Shown: positions 1-64,000 of the stretch, one piece after another
Position numbering within the stretch: position 1 is the first letter of the stretch
Layout of the letters: each line of letters begins with the position of its first letter
Source: Steroidobacter agaridevorans
Lineage (GTDB): Bacteria > Pseudomonadota > Gammaproteobacteria > Steroidobacterales > Steroidobacteraceae
NCBI RefSeq assembly: GCF_009932555.1
Contig: NZ_BLJO01000001.1
Location: 763,230 to 827,229, forward strand
Direction: 5' to 3'
Length of the DNA: 64,000 nt
The notes under the pieces: generated by a model
The model's database searches: none
What the model was told of the DNA's origin: nothing
Seen by the model: only the letters and a program-made list of their open reading frames with translations
Made by a program: the position numbers and the translations under genes

Positions 1-2
1 GA

Positions 3-596
3 TTCATCGGACTGGCCGGCCCGTTCCTCGTCGTCCTGAGGCAGCGCGCGCAGCGCTTCGCCCGCTTCGAAGAGCAGATGCCGGACGCGATCGACATGAT
101 TCAGCGTGCGCTCAAGGCAGGTCATCCGTTCGGTCATTGTCTGAAACTGGTCGCCGAAGACATGGCTGAGCCCATTTCGCGCGAGTTCGAGCTCACCTTT
201 GCCGACCTCAGCTATGGCAACGATGCTCGGCGCGCATTGTTTGGCATGCTGCAACGGGTGCCCAGCGTCTCCGTCACTGCCTTGATCACGGCGGTGATCG
301 TGCAGCGTGAGTCCGGCGGCAATCTCGCCGAGAATCTCGCGAAGATCAGCGCCGTGATCCGCGGCCGCTTCCGCTTCCAGCGGCGTGTCAAGACACTTTC
401 CGCGGAAGGACGGCTTTCGGGTTGGATCCTGTCGATGAACCCGATCGTGCTGTTCGGCATCTTCTGGATGCTGCATCCCGAATATATCGCGCGGCTGACC
501 AATCACCCCAAAGGGCCGACGATGATTACTTGCGCGGTGGTGATGGGGTCGATCGGGATCCTGTGGATTCGACGCCTGGTCCGTATCGACGTTTAG
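3..596 (+). CDS. tadB: TadB-like type II secretion F-domain protein, 5' end cut off
   Basis: The reading frame is already open at base 3, so the gene starts upstream of the window. The visible C-terminal ~197 residues include the T2SSF-type segment with an FEEQMPDAIDMIQRALKAGH-like block, then two hydrophobic stretches near the C-terminus. TadB is an inner-membrane platform protein for Flp/tight-adherence pili and works with TadC. The next gene is a second F-domain protein 8 bp downstream, which is the usual tadB-tadC order. Family assignment is firm; the pilus function is inferred from family and order because the rest of the locus lies outside. Confidence 0.85.
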   Translation, partial: FIGLAGPFLVVLRQRAQRFARFEEQMPDAIDMIQRALKAGHPFGHCLKLVAEDMAEPISREFELTFADLSYGNDARRALFGMLQRVPSVSVTALITAVIVQRESGGNLAENLAKISAVIRGRFRFQRRVKTLSAEGRLSGWILSMNPIVLFGIFWMLHPEYIARLTNHPKGPTMITCAVVMGSIGILWIRRLVRIDV

Positions 597-604
597 GAGG
601 TCCC

Positions 605-1570
605 ATGGACGCAGTAATGATTGCCTTGCAGGACTTCCTCGGCGATAGCGGTGGAACCGGCATCCTGTTGATCGCGCTAGCCGCCGCTGCCGCGTTCGCG
701 CTCACCATGGGCCTTTCCGCGTTTGTCGTGGGATTGCTCGATCCAGTGCGGCGCCGGCTCGGACAGCTCGGCTCAGCCAATGGCGAGCGTCCGTCGATGG
801 CAACCAGCATGGCTGCGAATTTGAGTAACGTCGCCGCGCTGGTTGCGCCTCGCTCCAATCGCGAACGCCAACGCGTCGAGCGCCTGCTCATCCACGCCGG
901 CTATCGCTCGGCAAATGCTCGCACGCTGTACTACGGCACCAAGGCGTTGGCGATAATCGTTCTGCCTTTGGCCGTGCTGCTCGCGTCGCCGTTGCTGCCA
1001 AAGATCTCCACCAATCAGCTGATGTTGATGGCAGGCGGTGCGGGCTACTTCGGCTGGATCGCTTGCTCCGCGTGGCTCGATCGACAGGTCTCGAAACGTC
1101 AGCGCGCACTGCGCGTGGGCTTTCCGGACGCTCTCGATCTTCTGGTGGTGTGCGTCGAATCCGGCTTGGGCCTGGCGCCCGCCCTGGCGCGAGTCGCCGA
1201 TGAGCTGGCGGTGAGTCATCCGGCACTGGCCGACGAGCTTACATTGGTGAACGCAGAGATGCGCGCCGGTGTCGAGCGCGGCACGGCTCTCAAGAATCTG
1301 GCGGAGCGGACCGGATTGGACGATATCCGCGGCATGACCGCACTCCTGGTGCAGACGATGCGCTTCGGCACGAGCATCGCCGACGCCCTTCGTGTTTATT
1401 CGGAGGAGTTTCGCGACAAGCGCACGCAGGCGGCCGAGGAACAAGCCGCCAAGATCGGCACCAAAATGATCTTTCCGTTGGTGCTGTTCCTGTTCCCGTC
1501 CTTCTTCCTGGTGGTGGTCGGCCCGGCGATCATCGGTTTGATCGACGTGTTCAGCCAGCTCGGAAAGTAA
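605..1570 (+). CDS. tadC: TadC-like type II secretion F-domain protein
   Basis: This 321-residue inner-membrane protein has an N-terminal membrane segment (about residues 15-40), two central hydrophobic segments, an F domain with a GFPDALDLLVVCVESGLG block, and a C-terminal membrane helix. I chose ATG 605 because a clear AGGAGG lies 5-10 bases upstream. The frame remains open further upstream but would overlap tadB heavily. It is the second platform subunit of a Flp/Tad pilus machine and is probably co-transcribed with the preceding tadB. It is the last tad gene here: the next gene is on the opposite strand and unrelated. Confidence 0.88.
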   Translation: MDAVMIALQDFLGDSGGTGILLIALAAAAAFALTMGLSAFVVGLLDPVRRRLGQLGSANGERPSMATSMAANLSNVAALVAPRSNRERQRVERLLIHAGYRSANARTLYYGTKALAIIVLPLAVLLASPLLPKISTNQLMLMAGGAGYFGWIACSAWLDRQVSKRQRALRVGFPDALDLLVVCVESGLGLAPALARVADELAVSHPALADELTLVNAEMRAGVERGTALKNLAERTGLDDIRGMTALLVQTMRFGTSIADALRVYSEEFRDKRTQAAEEQAAKIGTKMIFPLVLFLFPSFFLVVVGPAIIGLIDVFSQLGK

Positions 1571-1576
1571 TCAGCA

Positions 1577-2380
1577 TCAGATCCCCTCCGACGTCTTCAG
1601 CACTCGCGCCTCCACCCCCTCCTCCCCCACCAACGGCACCACCTTCCTCAACGCAATCGTCGGAGCGCCCTCCGCGCGGCGCTCCGCACATACCGCCATC
1701 AAATATTCGTCCGTCGGCCGGTACTGCCAGAAACTCCACCGGCTCGCGTCATCCCCCAACTCCGGAGCGACCGCCAGATTTACTGCGCGCTCGTGCGGAT
1801 AATGAAAACTGAACTGCCCGAGCGGAATCGACAATCCCATGCCGCGCGCCTTGATATAGGACTCCTTGAAGGTCCAGTACTCGAAGAAACGATCCTGTTG
1901 CCGCTCCTTCGGCACGGTCGCGAGCTCGTCCACTTCGGTTTTGGCAAAGAAACGGTCGGCGACGCCGAGCGCGACTTCGCGGGTTCGCAAGTTCTCCACG
2001 TCGACGCCCAGCTCGCGATGTTTGGTGACGCCCAGAGCAATCAATCCGCGAGTGTGCGAGATGTTGAAGCTCAGGCCGCATTCATCGCGGCTGAGGTTCG
2101 CGATCTCCGGCCGGCCGTAGCGATTGTTCGCGAAGCGCCAGTCGGTGGGCTGAACGTGCAGATAGCGCGACAGCACGGTCCGCACCAGTGCGCGAGTCAC
2201 CAGGTAGCGCCGCTGGTCGTCGGGGAAATAAAAACGGAATTCTTTGCCGCGCTCCTCTTCGGTCAGCAGCGCGCGATAGTTCCGATGCAGCTCGGGATCG
2301 GCAATGTCGTGGTAATAAGCCAGCCACACGTCGATGTGGCGCTCGCTGGCGACCAGGGTGTCACGGGGAGGAAGTGTCAT
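1577..2380 (-). CDS. 4'-phosphopantetheinyl transferase superfamily protein (Sfp type)
   Basis: A 267-residue Sfp-type enzyme that would transfer the phosphopantetheine arm from CoA to carrier proteins of fatty acid, polyketide or peptide synthases. Seen directly: the GVDVEN magnesium-binding motif and the WTFKESYIKARG motif of the superfamily, plus the length of the Sfp class rather than the short AcpS class. The ATG at 2380 overlaps the stop of the upstream phosphoesterase gene as ATGA, so the two are translationally coupled. The frame is open further upstream, but that part lies antisense to nothing conserved and is rejected. No carrier-protein or synthase gene is nearby to name its substrate. 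Confidence 0.87.
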   Translation of the reverse strand: MTLPPRDTLVASERHIDVWLAYYHDIADPELHRNYRALLTEEERGKEFRFYFPDDQRRYLVTRALVRTVLSRYLHVQPTDWRFANNRYGRPEIANLSRDECGLSFNISHTRGLIALGVTKHRELGVDVENLRTREVALGVADRFFAKTEVDELATVPKERQQDRFFEYWTFKESYIKARGMGLSIPLGQFSFHYPHERAVNLAVAPELGDDASRWSFWQYRPTDEYLMAVCAERRAEGAPTIALRKVVPLVGEEGVEARVLKTSEGI

Positions 2381-3144
2381 AGCTCGTCGATGCAGAGGAG
2401 CTGACGCTTGGTGATGCGCTCCTCGCCAGGATATCCAAGGGCATTGTTGATGTACGTTACACCATCGATGGCGATGCGGCGATTGATATGGCTGTGGCCA
2501 TATACGTGAATGCTCGATCCCAGCTGGCGGATCTGCCGGTCCAGTCGCGAGCTGCCGAGCACGGGATCGAGCAGACGGTGCCGGCTTGGAACCTGCGCCG
2601 GTATCAGGTCGATGCGCGGCAGGAAATGAGAAAACGTGATGATCTTGCCCGCGCCCTGGCTCGAAATCTGCGGGTTTTGGTCCATGAAATAGTTGGCCAC
2701 GTCCTTCGGCGTAAAGTCTGCCGGCCAGCGGCAGGCGTGGAAATCCATCCACAGATGGTACAACTCGGCGCTGGGTTCGCCGAACGAATAATCGTACCAG
2801 CTCAGCATCGGCGCGATCAGCACCTCGCCGCGCCGATAGGGTTGCATGGAAGCGCCATTGCGTTCCACCAGCGCCACGACTTCTTCGAACTTATGCAGCG
2901 AGGTTCGCTGCGGCGCCTCGCCCAAGACCCACACGTCGTGGTTCCCCGGCACGAACAGCACGTTGGCGAAGCGGGACGCGAGCTCGTGCAGGCAGCTCGC
3001 CAGTTCGGCGGGCTTATGGGTGACGTCGCCGGCCAGGATCAGAACGTCGTCGCGATAGTCCGCGCGGGACAGCTGCCGCACCCATTGGAAATTAACGTCG
3101 AAGTCGACGTGAATATCCGACACGGCGAAGACTCTGGTAGCCAT
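2377..3144 (-). CDS. Metallophosphoesterase
   Basis: A calcineurin-like phosphoesterase of about 255 residues. The metal-binding motifs appear in order: DIHVDF near the N-terminus, LAGDVTH, VPGNHDVW and a C-terminal GHSHIN. The substrate cannot be told from sequence. The ATG at 3144 starts at MATRVFAVSDIH, which is where the family normally begins; a GTG at 3162 is an alternative start. It is the first gene of a two-gene unit, and its TGA overlaps the ATG of the phosphopantetheinyl transferase. The reason for that pairing is unclear. Confidence 0.83.
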   Translation of the reverse strand: MATRVFAVSDIHVDFDVNFQWVRQLSRADYRDDVLILAGDVTHKPAELASCLHELASRFANVLFVPGNHDVWVLGEAPQRTSLHKFEEVVALVERNGASMQPYRRGEVLIAPMLSWYDYSFGEPSAELYHLWMDFHACRWPADFTPKDVANYFMDQNPQISSQGAGKIITFSHFLPRIDLIPAQVPSRHRLLDPVLGSSRLDRQIRQLGSSIHVYGHSHINRRIAIDGVTYINNALGYPGEERITKRQLLCIDEL

Positions 3145-3203
3145 CGCCGGAGCATGGAGCACGCGCCCCGCTCTGTCGACACCTGCGCTTTACGGGCGAC
3201 GTC

Positions 3204-3752
3204 TCATTCGCAAAATTTCGCCAGGTTTGCCAGCGACGATGCAAGACCCGCGGCGTGGTCCTCCGGGCGGATGCCTCGGGGCACGTTCTCGCAACGAACA
3301 TCCACTCGCGTTCCTTCCGGCACCGGCATGAACGTCCATGTGATCTTCATCTCGCCCGCGTACGCCGGGTCGTCGGAATCGAACGTGACGCCCTGCGCAA
3401 TCAGCCGGTCGGGCACGAGCTCGACAAACCGTCCCTGCACGGAGTCGGAGCTCTTCGTTGTCTTGGCGGCAGCTGAGGGTTGGTCGTAGGTGAGCACCAT
3501 TCGATAAGCGCCGCCGACGCGTGGCTCGAATCGATCGATGCGGCCGCTCATGCCCTCCGGCGGCAACCAGGAAATGAGCTCACGCGGATCCATGTGCGCG
3601 CGATAAATTCTCTCCGGCGACGCGTGAATGACTCGGGATGCCGAGTCGACGCGGTTATACGACTCGAACTCATGCAGATAGCACGCCGGCGAGCTGTACT
3701 CGCGCTGTTCGTCTTCGTCATCCGGCGATGCCGCTCGCTTGTCGTTACTCAC
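3204..3752 (-). CDS. SRPBCC / AHSA1-like START-fold protein
   Basis: A 182-residue soluble protein. After about 40 variable acidic residues it shows the AHSA1 pattern: SRVIHASPERIYRAHMDP, then an IDRFEPRVGGAYRM strand region and a conserved late stretch (WTFMPVPEGTRVDV). Proteins of this family form a helix-grip cavity that binds hydrophobic ligands or partner proteins, but their roles differ widely. It is monocistronic and lies divergently from the catalase. Family is well supported; specific function is unknown. Confidence 0.8.
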   Translation of the reverse strand: MSNDKRAASPDDEDEQREYSSPACYLHEFESYNRVDSASRVIHASPERIYRAHMDPRELISWLPPEGMSGRIDRFEPRVGGAYRMVLTYDQPSAAAKTTKSSDSVQGRFVELVPDRLIAQGVTFDSDDPAYAGEMKITWTFMPVPEGTRVDVRCENVPRGIRPEDHAAGLASSLANLAKFCE

Positions 3753-3888
3753 GTCGTCCCCCGCTTTCGCTCAGGATACCGCACCGCCGAAGGCTCCGGC
3801 CATTACGGATAGGGGCTGAGGAACAGTGCTCGGCGGGCAAGTATTGTCTGCGGTCATCTTCGCGCACGCTCATCGAAGGAGCTTTCCC

Positions 3889-5526
3889 ATGACCGAACAG
3901 CATCGCACGCTGACGACCCGTCAGGGTCATCCAGTCACCGACAATCAGAGTCTGCGCTCCGTGGGCGAGCGCGGGCCTGCGACGCTCGAGAATTATCCGT
4001 TCATCGAAAAGATCACGCACTTCGATCGCGAGCGCATCCCCGAGCGCGTCGTACATGCGCGCGGCACCGGCGCTCATGGATATTTCGAGGCGTACGGAAA
4101 AATTGGCAAGGAGCCGGCGTCCAAGTACACGCGTGCGAAAGTGCTGACGCAGGCCGGCGTCAAGACACCCGTGTTCGTTCGCTTCTCCACCGTCATCGGC
4201 GGCAAGGAATCTCCGGAGACGGCGCGCGACCCGCGTGGCTTTGCCATCAAGTTCAAGACGGTCGACGGCAATTGGGATCTGGTGGGCAACAACCTGAAGA
4301 TCTTTTTCATCCGCGACGCCATCAAGTTCCCGGACATGATTCATGCGTTCAAGCCCGACCCGGTGTCGAACCGGCAGGAGCCCTGGCGCTTCTACGATTT
4401 CGTGTCGTTGCATCCGGAAGCGCTGCACATGGTGACGTGGGTGAAGAGCCCCTGGGGCATTCCCGCCGACTATCGGCACATGGAAGGCTCGAGCGTGAAT
4501 ACATATAAACTGGTCGACGGACGCGGCCAGGCGCTGCTGTGCAAGTTCTCTTTCGAGCCGAAGCTCGGCATCAAGAATCTCACTAGCAAACAGGCCGCTG
4601 AAATACAGGCGCGCGACGTGGGCCACGCCACTCACGATCTCTATGACGCCATCGAGCGGCGCGACTATCCGGAATGGGAGATGTGCGTGCAGCTCATGGC
4701 GGACGGCGACCATCCGGAGCTCGACTTCGATCCGCTCGACGACACCAAACGCTGGCCCGAAGACAAGTTCCCGCTGCTGCCCGTCGGCCGGCTGGTGCTC
4801 GACAAGAATCCGGCCAACGTGTTCGCGGAGACCGAGCAGTCCGCGTTCGGCACCGGCGTGCTGGTCGACGGCATCGATTTCTCCGACGACAAGATGCTGC
4901 AAGGTCGCACGCTCTCCTATTCGGACACGCAGCGCTATCGGGTCGGCCCCAACTATCTGCAACTGCCGGTGAATGCACCGGCGCAGGCGCCCGCCACCAA
5001 TCAGCGCGACGGCCAGATGGCTTATTTCGTCGACGACGGCGGCGAGAATCCGCACGTCAACTACGAGCCGAGCAACATCGGCGGTTTGCGGGAATCGCCC
5101 CGCTCCGGCCCGGACTATCACCAGTATGTCGAAGGCCACCTGGGCCGGTATCAAACCACCCGCACGTCCGACGATTACAAACAAGCCGGCGAGCGCTATC
5201 GCACGTTCGAGGCTTGGGAGCGCGACGATCTGATCGACAACCTGGCGACCGATCTGAAGCAATGTCCGGAGCAGATCCAGCTGCGCATGGTGTGGCACTT
5301 CTGGCACTGCGACCCGGATTACGGCACACGGGTCGCGCAGGGCGCGGGCATCGATCTGGAAAAGGCGAAGGCATTGCCGCCGCTAGAGGGCAAGCCCGCG
5401 CCGGGACAGAATCGCCAGGGCCCGACCTACTCCGATGGCGAGCCCGAAAGCGATACTCCGGAAGCCGGCGTGGCAGCCCGGCCGCGCAAGAGCGGCGGCT
5501 CCGGACGGGACATGCGGCATCGGTAG
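3889..5526 (+). CDS. Heme catalase
   Basis: A 545-residue monofunctional catalase that splits hydrogen peroxide. Visible landmarks are the active-site His in RVVHARG, the distal Asn region ([11 protein letters not shown]), the VRFSTV block, and the proximal heme-ligand Tyr in the [17 protein letters not shown] motif. The length and a short disordered basic tail fit the small-subunit clade with a C-terminal extension. ATG 3889 has GAAGGA nine bases upstream; the frame is open for 21 more codons, but those show no family similarity. There is no signal peptide, so it is probably cytoplasmic. A 520-residue reverse-strand frame covering it is a shadow. Confidence 0.95.
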
Positions 5527-5546
5527 TCTGAATATTGCAGCCAGTC

Positions 5547-5580
5547 GGAGCTGAGCCGATCCCCACGCTCGGCTCCGGCC
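5547..5580 (+). terminator. Hairpin after catalase gene
   Basis: An inverted repeat GAGCCGA (5553-5559) / TCGGCTC (5569-5575), with further pairing outside it, lies 27 bases after the catalase stop. There is no T-run behind it, so intrinsic termination is uncertain. Confidence 0.35.
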
Positions 5581-5635
5581 GAACATCGCGCGGCGTTTTG
5601 TCGAGACATCCTGGCAGGGAGCGCCGCTGAATGGT

Positions 5636-5665
5636 AATGTCCATTTATATGACGAATAGGACATT
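5636..5665. promoter_or_regulatory. Inverted repeat, probable operator upstream of the FadR-type regulator
   Basis: AATGTCC (5636-5642) and GGACATT (5659-5665) form a perfect 7-bp inverted repeat around an AT-rich core. The element ends 12 bases before the GTG start of the regulator, suggesting autoregulation. The core contains ATTTATATGA (5643-5652). Its exact reverse complement occurs at 13581-13590 in the divergent promoter of the sugar-acid dehydratase and aldose dehydrogenase genes. Confidence 0.5.
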
Positions 5666-5677
5666 CAAGTCATCGCC

Positions 5678-6421
5678 GTGATCGATACAACTCCCGCGGA
5701 GCTGCGGCTCAACCTTGGCCGGAACCTCACCCATGGCCTGCTCGATGCACTCGGCCGTGCGATCGTCACTGGCCAATACGACAATGGCGCCTTTCCCACC
5801 GAGGCGGAGCTGGCCAAACAACATGGCGTCAGCCGTTCGGTGACGCGCGAAGCGGTCAAGATGCTGACCGCCAAGGGCCTGGTCAGCGCCCGGCCGCGCC
5901 AGGGAACGATCGTGCAGCCGCGCTCGTCGTGGAATCTGTTCGACACCGACGTGCTGCGCTGGCTGTTGAATCGCAAGTTTTCGCTGGATCTACTCAGACA
6001 ATTCAATCAACTGCGCAGCGCCATCGAGCCCGAAGCGGCGGCGCTCGCGGCGCTGCTCGCCGACGACAACGACTTGGCCGCGATCAATGCCGGCCTGGAG
6101 CGGATGAAGGCGGCCGAAACCGGCGGCGAGCAGATTCTCGAAGCCGACATCGCCTTTCACGTGGCGGTGTTGAAAGGCTCCAAGAATCCTTTCTTCGCGC
6201 AGTTCCAGGACGTGGTCGGCACGGCGCTGCGCAGCTCGATTCAATTCACGAACCGCCTGAAGGGCCATTCGGCTAGCATTCCGGATCACGCCGCGGTCGC
6301 GCACGCGATCATGAAGCGCCAGCCGGACAAGGCGCGCGCGGCGATGAAGAAGCTGGTCAGCGATGTGCTCGACCTGATCGATGCGGCCGAACCCGGCAAA
6401 GCGGCCGCGAAGCGGCGCTGA
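5678..6421 (+). CDS. GntR-family (FadR subfamily) transcriptional regulator
   Basis: A 247-residue repressor-type protein. An N-terminal winged helix (about residues 15-80, with FPTEAELAKQHGVSRSVTREAVKML) is followed by an all-helical FCD ligand-binding domain (about 95-235). FCD metal-ligand residues are visible as D and H in the ADIAFHVAVL segment and later H residues. FadR-subfamily regulators of sugar-acid catabolism usually bind an aldonate or keto-deoxy intermediate. It heads the aldose-oxidation locus and convergently faces the TonB receptor gene, with stop codons abutting at 6421/6422. Start is GTG 5678, since no upstream ATG gives a better domain fit. Effector identity is inference. 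Confidence 0.88.
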   Translation: MIDTTPAELRLNLGRNLTHGLLDALGRAIVTGQYDNGAFPTEAELAKQHGVSRSVTREAVKMLTAKGLVSARPRQGTIVQPRSSWNLFDTDVLRWLLNRKFSLDLLRQFNQLRSAIEPEAAALAALLADDNDLAAINAGLERMKAAETGGEQILEADIAFHVAVLKGSKNPFFAQFQDVVGTALRSSIQFTNRLKGHSASIPDHAAVAHAIMKRQPDKARAAMKKLVSDVLDLIDAAEPGKAAAKRR

Positions 6422-9166
6422 TCAGAATCTGGCGCGCAAGCTCACGCCGAACGTGCGCTCGTCGTCCCGCACGTCGTGCGGGAACGATTCGTTGCCGAAG
6501 TAGCTGTAGTACCTGGCCTGCGTGAGATTGGTGCCGTCGATGCTGACCGTCAGGTAGTCCGTGAAGTCATAGCCGAGCGAGAAATCCAGCCGGCCATTGT
6601 CACGCACGCCGTTGAACTGCGCGCCGGCGCCCAGCGGCGCGAGCAGCCCGCCGAGCAACGCTTCGGTGTAGTCCGAACGATGCGTGTAGATCAACCGGCC
6701 GGTGACGCCCGACTGCTCATACAGCAAGCCGAGGTTGTAGCTGTACTTGGACACGCCCTGCAGCTCCTCCCCTTCCAGCACATCGTCCTGCGTGGTGATC
6801 TCGCTATCGGCGAGCGTGAAGTTCGCCATCGCGCCGAAGCCGCTCCAGAACCCCGGCAGGAAGTCGAAGAACATCTGCCCCGCCAGCTCGATGCCTTGCA
6901 GCTCGGCGCTGCCGACGTTGCGCGGACGCGTGATGTTGTAAGTAACCCCGCCGATCGTCTCGGGGTTGATGGCGTCGACGATGCGATCCTTGATGTCCCG
7001 GTAGTACAGCGCCGCTGACACGTAGTTGCTGCGTGCGAAGTAGTACTCGACCGTGAGATCGAATGCATCCGATCTCTGCGATTTCAGATTCGGGTTGCCG
7101 CCGAAGCCATTCGGACGAATGTTGGCGTTGATCGGCACCTCGTAGGTCAGACCCGGATTGAGATCCTCGAATGCAGGCCGCGCCATCGTGCGCGCTGCCG
7201 AGAAACGGAACTGCAGATCCGGCGACAGCTTCAAGCGCGCGCTGAAGCTCGGCAGGAAATCGTCGTCGCTGGTGTCGGTGGTCACCGGCGTCAGCACCGC
7301 GGGGGGATCCGGCTCCTCCGCGGTCGGCGCTGGCGTAATTGTGCCCGTGCCCGTGATCTCACGATCCGTCCGGACCATGCGGCCGCCGAGCAGGCCGTCG
7401 AGCTGCCAGCCGTTGCCGAACTCGAACAGATACTTGCCCTGCAAGTAGCCGGCGTAGGCCTGCTCGTTCGCATCGTAGTTGCGCGTCGGGTCCCAATCCG
7501 GATCGCCGGGCGGCGCTCCGTACAACGCACGCAATGTGTCGGTCTGATCGAGCAGGAAATTTCGGGTCGGTGTCAGCCAGTGCTGGCCACCGTTGATATA
7601 GGAAATGCTCGAGGGCGAGCGCACCAAAAAGTTGCTCGGCAGGTCGACCGAGCTCACCAGCGTGGCGCGATTGCCGCCGGGCGCCGGCGGGCCGCCGGAA
7701 AACGCACGAAACGTCGAATCGCGATCGGCATAACGAACGCCGAACTGGATCTGGCTGAGCCAGCCATCCAGGTCATACGCGCCATTGGCCGCGACCGCGA
7801 ACTGTTTGCCGACCGCGTCGTTGAGATCCTGGAACAAGCTGTTGGCGAAGCGGAAGTCGTCCGCGACGCCGAGCGGATTGCCAGCCATGCCGGTCGTGCC
7901 ATGCTTGTCGTCATCGATGGTCACGTCGACGGTGGCCACCTGTTTGCCAATGTCCACGATGATGATGCGGTTCTCGGTGTGCGAGCGCTCGTAGGAAACG
8001 TCGCCGTCGAAGTGCCACGAACCGAAGTTCCAGCGCACGCCCGTAGCGATCACATATTGGTCGGTGCCGCTGTCCCTGGCCTGCGTGCTGGTCAAACCCG
8101 GAACGTTGTTGAAGCGCGCCGCCTGGCCCACGCAGAGACTCTGCACAGGATCGGGCGGCTCGGGCGGATCAGCCTCGGGATCGCCTTCCGATCCCTGGAA
8201 GCCTGCATCGTTCACACGGTAACTGTCGCAACGACCCGTGGTCGTCAGGTTCGTGATGTTCTGGGCGGCAAAGATGTCGGAGAAGATGAAATCCGTCTCC
8301 CAGCGCGACTCATACTCGGTGTAGATGCCATCCGCGTAGATCTCCAATTCGTCGGAGGGCTTCCACTGGAAAGCTGCATTCACCTGCGGACGCTGATAGT
8401 CGCCGTATTGGTTCAAACCGCCGACACAGGTCGGCAGGATCGCGCCCGCGCCGCCCGGCGGGCCCTGAGTTCCCGAGCGCGGATCGCAGTTGAACGAGAT
8501 CGGCCGATCGAAATCGATGTCCGAGTAGGAAACATTCAGCAGCGCGCCCATCTCGCCATCGCCCGCATTCCAGCGATTGCTCACCAGACCGCCGATGGTG
8601 CCGCTGACCTTGTCGACATTGTCGCCATAGATGCCGCGCGTATTGACCGCCCCGCTCCAGCCCTGCTCGAAATCGAACGGCTTGTGCAGACGCAGGTTGA
8701 TGACGCCGGCCACGCCGCCTTCGATCAAGCTCGCGTTGCTCGACTTGAACACATCCGCGCCCGCCAGCGCTTCGGCCGGCAGATCCTGGAACGCAAATTC
8801 GCGGCCGACACCGGTGAAAATCTCACGGCCGTCGAGCGTCGTCAGAATGTCTGGAATGCCGCGAATGATGGGATTCGCGATTTCGTTGTTGTCGTTGACG
8901 GTCACCTGCACGCCCGGCACGCGCTGCAAGGCGGCCGCCGTGGTGTTGTCCGGGAACTTGCCGATATCGTCCGCGACGATCGAGTCCATCACCAGGTCGG
9001 AGTTTTGTTTGATCTCCGCCGCGGCTTCGAGGCTGGCGCGCAGGCCGACGACCACGACTTCCTCGATCTCGCCACTCTGCGCCGGCGTCGACTGGGCATA
9101 GGCTGCCGACGTCGTGCTTAGCGCCAGCGCCGCCGACCAGCGCAGGATGCCGTCAACCGTGCCCAT
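6422..9166 (-). CDS. TonB-dependent receptor (Xanthomonas/Caulobacter type)
   Basis: A 914-residue outer-membrane transporter. A signal peptide ends near the AYAQS site. It is followed by an EEVVVVGLRASL TonB-box-like stretch and the plug domain with DSIVADDIGKFPDN and LQRVPGVQV, typical of the TIGR01782-like receptors of polysaccharide utilisers. The rest is a beta-barrel ending in the aromatic signature FGVSLRARF. ATG 9166 has GAGG upstream and begins the signal peptide. By neighbourhood it probably imports oligosaccharides later split to galactose or arabinose. The substrate is inference only. Confidence 0.93.
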   Translation of the reverse strand: MGTVDGILRWSAALALSTTSAAYAQSTPAQSGEIEEVVVVGLRASLEAAAEIKQNSDLVMDSIVADDIGKFPDNTTAAALQRVPGVQVTVNDNNEIANPIIRGIPDILTTLDGREIFTGVGREFAFQDLPAEALAGADVFKSSNASLIEGGVAGVINLRLHKPFDFEQGWSGAVNTRGIYGDNVDKVSGTIGGLVSNRWNAGDGEMGALLNVSYSDIDFDRPISFNCDPRSGTQGPPGGAGAILPTCVGGLNQYGDYQRPQVNAAFQWKPSDELEIYADGIYTEYESRWETDFIFSDIFAAQNITNLTTTGRCDSYRVNDAGFQGSEGDPEADPPEPPDPVQSLCVGQAARFNNVPGLTSTQARDSGTDQYVIATGVRWNFGSWHFDGDVSYERSHTENRIIIVDIGKQVATVDVTIDDDKHGTTGMAGNPLGVADDFRFANSLFQDLNDAVGKQFAVAANGAYDLDGWLSQIQFGVRYADRDSTFRAFSGGPPAPGGNRATLVSSVDLPSNFLVRSPSSISYINGGQHWLTPTRNFLLDQTDTLRALYGAPPGDPDWDPTRNYDANEQAYAGYLQGKYLFEFGNGWQLDGLLGGRMVRTDREITGTGTITPAPTAEEPDPPAVLTPVTTDTSDDDFLPSFSARLKLSPDLQFRFSAARTMARPAFEDLNPGLTYEVPINANIRPNGFGGNPNLKSQRSDAFDLTVEYYFARSNYVSAALYYRDIKDRIVDAINPETIGGVTYNITRPRNVGSAELQGIELAGQMFFDFLPGFWSGFGAMANFTLADSEITTQDDVLEGEELQGVSKYSYNLGLLYEQSGVTGRLIYTHRSDYTEALLGGLLAPLGAGAQFNGVRDNGRLDFSLGYDFTDYLTVSIDGTNLTQARYYSYFGNESFPHDVRDDERTFGVSLRARF

Positions 9167-9176
9167 GACCTCGCCT

Positions 9177-9194
9177 CTCAAAACCTCTTTTGAG
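9177..9194 (-). promoter_or_regulatory. Short perfect hairpin in the TonB receptor leader
   Basis: CTCAAAA and TTTTGAG flank a 4-base loop, starting 11 bases before the receptor ATG on its coding strand. It could hide or expose the ribosome binding site, but this is only a structural observation. Confidence 0.3.
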
Positions 9195-9269
9195 AATGCT
9201 CGTCTGGGTAGCGGGCGACGAGACTGGCATGCCCGGACGGGAAACGGCTCACGTCCGGCGCCCAAGCGA

Positions 9270-9307
9270 AATAAGAAAGGGACGAAGCCGTCCGTGGCTC
9301 GTCCCTT
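9270..9307 (-). terminator. Rho-independent terminator after the glycosidase gene
   Basis: Read on the minus strand, AAGGGACGAGCC pairs with GGCTTCGTCCCTT (one bulge) across a short loop and is followed by TCTTATTT. It lies between the glycosidase stop (9333) and the TonB receptor start (9166). It therefore separates the enzyme operon from the receptor gene. Confidence 0.75.
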
Positions 9308-9332
9308 GGGGATATCGGTTATGGATACCCGA

Positions 9333-10475
9333 TTACTGAGTGCCGGCCGCCTCGCGCGGCGAGCTGGTCAAGCGCTTGATCAGCTCCGTTTCAGCCGCGC
9401 GGTACGGCTTGCCGTCGGCGCGGAACACGTCGTGGAACCAGATGGTCGGCTCTTCCGCCGTGTAGGGCTTCTTCCAGGAATCCCAGGGCATGCGCGTCTG
9501 CGTCTTGCCGTCGACCAGGCCCCAGTTGAACATGGCAATGTTGTGACGCTTGCCGAGCGGCAGCGAGTTGTCGAACGTGGAGCCATTGCCGCGCGCCATG
9601 TATTCCGTGCACAGCAGAGGACGGCCATAGGCTTGCAGCTGCTTCACGCGCCGCTCGAAAATTTCCGGCCAGCTGTAATCGTGGAAAGAAATCACATCCG
9701 ACTGCGTGATCTGAATCTTCTCGATGGCGTTCAGCTTGTCCAGCGTCGACCAGTCATCGTGATGCCACACGCCGCTGGTCAGAGGCTGCGTCGGCTTCTG
9801 CGAGCGCGCCCACTCGAACACCTGCGGCAGCAGTGTCTCGACATACTTCTGCTTGCCGACGTGCTTCGGATAGTTGCCGCCGCCGTCGTTATCGGGCTCG
9901 TTCCAAACGTCCCACGCCAGAATGCGTGAATCCTTCGCGAAGGCGCCGACCACGCCCTGCACGTACTCACGCAGCTTCGGGTACTGGGAAACATCTTCCA
10001 GGCGCGCGCGCCCCGGAGCCTGCACCCAACCCGAGTTGTGCACGCCGGGAATCGGCGGACGCTGCGGACCCAGCTTCACCTCGGGATCCCAGCAGCTGTC
10101 GAACAGCACGAACATGGGCTTGATGCCATGCTTGGCCGCGATCGTGAGGAATGCATCGATACGCTGCTTGAACCCCTTGGCGTCCTGCTCCCACAACAGA
10201 TTGTGCAGGTAGACGCGCATGGTGTTCATGCCGATGGCCTTGGCCCAACCCAGCTCCTTATCGATGGTCGCGGTATCGAAGGTGTCGGCCTGCCACATTT
10301 CCAGCTGGTTGATGGCATTGGCCGGAATGTAATTGGCGCCGACCAGCCACGGCTGGCGGTTGTACCACTCGTGCGCCTGCTGCTCGGTCCATCGCTCGGC
10401 CGCGAAGGCCGGAGCGGCGACCAACAGCGCCAGTTGCAGCAAGGCAACGAGCGCGATGGAGACAATTTTGTTCAT
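9333..10475 (-). CDS. Secreted GH5-like (clan GH-A) glycoside hydrolase
   Basis: A 380-residue protein with a clear signal peptide (MNKIVSIALVALLQLALLVA, cut near AFAAE) and a TIM-barrel glycosidase body. The acid/base Glu is visible in DVWNEPDN (middle of the protein) and the probable nucleophile Glu in LLCTEYMARG. The Y-N-R-Q-P-W-L-V-G-A-N-Y start is common in proteins annotated loosely as 1,4-beta-xylanase or cellulase-family hydrolases. It sits last in an operon after the dehydratase and mutarotase genes. Its product sugar is therefore probably fed to the oxidation route. Exact GH family and linkage are not determined. Confidence 0.85.
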   Translation of the reverse strand: MNKIVSIALVALLQLALLVAAPAFAAERWTEQQAHEWYNRQPWLVGANYIPANAINQLEMWQADTFDTATIDKELGWAKAIGMNTMRVYLHNLLWEQDAKGFKQRIDAFLTIAAKHGIKPMFVLFDSCWDPEVKLGPQRPPIPGVHNSGWVQAPGRARLEDVSQYPKLREYVQGVVGAFAKDSRILAWDVWNEPDNDGGGNYPKHVGKQKYVETLLPQVFEWARSQKPTQPLTSGVWHHDDWSTLDKLNAIEKIQITQSDVISFHDYSWPEIFERRVKQLQAYGRPLLCTEYMARGNGSTFDNSLPLGKRHNIAMFNWGLVDGKTQTRMPWDSWKKPYTAEEPTIWFHDVFRADGKPYRAAETELIKRLTSSPREAAGTQ

Positions 10476-10509
10476 GCGGTTTCTCCTATGACGGGCGGCG
10501 GCGGGCGCT

Positions 10510-11685
10510 TCAGTGCGCACGCGCTCCGTTGACAAACAAACGATAAACCAGGACGTTCCGATAAGTCGCGCCGGGCTCGAGTCGCGCCGAACCGAATTTC
10601 GGCTGGTTGGGCACATCCGGCGGCAGCTGCGGCTCGAGCACCAGAGCATCGCCCTGGCGATACAGACGGCCGGACTTGCCGATCACGCTGCCGTCCAGAA
10701 AGTTGCCCGAGTAGAACTGCAACGCCGGCTGGTTCGACAGCAGCTCGAAGCCACGACCGGTGGTCGGCTCCTCCACTCGCGCCACCAGGCGCGGCTCCTT
10801 GGCCACGTCGCGAGCAATCATGAAGTTGTGATCGTAACCTTTGCCGTAGACGATCTGCGGGTCGCGCGCTGCACGCACGCGGGCGCCAATCGGTTGCGGC
10901 TTCCGGAAATCGAACACCGTATCCGCGACCGGCTGCAACTCGCCCGTCGGAATCAGCTTGTCATTCACCGGCGTGTAGTGTTCCGCGGGAATGGTGAGGA
11001 TGTGGCCCATCGCTCCCACTGCGGCGCCCTCGCCCGCCAGATTCCAATAGGCGTGATTGGTGATATTCGCAATCGTCGGACGATCGGTCGTCGCCGTGTA
11101 CTCGATGCGCAGCTCGTTCGACTCGTTCAACGAGTAGGTCGCGAAGACCGTCAGCGTGCCCGGATAGCCTTGATCGCCATCCTTGCTGACATAGCGCATG
11201 CGAACCGACGCCGTGTCGCCGCGCTTCACTTCCACGACTTCCCACAGAACTTTGTCGAAGCCGCGCTCGCCGCCGTGCAACGCCTGGCCATTGTTATTGC
11301 GTGGCGTCTGGTAGACCTTGCCGTCCAGCGTGAACTTGCCATCGGCCAAGCGATTGGCGAAGCGGCCCACGGTCGCGCCGAAATACTCGGGCTTGGCGAG
11401 GTAGCCATCGAGCGAGGCATAACCCAAGGTCACATCGGCAAGCTTGCCGTCACGATCCGGCATCACCAGCGACTGCAGGGCCGCGCCGTAAGTGATCACC
11501 GCCGCTCTCACACCCTTGGCATTGCGCAAGGTGACTGCTTCGACCGCGCGACCGTCGGCCAGCTTGCCGAAGGATGCGCGTGCATAGTCGGCAGCCTGCG
11601 CGCCTTGACTCATGAACGACATGGCGCAAATCAGGCTTAGCGGCGCGACGCTGGCCAGCGTCGCGCTCATCGAACGTCTCGACAT
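10510..11685 (-). CDS. galM: Aldose 1-epimerase (galactose mutarotase), exported
   Basis: A 391-residue GalM-type mutarotase that interconverts alpha and beta anomers of galactose-like sugars. It carries an N-terminal signal peptide of about 31 residues ending GAQA-AD, so it probably acts in the periplasm, unlike E. coli GalM. Family motifs visible are FANRLADG, LHGGERGFDK, the catalytic His in NITNHAYWNLAG, GYDHNF, and the late Glu in LVLEPQLPPD. ATG 11685 has GGGGGC upstream. It lies 25 bp behind the dehydratase gene in the same operon. Providing the right anomer would help the 1-dehydrogenase or the transporter. Confidence 0.93.
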   Translation of the reverse strand: MSRRSMSATLASVAPLSLICAMSFMSQGAQAADYARASFGKLADGRAVEAVTLRNAKGVRAAVITYGAALQSLVMPDRDGKLADVTLGYASLDGYLAKPEYFGATVGRFANRLADGKFTLDGKVYQTPRNNNGQALHGGERGFDKVLWEVVEVKRGDTASVRMRYVSKDGDQGYPGTLTVFATYSLNESNELRIEYTATTDRPTIANITNHAYWNLAGEGAAVGAMGHILTIPAEHYTPVNDKLIPTGELQPVADTVFDFRKPQPIGARVRAARDPQIVYGKGYDHNFMIARDVAKEPRLVARVEEPTTGRGFELLSNQPALQFYSGNFLDGSVIGKSGRLYRQGDALVLEPQLPPDVPNQPKFGSARLEPGATYRNVLVYRLFVNGARAH

Positions 11686-11710
11686 CGAATTGCCCCCAAC
11701 TGACTTGGAA

Positions 11711-13510
11711 CTAGTGGCTGTCGCGCAGGTTGTCCACGGTCTGCGCCAGTCGCTGATATTTCACGGCCATTTCGAGCACCGCGCCGGTTTCGAACTGACC
11801 CGTCAGCGAGCGATGGATTTCCTGCCACGGCGTTTGTGACTTCGGATACGTCGGTCCCGCAGCCTCGGCTTCTTTGCGACGCGCGGCGAGCTCTTGATCC
11901 TCGATCAGCACGCGAACTTCACGGCGGCGCAGATCGATACGCACGCGATCGCCAGTGCGGAGCAAGGACAGACCGCCGCCGACCGCGGCTTCGGGCGACG
12001 CGTTGAGAATCGAGGGCGAGCCCGACGTTCCGGACTGCCGGCCATCGCCGATGCAAGGCAATGCATCCACGCCGGCGCGAATCAGCGCGGCGGGCGGACG
12101 CATGTTCACGACTTCTGCACCGCCGGGATAGCCGATCGGACCCGTGCCGCGAATCACCAGAATCGAACGATCGTCGATGCCCAGTGCGGGATCGTCGATG
12201 CGCGAGTGATAATCCTCGGGACCGTCGAACACGACGACCTTGCCCTCGAACGCATCCGGATCCTTCGGATCGGACAGATAGCGTGCACGGAAGTCCGGCG
12301 AGATCACGCTGGTCTTCATGATCGCCGAATCGAACAGATTGCCCCTGAGCACGGTCAGTCCGGCGGTAGGCTTCAGCGGCCGCGCGAAGGGACGGATAAC
12401 GTCTTCGTCGACGATGCGAGTATTTGCGCAGTTCTCGCCGATGGTTTTGCCGTTCACAGTCAGCGCGTCGCCCGCGATCAGGCCCGCACGGATCAACTCC
12501 CCAACCACGGCAGGCACACCGCCCGCGCGATAGAAGTCCTCACCGAGGTACTCGCCGGCCGGCTGCAAATTCACGAGCAACGGCACATCGCGGCCATGGC
12601 GCTCCCAATCTTCGAGCGTCAGTTCCACACCGATATGGCGCGCAATGGCGTTCAGGTGGATCGGCGCGTTGGTCGAACCGCCGAGCGCCGAGTTCACTCG
12701 AATCGCATTGAGGAATGCGTCGCGAGTAAGAATGTCCGAGGGCTTGCGATCTGCGTTCACCAGCTCGACGATGGTCAAGCCAGTGCGGTACGCACACTCC
12801 TGTCGGTCGCGATAAGGCGCCGGAATGGCAGCGGATCCGGGCAGCGACATGCCGAGCGCTTCGGTCAGCGAGTTCATGGTCGTGGCCGTGCCCATGGTGT
12901 TGCAGAAGCCAGTCGACGGCGCCGACGACGCCACCAGGCGCACGAAGCCTTGATAGTCGATCTCGCCCGCCGCGAGCATGCTGCGTGCCTTCCAGACGAT
13001 GGTGCCCGAACCGACGCGTCGCCCTTCGTAGAAGCCATTGAGCATCGGGCCCACGGACAGCGCGATGGCCGGCAGATTCACCGTGGCGGCCGCCATCAAC
13101 GCAGCGGGCGTCGTCTTGTCGCAGCCGATGGTCAGCACCACGCCATCCAGGGGATAGCCGAACAGCGTCTCGACCAGGCTCAGGTAAGCGAGGTTGCGAT
13201 CCAGGCCCGCGGTCGGGCGCTTGCCGGTCTCTTGAATCGGATGCAGCGGAAACTCGAGCGGAATGCCGCCGGCTTCGCGAATGCCGGCCTTGACGCGCTC
13301 GGCCAGGATCAGGTGCTGGCGGTTGCAGGGTGTGAGGTCGCTGCCGGTCTGCGCGATGCCGATGATGGGCCGGTCGCTCTGCAGCTCCTCGATCGACAGC
13401 CCATAATTCAGGTACTTCTCGATATAGAGCGCGGTCATGTCCGGATTCGACGGATTGTCGAACCAGGAACGCGAACGCAGTTTCCGACGGCCTTGCCCAT
13501 TCTCGCTCAT
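11711..13510 (-). CDS. IlvD/Edd-family sugar-acid dehydratase (L-arabonate / D-xylonate / D-galactonate type)
   Basis: A 599-residue dehydratase that removes water from an aldonate to give the 2-keto-3-deoxy acid. Iron-sulfur cluster cysteines appear in [10 protein letters not shown] and [14 protein letters not shown]. The N-terminal [20 protein letters not shown] block is typical of the pentonate dehydratase branch rather than of IlvD or Edd. The ATG at 13510 has AGGGG upstream. It is the first gene of the dehydratase-mutarotase-glycosidase operon and is divergent from the aldose dehydrogenase. Family is certain. Which aldonate it uses is inferred from the neighbouring galactose/arabinose-type dehydrogenase. 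Confidence 0.92.
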
Positions 13511-13576
13511 TCAAATCCCCTGTCGCCGAAGCGGCCCCGCTGTTGCTATTGGCGGTGTCGCAGTCTATAAAGCCTA

Positions 13577-13590
13577 TATATCATATAAAT
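13577..13590. promoter_or_regulatory. AT-rich palindrome in the divergent sugar-oxidation promoter
   Basis: TATATCATATA (13577-13587) is a palindrome around a central C. Together with the following bases it contains TCATATAAAT, the reverse complement of the core of the inverted repeat in front of the FadR-type regulator gene (5643-5652). It lies between the divergent dehydratase and dehydrogenase genes and is a candidate common operator. Confidence 0.45.
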
Positions 13591-13673
13591 CAGCTTTGCC
13601 GCGACGAAGATAGCCGCAAGCGTTGGCAAATGCCAGCGCCCTATCGCCGGCCCGGCTCGACGAGGTTCACAAG

Positions 13674-14606
13674 GTGGGATCAGCAGCGATCAGACTCGCG
13701 CTCGTAGGAGTGGGAAAAATAGCGCGGGACCAGCACTTACCCGCGCTGGCGCGCAATCCGGCCTTCGAGCTGGTCGCGGCGGTGAACCGCGATGGCCCCC
13801 TCACCCACGTGTCCACATTTTCTGACATCGCCGCGATGCTGGCCTCCGGCATCGAGGTCGATGCCGTGTCCTTGTGCACGCCGCCCGCCTGTCGCTACGA
13901 GCTCGCGCGCGAAGCGATCGAGGCCGGACTTCACGTAATGCTGGAAAAGCCGCCGGCGGCGAGCGTCGCAGAGGTCCATGATCTCGAGCAACGAGCGCAA
14001 CAGCGCGGGCTGACCCTCTTTACGACCTGGCATTCGCGCGAAGCGGCTGGCGTCGAGCCGGCGCGTGAGTGGCTCAGCGAACGGACCATCGAAAGCGTTC
14101 GCGTCACCTGGAAGGAAGACATTCGCGTCTGGCATCCCGGCCAGCACTGGATCCTGCAGGCCGGCGGCATGGGCGTGTTCGATCCGGGCATCAACGCGCT
14201 GTCCATCCTGACGCGCATCCTGCCGGACAAGCTGACGATGCGCTCGGCGACACTGGAATATCCCAGCAACTGGGAATCGCCGATCGCGGCGGAAGTCGCG
14301 ATGTCGCACGGCTCAGCCGCGCGAGTGCAAGCCTCGTTCGACTTTCTGTATTCGGGCACGCCCTGCTGGGACATCGAAGTGCTCACCGACGAGCAGACGC
14401 TGCTGCTCGCCGAGGGCGGCAGCCGGTTGTATATCGATGAAATGCCGCACCTGGCAGCCGCCGATCAGGAATACGCGCGACTGTACCAGCGCTTCGCCGA
14501 GCTGATCGCGGCCGGCAACAGCGATGTCGACTCGACACCATTGCAACTCGTCGCGGACGCCTTCAAGCTCGGCCACCGCCAGCAAAGCGCCGCCTTCCAT
14601 TTCTAA
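13674..14606 (+). CDS. Gfo/Idh/MocA-family aldose 1-dehydrogenase (galactose/arabinose type)
   Basis: A 310-residue NAD(P)-dependent oxidoreductase. The Rossmann motif is ALVGVGKIARDQHLPAL at the extreme N-terminus, followed by the catalytic Lys region HVMLEKPPAAS and the GQHWILQAGGMGVFDPGINALS block. That block is characteristic of the D-galactose 1-dehydrogenase / L-arabinose 1-dehydrogenase branch. I prefer GTG 13674 (GAGG nine bases upstream, product starting right at the Rossmann fold) over TTG 13623. It would make the aldonolactone that, after hydrolysis, feeds the divergent dehydratase. No lactonase gene is seen in this locus. Confidence 0.87.
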   Translation: MGSAAIRLALVGVGKIARDQHLPALARNPAFELVAAVNRDGPLTHVSTFSDIAAMLASGIEVDAVSLCTPPACRYELAREAIEAGLHVMLEKPPAASVAEVHDLEQRAQQRGLTLFTTWHSREAAGVEPAREWLSERTIESVRVTWKEDIRVWHPGQHWILQAGGMGVFDPGINALSILTRILPDKLTMRSATLEYPSNWESPIAAEVAMSHGSAARVQASFDFLYSGTPCWDIEVLTDEQTLLLAEGGSRLYIDEMPHLAAADQEYARLYQRFAELIAAGNSDVDSTPLQLVADAFKLGHRQQSAAFHF

Positions 14607-14653
14607 AGCGGCCTTGCCTGAACGGCCCGCGACACGGATAGAGAACAACAGAC

Positions 14654-16216
14654 ATGCAGCTAGCCACGCTCGATCTGATCATCATTGTCATCTACGCCAT
14701 CGGCCTGTTCACCCTCGCGCAGTGGGTGTCGCGCGAGCGCGGCGGCCAGGAAAAAGACTCGGCGGAATACTTTCTGGCGTCCAAGACCCTGCCCTGGTGG
14801 GCCATCGGCGCCTCGCTGATCGCCGCCAACATCTCGGCCGAGCAGATCGTCGGCATGTCGGGTTCGGGCTATGCCCTCGGACTTGCGATCGCTTCCTATG
14901 AATGGATGGCGGCGCTGACGCTGCTGATCGTCGGCAAATGGTTCCTGCCGATCTTCCTGGCGAACAAGATCTACACCATGCCGCAGTTCCTGGAAGAGCG
15001 TTACGGAACGCGGATCCGCACCCTGATGGCGGTGTTCTGGCTCGGTCTGTATGTGTTCGTGAATCTCACTTCCATCATCTGGCTGGGCTCGATCGCGGTG
15101 GCGAAGGTCACCGGCGCCGATCAGACCTGGGCGCTGGTGGGCTTGGGTCTGTTCGCGCTCGTGTATCAGTTGCGTGGTGGATTGCGTGCGGTTGCCATGA
15201 CCGACATCGTGCAAGTGTCCTTGCTGGTGCTCGGCGGCCTGATGGTGTCGTACCTGACGCTGAACAAGATCAGTGGCGGTAACGGCATCGTGGCGGGCTT
15301 CGATACATTGCTCGAGCGCGCGCCGGGACATTTCCACATGATCCTCGACGCCGCGCACCCCTATTACAAGGATCTGCCCGGCCTGTCGGTGCTGATCGGC
15401 GGCATGTGGATCGCGAACCTCAGCTACTGGGGCTTCAATCAATACATCATTCAGCGCGCATTGGCGGCGAAGAGCCTGGCCGAAGCGCAGAAGGGCGTGA
15501 TCTTCGCGGCCTTCCTGAAGTTGCTGATGCCCGTGATCATCGTGCTGCCGGGCATCGCCGCGGTGATTCTCGCGCCGGATCTGGCGAAGCCCGATGAGGC
15601 TTATCCGACGATGATGCGGCTGCTGCCCACCGGCATCGCCGGCCTGGTGTTCGCGGCGCTGATCGCGGCGATCATTGCGTCCACCGCGTCCAAGATCAAT
15701 TCCATCGCGACCATCTTCACGCTGGACATCTACAACAAGATGGGCCAGCCGAAGCCCGAGAAGCAGCTCGTGCGGGTCGGACGCATCACCGCGGCCGTTT
15801 CCATCCTGCTAGCGATCGTGACGGCGCGTCCGCTGCTCGGCAGCTTCGATCAGGCGTTCCAATACATCCAGGAGTACACGGGCTTCTTCACGCCGGGCAT
15901 CGTCGTGATCTTCATGCTCGGCTTGTTCTGGAAGCGCGCCACCGAAGCCGGCGCGCTCGCCGCGACGATCGGTTCCTTCGCCCTGTCGATTGGGATCAAA
16001 GCGCTGTGGCCTGGCCTGCCCTTCATGGATCGCATGATGGTCGTGTTCCTGCTGGCCCTCGCACTCGCGGTCGTGTTCTCGCTGTGGCAACCGACCGAGG
16101 CCTCGAAGAGCCAGGTCAACACCACGGATGTGAGTTACAAGACTTCGGCGAGCTTCAACATGTGCTCGCTCGGCGTGGTGCTGATCCTCACCGCGCTCTA
16201 CACGGTCTGGTGGTAG
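14654..16216 (+). CDS. Sodium/solute symporter (SSS family), sugar type
   Basis: A 520-residue inner-membrane transporter with about 13-14 membrane segments. It is of the vSGLT-like branch: the ISAEQIVGMSGSGYALGLAI block, YTMPQFLEERYG, GLRAVAMTDIVQ and the late NSIATIFTLDIYNK motif are all visible. It would couple sugar uptake to sodium. It follows the dehydrogenase by 47 bp on the same strand and is surely in its operon, so the aldose oxidised there is its likely cargo. Confidence 0.93.
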   Translation: MQLATLDLIIIVIYAIGLFTLAQWVSRERGGQEKDSAEYFLASKTLPWWAIGASLIAANISAEQIVGMSGSGYALGLAIASYEWMAALTLLIVGKWFLPIFLANKIYTMPQFLEERYGTRIRTLMAVFWLGLYVFVNLTSIIWLGSIAVAKVTGADQTWALVGLGLFALVYQLRGGLRAVAMTDIVQVSLLVLGGLMVSYLTLNKISGGNGIVAGFDTLLERAPGHFHMILDAAHPYYKDLPGLSVLIGGMWIANLSYWGFNQYIIQRALAAKSLAEAQKGVIFAAFLKLLMPVIIVLPGIAAVILAPDLAKPDEAYPTMMRLLPTGIAGLVFAALIAAIIASTASKINSIATIFTLDIYNKMGQPKPEKQLVRVGRITAAVSILLAIVTARPLLGSFDQAFQYIQEYTGFFTPGIVVIFMLGLFWKRATEAGALAATIGSFALSIGIKALWPGLPFMDRMMVVFLLALALAVVFSLWQPTEASKSQVNTTDVSYKTSASFNMCSLGVVLILTALYTVWW

Positions 16217-17053
16217 TCAATTAAGTTCGGCAACGAGGGCCGTGATCTGATCGATCACGGCGCTGGGCAGCGAGGCTCGTACGATCGCCTGGTAATGTGC
16301 CCTAGGGTCACGGAAGAATGCCGCAGGCAGGATTCCATAGTGGCGCAACGCCTCCTCCACCTGCGACAGGCCAACATCTTCAGCACGCCGGTACGCCATC
16401 ACGCCTTTTGCCACGCGCTCCTCTTTCGAAGAAAAGTCTTCGAAGGGCAGATCGTACCCTTTGCCAAAGTATGAGAATGAAACTCTCGGGCGCAGCGCGA
16501 GATATTTCACGGCTCTCCAATGAAACGTCGCGTAAGCCTCGGTGACCGATGGCGCCACTATGTTCTCTTGCTCCCAGCGGAAGAACTGATTGAAGAGCTC
16601 CTCCCTGCTCTCCCGGCTGAACTGACTGCCGAGATCCTTGGACCTGTGGCACTCATACAGGACCTTTGCGAAGTCCTTACCGATGATGGACCTTATGAGG
16701 TCAGTCTCTTCGTGGTCTCGCGTGTAGTAATACAACGCATAAGACTCGGCGCAAACCCTGCGGTTGATGTCCCTGAACCTATCAGCGAACTCTGACAACG
16801 AGTCCAGATGCTGCTTGATGAGCCAGGGCGTCAGCAGGTATTGAATGGATAGAACCTTTCCGCCGAACATGCCCTTTTTGAAGTATCCGGAAGCCCATAG
16901 AGCCCCATGTGCGGCAATCAGCGGGAAAACATTCCTGTTCCCGGAGGCCTCATACATGTGGTGGTAGACGCAAGCCCGCTGGCTCAAATCACTCAAGCCA
17001 CCCGCCAAGGCGTAACCCTTTTTGCGCAGTGTCTCGTACGCTTCCCTGGTCAT
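16217..17053 (-). CDS. Hypothetical protein, 278 residues, in cassette-like island
   Basis: I do not recognise this soluble protein. It has no signal peptide or membrane segment. It is rich in aromatic and basic residues (YHHMYEASGNRN, YALYYYTRDHEE, HWRAVKYLALRPRVSFSYFG) and ends VIDQITALVAELN. ATG 17053 follows GGGAG at a good distance; an upstream in-frame extension of 18 residues is unlikely. It is the last gene of a run of minus-strand small genes. A shard matching its 3' end (about 27 of 32 bases) lies at 17614-17645. Translation pattern and start signal support a real gene; function is unknown. Confidence 0.6.
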   Translation of the reverse strand: MTREAYETLRKKGYALAGGLSDLSQRACVYHHMYEASGNRNVFPLIAAHGALWASGYFKKGMFGGKVLSIQYLLTPWLIKQHLDSLSEFADRFRDINRRVCAESYALYYYTRDHEETDLIRSIIGKDFAKVLYECHRSKDLGSQFSRESREELFNQFFRWEQENIVAPSVTEAYATFHWRAVKYLALRPRVSFSYFGKGYDLPFEDFSSKEERVAKGVMAYRRAEDVGLSQVEEALRHYGILPAAFFRDPRAHYQAIVRASLPSAVIDQITALVAELN

Positions 17054-17082
17054 GGTTGCTCCCTGCGTGTTCTGCGCATCGC

Positions 17083-17388
17083 TCACCTCGCGACAAGATG
17101 AACGCACCTGTCATAAAGCCAAAGCAGCGGCAGCGAAGCCACGACGGCCACTCCGAGAAACACAAGATACATTGCCGCGCCAGCAGGCCCGGCAAATATC
17201 ACTGCCGCCAACCCACTGAGAAGGGGAACGAACATTGCGAGCAAGCCAAACGCTATGGAACGCAACCAGGGCACGCTGACTCTGGCTCCGCACGCGGCAC
17301 ACTCGATCGTGCGCGCCGGCCCCAGAAAATGCTTCTGCAAGTACGAGAACGTCGGCTCTCCGCAGCTGGGACACGCGTACGATTTCAT
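17083..17388 (-). CDS. Small membrane protein with N-terminal zinc ribbon
   Basis: A 101-residue protein starting MKSYACPSCGEPTF. Two CxxC pairs (CPSCG and CAACG, about residues 6-35) should form a zinc ribbon, followed by two membrane helices. Function is unknown; similar small proteins are common in integron-like arrays. Two broken copies of parts of this gene occur nearby: its C-terminal coding end at 20144-20229 and an internal piece at 18522-18556. It therefore belongs to a locally duplicated family. The 3' end lies 29 bp upstream of the next gene's start. Confidence 0.65.
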   Translation of the reverse strand: MKSYACPSCGEPTFSYLQKHFLGPARTIECAACGARVSVPWLRSIAFGLLAMFVPLLSGLAAVIFAGPAGAAMYLVFLGVAVVASLPLLWLYDRCVHLVAR

Positions 17389-17422
17389 AGAATCCAACGC
17401 CAACGATGAGTGGCTCGCGGAG

Positions 17423-17445
17423 ATCTAACGATGCGCTTGTTATAC
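17423..17445 (-). repeat. attC-like short inverted repeat, copy 1
   Basis: On the coding (minus) strand this reads GTATAAC, nine bases, GTTAGAT, matching the integron core-site patterns RYYYAAC and GTTRRRY. It overlaps the stop codon of the gene shard at 17440-17590. The central variable stem of a normal attC (57 bp or more) is missing. This is therefore a collapsed or relic site at best. Confidence 0.45.
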
Positions 17446-17590
17446 GCGCTCATGTGCATTCAACGCGGCAACGAATGCGATGATACTTGGCCTGACCGAT
17501 GGATGCATTTCCACCCATGCCGGATCCAGGTATTCGACAACCGTCCTGCCGTCGAGGAGGTCCAGGACGGATGAGCTCTGCGACGCCTGT
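17440..17590 (-). pseudogene. Truncated 3' copy of the 19101-19388 gene
   Basis: Translating the minus strand gives SSSVLDLLDGRTVVEYLD and onward to NAHERV plus stop. It is nearly identical to the last ~48 residues of the intact 95-residue gene at 19101-19388. The 5' half is absent, with similarity ending near 17590. It ends in an attC-like repeat exactly as the intact copy does. Confidence 0.7.
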
Positions 17591-17613
17591 GGCGGTAAAG
17601 TCACATCCGTTCG

Positions 17614-17645
17614 TCATCGAGCGCCGTGATCTGATCGATTGCGGC
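17614..17645 (-). pseudogene. Shard of the 16217-17053 gene end
   Basis: Seventeen consecutive bases (17623-17639) are identical to 16239-16255, with flanking matches to about 27 of 32. The stretch encodes IDQITAL, the C-terminal end of the 278-residue gene. It directly abuts the stop of the HARE-HTH/GIY-YIG gene. Confidence 0.5.
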
Positions 17646-18437
17646 TCATAGTTTCTTCTTCAATTCATCCATCAGCTTCACAATCTGGGTTTTCTGAATC
17701 TCTGGATCTTCCACCTGAAGGAATTCAACCGCGCGGAAATCGTCACCACGCTTTCTATTCTGCGGTGGCTCAAGCCCCTCGATCAGAAGCGCCTCCATAG
17801 TAACGATAAGCATGCTCAAATCGTACGTCACATTCTTCGTCGTTTTGAGCGAGGCGTCGTCCGCGACCGAGTACACGCCGAACCAAGAGAAGCGGTCCCA
17901 CCTTCCGTTCAGGCGATCCACAATGTGTTGACGTAAACGCGTTCCGAGCGGCTGGTCAGTAGTTCGGCCCACATATACGACGGCGCGCCCATCGTGAAGA
18001 AGGTAAACGCCTTTCTGATTGCAGAAATCCACAGCGGTGCTTCCGGGTTGCTGCTGTCCGAGTATCTTTGGAGTTGCCGTCCACAGCACGTTCGCTCGCG
18101 ACCAATACATCCCGAAGGCGTTGATCAGGCCGGTGTTTTCCGAATCCGCAATTAGCGCCTGGTCTTCTGACGCAGACATCACCCCTGCAACTGGATTGCT
18201 CTGTGCCAGCTCTCGAAGCCAATAGCGCCCACGGTCTACGCGAATGAAAGGCGACGCGTTTCCCTCTGCCTGAAGCGACGTGGAGATGACGCTGTTCACC
18301 GTAGCGGCAGGGGTTGCGCCAAACTCCGCCCGTAGTTCCTGTTCTGCAATCTCTTCCGCTATGTCCGTGTAGTGCATAGCCTCAGCACTGTTTCGAAGCA
18401 CTCTTGTTATCGCTTCTCTCCAGCTAAGATCTGCCAC
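17646..18437 (-). CDS. HARE-HTH domain fused to GIY-YIG-like nuclease
   Basis: A 263-residue soluble protein. Residues 1-75 fit a HARE-HTH winged helix (LSWREAITRVLRNSAEAMHY ... FIRVDRGRYWLRE), a domain known from restriction-type and chromatin proteins. From about residue 143 a GIY-YIG pattern appears: GVYLLHD, then VVYVGRT at 153-159, an Arg-rich helix (GTRLRQH), and a late Glu/Asn segment (EALLIEGLEPPQNRKRG). GTG 18437 has GGAG nine bases upstream; the longer open frame runs into shards of other genes. A DNA-cleaving, possibly defensive role is inference. It stands alone without a methylase. Confidence 0.72.
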   Translation of the reverse strand: MADLSWREAITRVLRNSAEAMHYTDIAEEIAEQELRAEFGATPAATVNSVISTSLQAEGNASPFIRVDRGRYWLRELAQSNPVAGVMSASEDQALIADSENTGLINAFGMYWSRANVLWTATPKILGQQQPGSTAVDFCNQKGVYLLHDGRAVVYVGRTTDQPLGTRLRQHIVDRLNGRWDRFSWFGVYSVADDASLKTTKNVTYDLSMLIVTMEALLIEGLEPPQNRKRGDDFRAVEFLQVEDPEIQKTQIVKLMDELKKKL

Positions 18438-18521
18438 TACGTCATCTCCTTCGAAGTTGTGATCTGATTCAGGCCGAACGCCGCGCGTCATGCGCGCGCG
18501 TTTGCAACGTTGTTCATGACT

Positions 18522-18556
18522 GCCAACCCGCCGAGAAGGGGAACGAACATTGCGAG
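18522..18556 (-). pseudogene. Internal shard of the zinc-ribbon membrane gene
   Basis: Thirty-three of 35 bases match 17207-17241, encoding part of the first membrane helix (LAMFVPLLSGLA). It lies just upstream of the HARE-HTH/GIY-YIG gene, with no start or stop of its own. Confidence 0.6.
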
Positions 18557-18576
18557 GCACGAATGAGCGTCTAGCT

Positions 18577-19065
18577 TCACGCGTCGGCGTTCCGCACGTC
18601 GCCTGCAAGGCTCTCTTCAGATCCGAGCAGCCCCTGCGCTCTCCACCGAAAGACGACCCAGGTAATCACCAGCATGACTATGAAGTCCAGCCGGCTGATC
18701 ACGATCTGCATCGGCGCATACGGTATCTCGAATCCTATTTGCTTTGCCCACACTGCCGGCAGAACGAACAGCGAGCTCGCTGCACTAAGGGCTGTGACGA
18801 CCATCGATGCAGGGGCGAAACGAGACCTGGAAAGGAGCAATGTTCCCGCGGCGATTCGCGCCAACGGGTAGATGTAAGACGTCGCGTAGAGCCAGATCGG
18901 CCATGCTGGCGCCTGAGCCTCCCCTCTGGTCAGATCCAGAACTCTCAGCAGCCCGAAGACATGCATCACTCCCGTTCCAACGCAATAGGTTCCCACGATC
19001 CGAAGCCACCAGAGGCCGCGGCTCTCAGGCTTCGATCCAGGTATCTCAGGTACGGGTAGCAACAC
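18577..19065 (-). CDS. Four-helix membrane protein of unknown function
   Basis: A 162-residue protein with about four hydrophobic segments (around GTYCVGTGVMHVFGLL, SYIYPLARIAAGTLLL, MVVTALSAASSLFVLPAVWA and IVMLVITWVVF). It would sit in the inner membrane. GTG 19065 has GGGAG upstream; a TTG at 19080 is an alternative. The attC-like repeat of the previous gene ends only about 20 bp before its ribosome binding site, as in cassette arrays. No family recognised. Confidence 0.6.
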   Translation of the reverse strand: MLLPVPEIPGSKPESRGLWWLRIVGTYCVGTGVMHVFGLLRVLDLTRGEAQAPAWPIWLYATSYIYPLARIAAGTLLLSRSRFAPASMVVTALSAASSLFVLPAVWAKQIGFEIPYAPMQIVISRLDFIVMLVITWVVFRWRAQGLLGSEESLAGDVRNADA

Positions 19066-19083
19066 CCGGATTTCTCCCAAAGA

Positions 19084-19106
19084 ATCTAACGATGTGCTTG
19101 TTAGAC
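19084..19106 (-). repeat. attC-like short inverted repeat, copy 2
   Basis: On the coding strand it reads GTCTAAC, nine bases, GTTAGAT. These are perfect fits to RYYYAAC and GTTRRRY, and the spacing equals copy 1. It overlaps the TAA stop of the 95-residue gene. The central palindrome of a full attC is absent. Confidence 0.5.
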
Positions 19107-19388
19107 GTTCTCATGTGCATGTAACGCGGCGACGAATGCGACGATGCTTGGCTCGATCGATGGGTGCATTTCCACCCATGCCGGATCCAGGTATTCAACA
19201 ACCGTCCTGCCGTCGAGGAGGCTCAGCACGGATGAGCTCTGCGACGCTTGCAGCAGGACGTGAGCACGATTCATGACCTTCTGAGCAAGAGCCGCATCGG
19301 ACTCACCGATGGCCTCGCCGCATTCCTTCTGAATGGCGACGACCAGCTTCCCAGCTGCAATCCCCACAGGATTTCGCTTCCGAGGCAT
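19101..19388 (-). CDS. Hypothetical 95-residue protein
   Basis: A small soluble protein beginning MPRKRNPVG, with a predicted helical middle (IQKECGEAIGESDAALAQKV) and the segment DGRTVVEYLDPAWVEMHPSI near the end. The ATG at 19388 is the only sensible start. The 3' half is duplicated as a shard at 17440-17590. Most differences between the copies leave the frame intact, which supports this being a translated gene. No recognised family. Confidence 0.6.
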   Translation of the reverse strand: MPRKRNPVGIAAGKLVVAIQKECGEAIGESDAALAQKVMNRAHVLLQASQSSSVLSLLDGRTVVEYLDPAWVEMHPSIEPSIVAFVAALHAHENV

Positions 19389-19454
19389 CAGGTATGACGC
19401 CGCAGGTCAGAGGCCGCCGCTGTTAGCATCGTGGCGCCAGATCCGTCAGCTGTC

Positions 19455-19792
19455 TCATTTGTCCTCCAAGCTGGCAATCTCTTTCAAGACGGCACTGCGA
19501 TTCTTTCGGTCTAGCAAGAAGCGAGGAAGCCTGCTTGCCAGCGACGAATTTCTGTTCGGTTCCCGGATTCGGACCGTGGCCTGCACGTAGTTTCTGATGA
19601 ACGATAGATGCGCTGAGTTGTATGCCCAGAACACGCTACCCTTCACTTCGCCTACCAGGGTTTGGCGCTCATGGCCCGCCAGCCGTTGCCGTCGCTGAAC
19701 ACATGCGCGCGACGCTGGCATCGTGGGCAGCGCACAGCCACCTCGCGCTGAAACTCAGCGTGGTACTTGCCGTTGTCGTGGAACCCGATCAT
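19455..19792 (-). pseudogene. Broken zinc-ribbon protein with internal deletion/frameshift
   Basis: One frame starts at ATG 19792 (MIGFHDNGKYHAEF) and runs through CPRC to a premature TAG after WRAMSAKPW. An overlapping frame then continues TLVGEVKGSVFWAYNSAHL, EPNRNSSLASRLP to the stop at 19455. In the family I have in mind (cassette-borne TFIIB-type zinc-ribbon proteins) these two parts belong to one protein with a second Cys pair and a DPxF/LPLWL segment between them. That middle part appears deleted here with a change of frame. The 88-residue C-terminal frame could still be expressed. Confidence 0.55.
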
Positions 19793-19899
19793 CTGACGTT
19801 CAGCTCGAGGCTGGCGCAGATGATTTCGTCTGTCAATGTCCTCACCGCTGTCCTTTTTCCGACTGGCCTTTCCCAGCGCAGGCGTCGATGTGCATCCAC

Positions 19900-20136
19900 T
19901 TACCAGCCAAACGGCAGCCACGCCACCAGCCTGCAGCGAACTTGCCCCGGGACCACCGTCGCGACGGCCAAGGAACCCACCGCGCCGACAAGCAGGATAC
20001 AAACGACCCAAGGCGGCAGGCCGAGGTTCCGGACTCTATCCGCGATCAGCACAAAGCCGAGCAGCGCTCCGACCATTAGCCAGGCCACCGTCGCTGTGAT
20101 GACGGCGGCGCGGCTGTACTGTTCCTTTTTGTTCAT
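19900..20136 (-). CDS. Small two-helix membrane protein
   Basis: A 78-residue protein (MNKKEQYSRAAVITATVAWL...) with two membrane helices and a charged loop (ADRVRN) between them. ATG 20136 is preceded by AGGGAGATGAG. No family is recognised. It directly follows the truncated shard at 20144-20229, whose stop codon lies in the leader of this gene. Confidence 0.5.
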   Translation of the reverse strand: MNKKEQYSRAAVITATVAWLMVGALLGFVLIADRVRNLGLPPWVVCILLVGAVGSLAVATVVPGQVRCRLVAWLPFGW

Positions 20137-20143
20137 GACGAGC

Positions 20144-20229
20144 TCATCTCCCTACAAGATGAACGAACCTGCCATAAAACCAAAGCAGCGGTAGAGAAGC
20201 CACGACGGCCACTCCGAGAAACACAAGAG
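20144..20229 (-). pseudogene. Truncated 3' copy of the zinc-ribbon membrane gene
   Basis: The minus strand encodes LVFLGVAVVASLPLLWFYGR and then FVHLVGR plus stop, nearly identical to the C-terminal 28 residues of the gene at 17083-17388. Similarity ends abruptly near 20229, next to the end of another decayed gene. Confidence 0.7.
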
Positions 20230-20237
20230 GCTCCGGC

Positions 20238-20567
20238 TCAGACCTGTGTGATTCCTATCGATGCGAGCTGTGCACGAAGCTGCGCGTACTTACTTTCGGA
20301 GCGGCGCAGCCTCTCAATCACATTGGATCTCCAGCGCTCCAGATTTGCCGTAACAGTCGGCAGCGCCTAGGCGCAAGCGCCGGGAGTATCGTCGAAGCCG
20401 AACTCGAAGCCACAGCTGCACATTTCAAACGAGGCCGCGCCATCGTCGTCGTAGGGAGCCAGCATAAGTTCGGGACTGCCGCAGACGGGACAACATCAGC
20501 AGCCGTCGTCGGCTCGATAAACCGTCAGCGGTTCTCCTGTCCGTGTGATGATGGCCCGCGTTTTCAT
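20238..20567 (-). pseudogene. Zinc-ribbon protein gene with two in-frame stops
   Basis: From ATG 20567 (MKTRAIITRTGEPLTVYRAD) a single frame runs 109 codons to TGA at 20238-20240. It is interrupted by TGA at 20496-20498 and TAG at 20367-20369. Between the stops it encodes CCPVCGSPELMLAPYDDD and MCSCGFEFGFDD, a zinc ribbon. After the second stop comes a helical tail with LERWRSNVIERLRR. Composition stays coding-like throughout, so two nonsense mutations in a former gene explain it best. Selenocysteine is unlikely because a second, TAG stop follows. Confidence 0.7.
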
Positions 20568-20569
20568 AG

Positions 20570-21010
20570 CTACGACGACAAGACGATCAGCGAAAGGAAT
20601 GCCCCCATGACCACGGCCGCTGTTGCCGAGATCTCCAGGTTCAAAGCAGACCAGCAGGAGGAACCTGCAATGCCGCTGCAGCCAAGCAGAAAAAAACCCA
20701 AACCACACAGCGATACCGACCATAACAGCGAAAGCAGGAACATTCGCTTGACCAGCGGCGAACCCTTGGCAATGCCTTCGGATCGACGCATGTTATAGCC
20801 CACGACAGGGCCCATGACTCCGCTCCAGACAAACGAGAATGCGAGAGCCGCCAACACGATCGTCAGCCACTTGATCTCTCGTCCCCTTGTCAAGGCGGAC
20901 AGCACCAGCCCAACTACAGCAATGCAGAAGCTAGCCGCCAGCGTGACGGGCAGACTGCGTATGACTCTGCCATTGAATGTCGAGGTCCAGTTGATGTTCT
21001 CAGTCTTCAC
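20570..21010 (-). CDS. Four-helix membrane protein of unknown function
   Basis: A 146-residue protein with about four membrane segments (LPVTLAASFCIAVVGLVL, WLTIVLAALAFSFVW, MFLLSLLWSVSLCGLGFFLL and a C-terminal one). GTG 21010 overlaps the stop of the upstream gene by 11 bases, so it is translationally coupled to the secreted TIMP-like protein. A longer start at 21061 would overlap more. No recognised family; the pairing suggests a shared envelope role. Confidence 0.6.
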   Translation of the reverse strand: MKTENINWTSTFNGRVIRSLPVTLAASFCIAVVGLVLSALTRGREIKWLTIVLAALAFSFVWSGVMGPVVGYNMRRSEGIAKGSPLVKRMFLLSLLWSVSLCGLGFFLLGCSGIAGSSCWSALNLEISATAAVVMGAFLSLIVLSS

Positions 21011-21530
21011 TCGATTCGCTTCCACTCGCCAGCATACCGCGCAGGTATTCCGCATCTTCACCGCCGCGCAGATTCATCGGGAAGGAGCGTGAACATCTGG
21101 AAAGGTCGTAGGGCTGCTGGCCGGCAGTGTATATCAGCCATTCATCCGAGAGCACAGCCACGCCAGATGCGGAGGGAAGCACCTCGCTGGCTACTTCAAT
21201 CCAAGGTGGATCGTTCCGTGCACTCCGACCGCAGGCGCCTCTGCCGACGACCGAGCGCACGCGAATCGTTTCACCCACCTTGTGTGTGCCCTTCAGCACT
21301 TCCTCGACTACGAATCGAGCCTCTTCGATTCTGTATGTCCCTGAGGGATCCTCAGGGTCGAGCGATTGTTCGACAGACACGACCTTGGCGATGACGACCG
21401 CGTCCGCTTCGGAGAACTCCTTCTTGATCTGTTCCTCCTCGGAGGAGGTATCCGGCGCGACACAGGAACACGCCTGCGCCTCTGAGAGCGCCGTCAACCC
21501 AATAGCCAGCACAATGTAAAGTGTCTTCAT
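21000..21530 (-). CDS. Secreted TIMP/NTR-like protein
   Basis: A 176-residue exported protein. The signal peptide MKTLYIVLAIGLTALSEAQA is followed directly by CSC, so the mature N-terminus is Cys21 in a CxC motif, as in tissue inhibitor of metalloproteinase-type (NTR) domains. The later EFSEADAVVIAKVVSVE segment and VLKGTHKVGETIRVRS fit bacterial members. Four or more further Cys could form disulfides. Some such domains bind and block metalloproteases, but this is not shown for bacterial homologues. It is first of a two-gene unit in the island. Confidence 0.65.
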   Translation of the reverse strand: MKTLYIVLAIGLTALSEAQACSCVAPDTSSEEEQIKKEFSEADAVVIAKVVSVEQSLDPEDPSGTYRIEEARFVVEEVLKGTHKVGETIRVRSVVGRGACGRSARNDPPWIEVASEVLPSASGVAVLSDEWLIYTAGQQPYDLSRCSRSFPMNLRGGEDAEYLRGMLASGSESSED

Positions 21531-21686
21531 CTGGTAAGCCGCGCCGCCAAGATAGCGCCGCATAGCTGCCAGCGCCAAACTCATCTTCACCAGTTATCGG
21601 GAATAACGGTATGCCCAGCCGGTCGGTGACAGCCAACCGGCGCGCTCGTATATTGCGCGCCCTTTGTTCCACTGCTCCTGGTATTT

Positions 21687-22865
21687 GTGCCGCCTTTCGA
21701 CCCGCCGCGCACCGTCGCGCCTTCCCGTAGTCCCGCCTGGCAAAAGAACGTTTCGATCTGGCTGAAAGGCTTCCTCCCCGCTCCGCTCACCGTGGATACG
21801 TCGGAGCAATGGCGCGCCATCGTCGGCGCCATGCTGGGCATCGTGATCACAGCGGTGTTATGTCGTCTCTGCGCAAGCCCGGAGACAGCGATGTGGTTGA
21901 TCGCGCCGCTCGGCGCGACCGCCGTGCTGGTGTTCGCCGTTCCTGCGAGTCCCTTGGCGCAGCCATGGGCTGTGGTCGGCGGCAACACCGTTTCCGCGTT
22001 GATGGGCGTGCTGTGCGTCCAGCTGATTCACGATCCGGCTCTGGCCGCAGGCGTCGCGGTCGCTGCGGCGGTTGTGACGATGTTTGCTCTGCGTTGCCTG
22101 CATCCGCCAGGGGGTGCTGCTGCCCTCCTCGCCGTGCTCACACAGGCCAGCTCGCTCGACTTCGTGCTGTTCCCCGTGCTGACCAACAGCGTGCTGCTGG
22201 TGCTCGTCGGCATCGTCTACAACACGGCAACCGGCCGCCGCTACCCGCACGGCCAGGGGGTCGAGCGTGTGCACACGCCGAAGAGCCGTTTCAGCTCCGC
22301 CGATCTCGACGAGGTGCTGAAACGTTACAACCAGGTGCTCGACGTGAGCCGCGACGAGCTGGAGAACATCCTGCACATGGCCGAGATGAACGCCATGGAG
22401 CGGCGGATGAGCGAGCTGCGCTGCGAAGACATCATGACGCGCACGGTGTTCACGGTCGAATACGGCACCGACCTGCAAGAAGCCTGGGCGCTCATGCGCC
22501 GTCATCGGGTCAAGGCGCTGCCCGTCGTCGATCGGCAGCGACGCATCATCGGCATCATCTCGCTCGCCGACTTCATGCGCCACGCCGACGTGGACCGCAG
22601 CGACCACATGCGCGAGCGGCTCAACCTCCTGATCAAGCGCAGCGGCAACTCGCATACGACCAAGCCGGAAGCCGTCGGCCAGATCATGTGCTCCAAGGTG
22701 CGCGTCGTCAGCGCGGACCGATCGGTCGGCGAACTGATGCCGATCTTCTCCGAGCACGGCCACCATCACATCCCCGTCATCTGCGACGACAACCGGCTGG
22801 TCGGCATCATCACCCAGTCGGATTTCGTGCGCGCGCTGTATCGATCGGGCGGCGTGCAAGGCTGA
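21687..22865 (+). CDS. HPP-family membrane protein with tandem CBS domains
   Basis: A 392-residue protein. About four membrane helices carry the HPP signature (LRCLHPPGGAAALLA) at roughly residues 45-190, followed by a helical linker and two CBS domains (about 245-300 and 325-385; ITRTVF-like and IMCSKVRVV starts, each ending IIxxxDF). HPP proteins are implicated in nitrite transport, and CBS pairs usually sense adenine nucleotides. The start is GTG 21687 with a weak ribosome site. It is monocistronic; the minus-strand frame covering it is a shadow. Confidence 0.85.
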   Translation: MPPFDPPRTVAPSRSPAWQKNVSIWLKGFLPAPLTVDTSEQWRAIVGAMLGIVITAVLCRLCASPETAMWLIAPLGATAVLVFAVPASPLAQPWAVVGGNTVSALMGVLCVQLIHDPALAAGVAVAAAVVTMFALRCLHPPGGAAALLAVLTQASSLDFVLFPVLTNSVLLVLVGIVYNTATGRRYPHGQGVERVHTPKSRFSSADLDEVLKRYNQVLDVSRDELENILHMAEMNAMERRMSELRCEDIMTRTVFTVEYGTDLQEAWALMRRHRVKALPVVDRQRRIIGIISLADFMRHADVDRSDHMRERLNLLIKRSGNSHTTKPEAVGQIMCSKVRVVSADRSVGELMPIFSEHGHHHIPVICDDNRLVGIITQSDFVRALYRSGGVQG

Positions 22866-22963
22866 AGCGGCGGTAGGCGCCCGCCCATGGCCGAGCGGCC
22901 CGCATCTCTTTAATATATGGCGCGTTCGGCGCACAGCCGCCCGCCTGTCACGGAGTTGCTCCC

Positions 22964-24154
22964 TTGTTCGAGAACCTGCAAGCGCTTCCCGAGGACCCCA
23001 TCCTCGGCCTGATGGCTGCCTTTCGCGCCGACACGGCCACCACGAAAATCGATCTGGGCGTCGGCGTTTACAAAGACGAGCACGGCAAAACCCCGGTGTT
23101 GCGCGCCGTACGGGCCGCCGAGCAGGCGGTGCTCGCCGACCAACAGACCAAGACGTACGTGGGTCCGGCCGGTAACGAGCAATTCAATGCGCTGATCGCC
23201 GAGCTGGTTCTCGGCAGTAAACATCCGGCACTGACCAGCGGCCGCGTACGCGCCGTGCAAGCGCCGGGTGGATGCGGAGCCTTGCGTTTGGGCGCTGAAC
23301 TGCTGACGGTCGGCGGCGCCCGCCCGACGGTTCACGTCAGCGATCCGACCTGGGCGAATCACGTGCCGCTGCTCAGTGGTGCGGGATTGAAGCTCGAGCG
23401 CTACCCCTATTTCGAACATCGCACCGGCACCGTTAAATTCGATGCCATGCTCGAGCGCCTGAGCTCGCTGCCCGCGGGCGATGTCGTGTTGTTGCACGGC
23501 TGCTGTCACAACCCCACCGGTGCGGATCTGTCGATCGCGCAGTGGCGCAAGATTGCCGATGTGTTGTTGCAACGTCGGCTCGTGCCGTACGTCGACATCG
23601 CATATCAAGGCCTGGGCGAAGGCATCGACGAGGACGCCGAAGGGGCTCGCTTGATTGCAGCGACGGTCCCCGAAGCGCTCATCGCCGTGTCCTGCTCGAA
23701 GAACTTTGGTTTGTATCGCGAACGCGTGGGCGCCCTCATGGTGCTGACGGAGTCCAGCACTCAGACGACCGCAACGGCCAGCCATCTCCGCAAAATCGCT
23801 CGTGGCATTTGGTCGATGCCGCCGGATCACGGGGCGGCCATCGTCGCTCGCATCCTGAGCGACGCGAAGCTCAACCAGGACTGGCGCTACGAAGTCGACG
23901 CCATGCGCAATCGGATGCTTTCGCTCCGTAGCGCGCTGTCGGCGGCGTTGGCCAAGACGTGCAGCGCCGAGATGGCTTCTGTAATCGAGAAACAGCGCGG
24001 CATGTTCTCGACCATCCCGGTGACGCCGGAGGCGGCCGATACACTGCGTCAGCAGCATCACATCTATATGACACGCGATGGCCGTATCAACATCGCCGGT
24101 GTCAGCATGGCAGCGATCGATTACATCGCCAAGGCGATCGGTTCCGTCGCCTGA
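22964..24154 (+). CDS. Aromatic/aspartate aminotransferase (class I, PLP)
   Basis: A 396-residue AspC/TyrB-type aminotransferase, swapping amino groups between aspartate or aromatic amino acids and 2-oxoacids. It begins LFENLQALPEDPILGL, exactly as family members do, from TTG 22964 with GGAG upstream. The IDLGVGVYKDEHG motif, the CHNPTGADLS substrate loop, VDIAYQGLGEG and the PLP lysine in SCSKNFGLYRERVG are visible. It is followed one base later by a VOC-family gene. Whether it acts mainly in aspartate or tyrosine metabolism cannot be told. Confidence 0.93.
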   Translation: MFENLQALPEDPILGLMAAFRADTATTKIDLGVGVYKDEHGKTPVLRAVRAAEQAVLADQQTKTYVGPAGNEQFNALIAELVLGSKHPALTSGRVRAVQAPGGCGALRLGAELLTVGGARPTVHVSDPTWANHVPLLSGAGLKLERYPYFEHRTGTVKFDAMLERLSSLPAGDVVLLHGCCHNPTGADLSIAQWRKIADVLLQRRLVPYVDIAYQGLGEGIDEDAEGARLIAATVPEALIAVSCSKNFGLYRERVGALMVLTESSTQTTATASHLRKIARGIWSMPPDHGAAIVARILSDAKLNQDWRYEVDAMRNRMLSLRSALSAALAKTCSAEMASVIEKQRGMFSTIPVTPEAADTLRQQHHIYMTRDGRINIAGVSMAAIDYIAKAIGSVA

Positions 24155-24155
24155 C

Positions 24156-24536
24156 ATGCTCCACCACATCTCGTTCGCCGTCCGCGATCTGCAGCGGGCG
24201 GCGTCCTTCTACGACGCGGCGCTGGCGCCGCTGGGCTTCGTGCGTGTCTGGAGCGACGACACGGCGGCAGGTTATGGCTATCCGGGTGGCAACGACAAAC
24301 TGGCATTGAAGCTGGTGCCGGAAGGGATTGCCATTCCGGGGCCCGGTTTTCATCTGGCGTTGGCGGCCCAAACCCACGATCAAGTCGATCGTTTTCACGC
24401 CGCCGCCCTGGCACACGGTGGGCAAGATAACGGGCCGCCGGGACTGCGTCCCGATTACGGCCCGCACTATTACGCCGCGTTCGTGCTCGACCCCGACGGC
24501 TATCGGATCGAAGCCGTCACCAATACGCCCGTCTGA
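24156..24536 (+). CDS. VOC-family (glyoxalase/bleomycin resistance fold) protein
   Basis: A 126-residue protein of the vicinal-oxygen-chelate fold: MLHHISFAVRDLQRAASFYD at the start supplies the first metal His, and FVLDPDGYRIEAV at the end the Glu. These single-module VOC proteins are often glyoxalase-I-like or antibiotic-binding, but the role is not predictable. The ATG lies 1 base after the aminotransferase stop, so the two are co-transcribed. Confidence 0.85.
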   Translation: MLHHISFAVRDLQRAASFYDAALAPLGFVRVWSDDTAAGYGYPGGNDKLALKLVPEGIAIPGPGFHLALAAQTHDQVDRFHAAALAHGGQDNGPPGLRPDYGPHYYAAFVLDPDGYRIEAVTNTPV

Positions 24537-24539
24537 CGG

Positions 24540-24959
24540 CTACCTTTCCAGGAATTGTTCCTGGCCCGCGAAGCCGATGCGGTGCATGCCGCTGCGCTGC
24601 GCGCTGCCAAGCACCTGCGCGACGCGATCGTACTTCGCGCGCTTGTCGGGTCGAACATGCAGCTCGGGCTGATTGGGCTTGGCTGCCTCGGCACGGAAGT
24701 ACTGCTCCAGTTGCGCGAGGCTGTCGATCACGGCGCCGTTCCACAGAATGGTGCCGTCGTAATCGATCGTCAGATCGATTTTTTCCGTCGCGGGCGTTCC
24801 GCCATCGGCAACGGGCATATCCAGTTTGATGTTGTTGGTCATCACCGGCAGCGTGATGATGAACATGATCAGCAGCACCAGCATGACGTCGATCAACGGC
24901 GTCGTGTTCATATCGACCAACGGCTCGCCATTGCCACCCGCGGAAACGCTCATCGCCAT
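24540..24959 (-). CDS. ExbD/TolR-family biopolymer transport protein (orphan)
   Basis: A 139-residue protein with one N-terminal membrane helix bearing the functional Asp (DMNTTPLIDVMLVLLIMF) and a periplasmic domain with the typical VRPDKRAKYDRVAQVL stretch. ExbD works with ExbB and TonB to energise outer-membrane receptors such as the two TonB receptors in this window. No exbB or tonB gene is adjacent. Instead a 286-bp inverted-repeat element begins 34 bp upstream of the ATG, so an original operon may have been interrupted. AGGAG precedes the start. Confidence 0.92.
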   Translation of the reverse strand: MAMSVSAGGNGEPLVDMNTTPLIDVMLVLLIMFIITLPVMTNNIKLDMPVADGGTPATEKIDLTIDYDGTILWNGAVIDSLAQLEQYFRAEAAKPNQPELHVRPDKRAKYDRVAQVLGSAQRSGMHRIGFAGQEQFLER

Positions 24960-24993
24960 GACGTAACTCCTTTCTGTGAGAGCTATCGACTAA

Positions 24994-25279
24994 AGGGCCT
25001 GTGAACACTCATTTGATGGGTTGCGTTGCGCCTCCAATCGCCTGCAGCAAGGCGCAAAGCGCAGCCCATATGTCGATATGGGCAAGCTTTGTAACGCAGC
25101 GGCAGGCGATTCGAGGCGCAACCCATTTAATGAATAAATATCCTTTAATGGGACGAGCTATTGCGGTTCAGGACGTCGTTACTCCTCCCTTATGTACGGA
25201 GAGTACACGGCGGTCGTCGCGCCTAGCCCTGAACCGCAATAGCTCGTCGCAGCCCATCAAATGAGTGTTCGCAGGCCCT
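24994..25279. repeat. 286-bp multi-hairpin inverted-repeat element
   Basis: The ends, 24994-25025 and 25248-25279, are 32-bp inverted repeats matching at 30 positions. Nested inside, one after the other, are three further hairpins: 25026-25045 with 25102-25121 (19 of 20 pairs, containing an inner palindrome CCCATAT/ATATGGG at 25066-25083); CCCATTTAA (25122-25130) with TTTAATGGG (25144-25152); and a perfect 21-bp pair at 25152-25172 and 25228-25248. The whole strand folds into a closed stem with three arms. There is no ORF, no transposase and no clear target duplication. Nothing else was seen in the 24960-25384 gap. Confidence 0.85.
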
Positions 25280-25384
25280 CAGCTGGTTCGCGCAATGGAT
25301 GGAAACTAACGCGGCGCGCGCCCGGTTCAAGCCGGTACAAGCCACTTGAACTTCCCCGCCGGGCGCCGGTCGATATGAATTCGG

Positions 25385-26236
25385 CTAATGTTTTCTCGTC
25401 GCTGTGACGAGCCAGCACGCCATATTGAAGCGGGCGGCGCCATTCTTGATATAGGGTTGGAATGCCGCGTGCACGACTTCTGTCACGCGCGCTCGCGTCG
25501 CCTCGTCCACTTCTTTCAATGCCAGCCCCACGGGACCGAGCCTGGTCACATAGGCCAGCAGCTCGTTCTCGGCGACTGTTCCTTCCACATCCAGCGGCTG
25601 AAGGTCGATATCGCTCCAACCAGCGGCTCGCAGGATGAGTCGGACCCGATCGCCGTCCGCGAACGCGAACTGGCCAGGAGCATTCGGGTCGGGCTTCGGC
25701 ATGTTTGTCAGTAACGGCTCAGCCGCGCGTTTTGCCGTCGTCATGAACGGGTTCTCCGCGGGACTTCGCCACGCAACGAAGGCGAGCTTCGCACCGGTAC
25801 GCATCGCGCGACGTATGTTGTCGAACGCTGCTTCCGGAGCATCGAAGAACATCACGCCGAACCGTGAAATCATCGCGTCGAAGCTGCCGGCGTCGAACGC
25901 ATGGGTCTGCGCATCGGCCTGCACGAACGTCGCTGTGTCGATTCCATCGGCGGCCGCACGCTGCTTCGCCGCCGCGAGCAACGGCCCGGAAATATCCACG
26001 CCGACACATCTGCCGCTCGCGCCCAATCGTTGCGCCATCGCAAGCGTCGTCGCGCCGGAGCCGCAGCCCACATCGAGCACCCGACCGCCCTGCCCCGGAA
26101 ATGCCGCGTCGATCAATGGCGCTGCCAACGGCGCCAGCATCCGATCGAGCACCGGCTGCATTTCCACCCAGGTTCGCCCGGACGCGTCGTTCCAGAGCGC
26201 CACCTGATCCTGATTGGCTGCGAGTGCTTCGCTCAT
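25385..26236 (-). CDS. SAM-dependent methyltransferase, class I
   Basis: A 283-residue Rossmann-fold methyltransferase. Motif I is VLDVGCGSGATTLAMA, followed by VDIS for the SAM ribose acid, FVQADAQTHAF and FDAMISRFGVMFFDAP. It is of the UbiE/type 11 sort, so a small-molecule acceptor is likely, but which one is unknown. ATG 26236 has GGGGGA upstream. It lies alone, with 76 bp to the beta-lactamase gene. Confidence 0.88.
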   Translation of the reverse strand: MSEALAANQDQVALWNDASGRTWVEMQPVLDRMLAPLAAPLIDAAFPGQGGRVLDVGCGSGATTLAMAQRLGASGRCVGVDISGPLLAAAKQRAAADGIDTATFVQADAQTHAFDAGSFDAMISRFGVMFFDAPEAAFDNIRRAMRTGAKLAFVAWRSPAENPFMTTAKRAAEPLLTNMPKPDPNAPGQFAFADGDRVRLILRAAGWSDIDLQPLDVEGTVAENELLAYVTRLGPVGLALKEVDEATRARVTEVVHAAFQPYIKNGAARFNMACWLVTATRKH

Positions 26237-26312
26237 AAGTCCCCCGTCTGCATTGCCTCGGCGACAGCCACTGTACAAGTTCAAGCGGGCTTGAGGTCAA
26301 GGGGGGCAAGCG

Positions 26313-27200
26313 CTACTTTTTGTCGGTCTTCTCGCTGGCGAGGCGCTTGTCGAGCAACTGTCGCGTCGTTTCCACGTAACGCTTGCAGGCCGATGAATCG
26401 ATGAGCTTGGATCGATCGCCATTGCCGCCCTCATCGATTGCAGCTGAGAACCCCGACACATCCGGATGCGCCGTGATCAAAACATCACAGGGCGCGGCCG
26501 AGATCGCCTCCATGCTCGCGCTCAGCTCCTTCGCCGCCGTGGGCCAGCGCGGGTCGCCGCCGTACTTGAACGATTTGTCCGAGACCGCGTTCAAGCTGTC
26601 GCTGTACACCATGTTCAGGCAGCGGTCCGCTTCGCACGACTGCCAGCGCCAGGATGTGCCACCCGGTGCGTGGCCTGGTGTGTGAATCACGCTCAGCTTC
26701 AATGTGCCCACCTGCACCGATTGTTTCTGGCCCAGGGCTTCCACAGTGCTCACGGCAGGGAATGGGAGCAGATGCTCAACCTGCGGATCGTCGGACCCGA
26801 CGTGTCCGCTACGCAAGACCGGCGCAGCCTTATCGCTCGCGATCACTTTCGCACCCGTCAGCTTCTGCAGCTCGGCGATGCCGCCGGCATGATCGTAGTG
26901 CGTATGTGAGTTCACGATGACTTTCACATCGGTCAACTTGAATCCCAACTGCTGGATGTGTTTCGCGATCAACGGCGCCGATTGCGGCAAGGCGCCGTCG
27001 ATCAGCACGTGACCTTGCGGCGATGTGATCAACACCGAGCTCAAGCCGCGAGGCCCCACGTAATAAGTGTTCCCGTAGATCTGAAAGGGCGCCTGCTCCT
27101 GGTTCCAGGCTTCGCACCGCGTGCAATCGATCGCGGCAGCGTGGACAGAACCCGCCAGCGACAACGACGTAACGACACTCAAGATCCAGCTGCGCGACAT
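26313..27200 (-). CDS. Subclass B3 metallo-beta-lactamase
   Basis: A 295-residue exported zinc hydrolase with a signal peptide (cut near VHAAAI). Zinc ligands are in NSHTHYDHAGG (HxHxDH), HTPGHAPGGTSW and the late His in LITAHPDVSG. The histidine pattern, with no Cys ligand, and the length fit subclass B3, which opens beta-lactams including carbapenems. ATG 27200 has GGAG at a good distance. It is probably an intrinsic chromosomal enzyme: no mobile element or resistance cassette is beside it. Activity on drugs is inferred from the motifs only. Confidence 0.88.
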   Translation of the reverse strand: MSRSWILSVVTSLSLAGSVHAAAIDCTRCEAWNQEQAPFQIYGNTYYVGPRGLSSVLITSPQGHVLIDGALPQSAPLIAKHIQQLGFKLTDVKVIVNSHTHYDHAGGIAELQKLTGAKVIASDKAAPVLRSGHVGSDDPQVEHLLPFPAVSTVEALGQKQSVQVGTLKLSVIHTPGHAPGGTSWRWQSCEADRCLNMVYSDSLNAVSDKSFKYGGDPRWPTAAKELSASMEAISAAPCDVLITAHPDVSGFSAAIDEGGNGDRSKLIDSSACKRYVETTRQLLDKRLASEKTDKK

Positions 27201-27338
27201 GTAATTTCTCCTTGGTCCGGCAAGCATAGCGTCGGCGCGCGCGCAGATCGTGATCAATTGTGGCAGCCGTGCCGAGTGTTCGCAGAACGCGACATCTCCG
27301 CATGCAGCCACAACGCTGTTAACCTCCCGCCTTTCCCG

Positions 27339-28517
27339 ATGAAAGTCCATCAAGCTCAATACGTCCCGGGACTGGACCTGCTGCGGTTTTTCGCCGCGTG
27401 CATCGTCATGGTGTTCCATCTCGCGTTCTGGTCGTGGGCCTTCCCCGCGGGGCAGATCGCGCTCGCCTCGCACGGCGTGGCGGATTTCCAGGACTGGGAC
27501 ACCTTCGCCCCGTTCGGCTGGGCCGGCGTGCAGATCTTCTTCGTGATCTCCGGCTTCGTCATCGTCGTGTCGGCGGAGCGCAGCTCGGCGTATAAATTCT
27601 TCGTGAGCCGCTTCACGAGGCTGGTTCCCGCCGTGTGGATCTGCGCCACGATCGCGTTGCTGGCCTGGCTGCTGGTGGACTCAGGCATGCGGCCGCTGTC
27701 GCTGTTCGCGATGTATATACGCAGCGTTGCGTTCTTTCCCACCGGCGCATGGATCGACAGCGTCTACTGGACGCTCGGTGTCGAGATCTGTTTCTACGCG
27801 CTGATGTTTGTCTTGCTGACGATCGGCCGGCAGCGCTGGATCAAGCCCATCATGTGCGGCGTCGGTCTGATCAGCACGCTGTTCTGGATCGGCTACACCC
27901 TTGCCGCCCAGGACAAGAACAGCGCCGTGTTCGAATTGTTCAGCCACGTGCAATGGTCGCGGCTGGCGCAGTTGCTGCTGATACAGCACGGTGTGTTCTT
28001 CGCCTTTGGCGTCGTGCTTTGGTCGCACTTCCTGAAGAAGGCCTCGCGCGCTCACTTCGCCTGGCTGGCGATATTCGCCGTCGGCGGCTGTTTGCAGATC
28101 GCGGGCGAAAGCATGTTGAAGCTGGAGAAGACGGGCATGTCGTTCTCCCCTCTCACACCGTGCATCATCTGGCTGAGTGCGATGCTGTTCTTCTGGGTCG
28201 TCGTCGCCAACAATGCCCGCGTGCAGCAATTGCCCGCCTGGTGTCTGCAGCTGCTGCGACGGCTCGGCTTGATGACCTATCCGCTCTACCTGCTGCACAG
28301 TGTGACTGGCGGAGCGCTGTTGGGCGCGTTCGTCGAATGGGGCATTCCGACCGGCATGGCGCTGGCCGCCAGCGTCACCCTCGTGCTCGCGCTGAGCTGG
28401 TGGATTTCCAAAGTGCCCGAGCCAGCGCTCCAGAAATCGACGCGGGCGCTGTTCGCAGCACTGCAAGCTCGCTGGCAAGCCGCCAACAGCAGCGCCGGGG
28501 TTCGCGATCCCGGCTGA
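27339..28517 (+). CDS. Acyltransferase 3 family membrane protein (OafA/YrhL type)
   Basis: A 392-residue protein with about ten membrane helices. The family hallmark is at the start: YVPGLDLLRFFAACIVMVFHLAFW (catalytic His in the first helix), then GWAGVQIFFVISGFVI and the FFVSRFTRLVPAVW arginine motif. Such enzymes put acyl groups on exported sugars, O-antigen or lipids. The ATG 27339 product begins right at the family start. It is divergent from the beta-lactamase gene and alone, so its acceptor is unknown. Confidence 0.9.
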   Translation: MKVHQAQYVPGLDLLRFFAACIVMVFHLAFWSWAFPAGQIALASHGVADFQDWDTFAPFGWAGVQIFFVISGFVIVVSAERSSAYKFFVSRFTRLVPAVWICATIALLAWLLVDSGMRPLSLFAMYIRSVAFFPTGAWIDSVYWTLGVEICFYALMFVLLTIGRQRWIKPIMCGVGLISTLFWIGYTLAAQDKNSAVFELFSHVQWSRLAQLLLIQHGVFFAFGVVLWSHFLKKASRAHFAWLAIFAVGGCLQIAGESMLKLEKTGMSFSPLTPCIIWLSAMLFFWVVVANNARVQQLPAWCLQLLRRLGLMTYPLYLLHSVTGGALLGAFVEWGIPTGMALAASVTLVLALSWWISKVPEPALQKSTRALFAALQARWQAANSSAGVRDPG

Positions 28518-28584
28518 CGCATCAATCGCTCGCGCAGACATCTTCCACTGCCCCACCGTGCGCCGCTTGATCCATGCAAGCGGC

Positions 28585-28600
28585 GGGTGCTTTGGCACCC
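28585..28600 (+). terminator. Hairpin after acyltransferase gene
   Basis: GGGTGC-TTTG-GCACCC forms a perfect 6-bp stem 67 bases after the stop, without a T-run. Confidence 0.35.
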
Positions 28601-28618
28601 GAATCACATGAACCTTTC

Positions 28619-28670
28619 CGCGGCCGCCACCTAAACTTCTTTTTAAGAACCGCGGCCGTCAGAGCCGCGG
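28619..28670 (+). promoter_or_regulatory. Overlapping GC hairpins in the leader of a TonB receptor gene
   Basis: CCGCGGCCG occurs at 28619-28627 and again at 28650-28658. The second copy pairs with GCCGCGG at 28664-28670, while the first copy can compete for the same partner. The two alternative stems lie 25-75 bases before the receptor ATG and could act as an attenuator or mRNA switch; this is inference. Confidence 0.3.
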
Positions 28671-28694
28671 ATAACCACAAAGCAGTGGGATGTC

Positions 28695-30800
28695 ATGCGG
28701 GATCGTCAATCTCTCGTTTTTTCCCGTCGCGTCCGCGGCGGATTTGTCGCCTGCATTCCGTTTGCAGCGGCACTTGCATCTGAACCCGCCACCACGAGCG
28801 ATCCCGACGATCCGCCCATTGGCGGCGCGCCGATCTCGGCGACGCCGATCGACGCGGGCGCCGGTGTGATTCGCTACGAGGCGAGCTTCTTCACTGAATT
28901 CCAGCCGACCACCGCCTTGGACATGGTCAAGCGCCTGCCGGGCTTCGCGTTCGAGCCGGGAGACACGACGGTGCGAGGCTTTGCGGGCGCGCTCGGCAAC
29001 GTGCTGATCGACGGCCAGCGTCCGGCATCGAAAGCCGTGCTGCTCGAAGATGTGCTTCGACGCATTCCCGTGTCCGGTGTCGCCACGATCGAAGTGATTC
29101 GAGGCGGGGCGGCGGGCATCAACATGCAAGGTCAATCGGTTGTCGCCAACGTCATCCGTCGCAGCGGCAACATGAGTACGCACGCCGGCGAAGTCACTGG
29201 ATTGTTTGCAACCGAGCACGAGCCAGGCATCGGGCTGCGACTGGAATCGGCCAGCAACATCGACCGGCTCTCGCTCAACGGCACGCTCAACTTCCGCGAC
29301 GAGCAGCAGTACGGCAACTCCGGCAGCGGCGAGCTGATCCGTCGTAACGCCGATCGCGAGCTCATTCTTGCCAGCGACTTCGAAACCGACTGGCGTCAGC
29401 GGCAATACCAGGCAAACGGTTCGGCGGAATATCAGGGCGACGCGGGACTCTTACGCATCAACGTCGGTGGCACCAGCCAGGATACGAAACAGCTCGACAT
29501 TCTCACGCCGCGCACCGGCGTGCCGCAGACATTCGACTCGACCATCGTCACGGACATCCGCCTGGATCAAGGCGAAGCCGGCGTCGACTACGAACATTCC
29601 TTCAGCGATGCACTCACCGGCCGCGCTTTGCTGCTGCAGACACTGGAACGCAAAGTCATCGCCGCGGACTCGATCGATGCGCTCAACCTGCAAAGCTCGG
29701 AAGATGAAGCGTTTCGCGGCGAGTCCATCCTGCGCAGCTCGGCGACGTATCGCGCCTCGTCCGCGCTCACCGTCGAGAGCGGACTCGAAGGCGCATACAA
29801 TTTTCTGGATGTCGACGCGCGCCTGAGTCGCAATGGCGCGCCGGTGGAGCTGCCCGCCGACAACGTGAAGATCGAAGAGCGTCGCGGCGAGGCGTTCGTC
29901 GATTTTCGTTGGAAGGTCACCCCGCGACTGGCGAGCGACATCGGCATGCGGTACGAAGTGTCGACGATCAGCCAGTCCGGCGATCACGACGCCAAACGCA
30001 CGCTGAGCTATCCCAAGCCGCGCGTCATGGTCAGGTTCGATATGGACAGCAACATTCAGTTGCGGGGTCGCATCGAACGCACGGTCAGCCAGCTCGAGTT
30101 CCGCGACTTCGCGTCGCAAGCCTCGCTCGATGCCGGCACCATCAACGGCGGCAACGCGGAGCTGCGGCCGGAGAATGCATGGGAGTTCGAAAGCGCGGTC
30201 GAAAAGCGTTTCTGGGGCAGCGGCGCCATCGTGCTGAGTTACACCTACTCGATGGTCAGCGATGTGGTCGATCTGGTGCCGGTGGGCGAATTCGATGCGC
30301 CCGGCAACCTCGGCGACGGCACGCGCGAAAAAATCGCTCTCGGTCTGTCGCTGCCGCTGGAGCGCGTCGGCCTGTCCGGCACGCAGCTGCGCTTCAACGG
30401 CGACTGGAACTGGTCGGAGGTCGACGATCCGGTGACCCACGAGTCACGGCGCATCACCAAACATTCGCCGGTCGGCGGCGACGTGCTCATCACCAAGGAG
30501 TTTCCATCGCTGGGCTCGACGCTGTCGCTCGAGAACTCCTATAGCAAGCGCGAAACCTATTTCCGGATCGGCGAGGTCCGCACCGATCATTGGGATCATT
30601 TCCTCCGGCTGTATTGGGACTGGACGCCAAAGGCCGACACCGTGATCCGCCTGATGTTCAACAACTTCACCGGTCGTCCGAAGAGCCGCTGGCGCACGGT
30701 CTATGACGGCACGCGAGCGAGCGGCTCGATTCTTTATCACGAAGACCGCTACGTCGACGCACTCCGCTTCGTGCAACTGCAAGTGCGCAAGACGTTCTGA
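28695..30800 (+). CDS. TonB-dependent receptor-like outer-membrane protein
   Basis: A 701-residue protein with a basic N-terminus and hydrophobic export signal (cut near AAALASE), a plug domain (TTALDMVKRLPGFAFEPGD, VLIDGQRPASK, RIPVSGVATIEVIRGGAAGIN) and a beta-barrel ending LRFVQLQVRKTF with the final Phe needed for insertion. It is shorter than the first receptor of the window and lacks a visible TonB box. It is monocistronic, so its ligand is unknown. Confidence 0.87.
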   Translation: MRDRQSLVFSRRVRGGFVACIPFAAALASEPATTSDPDDPPIGGAPISATPIDAGAGVIRYEASFFTEFQPTTALDMVKRLPGFAFEPGDTTVRGFAGALGNVLIDGQRPASKAVLLEDVLRRIPVSGVATIEVIRGGAAGINMQGQSVVANVIRRSGNMSTHAGEVTGLFATEHEPGIGLRLESASNIDRLSLNGTLNFRDEQQYGNSGSGELIRRNADRELILASDFETDWRQRQYQANGSAEYQGDAGLLRINVGGTSQDTKQLDILTPRTGVPQTFDSTIVTDIRLDQGEAGVDYEHSFSDALTGRALLLQTLERKVIAADSIDALNLQSSEDEAFRGESILRSSATYRASSALTVESGLEGAYNFLDVDARLSRNGAPVELPADNVKIEERRGEAFVDFRWKVTPRLASDIGMRYEVSTISQSGDHDAKRTLSYPKPRVMVRFDMDSNIQLRGRIERTVSQLEFRDFASQASLDAGTINGGNAELRPENAWEFESAVEKRFWGSGAIVLSYTYSMVSDVVDLVPVGEFDAPGNLGDGTREKIALGLSLPLERVGLSGTQLRFNGDWNWSEVDDPVTHESRRITKHSPVGGDVLITKEFPSLGSTLSLENSYSKRETYFRIGEVRTDHWDHFLRLYWDWTPKADTVIRLMFNNFTGRPKSRWRTVYDGTRASGSILYHEDRYVDALRFVQLQVRKTF

Positions 30801-30821
30801 CGCTTCGACTAATGAAACAAC

Positions 30822-30846
30822 CCGCCCCACTGTACAAGGCGGGGCC
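30822..30846 (+). terminator. GC hairpin after the TonB receptor-like gene
   Basis: CCCGCC and GGCGGG pair across a ~12-base loop shortly after the stop codon. There is no clear T-run. Confidence 0.4.
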
Positions 30847-30893
30847 CACGGCGTGAGACTGGCTCTCGGGGCAGCCACTTCAGAGACGCCGAC

Positions 30894-31643
30894 GTGTCGC
30901 GACTTCAAGGCAAATACGCGCTGATCACAGGCGGCACGGGCGGCATCGGATTGGAAACGGCGCGCCAGTTCTTGAACGAAGGCGCGACGGTCGCGATCAC
31001 TGGCCGTTCGGCGCATGGATTGGCAGCGGCAAAGAAAGAACTCGGCGACGCAGTTCTCGCAATCCACAGCAATGCCGCCGACGCCGCTCGCCAGGACGCA
31101 GTGCCGACGGCGCTGCGTGAGCACTGGCCTCGGCTCGACGTCTTGTTCGTCAACGCAGCGGACATGACGCATCGTCCGCTGGCCGACTGGGATGAAGCTT
31201 CGTTCGACGCGCTGATCGCAACGAACCTGAAAGGTCCGTTCTTCCTGATCCGCGCGCTGCTGCCCCTCTTGGCCAATCCGGCGTCGATCGTTCTTTGCAG
31301 CTCGGTGGCTGCTCACATTGGTCTGCCGCAATCGAGCGTGTATGCGGCCAGCAAGGCCGGATTGCTGTCGCTGGCCCGCACGCTCTCGGGCGAGCTCAAG
31401 TCTCGGGGCATTCGGGTCAACGCACTGACGCCTGGGCCGACGGAAACATCGGCGTTCGCCAAGCTCGACAAGGACGCGCAGGCGCAAGAAGCCCTGCGCA
31501 CTCAAATCAAGAAGATGGTCCCCGCCGGCCGCATGGGCACGCCGCTGGAGCTCGCCAAGGCCGCGGTGTTCCTGGCCTCCGACGAGTCCCGTTTCATGCT
31601 CGGCAGCGAACTGCTGGTGGACGGCGGCGTCAGCACGCTCTAG
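30894..31643 (+). CDS. Short-chain dehydrogenase/reductase (SDR)
   Basis: A 249-residue classical SDR. Visible are the NAD(P)-binding TGGTGGIGLE, the NAAD motif, the catalytic Ser in VLCSSVAA, the YAASK Tyr-Lys pair, and the LTPGPTETSAF loop. The start is GTG 30894, where the product begins SRLQGKYALITGG as expected. The substrate is unknown. It converges on the glutathione transferase gene, with the ends only a base apart. Confidence 0.88.
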   Translation: MSRLQGKYALITGGTGGIGLETARQFLNEGATVAITGRSAHGLAAAKKELGDAVLAIHSNAADAARQDAVPTALREHWPRLDVLFVNAADMTHRPLADWDEASFDALIATNLKGPFFLIRALLPLLANPASIVLCSSVAAHIGLPQSSVYAASKAGLLSLARTLSGELKSRGIRVNALTPGPTETSAFAKLDKDAQAQEALRTQIKKMVPAGRMGTPLELAKAAVFLASDESRFMLGSELLVDGGVSTL

Positions 31644-32270
31644 TCAGGCGGCCTGCACGGTCTGCAATGCATCCTTGATTCGCATTGCCGCTTTCGGGCG
31701 GTCATACATCCGCTGCATGTAGGCGAGCAGCGTCGGGCACTGATCGAGCAGCCCGACTTCGTTGCCCCAGTCGAGCGTGTAGGCGGCGATGAAGTCGCCG
31801 ACGCTCACCTTATCGCCGACCAGGAACTCCCGGCCCTGCATGTGCTTCTCGAGCACCGCGGCCATGGTCCTGAACTCACCTTTCGCGATCTCGATGTCCG
31901 TGGGCTGACGCTGCTCTTCCGGGTAGAGGAAGGAATTCCGCGCGATTCGCCACATCGGCTGCTCCAGCTCGGTGACGATGAACAGCATCCAGCGATTGAG
32001 CTGCGTGCGCTGCTTGATGTCGGTCGGCAGCAGGGCCTTCTCCGGATATTTTTCGGCGAGATACACCACGATGGCAACCGACTCGGTCACCACGAAATCG
32101 CCATCGACCAGCGTGGGCACCTTGCCGGTCGGATTGAGCGCCAGATATTCGGGCGTCTGGCCCGCGCCTTCGAGCAATTTGATCTCGACGGCCTCGAACG
32201 GCACGTCCAACTCCTGCAATGCCCAGCGGGCTCGAATCGAACGGGTGGGTGCAAACTCGTACAGCTTCAT
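31644..32270 (-). CDS. Glutathione S-transferase family protein
   Basis: A 208-residue cytosolic GST-like protein: an N-terminal thioredoxin-fold domain (MKLYEFAPTRSIRARWALQE, cis-Pro in GKVPTLVDGD, the TES glutathione-binding motif) and a C-terminal helical domain with the VGDFIAAYTLDW motif. The Ser/Arg near the start suggests a beta/theta-like bacterial class. It probably conjugates or reduces electrophiles with glutathione; the substrate is unknown. Confidence 0.9.
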   Translation of the reverse strand: MKLYEFAPTRSIRARWALQELDVPFEAVEIKLLEGAGQTPEYLALNPTGKVPTLVDGDFVVTESVAIVVYLAEKYPEKALLPTDIKQRTQLNRWMLFIVTELEQPMWRIARNSFLYPEEQRQPTDIEIAKGEFRTMAAVLEKHMQGREFLVGDKVSVGDFIAAYTLDWGNEVGLLDQCPTLLAYMQRMYDRPKAAMRIKDALQTVQAA

Positions 32271-32350
32271 GGCGCCTCCTTCAGCAGTAGTTCAAAGACG
32301 AACCAGCACCGACAAAACCGACATGCCGCGAGCGCTCGACCCGAAAGAAT

Positions 32351-33133
32351 TTACAGGGACGTGAGCGTCATCCAACACCCCACCCCGATCAACAGGATGC
32401 CGATGGCCCGAGCGACATGCTGCCCGGCGGGCGCAAGCCGCTCCAGCGAGATTGCCGCCGTCACCGCTGCCATCGCCCGCAGGTCCATCACGCCAACGAG
32501 CAGCAAGAGCACGGTCAGACCTGCACAGCAGTGCGTGCAATGAATGCCGAGTCGAACGCCATGCCGCCAGGCTGTCGCGGCATCCGTTCGCAACGAGCGA
32601 ACGCAGCCCGGCGAGTGACGACAGCACGCGAGATGATGGGCCTTCCAAGTCGTGAACTGAAGCGCGCCCGCCAGCATGACGATCGCACCTGTTGCGACGG
32701 GAACGGCGCGAGCAATTGCCGGCACTTGCATCGCGAAGCTTGCCAGCATCACGCCGACAGGAAACGCCGCCAGGCCGAGCAGCGTCCATACAAAAAAATA
32801 CCCAGCGCCGACCGATATTGTCAGTCGCCCCAAGCGCGCCTCGCCCGCGTGACCGACAGCGCGTCGGTATCGGCCCAGCATCGGGACCAACGAAGGCAGC
32901 ATCATCGCCACCATCATCACCATCCACATGCCGACGAACGTTACGGTGGCGCCGGTCCAGGTCTGTCCGGGCATCCGCATCCAGGCCATCGACATGGTCC
33001 AGCCGCCGGGCATGGACATTCCACCCATGCCCGACATGGACGCGCACCAGACGACGGTCACCGTCACACTGCTTGCGAACAGCAGCGCCGACCAAGCATA
33101 AAAGGCCGAATTGGCAGTCAGGTCTCGCGTCAT
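32351..33133 (-). CDS. DUF2182 integral membrane protein (predicted metal-binding)
   Basis: A 260-residue protein with about six or seven membrane helices and an unusual Met/His/Cys load: SMSGMGGMSMPGGW near the start, MWMVMMVAMMLPSLVPML, and CTHCCAGL plus HHLACCRHSPGC in loops. Proteins of DUF2182 are annotated as predicted metal-binding, and the residue content fits copper or a similar metal, but no function is proven. ATG 33133 is preceded by GGAG; ATG 33148 is an alternative. It is divergent from the HTH-protein gene. Confidence 0.8.
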   Translation of the reverse strand: MTRDLTANSAFYAWSALLFASSVTVTVVWCASMSGMGGMSMPGGWTMSMAWMRMPGQTWTGATVTFVGMWMVMMVAMMLPSLVPMLGRYRRAVGHAGEARLGRLTISVGAGYFFVWTLLGLAAFPVGVMLASFAMQVPAIARAVPVATGAIVMLAGALQFTTWKAHHLACCRHSPGCVRSLRTDAATAWRHGVRLGIHCTHCCAGLTVLLLLVGVMDLRAMAAVTAAISLERLAPAGQHVARAIGILLIGVGCWMTLTSL

Positions 33134-33223
33134 GAGTCCGCGCTCCATTGGTATGCTTTACCTGCCAGGCAGCGTAAGCACTCCGACGGCCGCGATGGGA
33201 GTTACAAGTTTGACGGGATTCAG

Positions 33224-34444
33224 ATGGATTCAATGATCACTGCCGCCGCGCGGGCGCTGGCGGCGGGCGATCCACTCGGTGCGCTGAAGCGCGTCGCCCT
33301 ACGCGACGACGCACCTGCCCTGGCGCTACGAGGCATTGCCATGGCGCAGCTTGGAGATTTCGTCAGAGCGAAGGCGCTCGTGCGCAGCGCCGGGCGAGCC
33401 TTCGGCCCGAAAGAGACGATGGCCCGCGCCCGATGCGTCGTCGCCGAAGCCGAAATTGCGCTGGCCTCGCGCGACCTGCATTGGCCGCAAAAGGCACTCG
33501 ATGCGGCACGCGTGACGCTCGAAACGCACGGCGACACGACCAACGCCGCGCTGGCTCGCTATCTCGAAATCCGCCGTCTGCTGTTGATCGGGCGCGTCGA
33601 TGCGGCCGAACAACTGCTCGCCGAACTGAACTTCGCCGCCATGCCGGCGGCACTGCGAGCTGCGCACGAATTGATTGTCGCGGGCATCGCGATGAGACGC
33701 GTCGATTCGAAAACGGCTCGCGCCGCCCTCGCTCGTGCTGGACGCGCCGCTCGCGAAGCGCGGATTCCGGCGCTGAGCGCCGAAGTCGAGAACGCGTCGC
33801 ACGTTTTGAATTCGCCAGCAGCTCGATTGATTGCACGCGGTGAAGAACGCCCGCTGGTGCTCGATGAAGTCGAAGCCGTCCTCGCCTCCAAAGCGCTCGT
33901 CGTCGACGCGTGCCGTCACGTCATTCGTAACGAACGCTCTTCGGTTTCGCTCGCGACGCGTCCAGTGCTTTTCACCCTGGCACGCGCATTGGCCGAAGCT
34001 TGGCCCGAAGATGTTGCCCGAGGCACGCTCGTCGCTCGAGCGTTCCGAGCGAAGGTCGCCGATGAATCGCATCGTGCGAGACTGCGCGTCGAGATGGGCC
34101 GGCTGCGCTCTCAGCTGCGATCGTTTGCGAATGTGAGCGCGACGGAACGTGGATTCTCACTGAACCCACGCAGCGCGCGCGAAGTGGTCGTGCTGGCGCG
34201 TCCTGTCGAGGAAGAATATGCGTCGGTGCTGGCGTTGCTCTCCGATGGAGAATCGTGGTCGAGCTCGGCGCTGGCTCTGGGACTCGGCGCCAGTCAACGC
34301 ACCGTGCAACGCGCGCTCGACTCGCTGGCCGAGACCGGCAAAGTGCAGTCGTTCGGTCGCGGGCGCGCGCGTCGCTGGATGACGCCGCCCGTGCCGGGAT
34401 TCGCGACCACCTTGTTACTCCCTGCTCCGCTGCCCAGCGACTAG
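33224..34444 (+). CDS. Helical-repeat protein with C-terminal helix-turn-helix
   Basis: A 406-residue cytoplasmic protein. Residues 1-300 are Ala/Arg-rich helices resembling TPR-type repeats (ALAAGDPLGALKRVALRD, ARALVRS-like units). The C-terminal 80 residues form a winged helix (VLALLSDGESWSSSALALGLGASQRTVQRALDSLAETGKVQSFGRG). It is probably a transcription regulator. It sits between the divergent DUF2182 gene and the beta-propeller gene 9 bp downstream, so these may be its targets. Much of the upstream open frame opposite DUF2182 is a shadow. Confidence 0.72.
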   Translation: MDSMITAAARALAAGDPLGALKRVALRDDAPALALRGIAMAQLGDFVRAKALVRSAGRAFGPKETMARARCVVAEAEIALASRDLHWPQKALDAARVTLETHGDTTNAALARYLEIRRLLLIGRVDAAEQLLAELNFAAMPAALRAAHELIVAGIAMRRVDSKTARAALARAGRAAREARIPALSAEVENASHVLNSPAARLIARGEERPLVLDEVEAVLASKALVVDACRHVIRNERSSVSLATRPVLFTLARALAEAWPEDVARGTLVARAFRAKVADESHRARLRVEMGRLRSQLRSFANVSATERGFSLNPRSAREVVVLARPVEEEYASVLALLSDGESWSSSALALGLGASQRTVQRALDSLAETGKVQSFGRGRARRWMTPPVPGFATTLLLPAPLPSD

Positions 34445-34453
34445 GATGACTCC

Positions 34454-35098
34454 ATGAAACGCACCAAAGCCAACATCGTTCGTGAATACGGTCCCTTCCC
34501 GGGTGTCGAAGGCGTGCATGGCGTCACCTATGACGGCCAGCAGGTCTGGTTCGCTTCCGGCGATAAGTTGAATGCACTCGATCCGGCCAGCGGCAAGACC
34601 GTGCGCTCGCTCGAAGTCGCGGCTCACGCCGGCACGGCGTTCGACGGCAAGCACCTGTTCCAGATCGCCGAGAATCGAATTCAGAAAATCGATCCAAAGA
34701 CCGGCCGAGTGCTGGCAACCATCCCTGCCCCCGGCAATGGCGGCGACTCGGGTCTGGCCTGGGCCGAAGGCACGTTGTGGGTCGGTCATTACCAGGCGCG
34801 CAGGATCTATCAAATCGATCCTGACAATGGCGCGGTCCTGCGCACGATCGAGTCGAATCGTTTCGTCACCGGTGTCACCTGGGTCGAGGGCGAGCTGTGG
34901 CACGCCACGTGGGAGAACGACGAGAGCGAACTGCGACATCTCGATCCGCGCACCGGCCAGGTTGTGGAAAGTGTCGAGATGCCGCCAGGCGCGGGCGTGT
35001 CGGGGCTCGAGTCCGACGGCGCGGATCGATTCTTCTGCGGCGGCGGCCGCACCGGCAAAGTGAGAGCCGTGCGCCGTCCGAAACGAGACGCCGCCTGA
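34454..35098 (+). CDS. YncE / glutamine-cyclotransferase-like beta-propeller protein
   Basis: A 214-residue protein built of repeating four-stranded blades (GVTYDGQQVWFASGDKLNAL, AFDGKHLFQIAENRIQKI, AWAEGTLWVGHYQARRIYQI, TWVEGELWHATWENDE). No signal peptide is present, so it is cytoplasmic. The repeats resemble those of glutaminyl cyclotransferase and SMP-30-like folds, but catalytic residues cannot be assigned. AGGA precedes ATG 34454. It is co-transcribed with the HTH-protein gene. Confidence 0.72.
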   Translation: MKRTKANIVREYGPFPGVEGVHGVTYDGQQVWFASGDKLNALDPASGKTVRSLEVAAHAGTAFDGKHLFQIAENRIQKIDPKTGRVLATIPAPGNGGDSGLAWAEGTLWVGHYQARRIYQIDPDNGAVLRTIESNRFVTGVTWVEGELWHATWENDESELRHLDPRTGQVVESVEMPPGAGVSGLESDGADRFFCGGGRTGKVRAVRRPKRDAA

Positions 35099-35111
35099 TG
35101 TGAAGTTGCAG

Positions 35112-35136
35112 CTCGCTGCGCGCGTCACGCAGCGAG
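35112..35136 (+). terminator. Hairpin after beta-propeller gene
   Basis: CTCGCTGC (35112-35119) and GCAGCGAG (35129-35136) form a perfect 8-bp stem 14 bases after the stop; no T-run follows. Confidence 0.45.
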
Positions 35137-35239
35137 TATCGTCGTCAATCTGACGCAGACAGAGCGCCGTCGCTCGCCATGGCTCGCGCAGAATCCAGCA
35201 CAACCCGCTGGATCCAACCGCGGAAGAAGAACCAGAGCC

Positions 35240-35992
35240 ATGGTAATGCTCGAACTGCTTCGTGTTCAGGCGCAGACGCAGGTCCAACTTCTGACCAACT
35301 GCGTGATCGCGTTAGCACGCGATCCCTTGTCTCCCGATCAACTCAACGCGTGCGCTTCCGCCGCGCGCTCCTTCGAGGCGACCGCGCACATGGTCGGTCT
35401 CGAAGCGGGCGCCGAGCTGGCGCGCTCGATGGAAGAATGCCTGGCCGCGGTCCGTCGCGGTGAGATCGAGTTGCAGCAGCAGCTCATCGGCATGATGTTA
35501 CAAGCCGTCGATCTGCTCGACTCGATGGCAAAGTTGCCGCGGACTCCGCCGACGAAATCGTCCGCCGGGCCGGATCCGGATCTGCAACCGGTCGAGCTCC
35601 CACGCAGCAGCAAGCACAAGCCGGTCGTGCTCGTAGCGGATGACTGCATGGAAATTCGAGAGCTGGAGCGAAAGCTACTGCGCTTTCGCGGCTACGACGT
35701 CGTGACCGCGGCCGATGGCCTGGAGGCGTGGTACGCAGTCCTCAGCGGCAACATCGATCTAGTGCTCACCGACATCGACATGCCGCTGTTGGATGGCATC
35801 CAGTTGACCCGCCGAATCAGGAAGGATCCGCGCTTCAAGAAACTGCCGGTGCTGCTCGCGTGCGACAAGGACGATGTCCAGCAACGGTGGCGCGGCTTCG
35901 ACGCCGGCGCGACTTACTACGTCATCAAAGGCACCTTCCACGACACGCTGGTGGAAGCCGTGGCCACGCGCATCGGCCCGACAGAATTTTGA
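35240..35992 (+). CDS. Response regulator with degenerate Hpt-like N-terminus
   Basis: A 250-residue protein. Residues ~1-100 resemble an Hpt four-helix domain (AARSFEATAHMVGLEAGAELARSMEE), but the phosphorylatable His-x-x-Lys-Gly is missing. Residues ~130-245 form a receiver domain with an acidic pair (VADDCMEI), the phospho-acceptor Asp178 (LTDIDMP) and the conserved Lys (YVIKG). The usual Thr/Ser after strand 4 is replaced (LLACDKDD). It has no DNA-binding output, so it probably acts by protein contact. Related in layout to CheA-type fragments. An intact Hpt protein gene lies convergently downstream. Confidence 0.75.
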   Translation: MVMLELLRVQAQTQVQLLTNCVIALARDPLSPDQLNACASAARSFEATAHMVGLEAGAELARSMEECLAAVRRGEIELQQQLIGMMLQAVDLLDSMAKLPRTPPTKSSAGPDPDLQPVELPRSSKHKPVVLVADDCMEIRELERKLLRFRGYDVVTAADGLEAWYAVLSGNIDLVLTDIDMPLLDGIQLTRRIRKDPRFKKLPVLLACDKDDVQQRWRGFDAGATYYVIKGTFHDTLVEAVATRIGPTEF

Positions 35993-35999
35993 CGCATCG

Positions 36000-36026
36000 G
36001 AGTCTGCGTCAATTTGACGCAGACTC
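36000..36026. terminator. Bidirectional terminator between convergent signalling genes
   Basis: GAGTCTGCGTCAA (36000-36012) and TTGACGCAGACTC (36014-36026) form a perfect 13-bp stem between the response regulator and Hpt genes, reaching into the Hpt stop codon. A near copy of its right half (GTCAATCTGACGCAGACAG) lies at about 35145-35163, upstream of the response regulator. Confidence 0.6.
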
Positions 36027-36408
36027 AGGGACCCAATGTGACGCCGGCCGAGAGCAATCGCTCCGCCGCCGCCTCGCGAAACTTCGCCAGCTCCACTTCG
36101 AGCTCGCGCGCGGCCTGATCAACCTGAACGATGGAACCATGTAATTGTGACTGGAGTTTAGCTGCCAATGCCGAGAGACGGTTGGCCCCCAGCATCGCCG
36201 CGCTGCCTTTTAACGTATGCATGGTCTCGACGCGCGCGGCATCGTCCTGGCTGGCCAGCTCGCGAATGAAAGTAGCGGCATTGTCGAGGAATTTTTGGTA
36301 GATCGCAGCGACGGCGACGGGTGCAACCAGGCTCTCGAGCAGGTCTTGAAACATGCAGGGGTCGAGTACCGCGGGCGAGTCGGATGGGGCGTCTGCGGAA
36401 TGTGACAT
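36025..36408 (-). CDS. Hpt domain histidine phosphotransfer protein
   Basis: A 127-residue stand-alone Hpt protein. The phosphorylation site is His64 in ETMHTLKGSAAMLG, inside a four-helix pattern spanning nearly the whole chain. Such proteins shuttle phosphate between hybrid kinases and response regulators; the hybrid kinase at 39403 and the regulators at 35240 and 36493 are obvious nearby partners. ATG 36408 is used, with a poor ribosome site. It is divergent from the 36493 response regulator. Confidence 0.85.
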   Translation of the reverse strand: MSHSADAPSDSPAVLDPCMFQDLLESLVAPVAVAAIYQKFLDNAATFIRELASQDDAARVETMHTLKGSAAMLGANRLSALAAKLQSQLHGSIVQVDQAARELEVELAKFREAAAERLLSAGVTLGP

Positions 36409-36492
36409 ATGTAAGTGGTGACAGTCGCGGGTCAGGATAGGGTACATTGCATGCGGCCCACCTGTGGGGCCGTACACGTAACGAGACCACGG

Positions 36493-37404
36493 ATGAAAAC
36501 GCAGTCTGGCACGGGTACGAATGAAGATGCGGCGAAGAGCCGCGTGCTGGTTATAGACAACGACTCCTCGATGGTGCTGTGGGTCCGTTCGGTGTTGCAG
36601 ACCGAGGGCTACGACTGCCGCACGGCTTTCGGCGGCGAGGAAGCGCTCGCCATCCTGCGCTCGACGCCCGACATCCTGGTCGCCATCAGCGATATCCACA
36701 TGCCGGGCATGGACGGCATCAGCCTGCTCAAGAGTCTGGGCTCGCTGGCCGGCGCCGCGTCGGTGCCCCGCTTCATCTTTCTCACCGCGTACCCCGAAGT
36801 GGATTTCGCGGTCCAGGCGCTGCGGCTCGGCGCGGTGGACTTCCTGGTCAAACCGGTTCGTCCTCAAGAACTCCTGAACGCGGTGCGCGGCGCCGTCGAG
36901 AGCGTCGACCGCAATCGTGCTGCGATGCAGTTGACCGACCAGGCCGCGCTGCTGGCCCAGCAAGCCGAAGCGCTGGCCGCGGCGCTCAGCGCTTGGAAAC
37001 ATCCGCAATCGACAGCAGTCGCCGCGCAGCCTGCCGAAGTCAATCGCAGCGACCTCACCACGCTCGGCCTCGATCGCCTGCGCCGCCCGCGCCACGCATT
37101 GAACCCGATGGGGGAACTGGATGATGTGGCATGGGACCTGTTGCTCGAACTGCTGCGCGCCGACAAGACCGCGCAACGCATCTCCGTCTCGGCGCTGAGC
37201 ATCTCGGTCGCGCACATCTCACCGACGACTGCGCTACGCCGCATCCGCGAGCTGGTCAAGGCCGGACACATTTTGCGCAATCCAGATCCGCTGGATGCGC
37301 GTCGTGACTTCGTCGCGCTCGCGGCCGAATGCCGCGCAGCGTTAGAACATTATTTGGAACAAGTCGCAAAAGAGCTCGCAGCCGCAGTTGCCCCGCGTAC
37401 TTAG
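36493..37404 (+). CDS. Response regulator with C-terminal winged-helix-like domain
   Basis: A 303-residue protein. A receiver (about 16-135) has the acidic pair in VIDNDSS, phospho-acceptor Asp67 (ISDIHMPGMDG), Thr (FLTAYPE) and Lys (FLVKPVRP). A coiled stretch (QLTDQAALLAQQAEALAAAL) follows, and then a MarR-like winged helix (ISVSALSISVAHISPTTALRRIRELVKAGHI). It is probably a transcription regulator fed by the adjacent Hpt protein. ATG 36493 begins a standard short lead into the receiver. Confidence 0.82.
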   Translation: MKTQSGTGTNEDAAKSRVLVIDNDSSMVLWVRSVLQTEGYDCRTAFGGEEALAILRSTPDILVAISDIHMPGMDGISLLKSLGSLAGAASVPRFIFLTAYPEVDFAVQALRLGAVDFLVKPVRPQELLNAVRGAVESVDRNRAAMQLTDQAALLAQQAEALAAALSAWKHPQSTAVAAQPAEVNRSDLTTLGLDRLRRPRHALNPMGELDDVAWDLLLELLRADKTAQRISVSALSISVAHISPTTALRRIRELVKAGHILRNPDPLDARRDFVALAAECRAALEHYLEQVAKELAAAVAPRT

Positions 37405-37516
37405 CGACTGCGACATAGACAGCAGATTGTTGTAAGTCTCGCTTGTTGTAGTGAAGCGTGTTCGGTAGAAACTCGGCCGGCGCAAATCACTACCGGCTCA
37501 AGAAACGGAGGACGCG

Positions 37517-39376
37517 ATGGGGAAGATCGTTCGGCGCAAACGCTGGCTGCTGGGAGCCGGCGCGCTCGGTGCTGCTCTCACTTTGTTTGTATTGGCGCCG
37601 TGGGAAGAAGCGTCGGTAACACCGGCTGTCGCCGTGCCTCGGACATCCGAGAGACCCATCGCATCACAGCCCACGCCCTCGGTGCGCACCGTAGCCGCGA
37701 CTCAGGAACAGAAGGCTCCTGTTGGCGTTCGCCAGCGTTACATCGTGCAAGCGTCCAGTGCAGAGCTGGCGCGCAGCGCCGTCCTGCGCGCGGGCGGCGT
37801 GATCACTGGCGATCTCACAATCATCCGCGCAGTCGGCGCCGAGCTGGACGATCGCGAGCTCGCCTCGCTGTGGAGCGAACCTGTCGCCGGCTTGCGTGTG
37901 TACGACGACGCTTCGGTCACATCGAGCAGCACCACTTCACCGCTGCCAGAAACGTATTATCCAACGCAGGTCGGCGCGAGCCCGCTACACACGGGCGGAA
38001 TCACCGGCCGTGGCGTCACGGTCGCGGTGCTCGACACCGGCGTGTGGCAAGAGAAAGGTCCGCTGCAAGTCTCTTCGTCGGGGCGCAATCCCCGCGTGCT
38101 TGCACAGTACGACGTGATCCTCGCGCGTGAGAATCCCAGCGCGTATCCGACGCTGTCTTTGGACAAGTACAGCCGCGACATCGACGATTTCAACGGTCAC
38201 GGCACCCATGTCTCGTCGATCATCGCCAGCAGTGGCATCGCATCGACCGGGAAATATCAAGGCGTCGCGCCGGGCGTGAACCTGGTGTCGGTACGCGTTC
38301 TCGACAGCAGCGGCGCGGGCCGCTACTTCGATGTGATCTCGGGCATCCAATGGGCCATGAACCAGCGGCTCACGTATGGCATCCGTGTGATCAACCTGTC
38401 GTTGAGCGCGCCGGTTCAGTCGCACTATTGGGAAGATCCGCTCAACCAAGCCGTGATGGCGGCATGGGGCGCGGGCATCGTCGTGGTCGTGGCCGCGGGC
38501 AACGCGGGCCCGGCGCCGATGACCATCGGCGTACCGGCCAACAATCCGTATGTCATCTCCGTCGGCGCGGTCACCGACGCCTATCATCCGTACGAGCCCG
38601 CCAAGTACAAGCTCGCAACCTTCTCTTCCGCCGGCCCGACCTACGAGGGCTTCGTGAAACCCGAAGTCGTGGCCATGGGCGGTCACATTCGCGCCTATGC
38701 ACCGGATGACGGCACACTCGCGCAGCTGTTTCCGCAGTGGGTGGACACTCGTTACCCGGACATGACCATGTCGGGAACCTCGCAGGCCGCGGCGGTGACG
38801 AGCGGCGTAGTCGCGCTGATGCTGGAACGAAACCCTGCACTGTCACCCAACAACGTGAAATGCCGCCTCATGGACGGCGCGCGTCCCGCGGTGAGATCCA
38901 ACGGACACCTCGCCTACTCCGTGTTCCAACAGGGCGCGGGCCTCGTGAATGCACAGGATGCGCTGTACAGCACGAAGACGAACTGCGCCAACCAGGGCTT
39001 GAATGTCACGGCCGATCTCGCTGGCCTCCAGCACTACGGCGGGCGCGCGAACCAGGATGCCGATGGCAACTTTTACATCATGGAGGTCGAGGAGCCGATG
39101 GGGCTGCTGACGACGTTGTTGAGCCCGCTCGGCAGCCTGCCGCTGCTCGGTCAGCTCCTGGTCGGTCTCGCCACGGCGCTCGACGGTCTGTTGTGGGATG
39201 GCAGCCCGCCGACCGACGACAGCGTCACCTGGACCGGCGGATACACCTGGAGCAATGGCTATACCTGGAGCAACGGTTATACCTGGAGCAACGGCTACAC
39301 CTGGAGTAACGGGTATACCTGGAGCAACACCTCCGCGCCCAACAGCTCCGGCATCGAGCCTGCGCCTCAGGAATAA
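37517..39376 (+). CDS. Subtilisin-like serine protease (S8) with tryptophan-rich repeat tail
   Basis: A 619-residue exported protease. A hydrophobic signal (about 10-28) and a pro-region come first. The S8 domain has Asp173 (VAVLDTG), His231 (GHGTHV) and Ser422 (MSGTSQAA), with the oxyanion Asn in VVAAGNAGP. The C-terminal ~40 residues consist of five near-perfect GYTWSN units in a row before a short Pro-rich end. The codons of the repeats differ at silent positions, so the protein sequence, not the DNA repeat, is kept. GGAG precedes ATG 37517. It is followed 26 bp later by the hybrid kinase gene. Confidence 0.92.
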   Translation: MGKIVRRKRWLLGAGALGAALTLFVLAPWEEASVTPAVAVPRTSERPIASQPTPSVRTVAATQEQKAPVGVRQRYIVQASSAELARSAVLRAGGVITGDLTIIRAVGAELDDRELASLWSEPVAGLRVYDDASVTSSSTTSPLPETYYPTQVGASPLHTGGITGRGVTVAVLDTGVWQEKGPLQVSSSGRNPRVLAQYDVILARENPSAYPTLSLDKYSRDIDDFNGHGTHVSSIIASSGIASTGKYQGVAPGVNLVSVRVLDSSGAGRYFDVISGIQWAMNQRLTYGIRVINLSLSAPVQSHYWEDPLNQAVMAAWGAGIVVVVAAGNAGPAPMTIGVPANNPYVISVGAVTDAYHPYEPAKYKLATFSSAGPTYEGFVKPEVVAMGGHIRAYAPDDGTLAQLFPQWVDTRYPDMTMSGTSQAAAVTSGVVALMLERNPALSPNNVKCRLMDGARPAVRSNGHLAYSVFQQGAGLVNAQDALYSTKTNCANQGLNVTADLAGLQHYGGRANQDADGNFYIMEVEEPMGLLTTLLSPLGSLPLLGQLLVGLATALDGLLWDGSPPTDDSVTWTGGYTWSNGYTWSNGYTWSNGYTWSNGYTWSNTSAPNSSGIEPAPQE

Positions 39377-39402
39377 CAACGGACCCTGACAGGCAGACAG
39401 CT

Positions 39403-42400
39403 GTGCGTCACCAATGGGTGTCTGCTTTGCTCGTCTGCGCGGCCCTGACCGCGCAGGCAGCGCCTCCTGTGCCCGAAGTACGCCCGATGTACTTCGAGCA
39501 TCTCACCATGCGCGACGGTCTGTCGCAAAGCACGGTGATGAGCATCCTGCAGGACTCGCAGGGCTTTCTGTGGCTCGCGACCGAAAGCGGTCTGGATCGC
39601 TACGACGGCTACTCGATTCGCGAATACCGGCGCGAGCGCGGCAACAAAAACGGGCTCGCGAGCGATTACGTTTGGAAGGTTGCCGAAGACGCGCGCGGCG
39701 ATTTGTGGCTCGCAACGATCGGCGGCGGCATCGCGCGCTGGGACCGGCGCAACGATCACTTCCAGCAGTTCAGACACGATCCTTCCGATCCTCATTCCCT
39801 CGCGAGCGACGCGATTCGCACGCTGCACATCGACGCGAAGGGGCAAGTCTGGGCTGCGACGGAACGCCACGGCCTCGATGTGCTGGATCCGCAGACCGGA
39901 CGGGCGCGCCACTTCCATCACATACAAGGTAATCCGCGCTCGCTCTCGGCAGACGCGGTGTTCGCTCTGTACACGGATCGTGCTGGCCGCCTCTGGGTCG
40001 GCACCGATAGAGGCCTGAGCCGTTACGAGCCCAGCAGCGATGACTTCAACAACGACGTTGCCGAGGCCGGAGCGCTCGATGGCGTGAAAGTGCGCGCCAT
40101 CATCGAAGACCACACGGGAGCGCTATGGATTGGCACATTCGATAGCGGTTTATATCGTCTCGATCCGCAGACCAGGAAAGTCACCTCGTTCCAATACGAC
40201 GCGAAGAACCCGCGCTCGCTCAGCAACGATCGAGTGCGCGCCATCATGGAAGACGACGCGCGCCGGCTATGGATCGCGACGTCCGACGGGCTCAACCTGT
40301 TCAATCGCTCGTCCGAAAGCTTCGTGCGCTACGGCCGCGACTCGGACAATCCCCACAGCCTGCGCGACGACGATGTGATGTCGCTGTATCAGGATCGCAG
40401 TGGCGTGCTGTGGGTTGGCACGCGCGCCGGCGGCGCCAGTCACTGGAGCCCGCAGAGCTGGTCGCTGGGCCATTACCGCAGCAGCCTGTTCGCCAACGTC
40501 GCCGTGAACTCGTTCGCCGACGATGGCGAAGACACGGTGTGGGTTGGCACCTCGGACGGTCTCGTCGAGATCGACACCCGATCGCGACAAGAGCATCGCT
40601 ATACCAGCAAGTCCCAAGGCCCGCTGCGACTCGCCGATAACAGCGTGATGGCATTGCTTCACGACCGCTCCGGCGCGCTGTGGATCGGCACGATGACGGG
40701 CGGCCTCGCGCGCATGGATCCGCAGCGGCGCGCGCTGCGCTTCTTTCGTACGGACGCGAACGATCCGACGACGCTGCCGGCCGATGGTGTCATGTCCTTG
40801 TACGAGGACCGCGCCGGCGACGTTTGGATTGGAACGTTCGGCGGCGGTATCGCGCGCATCGACCAGGCGACCGGGCAGCTCACTCGCTATCCTCACAGCA
40901 CCGATGGCAACTCGCTCAGCAGCCCGCGCGCCAGCGCCATCGTCGAGGACCGGCAAGGCAATCTTTGGATAGGCACGATCGGCGGCGGTCTGAACCTGCT
41001 CGAGCGCAGCACCGGCCGCTTTCACGCATTCCGCCGCAACGACCGCGATCCGAGCAGCCTGAGTGACGACACTATCTACGCGCTGCATGCGGATCCCAGC
41101 GGCAATGTGTGGGTCGGCACCGCGGGCGGCGGCCTCGACCGGGTCGTCGGCAGCTCGGACCAACCCGACGCCATTCAGTTCCAGAGCGAAAAACGGCTCG
41201 CGAACATGCCAAGCCAGGTGGTGTACGGCATCGAGTCGGACCATCAAGGCAACTTGTGGCTGAGCACGAACAACGGCCTGGTTCGACTCGATCCGCGCGA
41301 AGGCGCCAGCCGGCTGCTGCGCGAACCTCATGGCTTGCAAGCCGACGAGTTCAACTTCAACGCACACTACCGCGGCCGCGACGGTACGCTGTACTTCGGC
41401 GGCAACGGCGGATTCAACGCGTTCCAGCCCGATGTTTCCTCGCCGAGCGCGCCACCGCCGCGCCTCGCGCTGACATCCGTTGCCATCCTCAATCAACAAC
41501 TGCCGTTCCCGCAGCTGCCCTCAGTGGATCGACCGCTCGCGCTCAAACACGACGACAAACTCGTGACCTTCGAGTTCGCGGCGTTGGACTTCGTTTCTCC
41601 GGCAAACAATCGCTACATGTACCGGCTCGAAGGCTTCGATCCGAATTGGGTCGAAGCCGGCCGGATGCATCGCGCGACTTACACCAACCTCGACGCGGGC
41701 GACTACTTGTTTCGAGTGCGCGCGACCAATGCCGATGGCATCTGGAACCGGGATGATCTGACGATTCCCGTGCGCGTCGCGGCAGCGCCCTGGCACACAC
41801 TGCCCGCGCGGCTGAGCTACGTGGCGGTCGCTCTTCTGATCTTTGGCTACTTTTGGTGGCAGCATAGGAAAAAGCGACAGCGCGAGCGCAACTACAATCG
41901 CGAGCTGGAAATGATGGTAAGCGTCCGCACGCACGAACTGGAGGAACGCAACCATCAGCTGCAGGAGATGAGCCGCGCGAAGAGCGATTTCGTCGCACGC
42001 ATGAACCACGAGCTGCGCACGCCTATGAATGGTGTGCTCGGCATGAGCGAGCTGCTACTCGACACGCACCTGGACGCGGTTCAGCGACGCTTCGCGGAAG
42101 GCATTCACCGCTCCGCCGACTCGCTGCTCGCGATCGTGGACGATGTCCTCGACTTCTCGAAGCTCGAAGCGGGACGCCTGCAGCTTGCGCCCGTGGAATG
42201 CGACCTCGTCGAACTGGTCGAGCAAACCGCGGAAATGCTCGCGGCGCGCGCCTCGGGGAAAAACATCGAGCTGCTCTGTGACTCCCCTGCTCGCCCGGTG
42301 CCTCGCGTTCGCGCAGACGTCGTTCGCCTTCGACAGGTGCTCGTCAATCTCGGTGGCAATGCCGTGAAGTTCACCGAGCAAGGTGAGGTGACGTTGCGCG

Positions 42401-43539
42401 TGGCGCCACCCCAGATCGAAGGCGACCGGCTCCGCGTACGGCTCGAAGTCTCCGACACGGGCATCGGCATCGAGCCCGTGAATCAATCGCGTATCTTCGA
42501 AGAGTTCGTGCAAGAGGACGCGTCGACCACGCGCCGTTACGGCGGCACGGGCCTGGGTCTCGCCATCGCGCGGCAACTCGTCGAGCTGATGGGCGGAGAG
42601 CTGTCACTAGTGAGCTCACCTGGCGTGGGCTCGACATTCAGCGTCGAACTGTCATTGCAGCTTGCAAGTCCGACAGTTCAGCCGCGCGCCTTGTCCGCGG
42701 ACCTGCTTGGTCTGCGCATTCTGGTCGCCGACGACAACGCTGCGGTTCGTCGTGTCATTACGCACGCCCTCGATCAATGGGGCGCGCATCCGGTGGACGT
42801 GGGCAGCATGGCGGAAGTGCTCCGGGAGCTGCGCGCCACCGCCTACAACGCTGTGATCATCGATCACTCGCTACTCGATTGCGCGATCGCGGATGAGCTG
42901 CAATCTGTTGTCGGGGAGCGCGCAGTTCGTCCGCGCGTCATCCGCCTTGCGAGCTTCGTCAATCTCGCGCAGAGCGAAGGCGCGGATCAGCAGTGCTTCG
43001 ATGGAGAGATCACGAAGCCCGTGCGCCTTTCGCACCTGCTGCGAACCCTGACTGGCGACACGGCTCACGATACGTCGATTACAGTGACACCGCCGGCTCC
43101 TCCGCTGATGTTGGCGGCCGGCGCGCGCGTGCTCGTGGTCGAGGATCAATCGCTCAATCGCGATGTCGCCGAAGGCATGCTCAAAGCGCTCGGACTGGAA
43201 GTCGACACCGCACACGATGGCAGTCACGCACTGGAAATGCTCGCGCGCACTCGCTACGACGTTGTACTCATGGATTGCCGCATGCCTGTCATGGATGGCT
43301 ATGCCGCGACCACCGAGTTACGCCGCCGCGAAGGTGACGGTCCGCGTGTGCCGGTGATCGCTCTCACCGCTGATACCACCAACGCAGCTCGCGAAGCCTG
43401 TCTGGTCGCGGGTATGGACGATTACTTGGGCAAGCCTTTCAGCCGCGCGACGTTGCGTGCTGCCTTGGTGCGCTGGATTCCAGCTCGGGAGCCAGCGCCG
43501 CAACCAGAAGTCGCCTCGGTCACGCAGCTTCCGAGCTGA
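39403..43539 (+). CDS. Hybrid sensor histidine kinase with periplasmic two-component propeller and two receivers
   Basis: A 1378-residue inner-membrane sensor. A short signal is followed by two periplasmic seven-bladed propellers of Reg_prop repeats (many LWxxT/LWIGT motifs, about 25-670), a Y_Y_Y domain (about 690-780), one membrane helix (LSYVAVALLIFGYFWW), HisKA with His869 (MNHELRTP), HATPase (NAVKFTEQG, DTGIGI, GTGLGLAIA) and two receivers. Receiver 1 keeps Asp1154 but lacks the usual MP motif; receiver 2 is canonical with Asp1291 (LMDCRMP). There is no AraC output domain, unlike the classic Bacteroides type, so it must pass phosphate on, probably via Hpt. GTG start. Confidence 0.93.
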   Translation: MRHQWVSALLVCAALTAQAAPPVPEVRPMYFEHLTMRDGLSQSTVMSILQDSQGFLWLATESGLDRYDGYSIREYRRERGNKNGLASDYVWKVAEDARGDLWLATIGGGIARWDRRNDHFQQFRHDPSDPHSLASDAIRTLHIDAKGQVWAATERHGLDVLDPQTGRARHFHHIQGNPRSLSADAVFALYTDRAGRLWVGTDRGLSRYEPSSDDFNNDVAEAGALDGVKVRAIIEDHTGALWIGTFDSGLYRLDPQTRKVTSFQYDAKNPRSLSNDRVRAIMEDDARRLWIATSDGLNLFNRSSESFVRYGRDSDNPHSLRDDDVMSLYQDRSGVLWVGTRAGGASHWSPQSWSLGHYRSSLFANVAVNSFADDGEDTVWVGTSDGLVEIDTRSRQEHRYTSKSQGPLRLADNSVMALLHDRSGALWIGTMTGGLARMDPQRRALRFFRTDANDPTTLPADGVMSLYEDRAGDVWIGTFGGGIARIDQATGQLTRYPHSTDGNSLSSPRASAIVEDRQGNLWIGTIGGGLNLLERSTGRFHAFRRNDRDPSSLSDDTIYALHADPSGNVWVGTAGGGLDRVVGSSDQPDAIQFQSEKRLANMPSQVVYGIESDHQGNLWLSTNNGLVRLDPREGASRLLREPHGLQADEFNFNAHYRGRDGTLYFGGNGGFNAFQPDVSSPSAPPPRLALTSVAILNQQLPFPQLPSVDRPLALKHDDKLVTFEFAALDFVSPANNRYMYRLEGFDPNWVEAGRMHRATYTNLDAGDYLFRVRATNADGIWNRDDLTIPVRVAAAPWHTLPARLSYVAVALLIFGYFWWQHRKKRQRERNYNRELEMMVSVRTHELEERNHQLQEMSRAKSDFVARMNHELRTPMNGVLGMSELLLDTHLDAVQRRFAEGIHRSADSLLAIVDDVLDFSKLEAGRLQLAPVECDLVELVEQTAEMLAARASGKNIELLCDSPARPVPRVRADVVRLRQVLVNLGGNAVKFTEQGEVTLRVAPPQIEGDRLRVRLEVSDTGIGIEPVNQSRIFEEFVQEDASTTRRYGGTGLGLAIARQLVELMGGELSLVSSPGVGSTFSVELSLQLASPTVQPRALSADLLGLRILVADDNAAVRRVITHALDQWGAHPVDVGSMAEVLRELRATAYNAVIIDHSLLDCAIADELQSVVGERAVRPRVIRLASFVNLAQSEGADQQCFDGEITKPVRLSHLLRTLTGDTAHDTSITVTPPAPPLMLAAGARVLVVEDQSLNRDVAEGMLKALGLEVDTAHDGSHALEMLARTRYDVVLMDCRMPVMDGYAATTELRRREGDGPRVPVIALTADTTNAAREACLVAGMDDYLGKPFSRATLRAALVRWIPAREPAPQPEVASVTQLPS

Positions 43540-43547
43540 TCCAACAC

Positions 43548-44411
43548 TCACGCCGCTCGACGCGCGCCGGCCACGCAGCCGAGTACACCAACGGCTGTCG
43601 CAACCAACGGCCACGCCACTCGTTCCTGCAGTAGCGCGGCCGACAATCCCATGCCGATCAGCGGCTGCAACAGCTGCAGCTGTCCGACCCGCGACGATCC
43701 GCCGATGGCCAGGGCGCGATACCAGAAAAAGAATCCGATCAGCATCGAGAACAGCGCGATGTACGCCAGTCCGAGCCACGCGCTCGAATCGAAGCTGGGC
43801 CAGCCCGCGGGCCAGGTAAAAACAGCGACCGCGAGCATGATCGGCGCAGCGATGACGAGCGCCCAACAAATGACTTGCCACCCGCCGAGTCGGCGAGACA
43901 GCACCGCCCCTTCCGCATAACCCAGTCCGCACACAACGATTGCGACCAACATCAAGCTGTCGGCAGTGAGCACACCCTCGGCGCCGCCGTTCAACAGGGC
44001 GTAAATCGCGAGCAGGCCGGAGCCCGCGATAGCAAACAACCAGAACGCAGGATGCGGACGCTCTCCTCCGCGCACCATCGCCCAGCCCGCCGTGGACAGC
44101 GGCAGCAGACCGGTAAACAACAAGCCTCGCGCCGAAGTGATCTCGGTCATGGCGATACCGCTCAACAGCGGATAGCCAACGACAACCGCCGCCGCGACCA
44201 CGAACAACGACGGTAGCTCGGACCGCAAAGGCCGTTCGCTCGGGAACAATGCGAGCGCGATGACGGCGCCGACCGTCGCGAGCAAGGCACGCGCGGCAGT
44301 CAGAAACACCGGCTCGAATCCCGTCACGGCCGCGCGCGTCGCGGGCAGCGAGCCGCTGAAGATCACCACCCCAATCAAGCCCAACATCAATCCGTGGTCA
44401 CGATTTTTCAT
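43548..44411 (-). CDS. EamA/DMT-family transporter
   Basis: A 287-residue inner-membrane protein with ten helices in two EamA halves (GLIGVVIFSGSLPATRAAV in the first; AYIALFSMLIGFFFWYRAL and LLQPLIGMGLSAALLQE in the second). DMT exporters divergent from MocR-type regulators often export amino acids or vitamin-like compounds. ATG 44411 begins the first helix. Control by the divergent regulator is a reasonable inference. Confidence 0.9.
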   Translation of the reverse strand: MKNRDHGLMLGLIGVVIFSGSLPATRAAVTGFEPVFLTAARALLATVGAVIALALFPSERPLRSELPSLFVVAAAVVVGYPLLSGIAMTEITSARGLLFTGLLPLSTAGWAMVRGGERPHPAFWLFAIAGSGLLAIYALLNGGAEGVLTADSLMLVAIVVCGLGYAEGAVLSRRLGGWQVICWALVIAAPIMLAVAVFTWPAGWPSFDSSAWLGLAYIALFSMLIGFFFWYRALAIGGSSRVGQLQLLQPLIGMGLSAALLQERVAWPLVATAVGVLGCVAGARRAA

Positions 44412-44423
44412 GGCGGCATCTTG

Positions 44424-44456
44424 GCCAACTCGCTGGACAATGGCCAAGGACAGTCC
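44424..44456. promoter_or_regulatory. Candidate MocR operator between exporter and regulator genes
   Basis: The short divergent gap holds CTGGAC...GTCCAG as an inverted repeat. Within it GGACA occurs twice as a direct repeat 14 bases apart. MocR-type regulators commonly bind direct repeats in exactly this position. Confidence 0.4.
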
Positions 44457-44478
44457 AGTACGATATAAGTGAACTGTC

Positions 44479-45876
44479 ATGGTCGAATCAGCCGAACACT
44501 TGGAGCCCACCCTGGTCGGGCAAGTCATGCGCCTGATCCAGACGCGCATCGACCGCCGCCAGTACACCCCCGGCGCCCGCATCCCTTCGGTGCGCGCCAT
44601 GGCCGAATCCATGGGAGTTTCGAAGTCCACGGTGGTCGAGGCTTATGGCCGGCTGGCGGCCGAAGGCATCGTGCAGCCGCGCCTCGGCTCGGGCTTCTAT
44701 GTCGCAGCCCCGCTCGCGCCGCTGAACCTGGCGGAGCTGAGCGCGGACACCGATCCGACTGTCGATCCGCTGTGGGTCATGCGCCAGTCGCTGCGCCCCG
44801 GCGAAGACAGTCTGCGGCCCGGTTGCGGCTGGTTACCGGAAAGCTGGATGCCGCACGAGATGATGCGCAAGGCGTTGCGCTCCGCTGCCCGCGATGGCTC
44901 CGGCCCGACGCTCTTCGAATACGGCCCGGCGCAAGGCGCCGATACGCTGCGAGCACTCATCACGCGGCGGCTCCTGGAACAGGGCGTCGAAGCCGTGCCC
45001 GATCAGGTGATGATCACCGACTCGTGCACGCAAGCCATCGACCTGGTGTGTCGATTTCTGCTCGAGCCGGGCGACACCGTGCTGGTCGACGATCCTTGTT
45101 ACTTCAATTTCAAAGCGCTGCTGCGCGCTCATCGAGCGCATGTCGTCGGCGTGCCCTTCACGGCCAACGGCCCCGATCTGTCGGTGTTCGCGTCGCTGCT
45201 CGAAGCCCATCGGCCGCGCATTTATCTCACCAACTCGGGGCTGCAGAACCCGACCGGCGCGAGCCTGACCGCCCCGGTCGCGCACCGCTTGTTGAAGCTC
45301 TCCGAGCCGTACGGACTCGTCATCGTCGAAGACGATATCTTCGGCGACTTCGAAGAACAACCCTCGCCGCGGCTCGCGGCCTTCGATGGCTTGGATCGGG
45401 TCGTGCGCGTCAGCAGTTTCTCGAAGACCCTGTCCGCATCCATGCGCTGTGGCTACATCGCGTGCCGCCCCGATTGGCTCCGCGGGCTCGCCGATTTGCG
45501 CATGGTGACCGGAATGGCTTCCAGTCCGCTCAACGCCGAATTGGTGGCGTCGATGCTGATGGACGGCTCGTATCGCCGTCACGTCGAGCGCATCCGGACC
45601 CGACTTTCGCAACAGCGCCAGATCGTGAAGACGAAGCTCGCCAGACTCGGCATCGTGCCGTTCGTCGAGCCCGCCGGCGGAATGTTTCTTTGGTGCCAGC
45701 TGCCCGAGGGCTGCGACGCGGCCAAAGTCGCCCGCCTCGCCCGTGCCGAGAATGTCGTGCTGGCGCCAGGCAATGCATTCAGCGTCAGTGGCGCAGCCAC
45801 TCGATTTGTGAGATTCAACGTCACGCAGATGGAGGGCGACAAGGTCTACGCCGCGCTCCGTCGGGCGATCGGGTAA
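44479..45876 (+). CDS. MocR-type regulator (GntR helix-turn-helix plus aminotransferase domain)
   Basis: A 465-residue fusion. A GntR-type winged helix covers about 10-80 (YTPGARIPSVRAMAESMGVSKSTVVEAYGRLAAEG). A class-I aminotransferase-like domain fills the rest, with the PLP Lys in SSFSKTLSASMRCGY and the TNSGLQNPTGASL loop. MocR proteins use bound PLP to sense an amine or vitamin and control nearby transport or biosynthesis genes. Here the divergent EamA exporter is the probable target. The start overlaps a region with an inverted repeat. Confidence 0.93.
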   Translation: MVESAEHLEPTLVGQVMRLIQTRIDRRQYTPGARIPSVRAMAESMGVSKSTVVEAYGRLAAEGIVQPRLGSGFYVAAPLAPLNLAELSADTDPTVDPLWVMRQSLRPGEDSLRPGCGWLPESWMPHEMMRKALRSAARDGSGPTLFEYGPAQGADTLRALITRRLLEQGVEAVPDQVMITDSCTQAIDLVCRFLLEPGDTVLVDDPCYFNFKALLRAHRAHVVGVPFTANGPDLSVFASLLEAHRPRIYLTNSGLQNPTGASLTAPVAHRLLKLSEPYGLVIVEDDIFGDFEEQPSPRLAAFDGLDRVVRVSSFSKTLSASMRCGYIACRPDWLRGLADLRMVTGMASSPLNAELVASMLMDGSYRRHVERIRTRLSQQRQIVKTKLARLGIVPFVEPAGGMFLWCQLPEGCDAAKVARLARAENVVLAPGNAFSVSGAATRFVRFNVTQMEGDKVYAALRRAIG

Positions 45877-45976
45877 GTTTGTTCAATTTTCATTTGTAAA
45901 ACTATTTGCATATATTGATTCGATGTGGTCTGCTTCGGCTGGGGGCGTCATTGCATTCAAAGACCGCGACCGACCG

Positions 45977-48445
45977 ATGACGAAACTTAGCCGACGCACG
46001 GTGCTGCAAGCCGCAGCCGCGACCACGCTGTTGACCTCGGGTCTCGCCCGCTCCGCCAGCGGATCCACCTCGCCGCCGAAAATCGATAACCTGCTCTGGT
46101 ACATCGGGACCGCGAAAGAGTGGGTCGAAGCGCTGCCCGTGGGCAATGGGCGCCTCGGCGCCATGGTATTCGGCGGCACGAGCCAAGAGCGTCTGCAGCT
46201 GAACGAAGACACGCTGTGGGGCGGCGGGCCTTACGACCCCGCGAACCCCGAAGCGCGCGAAGCATTGCCCGAAGTGCGCAAGCTGATCTTCGCCGGCGAG
46301 TACGAGAAGGCCACCGAGTTGGTGAACGCCAAAGTGATGGCGAAGCCATCGCGCCAGATGTCCTATCAGAGCATCGGCGATCTGCGGCTGGTTTTCCCAG
46401 GTATCGAGACGGCAACCGACTATCGCCGCGAGCTGGATCTCGATGGCGCGATCTCGACCACTCGATTCACGAGCAACGGCGTCACCCACACGCGAGAGCT
46501 GTTCGCGAGCGCACCGGACAACGTGTTGGTATTTCGGCTGAGCGCGAGCAAACCGGGCAGCGTCGATGTGGATGTGACTTTCCGTTGGCCACGGCCGTCG
46601 CGCCCCGCCGATCCGCCCGGCGACAAGCTGAAACAAGGCAGCTCACAGACTGCGGGGCCCGTCGAGTTCGACGACAGCGTGCCCGCCCCTGCCAATCTGG
46701 TGCTGCGCGCACTGCCCGATGGCGACCTGATCATGCAAGGTCGCAACTCCGCACAGTTAGGCGTCGCGGGCGCATTGACGTATGAAGCGCGTGCACGGTT
46801 GATTGTGACCGGCGGCAAGAAACAATCGAACGAGTCGAGCCTCGGCGTGCGCGGCGCCGACAGTGTGATCGTGCTGATCGCGATGGCCACGAGCTATCGC
46901 GATTATCAGCATGTCGACGGCGATCCAGCCGCACTCAACAAGGCAGCGCTGGATCGCGCCGCCGACCGATCCTTCGAGGAACTGCTCAGCCGGCATCAAA
47001 CCGATCATCGCCGCTTGTTCCGTCGCGTGCAGATCGATCTGGGGCGAACGCCCGCCGCCAGTCGCCCCACCGACGAGCGCGTGCTTACGTCGATGACGAG
47101 CGACGATCCGGCGCTGGCCGCGCTCTACTATCAATACGGTCGTTACCTGTTGATCGCCAGCTCCCGCCCGGGCTCGCAACCCGCGAATCTGCAGGGCATC
47201 TGGAACGACATGTCGAACCCGCCCTGGGGCAGCAAGTACACCATCAACATCAACACCGAGATGAACTACTGGCCGGCCGAGCCCACCGATCTGGGCGAAT
47301 GCGTCGAGCCGCTGGTCGCGATGCTGAAAGATCTGTCGGTCACCGGCGCGAAAATGGCGAAGACGATGTACGGCGCCCGCGGCTGGGTGACTCATCACAA
47401 CACCGATCTGTGGCGCGCCACCGGCCCCATCGACGGCGCCAAGTACGGCATGTGGCCCATGGGCGGCGCGTGGCTGTGCCTGCATCTGTGGGATCGCTAC
47501 GATTACAGCCGCGATGTTCGTTATCTGGAATCGGTGTATCCGATCCTGAAAGGCGCCAGCGAATTCTTCCTGGACACGCTGGTCGAGCATCCCAACGGCC
47601 GCTGGCTGGTGACCAATCCCTCCATGTCGCCGGAGAACAATCATCGGCCCGATGTTTCCATCGCCGCCGGCCCCGCGATGGACAACCAGATTCTTCGCGA
47701 TCTGTTTGCAAACACGGCCAAAGCCGCAGGCATCCTGAACCGCGACAAAGAGTTCGTCGCATCTCTGGAAGCGACCCGCAAGCGTCTGCCGCCCGATCAG
47801 ATCGGCGCGCAGGGTCAGCTGCAGGAATGGCTGGAAGACTGGGATGCGAAGGTGCCGGACATCCATCACCGTCACGTATCGCACCTGTACGGACTGCATC
47901 CATCCGGTCAGATCAGCGTCGACTACACACCGAAGCTGGCGCAAGCGGCGCGCAGGACGTTGGAGATTCGCGGCGACAACGCCACGGGCTGGGGCATCGG
48001 CTGGAGATTGAACCTGTGGGCACGTCTGCGTGACGGCGAACACGCGCACGGCGTGCTCAAATTGTTACTCGGGCCGGAGCGCACCTATCCCAATCTGTTC
48101 GATGCGCATCCGCCGTTTCAGATCGACGGCAATTTCGGCGGCGCCAGCGGCATGACCGAGATGTTGTTACAGAGTCTCAAGTCACCGCAGGGCGATGATG
48201 AAGTCTGGCTGTTGCCGGCGCTGCCTAAAGCGTGGCCCCAGGGTTCCGTCACTGGCCTGCGAGCGCGCGGCGGACTGCGAGTGGATTTGAACTGGCGCGG
48301 GGGATCGCTGCAAGAGTGTCACTTGACCGCGATCCGCGATGGCCAGTGGATACTTCGGAGCGGCAACTCGTCGTTGCCAGTATCGATGAAAGCCGGCCGC
48401 AGCCAGACACTCAAGCTGAGCAAAGGAACGCTCAGCGCGACTTAG
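45977..48445 (+). CDS. GH95 family alpha-L-fucosidase, Tat-exported
   Basis: An 822-residue glycosidase releasing L-fucose, typically from alpha-1,2 linkages. The N-terminus has a twin-Arg signal (LSRRTVLQAAAATTLLTS). The family core is very clear: NLQGIWNDMSNPPWGSKY, then Asn424 and Asn426 in NINTEMNYW, Glu553 in SMSPENN, and Asp717 in FQIDGNFGG. Their spacing matches the catalytic Asn/Asn/Glu/Asp set known for the GH95 enzyme AfcA. I prefer ATG 45977; 45923 is possible. Its 3' end overlaps the convergent IclR gene by 4 bases. It supplies the substrate of the fucose pathway beside it. Confidence 0.92.
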   Translation: MTKLSRRTVLQAAAATTLLTSGLARSASGSTSPPKIDNLLWYIGTAKEWVEALPVGNGRLGAMVFGGTSQERLQLNEDTLWGGGPYDPANPEAREALPEVRKLIFAGEYEKATELVNAKVMAKPSRQMSYQSIGDLRLVFPGIETATDYRRELDLDGAISTTRFTSNGVTHTRELFASAPDNVLVFRLSASKPGSVDVDVTFRWPRPSRPADPPGDKLKQGSSQTAGPVEFDDSVPAPANLVLRALPDGDLIMQGRNSAQLGVAGALTYEARARLIVTGGKKQSNESSLGVRGADSVIVLIAMATSYRDYQHVDGDPAALNKAALDRAADRSFEELLSRHQTDHRRLFRRVQIDLGRTPAASRPTDERVLTSMTSDDPALAALYYQYGRYLLIASSRPGSQPANLQGIWNDMSNPPWGSKYTININTEMNYWPAEPTDLGECVEPLVAMLKDLSVTGAKMAKTMYGARGWVTHHNTDLWRATGPIDGAKYGMWPMGGAWLCLHLWDRYDYSRDVRYLESVYPILKGASEFFLDTLVEHPNGRWLVTNPSMSPENNHRPDVSIAAGPAMDNQILRDLFANTAKAAGILNRDKEFVASLEATRKRLPPDQIGAQGQLQEWLEDWDAKVPDIHHRHVSHLYGLHPSGQISVDYTPKLAQAARRTLEIRGDNATGWGIGWRLNLWARLRDGEHAHGVLKLLLGPERTYPNLFDAHPPFQIDGNFGGASGMTEMLLQSLKSPQGDDEVWLLPALPKAWPQGSVTGLRARGGLRVDLNWRGGSLQECHLTAIRDGQWILRSGNSSLPVSMKAGRSQTLKLSKGTLSAT

Positions 48446-49209
48446 TTGGCGCTGATCTTCCGGGAGATCTCGCCGGCCGCGTGACGAATCGCCGCAACGG
48501 TGTCTTTCACCGAAATCGCCATCGGCGTTTCGATGTATGGGCAGGTCAGCGCCGCGACGGCGCTACCGTCGGCCGCCATCACCGGCGCCGACAGATCGAC
48601 GATGTGACGAGTCACATCGCTATCGGCCTTTACATACTTCTGAGTGCGGGCAAGCGCGGCCCGTTCCTCGAAGCTCTTCCAGGCCTTTTGTGACACGCTG
48701 GGCGCGAGCCGCGTGCGCCACTCCGTTCTGACCTCTTCCGGCTGAAACGCATACAACACCAGGCCGGACGTGGAATCGACCAACGGCCGGCGATAGCCAA
48801 CCCGCACCGAGAAGCCCTGATTGCCCGGCGCCTCGATGCGAGCCACCACGACCATCTGCTCCTCGCTCACCACCGCCAGATGACAGGCCTGCCCGATGAC
48901 GCCACTGAGCTTTCTCATCTCGGGCAGCGCATCTTCGAGCAGACTCTTGGTGGGTGCACGAGCCACGCCGAGCGCAAACAGCTTATTGGTCAGCTCGAAG
49001 CCCTCGCCGGACTCGGCCTGGGCGACGTAACCGCGATGAACCAGGGCATCCACCATCCGGAACAGCTCGCTCACCGAGCGGCCGAGCTCGGTCGCGATCT
49101 GTGACATGGTGAGCGGCGTACCGCGGGCAGCCAACAGCTCGAGCACGTCCAAGCCCTTTTCCAGAGCGGGCGCGCTGTACTTGCGTTCTTCGTCTTCGCG
49201 GGCAGCCAT
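48442..49209 (-). CDS. IclR-family regulator of the L-fucose locus
   Basis: A 255-residue regulator. An N-terminal winged helix (about 12-75: SAPALEKGLDVLELLAARGTPLTMSQIATELGRS) is followed by an IclR effector domain (LSGVIGQACHLAVVSEEQMVVVARIE, YRRPLVDSTSGLVLYAF). It is the last gene of the minus-strand fucose operon, 34 bp behind the permease. By position it responds to a pathway intermediate. An IclR gene also sits in the fucose locus of Campylobacter jejuni. Confidence 0.88.
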   Translation of the reverse strand: MAAREDEERKYSAPALEKGLDVLELLAARGTPLTMSQIATELGRSVSELFRMVDALVHRGYVAQAESGEGFELTNKLFALGVARAPTKSLLEDALPEMRKLSGVIGQACHLAVVSEEQMVVVARIEAPGNQGFSVRVGYRRPLVDSTSGLVLYAFQPEEVRTEWRTRLAPSVSQKAWKSFEERAALARTQKYVKADSDVTRHIVDLSAPVMAADGSAVAALTCPYIETPMAISVKDTVAAIRHAAGEISRKISAN

Positions 49210-49243
49210 GGCTGGAGATTATAAACAGCCGCCCGCCAATCCG

Positions 49244-50539
49244 TCAGTGGGCCACTGCCGGCATCGGTTGTAATGCGGGTGCGGGAAGCCGCCCGGCCGA
49301 CCAGGCGAACCAGCCGATGACCGCGAAACACACGGTGGGGACCAGGATCGCGTAGTTGATGGCGCTCGCATCGGACACCATGCCCATGATCGCGGTCAGC
49401 ACCGCCCCGCCGATGATGGCCATGACCAGGAACGACGACGCCGCCTTGGTGAGCGGCCCGAGCTCGCGCAACGAATTCGCAAAAATGGTTGGAAACATGA
49501 TCGACATGAACAGACTGGTGGCCACCAGGGCATACAGCCCCGGCGATCCGCCGGCGAACGCGGCGATCAATGTCAGACAAATGTTGATGGCGGCGAAGCT
49601 CGCCATCAGCCGCGTCGGACTGAACCGGCTCATCAGCGCCGTGCCGACGAAGCGTCCGATCATGAAGCACACCAACGAGGCGGTCAGATAACCCGCCGCG
49701 GTCTTCTCACCCATCCCCGGCACCTCGGCCTGGGCATAGCGAATCATGAAACTCCACACGCCGACCTGCGCGCCCACATAAAAGAACTGCGCCACGACAC
49801 CGAATATGAAATGCCGCCGGGTCGCCAGCGCGGCGATGGATTGGCGCATCGACAGCTGATCGGGATCATCCGGCGCGGGCGCCTGCGCCTGTGGAGGAAA
49901 CTTCGTGATCGCAACGAGCGCCGCCCACACCAGCACGACGGCAGCGACGATCAGATAAGGCGTCTGCACCGATTGCGCCTCGGCGGTCTGGAATGCCGTC
50001 AACTGCGCCTGACTCATCGCGGCGAGCTCGGCCTGTGTCGGCTCGACACCGGAGAGAATGAACTCGCGACCGACCAGAACGCCGGTGATCGCCCCGAGCG
50101 GATTGAACGCCTGCGCCAGATTCAAGCGCTGCTCGGCGCGCGACGGCTCGCCTAGCACCGTGATGAGCGGATTCGCCGATGTTTCCAGAAAGGCCAGCCC
50201 CGCCGCGATCACGAACAGCGCGGTCAGGAACCAGCCATACTGCAGCAGCTCGGCGGCCGGATAAAACATCAACGCGCCGATGCCGAAGGTCACCAGTCCC
50301 ACCAGCACCGTGACCTTGTATCCATGACGCTGGATCACCCAGCCCGCCGGCAGCGCCAGAAAGAAATAGCCCAGGTAGAACGCCGACTGCACCAGGCTCG
50401 ACTGGAAATCGCTCAGGAAGAACGCCTTGCGCAGATGAGGCATCAGCACATCGTTCAAATTGTTCGCCACGCCCCACAGAAAGAACAACGTCACGATCAG
50501 CACCAGCGGCGCCAGCGCGGTCCCTGACTTCTGATTCAT
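49244..50539 (-). CDS. fucP: L-fucose:H+ symporter (FucP type, MFS)
   Basis: A 431-residue, 12-helix MFS sugar permease. Transport residues known from E. coli FucP are conserved: Asp in the first helix motif VANNLNDVLMPHLRKAF and Glu in AFLETSANPLITVLG. The long sequence match to FucP/GluP-type carriers and the surrounding fucose-oxidation genes make L-fucose the probable cargo. ATG 50539 has GGGGGAG upstream. It lies 45 bp after the hydrolase gene of the same operon. Confidence 0.9.
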   Translation of the reverse strand: MNQKSGTALAPLVLIVTLFFLWGVANNLNDVLMPHLRKAFFLSDFQSSLVQSAFYLGYFFLALPAGWVIQRHGYKVTVLVGLVTFGIGALMFYPAAELLQYGWFLTALFVIAAGLAFLETSANPLITVLGEPSRAEQRLNLAQAFNPLGAITGVLVGREFILSGVEPTQAELAAMSQAQLTAFQTAEAQSVQTPYLIVAAVVLVWAALVAITKFPPQAQAPAPDDPDQLSMRQSIAALATRRHFIFGVVAQFFYVGAQVGVWSFMIRYAQAEVPGMGEKTAAGYLTASLVCFMIGRFVGTALMSRFSPTRLMASFAAINICLTLIAAFAGGSPGLYALVATSLFMSIMFPTIFANSLRELGPLTKAASSFLVMAIIGGAVLTAIMGMVSDASAINYAILVPTVCFAVIGWFAWSAGRLPAPALQPMPAVAH

Positions 50540-50584
50540 CAACTCCCCCGAATCGATGCTGGATTTGTTGGTGGGGCGAAGGCC

Positions 50585-51430
50585 TCAGCCGTAAGCGATC
50601 ACCTTCTGGCGCTGTTCGCCCAGCCCCTGGATGCCCAGGCGCATCTCATCGCCCACCTTCAGATACACCGGCGGCTTCTGTCCCAGGCCCACGCCCGGCG
50701 GCGTGCCGGTGGTAACGATGTCGCCCGGCTGCAGGCTCATGAACTGACTCAGATAGCTCACCAGGAACGCCGGCTTGAAAATCATGGTGCGCGTCGAGCC
50801 GTCCTGATAGCGGCGGCCGTTGACCTCCAGCCACATCCCCAGGTTGCTCACGTCGCCCACTTCATCCGCGGTGACCAGCCAGGGGCCGATCGGACCGAAG
50901 CTGTCGCAGCCTTTGCCTTTATCCCATTGCCCGCCGCGCTCCAGTTGAAACGCGCGCTCGGACACGTCGTTGCAGACAAAGTAGCCCGCGATCGCAGCCG
51001 CGCCGGCGGCTTCATCGACATAGCGACACTCGGTGCCGATGACGAACGCCAGCTCGACTTCCCAATCGAGCTTAGTCGAGCCGCGCGGCTGGATCACTGC
51101 GTCGTTCGGTCCCGACAGTGCGCTCGTCGCCTTCATGAAGATGATGGGCTCGCTCGGAATGGCAGCACCCGTCTCTGCCGCGTGATCGGCGTAGTTGAGC
51201 CCGATGCAAAGGAACTTGCCGGGCCGCGCGACGCACGGCCCCAGTCGAGGCGCACCTTGCACCAGCGGCAGTGTCTCGACCTTCAGCCCCTGCAACTCGC
51301 GCAGACGCTGCGGCGTCAGCGTCGAACCGTCGATGGCCCGGATCACTCCGCTGAGATCGCGGATCGCGCCATCGCGATCCAGAATGCCCGGACGCTCGGC
51401 TCCCGTCTGACCGTATCGAAGTAGTTTCAT
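50585..51430 (-). CDS. Fumarylacetoacetate hydrolase family: 2,4-diketo-3-deoxy-L-fuconate hydrolase
   Basis: A 281-residue FAH-fold enzyme. Metal-binding acidic residues appear in LDWEVELAFVIG and NDVSERAFQLERGGQWDKGKG, with the DIVTTGTPPGVGLG motif behind. The VSERAFQLERGGQWDKGKGC block is as in the enzyme from Xanthomonas campestris that splits 2,4-diketo-3-deoxy-L-fuconate into pyruvate and L-lactate. Its place next to the SDR, dehydratase and lactonase completes that route. Family sure; exact substrate inferred. Confidence 0.88.
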   Translation of the reverse strand: MKLLRYGQTGAERPGILDRDGAIRDLSGVIRAIDGSTLTPQRLRELQGLKVETLPLVQGAPRLGPCVARPGKFLCIGLNYADHAAETGAAIPSEPIIFMKATSALSGPNDAVIQPRGSTKLDWEVELAFVIGTECRYVDEAAGAAAIAGYFVCNDVSERAFQLERGGQWDKGKGCDSFGPIGPWLVTADEVGDVSNLGMWLEVNGRRYQDGSTRTMIFKPAFLVSYLSQFMSLQPGDIVTTGTPPGVGLGQKPPVYLKVGDEMRLGIQGLGEQRQKVIAYG

Positions 51431-51439
51431 AGCTCGTGC

Positions 51440-52174
51440 TCAGTTGGTCCAGCCGCCGTCGATAATGTGACATTGGCCAGTCGTGAATGCCGCCTCGTCC
51501 GATGCCAGATACAGCGCCAGCGCCGCGACCTCGCTGGCCTCGCCCAGTCTGCCCATCGGTTGCCGCTGAATGAACGCCGCCCTGGCGGCGGCGTAATCGC
51601 CCGTCGCCCGCAACCGCGCTTCCAGCGATGGCGTTGCGACGGTGCCTGGACAGATGGCGTTACAACGAATCCCGCGCGCGATGAAATCAGCCGCGACCGA
51701 TTTGGTCAATCCGATGATGGCGGCCTTGGTCGTGCCGTAGATGCAGCGGTTCGGCACGCCCTTGATGGAGCTGGCCACCGAAGAGATGTTGACGATGCTG
51801 CCGCCCCCGCGCTCCATCATGCCGGGCAGTGTGGCGCGGATCATCCGGTACATCGATGTTACGTTGATATCGAACGATGCCGCCCACTCGTCCTCGGTGC
51901 TCTCGAGGATGCTGCCGTTGGTCACGATGCCGGCACAATTGACCAGCACATCGACGGGGCCGACCTCTTTGCTGACCGCCGCGATGTCGACGGGGCTGCG
52001 CACATCCAGCAGCCGCGTGCGGACGCCGCTCAACTGCGCCAAAGCGGTTTCGTCGATGTCGGTGGCGACGACCGACGCGCCCTGCTTTGCAAACATCTCC
52101 GCGATGGCGCGCCCGATCCCCTGGCCGGCGGCGGTGATGAGAGCGGTCTTGCCCGCCAGTCGCTGTCCTGACAT
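51440..52174 (-). CDS. SDR: 2-keto-3-deoxy-L-fuconate 4-dehydrogenase
   Basis: A 244-residue NAD-dependent SDR. Visible are TAAGQGIGRAIAE, the Asp of VVATDID (NAD preference), NCAGIV, catalytic Ser (NISSVASS), YGTTKAA Tyr-Lys, and CNAICPGTVATPSLEARL, a block typical for keto-deoxy-fuconate dehydrogenases. GGAGG precedes the ATG. It would oxidise C4 of 2-keto-3-deoxy-L-fuconate before cleavage by the downstream hydrolase. Confidence 0.88.
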   Translation of the reverse strand: MSGQRLAGKTALITAAGQGIGRAIAEMFAKQGASVVATDIDETALAQLSGVRTRLLDVRSPVDIAAVSKEVGPVDVLVNCAGIVTNGSILESTEDEWAASFDINVTSMYRMIRATLPGMMERGGGSIVNISSVASSIKGVPNRCIYGTTKAAIIGLTKSVAADFIARGIRCNAICPGTVATPSLEARLRATGDYAAARAAFIQRQPMGRLGEASEVAALALYLASDEAAFTTGQCHIIDGGWTN

Positions 52175-52189
52175 CGATCCCTCCGCGAC

Positions 52190-53392
52190 TCAGGCGCTGC
52201 GTGGGAAGCAGCCCGGCCCGCTCGGCTCGAACGACTTGTACGTGAGAATGAACTCGCGATGGCCCATGTCCTCGGACTTGGTGAGCTGCCCGCCGGCGAC
52301 GGCCGTCACCAGCGCGACGATCTCATCGGCGACTTCATCCAGATCACCCTCGCCTTCCAGAATGCGACCCGCATTCACATCCATGTCGTCGGTCATCCGA
52401 CGATAGGTTTCGGGATTGCCAGTGACCTTGATGACCGGTGCAATCGCCGAGCCCACGACCGAGCCGCGCCCCGTCGTGAACAGTGTGAGATGCGCGCCGC
52501 ACGCCATCAGCTCGACGATCTCCGCGTTGTCGGAGATGTTCGGGAAGCCAAACTTCGGCGGACCGTCGGGCACCACGTCGAGCAAATACAATCCTGGCGC
52601 TTCGGGCACCTCGGCCGGCTTGATCACCCCCACGATGGGCGACGAGCCCGACTTCACATACGCGCCGGCCGATTTCTCTTCCTGCGAGCTCAAGCCGCCC
52701 TCGGCATTGCCCGGCGCGAAGCTGCCGAAGCCCATCGCTCGATAGTAGGTTTCGGCTTTGCCGATCGAGGCGACGATGGCCTCGCCGACCGCAGGCGTGC
52801 TCGCACGCACCGCCATCGGTCCTTCGCAGCCGATCATCTCGCCCGTTTCCTCGAAGATGCAGGTGGCGCCGGCCGTGACCAAGCGATCGAACGCGCGCCC
52901 CACAGCGGGATTCGCAGTGATGCCGCTAGTTCCATCGGAGCCGCCGCAGATCGTGCCGACCACCAGCTCGCTCAGCGCCATCGGCACTCGAACGGCGGCG
53001 TCCGACGCCTGCTCTTTCATCGCTCTGACGGCCGCGACGCCGCGATCGATGGCGCTGCGCGTACCGCCCGCCTTCTGAATCACGATCGTTTCCACCGGAC
53101 GTTCGCTGGCCGCCACATGCGCGGCCAGCGCCTCGCGATTGAACGACTCACACCCCAGCGACACCAGCAGCACAGCTCCGACGTTGGGATGTATGGTGAG
53201 CGCTTTCATCATCCGCAGCGCATATTCGTTGGGGTAGCAACCCGGGAAGCCGATCAGATGCACATCGGGGTCGTCGCAGCGATCCACGATGCGCCGGGCG
53301 ACGTGGTGTGCACACTCGACGAGATAGGCCACCGCCACCACATTGCGAATGCCCTTTCTGCCGTCCTTGCGCAGGTAACCCTGAAAACTCAT
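52190..53392 (-). CDS. Altronate-dehydratase (UxaA) large-domain protein, probable L-fuconate dehydratase
   Basis: A 400-residue protein starting MSFQGYLRKDGRKGIRN, where the large C-terminal domain of UxaA-type hydro-lyases begins. The motifs GFPGCYPNE, GCESFNREAL, GTICGGSDGTSGITANPAVG and the GRGSVVGSAIAPVIKVTGN tail are family-typical. The missing N-terminal SAF domain is supplied by the C-terminus of the preceding gene, whose stop overlaps this ATG (ATGA). In the pathway it should dehydrate L-fuconate, a job done by an enolase-superfamily enzyme in Xanthomonas; no such enzyme gene is in the window. Confidence 0.87.
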   Translation of the reverse strand: MSFQGYLRKDGRKGIRNVVAVAYLVECAHHVARRIVDRCDDPDVHLIGFPGCYPNEYALRMMKALTIHPNVGAVLLVSLGCESFNREALAAHVAASERPVETIVIQKAGGTRSAIDRGVAAVRAMKEQASDAAVRVPMALSELVVGTICGGSDGTSGITANPAVGRAFDRLVTAGATCIFEETGEMIGCEGPMAVRASTPAVGEAIVASIGKAETYYRAMGFGSFAPGNAEGGLSSQEEKSAGAYVKSGSSPIVGVIKPAEVPEAPGLYLLDVVPDGPPKFGFPNISDNAEIVELMACGAHLTLFTTGRGSVVGSAIAPVIKVTGNPETYRRMTDDMDVNAGRILEGEGDLDEVADEIVALVTAVAGGQLTKSEDMGHREFILTYKSFEPSGPGCFPRSA

Positions 53393-54528
53393 GTCGCATC
53401 CACCCGCGCAGCGCGCGTGTGCGCGCTGATGTAATCGCTCTTCATGTTGTGCAAATGAATCCATCCGCCCACCGGCACGGCAGCCTTCATCGAGCCGATC
53501 GGCGCACCGTATTTGAGGACCTTGTCGCCCTCCGACAGACCGCGCCGAGCCAGCTTGTGACCCAGGTCGGTGTCCTGCAGCACCTGGATTTCTTCGCTCT
53601 CGTTGATGCGGATGCGCTCGCCGGCGCGCACGGCGCGACAGCAGACGAGCACGTTGTCATCAGGGTGCAAGAGAATGGCGGCGGCGGCCAGAGTTGTCTT
53701 CATACGGTATATACGAACGGCATTGTCACCTGTCACAGCATTCCGATCCGCCTCGGACAGCGAGCTCAGCGCTCGTTGCGTCAGCGCGTACCACTGGTCG
53801 TAAGTCGAAGCCAACGTGAGCACCGGCCAGTCGCTGCCCCACAGAACCCGAGACGGCCCGAACAGTTGCAGGACCACGTCGGCACAATCGAGCGCTTTCG
53901 ACGTCTCGACACCGGGCGCCAGCTCCGTCAACAGGCCGGACAGTTTGCAGACGACGTTGGGACAGGACGCCAGCGCACGTAGCGACTCACGCCACGACCG
54001 GCTCACCTCGCCGCCAATAGTTGGCTTCGCCGCGTGATCGATCACGATGGAAAGATTCGGATGGCGACGCGCGATCTGCTCGATGCGACTCATGTGAACG
54101 GGTTTGATCAGAGCATCGAACACCAGGCCGTGCGACGCGAGCGCGCTCAGCGCACGACCACGGCTTGGATGGAGAATCCAGTCGGCATCGTCGAGGTCCT
54201 GGAGCATCGGCCGCACGCCGACAAACTTCGCTTGCCGGGCGCGTTTAGCAATTCTTTGCTCGACATCGGGCGCATCGAAGTCGACCCAACCGACCACGCC
54301 ACGCACCCACGGCGTCCGCTCGGCGATCGATAACAAATAATCCGATTCGGCTTCGGTCGGCGCGGCCTGGACCAGCACCGCGCCATTCACGCCAGCTCGC
54401 GTCAGTTGCTCATGCAGTTCCTGCTCATCGATCCGGCGGTACAACTTCGGCAATGCGGGCGTCAGCCAGCCGTAGTCGCCTCTCGCGGGATCCCACAAAT
54501 GGACGTGGGCGTCGATGATCGAGCTCAT
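53389..54528 (-). CDS. Fusion of amidohydrolase (L-fuconolactonase-like) and UxaA SAF domain
   Basis: A 379-residue two-domain protein. Residues 1-275 are an amidohydrolase of the sugar-lactonase type: DAHVHLWDP metal motif, GVVGWVDFDAP, VIDHAAKPTIGG and LWGSDWPVLTL. At residue 276 the chain runs without a stop into MKTTLAAAAILLHPDDNVLV and a full ~104-residue SAF domain, the normal separate small part of UxaA dehydratases (GERIRI, LGHKLARRGLSEGDKVLKYG, WIHLHNMKSDY). No ribosome site precedes the internal ATG. The last bases overlap the large-domain gene. Lactone opening and the next dehydration are thus physically linked. Confidence 0.88.
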   Translation of the reverse strand: MSSIIDAHVHLWDPARGDYGWLTPALPKLYRRIDEQELHEQLTRAGVNGAVLVQAAPTEAESDYLLSIAERTPWVRGVVGWVDFDAPDVEQRIAKRARQAKFVGVRPMLQDLDDADWILHPSRGRALSALASHGLVFDALIKPVHMSRIEQIARRHPNLSIVIDHAAKPTIGGEVSRSWRESLRALASCPNVVCKLSGLLTELAPGVETSKALDCADVVLQLFGPSRVLWGSDWPVLTLASTYDQWYALTQRALSSLSEADRNAVTGDNAVRIYRMKTTLAAAAILLHPDDNVLVCCRAVRAGERIRINESEEIQVLQDTDLGHKLARRGLSEGDKVLKYGAPIGSMKAAVPVGGWIHLHNMKSDYISAHTRAARVDAT

Positions 54529-54531
54529 GCT

Positions 54532-55590
54532 TCAGGTCTGCGCCGCGGGTAGCGGCGCGGCCTCGTGAATCAGGTTTTGCGAGCGCAGTTCCTGCCAGAA
54601 CTCCGCCGGAATACGCGTCCGGTAATACGTCATGGTCTGTGCGACCTGCTCGGAACCGCCGAGCCCGGGGATGACGGAGGCGACCTGCGGATGCGCCAGA
54701 GGAAATTGCAGGGCGGCGGCAGGCAGCGGTACGTTGAATTCGCGACACACGCGCTCGAGGCGGCGCACGCGGAACACAATGTCCGTCGCTGCGACTTCAT
54801 AGTTGAAGCGTGGCACGACATCGCTGCGTGTTCCCGTGGCGAGAATGCCCGAGTTGTAGGGTCCGCCTATGACAACAGAAGTTCCGCGCCGCGCACATTC
54901 GGGAAAGAGCACGTCGAGCGCTTTCTGCTCCAGCAATGTGTAACGGCCGGCGAGCAGGATGACGTCGAGGTCGGCCTCCTCCATCAACTCCAGGCACACC
55001 TGAACCTCATTGACACCGATGCCGACCGCATCGATCTGACCTTCGGCGCGAAGTTTGGCCAGCGCGCGCAGCCCGCCGCCATGAATCAGCTGCTGCAACC
55101 GTTCCGGATGACGATAGCCATGCGTCATCCGCCCGATGTCGTGCACATACAGCATGTCGATGCGAGCCACGCCGAGCCGTTGCAGGCTCGACTCCCATGA
55201 CTTCATCACACCGTCATAGGAGTAATCGAACACCGGCGTGAACGGCAGAGCGGAACGGAAACCGAACCGTTCCGAGTCATCGACGACACCCGGCGCGGGC
55301 TCCAGCAGCCGACCGACTTTGGTCGACACCACGATGCCCTCGCGTCCTTTCAGGCCCTCGCCGACCCGCTGCTCGCACAGGCCAAACCCGTAGTAAGGCG
55401 CGCAATCGACGTAGCCGATGCCTTCGTTGAATGCCGCGTCCAATGTCTCGTGCGCTTCCGCATCGGACATCGGGCGGTACAGGTTGCCCAGGGACGCCGC
55501 ACCCAGCCCCAGCTCGGACACCTGCAGCCGGGTACGCCCGACGGCGCGTCGCGGCAGGCAAGTCTGGATCACAGCGGGAAAGCCGAGCAT
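54532..55590 (-). CDS. Aldo-keto reductase, probable L-fucose 1-dehydrogenase
   Basis: A 352-residue AKR barrel enzyme. Catalytic Asp-Tyr-Lys-His residues are visible in YVDCAPYYGFG, VSTKVGR and MLYVHDIGR; an NAD(P)-binding end (SVIPGLGGSEQVAQT) follows. It belongs to the branch annotated pyridoxal 4-dehydrogenase / D-threo-aldose 1-dehydrogenase / L-fucose dehydrogenase. As first gene of the operon (3 bp before the lactonase fusion) it should oxidise L-fucose to the lactone. ATG 55590 has only a weak ribosome site. Confidence 0.86.
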   Translation of the reverse strand: MLGFPAVIQTCLPRRAVGRTRLQVSELGLGAASLGNLYRPMSDAEAHETLDAAFNEGIGYVDCAPYYGFGLCEQRVGEGLKGREGIVVSTKVGRLLEPAPGVVDDSERFGFRSALPFTPVFDYSYDGVMKSWESSLQRLGVARIDMLYVHDIGRMTHGYRHPERLQQLIHGGGLRALAKLRAEGQIDAVGIGVNEVQVCLELMEEADLDVILLAGRYTLLEQKALDVLFPECARRGTSVVIGGPYNSGILATGTRSDVVPRFNYEVAATDIVFRVRRLERVCREFNVPLPAAALQFPLAHPQVASVIPGLGGSEQVAQTMTYYRTRIPAEFWQELRSQNLIHEAAPLPAAQT

Positions 55591-55749
55591 GGCCGCATTC
55601 TCACATATGATTGTGCTTTTATCTATAGAACTTCACCCCGGCCCGAGTGTCAGAAATCGCCCGAACTCTCGCGCCGGCCCGCGCTTCTTGGAACAGGCAC
55701 AGCCCTGCTTCGTTTTCTAACAGCGACTGCCGATCGGATGAGGAACTGC

Positions 55750-55977
55750 ATGCCCAGAGCCCGAGCCAAGGCCCCCGCCAGCGACGCCGCCCCCTGGTGG
55801 TTGACGGACGGCGACGAAGAATGCCTCGGCTGCGGCCAGCTCTATATATATGAGATGGAGTTTCGCTGTCCCGAGTGTGAAATGACGACGTGTATTCATT
55901 GCCGGCGGCGGCGCCCCGATGGCCGCGTGGTGTGCGTTTCCTGCCTCGACGCTGGAGGACCGGGCGATGGCGGCTAG
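55750..55977 (+). CDS. Small zinc-ribbon protein
   Basis: A 75-residue protein with an N-terminal basic stretch and three Cys pairs (CLGC; CPEC with CIHC; CVSC), suggesting two zinc sites in a RING- or double-ribbon-like arrangement. ATG 55750 has GAGG at a good distance; the open frame extends upstream without support. Its stop overlaps the first Ku gene by 11 bases, so it is translationally tied to it. Function unknown, perhaps a partner in end joining. Confidence 0.68.
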   Translation: MPRARAKAPASDAAPWWLTDGDEECLGCGQLYIYEMEFRCPECEMTTCIHCRRRRPDGRVVCVSCLDAGGPGDGG

Positions 55978-56749
55978 AGCAATCTGGAAAGGCGAGCTGC
56001 AGCTCGGCAAGCACAACGTCGGCGTGAAGTTCTACTCGGCGATCGAGGACCGCAGCATCCGCTTCCATCTGCTGCACGAGAAGGACAAGGCGCCGGTCGA
56101 GCAGCACATCGTCCGCAAGGACACCGGCAAGGATGTGCCGAAGGAAGAGATGCGCAAGGCGTTCGCGGTCGGCCCGAATACTGCCGTGATCTTGCAGCCC
56201 GAAGAGCTCGAGGAGCTGGTGCCGCCGGAGTCCCGCGAAATCGAGTTGCTGCGATTCGTGCCGGCCAGCGCGGTCGGCGATCAATGGTACGAGCGCCCCT
56301 ACTATCTCGGCCCCGATGGTCACACCGACGATTACTTCGCATTCGGCGAGGCACTGTCCCGCAAGGAAGCGATCGGCATTGCGCGCTGGGTCATGCGCAA
56401 GAAGCGTTATCTCGGTGCAATCAGCGTCGTCGATGGCTATCTGATCATGACCACGCTGCGGCGGGCGGAACAGGTTGTGAGCTTCTCGGGCATCGAGCCC
56501 GCCAAGTCGGCCACACCGCAGGCGAACGAGCTGAAGCTGGCCGAGCAGCTGGTCAAGTCCATCGAGGCGGACTTCGATCCGGAGCAGTGGCAGAACGAAT
56601 ATCGGGTGCGCCTGTTGAAGCTCATCGAAGCCAAGGCCCGCGGCGAGAAGATCAAACCCGCGCCCGTCAAGAAGAAGCGCGCCGAAGGCAGCCTGGCGGA
56701 CAGCCTGAAGGCCAGCCTCGCCGCCGCCAAGGAGAAGAAAGTTGCCTAG
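55967..56749 (+). CDS. ku: Ku protein, copy 1 (non-homologous end joining)
   Basis: A 260-residue bacterial Ku. It begins MAARAIWKGELQLGKHNVGVKFYSAI and shows RFHLLHEKDKAPVEQ, FAVGPNTAVILQPEELEEL, the central ARWVMRKKRYLGAI and a Lys-rich tail. Bacterial Ku binds DNA ends as a ring and recruits ligase LigD. GGAGG precedes ATG 55967. It overlaps both neighbours: the zinc-ribbon gene and the second Ku gene. No ligD is in the window. Confidence 0.93.
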   Translation: MAARAIWKGELQLGKHNVGVKFYSAIEDRSIRFHLLHEKDKAPVEQHIVRKDTGKDVPKEEMRKAFAVGPNTAVILQPEELEELVPPESREIELLRFVPASAVGDQWYERPYYLGPDGHTDDYFAFGEALSRKEAIGIARWVMRKKRYLGAISVVDGYLIMTTLRRAEQVVSFSGIEPAKSATPQANELKLAEQLVKSIEADFDPEQWQNEYRVRLLKLIEAKARGEKIKPAPVKKKRAEGSLADSLKASLAAAKEKKVA

Positions 56750-57743
56750 TCGCAAACGCAAACGCGCGCCGGAACCAGAGCCCGAAGAGGAAAGCTCGAG
56801 CGCCCGCGTGCGCTCGCTGTGGTCCGGGACGATCACTTTCGGTCTGGTCAGCATCCCGGTGGATCTGCTGACTGCCGTGCGTCCGCGCCAGACTGCGATG
56901 AAACTGGTCGATACCGACGGGCACGCGCTGGGCCGCCAGTATCACTGCTCCAAAGAAGGCAAGAAGCTCGATTACGACGATCTGGTGCGTGGCTACGAGA
57001 CTGACGACGGCAAGATGGTCGTCATCACGGACAAAGAATTCGAATCCGTGGCGCCGGAGATGTCCGCCGACATCGAGCTGCGCAGCTTCGTGCCGCTCGA
57101 ACAGGTCCCGGCGCTGTACTTTCAAAAGCCCTACTTCCTCGCGCCCGCCGGCAAGTCGGCGAAGGCATACGTGCTGCTTGCGGAGACCATGAAACGCACC
57201 GGTCGGGTCGCGATCGGCAGCTTCGTCATGCGCGGTCATGAATATCTGGTGGCGATCGTTCCGGACAACGGCGTGCTGCGTCTGGACACGCTGCGCTATG
57301 CCGACGAAATCCGCACGCCCGCAGCGATCGGCCTGCCGAAACACCCCAAAGTGGCGGCCGCCAAGGTCACGCAGTTCGCCAAGGAGATCGAAGCGCTGAC
57401 TCACAAGGAGCTGAAGATCGCCGAGCTCGAGGATCAGGACGCGAAGAAGCTGCAGTCGCTGGTGGAAGCCAAGCAGAAAGAGCGCGACGACGTGATTCAT
57501 CCCAAAGGCGCCGAAGCCGCCGAAGACACCGAAGGCGGCGAAAGCGCGAAGGTCATCGATCTCATGGAAGTGCTGCGCAAGAGCCTGTCCAAGAGCGCGG
57601 TCGTGCGAACCGCCGAGGCCAGCGAACCTATCAATCTGGCGGAACGACGCGCCCAGCGCGAAGCCCGCTCTGCCACCGCGAAGAAGAAGACCCCTGCCAA
57701 GGCAAAGCGCAAAGCCCCGCGCAAGCGCGCCCGCCGCAGCTAG
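56742..57743 (+). CDS. ku: Ku protein, copy 2
   Basis: A 333-residue Ku. It starts from TTG 56742, overlapping the stop of copy 1 by 8 bases, with GGAG upstream. The core runs from RSLWSGTITFGLVSIPVDLL through RGYETDDGKMVVITDKEFE and GSFVMRGHEYLVAIVPDNG. A long Lys/Ala/Arg-rich C-terminal tail (from about residue 270) resembles the DNA-binding tails of soil-bacterial Ku. The two copies are clearly different sequences, so they may form heterodimers as proposed for other species with paired Ku genes. Confidence 0.93.
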   Translation: MPSRKRKRAPEPEPEEESSSARVRSLWSGTITFGLVSIPVDLLTAVRPRQTAMKLVDTDGHALGRQYHCSKEGKKLDYDDLVRGYETDDGKMVVITDKEFESVAPEMSADIELRSFVPLEQVPALYFQKPYFLAPAGKSAKAYVLLAETMKRTGRVAIGSFVMRGHEYLVAIVPDNGVLRLDTLRYADEIRTPAAIGLPKHPKVAAAKVTQFAKEIEALTHKELKIAELEDQDAKKLQSLVEAKQKERDDVIHPKGAEAAEDTEGGESAKVIDLMEVLRKSLSKSAVVRTAEASEPINLAERRAQREARSATAKKKTPAKAKRKAPRKRARRS

Positions 57744-57760
57744 CCGCAGTTTGTGTCGTA

Positions 57761-57799
57761 ATGTATCTGCGGCGCCCGTATCGAACTGCGCTTACAAAA
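57761..57799 (+). promoter_or_regulatory. Regulon element site 1, upstream of the lipoprotein thioredoxin
   Basis: ATGTATC (57761-57767), 21 bases, CGCTTACAAAA (57789-57799), ending 76 bases before the ATG at 57875. TGTATC and TGTAAGC (reverse complement of GCTTACA) are imperfect inverted half-sites. The same arrangement with identical 21-base spacing occurs at 61292-61326 and 61345-61383. Confidence 0.65.
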
Positions 57800-57874
57800 C
57801 CGTGCTTGTGACGAAATGCTTCGGCCACAGCTTGGGAGAACACTGCAACCAGGTTCTTCCCAGTGAGGTCGATC

Positions 57875-58414
57875 ATGTTGAAGCAAGTTGTCGCCTTGTC
57901 CATGTGCCTGCTCTCGGCCGCGTGCACCGCCGGTGACACGTCCGCCGAGCCCATTCCGCCGGCAAACCACGCAACGGCGCCGTTGGCTCCGGAGTTCAAA
58001 GGCATCAAGCAATGGATCAACAGTGAGCCGCTGACGTTATCGCAGCTGCGCGGCTCGGTGGTGCTCGTCGAGTTCTGGACGCGAGACTGCATCAACTGCA
58101 TCCACGTCATGCCGCATATCAAAGAGTGGCACTCGCGTTATCGAGACCAGGGCTTGACCGTCGTAGGCGTGCACACGCCCGAATACGACCACGAGAAACT
58201 GCCCGCGAATGTGCAGCAGACCGTCAGGCGCTTCGGCCTCGAATATCCGATCGCGCTCGATAACGACTACCAGACCTGGGACGCCTACGGCAATCGCTTC
58301 TGGCCGGCGTTGTATCTGATCGATGCTGAAGGTCGCATCGTGTACCGCCACTACGGCGAGGGCAGCTATGCCGAAACGGAAGCTAAGATTCAGCAGTTGC
58401 TGGCGAAGCGCTGA
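57875..58414 (+). CDS. TlpA/DipZ-like lipoprotein thioredoxin
   Basis: A 179-residue exported protein. A short signal ends in the lipobox LLSAAC (Cys17), so it is membrane-anchored in the periplasm. The thioredoxin fold has the redox motif CINC (in FWTRDCINCIHVMP) and cis-Pro region WPALYLID. The layout with NHVMPHIKEWH resembles the C-terminal domain of DipZ-type proteins. ATG 57875 has GAGG upstream; GTG 57863 is less likely. It shares a promoter element with the bufferin operon and two-component system, so a role in thiol or metal stress is likely. Confidence 0.85.
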   Translation: MLKQVVALSMCLLSAACTAGDTSAEPIPPANHATAPLAPEFKGIKQWINSEPLTLSQLRGSVVLVEFWTRDCINCIHVMPHIKEWHSRYRDQGLTVVGVHTPEYDHEKLPANVQQTVRRFGLEYPIALDNDYQTWDAYGNRFWPALYLIDAEGRIVYRHYGEGSYAETEAKIQQLLAKR

Positions 58415-58484
58415 GTTTGTCGCCGGCCATGAACAGGCGTCGCAGCGTGCACGCCGCCGGTGCGAACGGCCACGACCTTGAATA

Positions 58485-59246
58485 TCATGCGACGTCGGCG
58501 CCTTCCGCCGGCGCCGCTGCGGCGCCCAACACGACGCCATCGCGACGAAACTGCTCGAGCATGCCCCGCCCTGGCTCCAGCAGCGCGCCTTCTGCAAGAC
58601 CTGCCTCGGCAGCGAGCACAGCCAGATGTTTCCTTCCGGTCCACGGGTTCGATGACAACGACACGAGCAACCGATAAGTCACCGGCGAAAGCTGCATGAA
58701 CCGAACGCGATGATCGGCCCCTCGATGCAACAGTAACAAGGTGGGCTGCTCCGGAGCCGCAGTCGGCACGGACTCGGGGCCGATGTGAGTCACTGCCCAT
58801 CGGTACGCCAGCGGCATGGCAAGTGGAGATAGCACGGGAGTCTGTTCGATGAGATCGCCGTCGGAATCATGGCCCGGCGCAGGCGCATCGGAAAGATGCA
58901 GCTTGGTTTCCATCCATTCGTAATGCGCCAGCTCCGCCAGCCACGCCGGATCGTCACCGCGAGTCTGCAGATAACTGACGAACTCGCCAGCAATCTCGGT
59001 GAACAGCGGCGTCTGCGCTCGGTAGTCCGCGTAGAAGTCACGGACCAGTTTCAGCCAGACCTCTCGATCCAATGTCTGTCGAATGACTGGAAATCCGCTC
59101 GCCAGCTGCGACTGCAGTGAATTGAAGAACAGATCGCGATACACCTTCATCCGCCGGTCCTCGATCCCGGCCGGCTTGGGATGCTGGTCCGGATCGCGCA
59201 GATGACGCGCGAACGCAAACTGCTGCTCTCGAAGCGTGCTAGCCAT
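58485..59246 (-). CDS. bufC: DUF2063-family partner protein (BufC-like)
   Basis: A 253-residue soluble protein. An N-terminal DUF2063 domain ([42 protein letters not shown], FLxYL-like segment [11 protein letters not shown]) is followed by a second domain that resembles a RiPP recognition fold ([27 protein letters not shown]). Such proteins accompany MNIO enzymes and are thought to present the precursor peptide. ATG 59246 overlaps the MNIO gene stop by 8 bases. It is the last gene of the operon. Confidence 0.88.
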
Positions 59247-60072
59247 CTTGCGTCACCGCCCGTTGCAGAGTCTTGATTCGTCCCATTTCCCGCAACAGCT
59301 CCGGCAGCGGTGGAAAATTGAAGTCGCGTTCGAGCAGCGTCGGGCGCACACCGAAGCGTTGGTACGCCATCGCCAGCAGCGACCACACCCCTTCTTTCAC
59401 GGTCGCGCCATGCGTATCGACCTTGAGATCGGGCGCCTCGTCGTGATGGCCGGCAACATGGAACGAGACAATACGCCCGGCAGGCAACCGGCCGAGAAAG
59501 TCACGCGCGCTGTAGCCGTGATTGCAGGCATTGACGAACAGGTTGTTCACGTCGAGCAGCAGATCGCAATCCGCCTCTTCGAGGACAGCCGTCACGAACT
59601 CGATTTCGCTCAACGCCTGATACGGCGCGGCGTAGTAAGAGATGTTCTCCACAGCGATCCGCCGGCCCAACACGTCCTGCGCCTGACGAATGCGACCGGC
59701 GACATGCTTGATGGCCTCCTCCGTGAACGGCACTGGCATCAAGTCATACAGATGTCCGTCATCGGAGCAGTAACTGAGATGCTCGCTATAGAGCGTCACC
59801 TTGTGCCGGTCGAGAAATTCACGAGTGCGCGTCAACAGCTGCATGTCGAGCGGCTCGGGCCCCGCCAACGACAACGACAGCCCATGACAGCTCAAGGGAA
59901 TCCGGCTCGACAGCTCATCGAGACACGCGCCGAAGTGGCCGCCGACACCGATCCAGTTATCCGGCGCGCACTCCAGAAAGTCCACGGCACCCTCCGGCAT
60001 CTCCTGTAACTCAGGCAGCAGACTCCGGCGCAAGCCGAGACCGGCCGAAGTCGGAGCGATGTCTTTGCTCAC
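59239..60072 (-). CDS. bufB: MNIO-family (DUF692) multinuclear iron oxidase of RiPP biosynthesis (BufB-like)
   Basis: A 277-residue TIM-barrel protein of DUF692. Metal ligands are visible in order: His in CHGLSLSL, Glu/His in YSEHLSY, Glu in VENISYY, Asp/Asn in LDVNNLFVN, His in HVAGHHDE, and Glu in LLERDFNFP. Known MNIOs change Cys residues of their precursor; in bufferins they form thiooxazole-type groups that bind copper. GTG 60072 has GGAG upstream. The Cys-rich precursor gene lies 137 bp upstream, with hairpins between. Confidence 0.92.
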
Positions 60073-60088
60073 AAACGATACTCCGCGA

Positions 60089-60122
60089 GAAGGCGCGCCT
60101 CGCTTTCACAAGGCGCACCTTC
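60089..60122 (-). promoter_or_regulatory. Hairpin in the MNIO gene leader
   Basis: GAAGGCGCGCC (60089-60099) and GGCGCACCTTC (60112-60122) pair with one mismatch, 17 bases before the MNIO start. It may slow translation or stop part of the transcripts coming from the precursor gene. Confidence 0.4.
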
Positions 60123-60135
60123 AGTGGCTACTCCT

Positions 60136-60174
60136 AGTTTGCCCAGCACGGCGGCATGCTGAGCTTGCCGCCGG
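60136..60174 (-). repeat. Degenerate tandem copy of the precursor gene's 3' end
   Basis: This stretch is a near copy of 60210-60253 (the end coding KFSIAAVLGK plus stop) with a few substitutions and a missing base, including a stop-like TAG. Between the two copies lies a 7-bp GC hairpin (CGGCGCC 60172-60178 / GGCGCCG 60191-60197). Confidence 0.6.
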
Positions 60175-60209
60175 CGCCCCGCCGTCGCGAGGCGCCGTAC
60201 TGGTTGCGC

Positions 60210-60692
60210 TTACTTGCCCAGCACCGCGGCGATGCTGAACTTGTCGGCCGGCATCTGTTTGCCGTTCGCTTCATAGACCGAGCGCAGGAACTTGTAAGCT
60301 TCGGCCTGGCTGATGAAGCCGTTCTTGTCGGCATCGATCTCGTTGAAGCTCGCCTCACGCTGCGGCGCCACGGCCAGGAACTCGGCTTTCGACACCTTGC
60401 CGTCGTTATTGGCGTCGGTCTTCGCGAACGACTCATCGCCGCACTTGCCTTCGCCACACTTGCCTTCGCCGCATTTGCCTTCGGCAGTCTTGGCGGCAGC
60501 GGCCTTGGACCCGCCGCACTTGCCTTCACCGCACTTGCCTTCGGCAGACTTGGACGTGGGCGCCGCAGTCAGCAGATAGCCGTGGGCCATCGGCTGCGCC
60601 GCGAACGCCGAGCTGGCGAGCAGCATGCCGCCGGTGAGCGCGATGCCGACAGCGCCGAGGCCGGTCTTATGGAAGGAAGAATTCTTGGACAT
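60210..60692 (-). CDS. Bufferin-like Cys-rich precursor fused to an EF-hand pair
   Basis: A 160-residue exported protein. A signal peptide (about 1-31, ending SSAFAAQ) is followed by a KCG-repeat region with Cys at 54, 59, 74, 79 and 84 (EGKCGEGKCG, later EGKCGEGKCGEGKCG). Residues 93-104 (DANNDGKVSKAE) and 120-131 (DADKNGFISQAE) are two canonical EF-hand loops with all calcium-ligand positions filled. EGKCG repeats are the hallmark of bufferin precursors modified by MNIO enzymes. The gene sits 4 bp behind DoxX and ahead of the MNIO and DUF2063 genes. The reverse-frame shadow ORFs are ignored. Confidence 0.88.
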   Translation of the reverse strand: MSKNSSFHKTGLGAVGIALTGGMLLASSAFAAQPMAHGYLLTAAPTSKSAEGKCGEGKCGGSKAAAAKTAEGKCGEGKCGEGKCGDESFAKTDANNDGKVSKAEFLAVAPQREASFNEIDADKNGFISQAEAYKFLRSVYEANGKQMPADKFSIAAVLGK

Positions 60693-60696
60693 AGCT

Positions 60697-61245
60697 TTAC
60701 TCCGGAAGTAGACGTGGCGTGCCACGCGGGTTGAGAGACCGCCCTGGGGCGGAGGATCGAAGGTGTCGCCAGAGGAGGTGATCCAGGCTCGCGCGCCCGG
60801 CGCCCTGCAGAATCAAGGGCAGCAACATCACCAGGTAGATGAGCGGCAGCTTGTAGTTGCCGAAGCCGTGATCGGTAATCGAGTAGCCTTGCCACAGCTC
60901 GGCCAGCGTCGACCATTCGGCCGGCCAGTGCACGGCTGCGATCGCCACGACCGTCAGCACCGACAGCGCCACGGCGAAGAAGCGCGTGCCGAGCCCGAAG
61001 AGCAGCGCGAGGCTGCCCAACAGCTCGAGCCAGGTCGCCAGCGCCCAATTCACATCCGGGCCGAGCAGCGAAAATGGCGGTGGAAACTTACCGGCGAGCT
61101 CGGCGAACCAGTTTTCGCCGTGTAGCTTCTCCAGCCCGGACTCGTAGAACTCCCACGCCAGCAGCACGCGCAAACCGAGCGGAGCGATCCACTCTCCCAG
61201 CCCGTTCAAGCGGTCCATCAGGGTGGACACAAACTTCAATGACAT
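60697..61245 (-). CDS. DoxX-family membrane protein
   Basis: A 182-residue inner-membrane protein with four helices. The DoxX start is visible (PLGLRVLLAWEFYESGLEKLHGENWFAE), followed by WLELLGSLALLFGLGTRFFAVALSVL and a late helix. DoxX genes are common companions of MNIO/DUF2063 genes and may serve redox steps at the membrane. It is the first gene of the operon; its stop lies inside the ribosome site of the precursor gene. ATG 61245 has GAGG upstream. Confidence 0.9.
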   Translation of the reverse strand: MSLKFVSTLMDRLNGLGEWIAPLGLRVLLAWEFYESGLEKLHGENWFAELAGKFPPPFSLLGPDVNWALATWLELLGSLALLFGLGTRFFAVALSVLTVVAIAAVHWPAEWSTLAELWQGYSITDHGFGNYKLPLIYLVMLLPLILQGAGRASLDHLLWRHLRSSAPGRSLNPRGTPRLLPE

Positions 61246-61291
61246 CGTCGCGGCCTCTGCTTCTGCGTTGGGCAGCGATTCAACGCGACGC

Positions 61292-61326
61292 ATGTATCCG
61301 GATCGTTTCGGCGACGGTGCGCTTAC
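61292..61326. promoter_or_regulatory. Regulon element site 2, between bufferin operon and two-component system
   Basis: ATGTATC (61292-61298), 21 bases, CGCTTAC (61320-61326). It lies 47 bases upstream of the DoxX start, so it is in place to control the bufferin operon. Confidence 0.6.
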
Positions 61327-61344
61327 CGGGCCCTGTGTATCGAA

Positions 61345-61383
61345 ATGTATCCGGGCGAAAAATCCCCGGATTCGCTTACAAAA
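61345..61383 (+). promoter_or_regulatory. Regulon element site 3, upstream of the response regulator
   Basis: ATGTATC (61345-61351), 21 bases, CGCTTACAAAA (61373-61383), ending 71 bases before GTG 61454. A further TGTATC at 61336-61341 makes a 10-base direct repeat with the first half-site, the spacing commonly bound by OmpR-type regulators. Confidence 0.65.
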
Positions 61384-61453
61384 GCGGCGCGCCCGCCGGC
61401 GTGCGGTTGCCGTAAAATCCGTCTCGCCAGTTGCTCTGGCGCGAGGAAGACGA

Positions 61454-62190
<737 letters not shown>

Positions 62191-62194
<4 letters not shown>

Positions 62195-63525
62195 AAGTGC
62201 GCCGGCCCGCTTGGATGTCACGTCTCGTGCCGCGAACCATGGCGGCCCGATTGTATTTGATCCTGTGTGCTGGCCTGCTGGTCGCGCACGCATTGTCCGC
62301 CAGCTTGATGCTGTACGAGCGCTATCTCTCCGCCCGCTCGATGCTGTGGAGCAACCTGGAGCACGATGTGAGCACGGCGGTCGCACTGCTCGATCGCCTG
62401 CCCGAAGAGCAACGCGCGGACTGGCTGCCTCGTCTGGAACGACGAACGTATCGATACATTCTGGGGGCTGGCGAAGTGAACGACCAGCCGCTCGACGAAG
62501 TCGGCCGCGGGATGACACAGATGATCGTCAGCTCGCTGGGCGATCGATACCCGGTGACAGCGAACAGCACCTCGCAGGATCCGTATCGCTTTCAGGCGCA
62601 CACCCAGCTCAGCGACGGCTCGCCCCTGACCATCGAAGTCACTCCTTCGGTGATGCCGATCGCTAAATGGTTGCCGACGGTGCTGGGCGCACAAGTCGTG
62701 CTCTTGCTGGCGTGCGCCTGGATTGCAGTACGGCTCGTCACTCGCCCGCTCGCCGATCTGGCCCGCGCCGCCGAATCCATCAGCCCGAGCGGCGGCGGAC
62801 AATATCTGAAAGAAGGCGGTCCGACCGAAGTGGCGCACGCAGCCGCCGCGTTCAACGCCATGCAGGATCGGATCGCCCGTTACCTGCGTGAGCGCATGCA
62901 GATCCTCGCGTCCATCTCTCACGATCTGCAAACGCCGATCACTCGAATGTCACTGCGGGCCGAAGCGTTGCAGGACTCGAATGAGCGCAGCAAGCTTTTG
63001 GAAGATCTGGGTGAGATGCAGCACCTGGTGCGCGAAGGCGTCGCCTACGCCCGCAGCTCGCATGGCGCGACGGAGCCCCCAGTCAACGTCGATCTGAATG
63101 CGTTCCTGGACAGCCTGGTCTACGACTACCAGGACATGGGCAAGCAGGTGACCTTGACCGGCAAGGTGGATGAGCCCGTCAACACGCGTCCGCATGCGCT
63201 ACGTCGCGTGATCGGCAACCTGCTCGACAACGCCATCAAATATGCCGGCGCTGGCGAAATTGAAATCCGTCGCACCGAGGGCGGCATCGCCATCGGCGTG
63301 CTGGACCGTGGGCCGGGTATTCCGGAAGATCAACTCGAAGCCGCGCTTCAACCTTTCTATCGATTGGAGCGTTCGCGCAGTCGCGAAACCGGTGGCGCGG
63401 GTCTCGGTCTCGCCATCGCTCAGCAGCTCGCGATCGCGATCGGCGCAACGCTGGAACTGAGCAACCGCGTCGGCGGCGGACTGCAAGCCATGCTGCTGCT
63501 GCCCGCGAAATTGCCGGGGTTGTAG
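62191..63525 (+). CDS. Sensor histidine kinase
   Basis: A 444-residue inner-membrane kinase. Two membrane helices (about 18-40 and 160-182) enclose a periplasmic sensor part. A HAMP linker (RPLADLARAAESI) follows, then HisKA with His244 (SISHDLQTPITRM) and HATPase (NLLDNAIKYA, DRGPGIP, GGAGLGLAIAQQ). The GTG start overlaps the regulator's stop as GTGA, so both are one unit. Its signal is unknown; the neighbouring bufferin operon suggests copper or envelope redox stress. Confidence 0.92.
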
Positions 63526-63591
63526 GCGCCAGCTTTCGACCCCATATGGGCTTCTCTTGGTAGGATGGCCGTTTCCCGGCGAGGCTCAGTC

Positions 63592-64000
63592 ATGACCGCT
63601 CCCCTCAAAATCGACTTCGTTTCCGATGTGTCCTGTCCCTGGTGCGTGATCGGCTTGAAGTCGCTCGAGCGGGCGCTCGAGCAGCTCGGCCCCGAGGTCA
63701 GCGCCGACATCCACTTCCAGCCGTTCGAACTGAATCCGCAGATGGCGCCCGAGGGCGAGGACATCGCCGAGCACATCGCCAACAAATACGGCTCGACGCC
63801 GGAACAGATGCAGGCCAGTCGCGAAGGCATCCGTGCGCGCGGCGCGGAGCTTGGCTTTACGTTCAACATGGAAAAGCGCGGCCGCATCTACAACACGTTC
63901 GATGCGCACCGACTGCTGCATTGGGCAGAGCATGAAGGCCGGCAGCTCGAGCTGAAACGTGCGCTGTTCGAGGCGTACTTCACCGATGGCCGCAATCCCA
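63592..64000 (+). CDS. DsbA-family oxidoreductase (FrnE type), 3' end cut off
   Basis: The first 136 residues of a thioredoxin-fold protein without signal peptide: MTAPLKIDFVSDVSCPWCVIGLKSLERAL carries the CPWC redox motif, and DIHFQPFELNPQMAPEGED and YNTFDAHRLLHWAEHEG are typical of the cytoplasmic FrnE/2-hydroxychromene isomerase-like branch. The gene runs off the right edge. It might act in thiol stress, in keeping with its neighbours, but that is inference. Confidence 0.88.
   Translation, partial: MTAPLKIDFVSDVSCPWCVIGLKSLERALEQLGPEVSADIHFQPFELNPQMAPEGEDIAEHIANKYGSTPEQMQASREGIRARGAELGFTFNMEKRGRIYNTFDAHRLLHWAEHEGRQLELKRALFEAYFTDGRNP

Follow-up and report, generated by a model that had tools for sequence, protein, structure and literature searches.

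An EfhP-type EGKCG precursor with two EF-hands, encoded in an MNIO operon of Steroidobacter agaridevorans

The precursor gene and its operon

The window, which here means the whole stretch of 64,000 nucleotides that was analysed (contig NZ_BLJO01000001.1, positions 763,230 to 827,229), contains a minus-strand operon with the gene order DoxX/HvfX, precursor, MNIO HvfB, and HvfC. Two regulator genes diverge from this operon. The features are as follows, in coordinates of the window.

60697..61293, minus strand: DoxX/HvfX family membrane protein, operon gene 1 (NF050144, 145.7 vs 80 bits; Pfam DoxX)
60210..60692, minus strand: EfhP-type RiPP precursor, 160 aa (NCBIfam and Pfam profiles)
60438..60542, minus strand: EGKCG segment of the precursor, residues 51-85, with the proposed MNIO target cysteines (motif positions; NF050137)
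60300..60416, minus strand: EF-hand Ca2+ loop pair of the precursor, residues 93-131 (Pfam EF-hand_1/5/6; conservation in relatives)
60073..60209, minus strand: precursor-MNIO intergenic spacer with a strong predicted fold (-82.6 kcal/mol, z -6.3)
59239..60072, minus strand: MNIO-type maturase, HvfB family (NF003818, 414.6 vs 360 bits; PF05114, E 2e-99)
58485..59246, minus strand: HvfC family partner with DUF2063 and NGO1945_C domains (NF050145, 288.5 vs 142 bits; Pfam)
57863..58414, plus strand: thioredoxin-fold protein resembling TlpA/ResA, encoded convergently to the operon (comparable gene close to 17 of 80 relatives)
61454..62194, plus strand: OmpR-type response regulator, GTG start, candidate BfmR orthologue (identity to genome G1188 and gene order)
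62191..63525, plus strand: EnvZ-like sensor kinase, candidate BfmS orthologue (identity to G1188 and gene order)

The precursor frame runs from an ATG at 60692 to a stop at 60210 and comprises 160 codons with no internal stop. Its N-terminus (about residues 1-31) carries a hydrophobic stretch followed by AFA at 29-31, which resembled a Sec signal as judged by eye. Five EGKCG motifs start at residues 51, 56, 71, 76, and 81, and every cysteine (54, 59, 74, 79, and 84) lies within one of them; the NCBIfam profile NF050137 (KCGExKCG_twice) scored 41.7 bits against a curated cut-off of 19.5. The EF-hand loops are D93-E104 and D120-E131. The Pfam profiles EF-hand_1, EF-hand_5, and EF-hand_6 exceeded their curated cut-offs in two stretches apiece, the C-terminal EF-hand_5 pair (PF13202) with 37.2 vs 25.9 bits, and the tail beyond the loops has conserved residues at N143-G144 and P148. 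The initial annotation had described one reading frame with a signal peptide, five KCG repeats, and two complete EF-hand loops, and this description was confirmed on the minus strand, with the signal peptide judged by eye. Twenty-one sequences of solved structures matched the precursor at E <=0.01 (best 4.8e-5), nearly all of them EF-hand proteins, and a search of 72,556 plasmid records gave no match at E 1e-5. Two other EF-hand assignments were rejected: a lanmodulin-like lanthanide protein, because the NCBIfam score was 21 vs 135 bits and neither loop has a proline at position 2, which we take to be the lanmodulin motif; and XopAW (28.9 vs 120 bits, NCBIfam), whose match was confined to the EF-hand region.

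All three partner genes (DoxX/HvfX, HvfB, and HvfC) exceeded NCBIfam equivalog cut-offs, among them the MNIO and DUF2063/RRE genes, the pair named in the initial annotation. The DoxX gene, whose start is perhaps the ATG at 61245 instead, ends four bases ahead of the precursor ATG, and the last 8 bases of the MNIO gene are shared with the HvfC gene. The precursor and MNIO genes are separated by a spacer of 137 bases, and the corresponding spacer had a folding z below -2 in 44 of the 65 relatives with MNIO downstream (40 shuffles each, with approximate MNIO starts). Such a strong fold fits a device holding precursor output above enzyme output, and we infer that the spacer probably has this role. 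No sigma-70 consensus promoter was found in 58000-61600. By eye, window positions 60134-60163 resemble 60210-60239, so that the spacer partly duplicates the last approximately 30 bases of the precursor gene. An adjacent plus-strand gene pair at 55919-57743 resembles bacterial Ku proteins, also by eye.

Resemblance to EfhP and conservation among relatives

EfhP (PA4107) of P. aeruginosa has long been studied as a Ca2+ sensor; it is operonic with DUF692 and DUF2063 genes, has EF loops at 88-99 and 115-126, and is predicted to orient its EF-hands to the periplasm (PMC4053335). The grouping given there also assigns an efhP homologue next to DUF692 and DUF2063 genes to the laboratory strain Pseudomonas putida KT2440. 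It binds Ca2+ with an affinity of 13.7 uM and responds with a Ca2+-dependent structural change and increased hydrophobicity (PMC9132961). The initial annotation had suggested that calcium may fold the C-terminal half, guide the enzymes, or tether the product outside the inner membrane; the changes reported for EfhP favour folding or partner binding. The protein has four EGKCG repeats, and its authors proposed iron sensing by the EGKCG cysteines (PMC11559002). An exact match to the published efhP primer occurred in none of 298 genomes of one Pseudomonadaceae genus and in one of 25 genomes of another, namely G1188. The window proteins were 57.5% (precursor, over 153 aa), 75% (MNIO), 50% (HvfC), 62.5% (DoxX), 76.6% (response regulator), and 57% (kinase) identical to those of G1188, and the G1188 precursor has four EGKCG motifs and loops starting at 87 and 114, one residue off the PAO1 numbering. 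The names BfmRS and EfhP were taken from PMC4053335, PMC4148453, and PMC8025907 together with gene order, and sequences were compared with G1188, not with PAO1. We read the regulator genes as BfmRS because of their identity to G1188, the gene order, and the names in these papers. On this comparison, the window appears to hold a gammaproteobacterial EfhP/BfmRS locus, with orthology drawn through G1188.

The initial annotation had called for a search for other MNIO operons with a precursor that combines KCG repeats with EF-hands. A scan of genome contigs yielded at least 313 relatives, of which the best 80 were kept; the counts of relatives below cover those 80, which were chosen by likeness to the EF part and, with 59 belonging to Pseudomonas, are not independent. 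In every one of the 80, a single frame encodes two or more EGKCG-type motifs and, after them, the EF part. The motif number ranges from 2 to 8 and is 4 or 6 in 67 relatives. Start codons were chosen by script, and motif counts are safer than cysteine counts since three relatives (L075, L114, and L124) gain extra cysteines upstream of the likely start. Both loops were strictly canonical in 69 relatives; 10 of the 11 deviating ones have a change at loop position 3 or 6, and L114 lacks one residue in loop 1 and has a change at position 6 of its second loop. Among the 79 distinct EF parts (of 83), position 1 was D and position 12 was E in both loops without exception, and position 5 was D in all 79 for loop 1 and D in 77 and N in 2 for loop 2. 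The EF part was free of cysteine in all 80 relatives.

A frame joined by a sequencing error, which had been named as a possible flaw of the prediction, or an EF-hand protein with a cysteine segment acquired by chance, would draw on the low complexity of the repeats and nothing further. Against both stand an intact frame of 93% identity, found in another genome of this genus, and the same order of parts in 80 of 80 kept relatives; these relatives rule the explanation out, and we assign it a negligible probability.

An MNIO gene was found near 66 of the 80 relatives, including one (L122) with only a 40-aa MNIO stretch, an HvfC gene near 65, a DoxX gene near 40, a kinase gene near 36, a TlpA-like gene near 17, and a response regulator of at least 60% identity near 31. 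Flanks extended to 5 kb at most and were sometimes shorter, so that these are lower bounds. In the remaining 14 relatives the precursor stood alone, with no MNIO gene in the available flanks, which in two of the 14 amount to less than 1 kb downstream. Four Pseudomonas loci among these 14 (L135, L136, L142, and L143) have a single EGKCGEGKCG pair with two cysteines; less than 2 kb of flank is left downstream in L135 and L143.

These counts bear on two alternative views of the protein. It could be mainly a Ca2+ sensor, with EGKCG repeats that are minor or sense iron or redox state and an MNIO modification that is incomplete or has a signalling purpose instead of buffering copper. Deletion of efhP was reported to affect mainly Ca2+ homeostasis, the oxidative stress response, and the uptake of iron (PMC4053335, PMC11559002), loop positions 1 and 12 are invariant while the EGKCG number drifts, and the relatives lacking MNIO in their flanks point the same way. 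However, the frequent presence of MNIO, HvfC, and DoxX genes and the retention of two or more motifs in every relative argue against this view, and we consider it unlikely that the protein is mainly a Ca2+ sensor. Alternatively, the EF-hand half might be a folding or export device only, in which the high Ca2+ level of the periplasm makes the modified precursor fold once Sec has exported it and so draws it out or holds it there, with no signalling. The conserved Ca2+ loops, the cysteine-free EF part, and the predicted periplasmic EF-hands of EfhP (PMC4053335) are consistent with such a device, whereas EGKCG precursors without EF-hands are common (46 were scored), indicating that export does not need EF-hands, and the Ca2+ phenotypes reported for efhP mutants are broad (PMC4053335). 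We give this view, too, a rather low probability.

The full-length protein was patchy within its own genus, being present in its own genome and one other (G011) of 14, with weak partial matches in three more. In a phylum sample of 398 genomes, 17 matched at 1e-10; judging from the frames at these loci, the EF-hands are C-terminal in 7, embedded in 4, and absent from 6. An EF-hand pair placed between EGKCG segments was observed at seven loci: L036, L171 (also L034), L169 (L040), L170 (L051), L172 (L053), L173 (L151), and L174 (L155). An MNIO gene was present in 7 of 7 and an HvfC gene in all six wider ones; the accessible text of PMC12452194 describes EF-hands in C-terminal order only. One 27-kb IMG/VR contig listed as viral (L062, 2992-3438) encodes an EF-hand EGKCG precursor of 43% identity that has lost the loop 1 glycine; the 5.4 kb searched there contained no MNIO match.

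An MNIO tree was built from 163 loci (some overlapping), of which 109 had an MNIO match and 107 were kept together with the window, leaving 47 rows after thinning at 86% identity. The tree unites the C-terminal fusions with 1 change (support 77/82; grouping recovered in 80% of the 200 bootstrap trees). Loci with embedded EF-hands are not grouped and take 4 changes, and EF-hands versus none needs 3; with 11 of 44 branches starred and the bootstrap not settled, no direction is claimed. A single origin of the EF-hand fusions was not supported, as the tree scatters the embedded loci.

BfmR-like sites in the divergent promoter

The BfmR motif has been given as TACAA-N3-GATACA, and the top three ChIP-seq regions of BfmR were the efhP, PA4103, and bfmR promoters, with efhP as the most activated gene (PMC8025907). 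An EMSA of the efhP promoter with BfmR has also been reported, and at bfmR three regions were protected, all of them containing GATACAnnGC (PMC4148453). The divergent promoter of the window contains the following elements.

61336-61349, minus strand: BfmR-like site TACATTTCGATACA (TACAA-N3-GATACA, one mismatch)
61293-61298 and 61346-61351: further GATACA half-sites (motif scan)

The site at 61336-61349 was the only match with at most one mismatch in the 64-kb window, where 0.08 were expected. Three GATACA half-sites fall within 60 bases of this promoter, none of which (0/3) fits the longer 2014 consensus GATACAnnGC, and GATACA was over-represented in the whole window (24 observed vs 10.7 expected).

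The promoter regions scanned were those of the precursor, the DoxX gene, and the regulator gene; 68 of the 80 relatives had a BfmR-like site in one of them, and the other 12 had none. These sites numbered 87 in 54,744 promoter bases vs 18 in 739,246 bases elsewhere, being 65-fold denser in the promoters. Within 450 bp upstream of the precursor, a site was present in 55 of 80 EF-hand relatives vs 1 of 46 EGKCG precursors without EF-hands, although the 46 controls mostly belong to other families and the difference may reflect taxonomy as well as architecture. The reversed motif gave 0/80 and 0/46 over the same distance. The controls were those scored among 57 loci (L005-L061), 11 being filtered out for lack of a suitable precursor frame, presence of EF-hands, or a short upstream region. 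Within 1300 bp upstream, a site occurred in 8/8 Stenotrophomonas, 49/59 Pseudomonas, 2/5 Lysobacter, and 7/8 other relatives; among the seven loci with embedded EF-hands, none was found within 1300 bases. Upstream of the G1188 precursor, no site matched when one mismatch was allowed, and the rest of that locus had only one; for PAO1, binding to the promoter has been published. These results indicate that the BfmR-like site accompanies the EF-hand EGKCG class across several genera.

Proposed function and comparison with known systems

The gene content, the motifs, the conserved ligands, and the conserved regulator-like site are observations of this analysis, and they lead us to regard it as probable that the precursor is a BfmR-induced, exported, MNIO-modified binder of copper or another soft metal, the C-terminal half of which folds on Ca2+. 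BfmRS would sense a stress and, acting at positions 61336-61349, switch on the operon divergent from its own genes, and the structured spacer would hold precursor output above that of the enzyme. HvfC, with its DUF2063 and RRE parts, would present the EGKCG segment to the iron enzyme HvfB, which would convert the EGKCG cysteines into thiooxazoles in the cytoplasm before Sec exports the modified precursor. Once in the periplasm, the modified and flexible EGKCG part would take up Cu(I) or another soft metal, and the C-terminal half would bind Ca2+ at its two EF-hands, fold, and present a surface to a partner or to the cell envelope. Ca2+ binding has been shown for EfhP only, and activation by BfmR has been shown for efhP; both would extend to the window protein by analogy.

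The chemistry in this scheme is modelled on other EGKCG peptides. Fontiphorin, oxazolin, and gonophorin were reported to carry 5-thiooxazoles, and fontiphorin and gonophorin to bind Cu; FonBC modified a two-repeat peptide, not a one-repeat peptide (PMC13097082), a requirement with which the minimum of two motifs in each of the 80 relatives may be compared. Since the enzymes are related and the EGKCG motifs identical, the same thiooxazoles and copper binding may be expected of the window precursor. The accessible literature on the class reports neither thiooxazole modification nor Cu binding for any member with EF-hands.

Any link between the EGKCG half and the EF-hand half is something we infer. 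In its strongest form, the EF-hand pair would be a Ca2+ gate, Ca2+ encountered after export altering the uptake or release of Cu(I) or iron by the modified EGKCG segment; we put this forward tentatively, as a rather unlikely extension. No published test of EfhP-type modification or of Ca2+-gated metal binding was found among the matches listed, as far as their accessible text goes. If the gate were true, the "calcium sensor" EfhP of P. aeruginosa would be an MNIO-modified metalloprotein, and its calcium and iron phenotypes would partly be those of a BfmR-controlled metal buffer. Three subjects meet in this finding: copper peptides made by MNIO enzymes, EfhP as a Ca2+ sensor, and the regulon of BfmRS. 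EfhP is cited in the MNIO survey, the main text of which mentions no two-component system, histidine kinase, or response regulator, and the 2024 EfhP paper (PMC11559002) cites BfmRS and has no MNIO, bufferin, or RiPP in the accessible part of its main text.

The combination of EGKCG repeats and EF-hands had initially been annotated as having no described case. This does not hold: the fusion class is already in print as the Buf_EGKC|EF-hand_5 chimaera, with WP_187711723.1 as an example (PMC12452194), and EfhP, which has four EGKCG motifs and for which Ca2+ binding has been published, belongs to it. Like that chimaera, the window precursor has a short EGKCG domain of repeated motifs without 17-residue repeats, two C-terminal EF-hands, and an MNIO/DUF2063/DoxX cluster, and no difference is apparent from the accessible description. 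The window precursor is thus a further member of a published architecture.

The designation as a bufferin-type precursor stood in part. The protein is an EGKCG-type MNIO substrate fused to EF-hands, and it is not a Buf1 or Buf2 in the strict sense in view of its motif and enzymes. Judged by these, it belongs with the EGKCG (HvfA/oxazolin/fontiphorin) type, although the HvfA oxazolin equivalog NF050188 (NCBIfam) scored 33.4 bits, under its cut-off of 95. It shares EGKCG motifs and MNIO and DUF2063-type partners with the precursors of fontiphorin, oxazolin (HvfA), gonophorin, and bulbicupramide, the products of which are thiooxazole peptides, several of them binding Cu; EF-hands are unmentioned in the accessible descriptions of these peptides. 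With the bufferins Buf1 (DUF2282) and Buf2 (6/12 Cys) it shares the Sec signal, the MNIO and DUF2063/RRE partner, and the copper role, each of these to the extent predicted here, but it is of a different family; DUF2282 was absent from its Pfam matches at E up to 1. Elsewhere in the same genome (contig C4, locus L163, 4186-6178), a second MNIO gene stands with an 88-aa six-cysteine precursor and a partner-like gene, a cluster that looks Buf2-like, its precursor and partner being judged by eye.

The EfhP locus comprises the PA4107-PA4106-PA4105 operon, with bfmRS (PA4101-PA4102) and PA4103-PA4104 nearby. Like EfhP, the window protein combines EGKCG repeats with two EF-hand loops at a spacing of 27 residues, and its gene has DUF692/MNIO and DUF2063 partners and a BfmRS-like neighbour. 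Unlike EfhP, to which it is approximately 58% identical as measured on G1188, it has five EGKCG motifs instead of four, and its DoxX gene heads the same operon, from which the regulator genes diverge.
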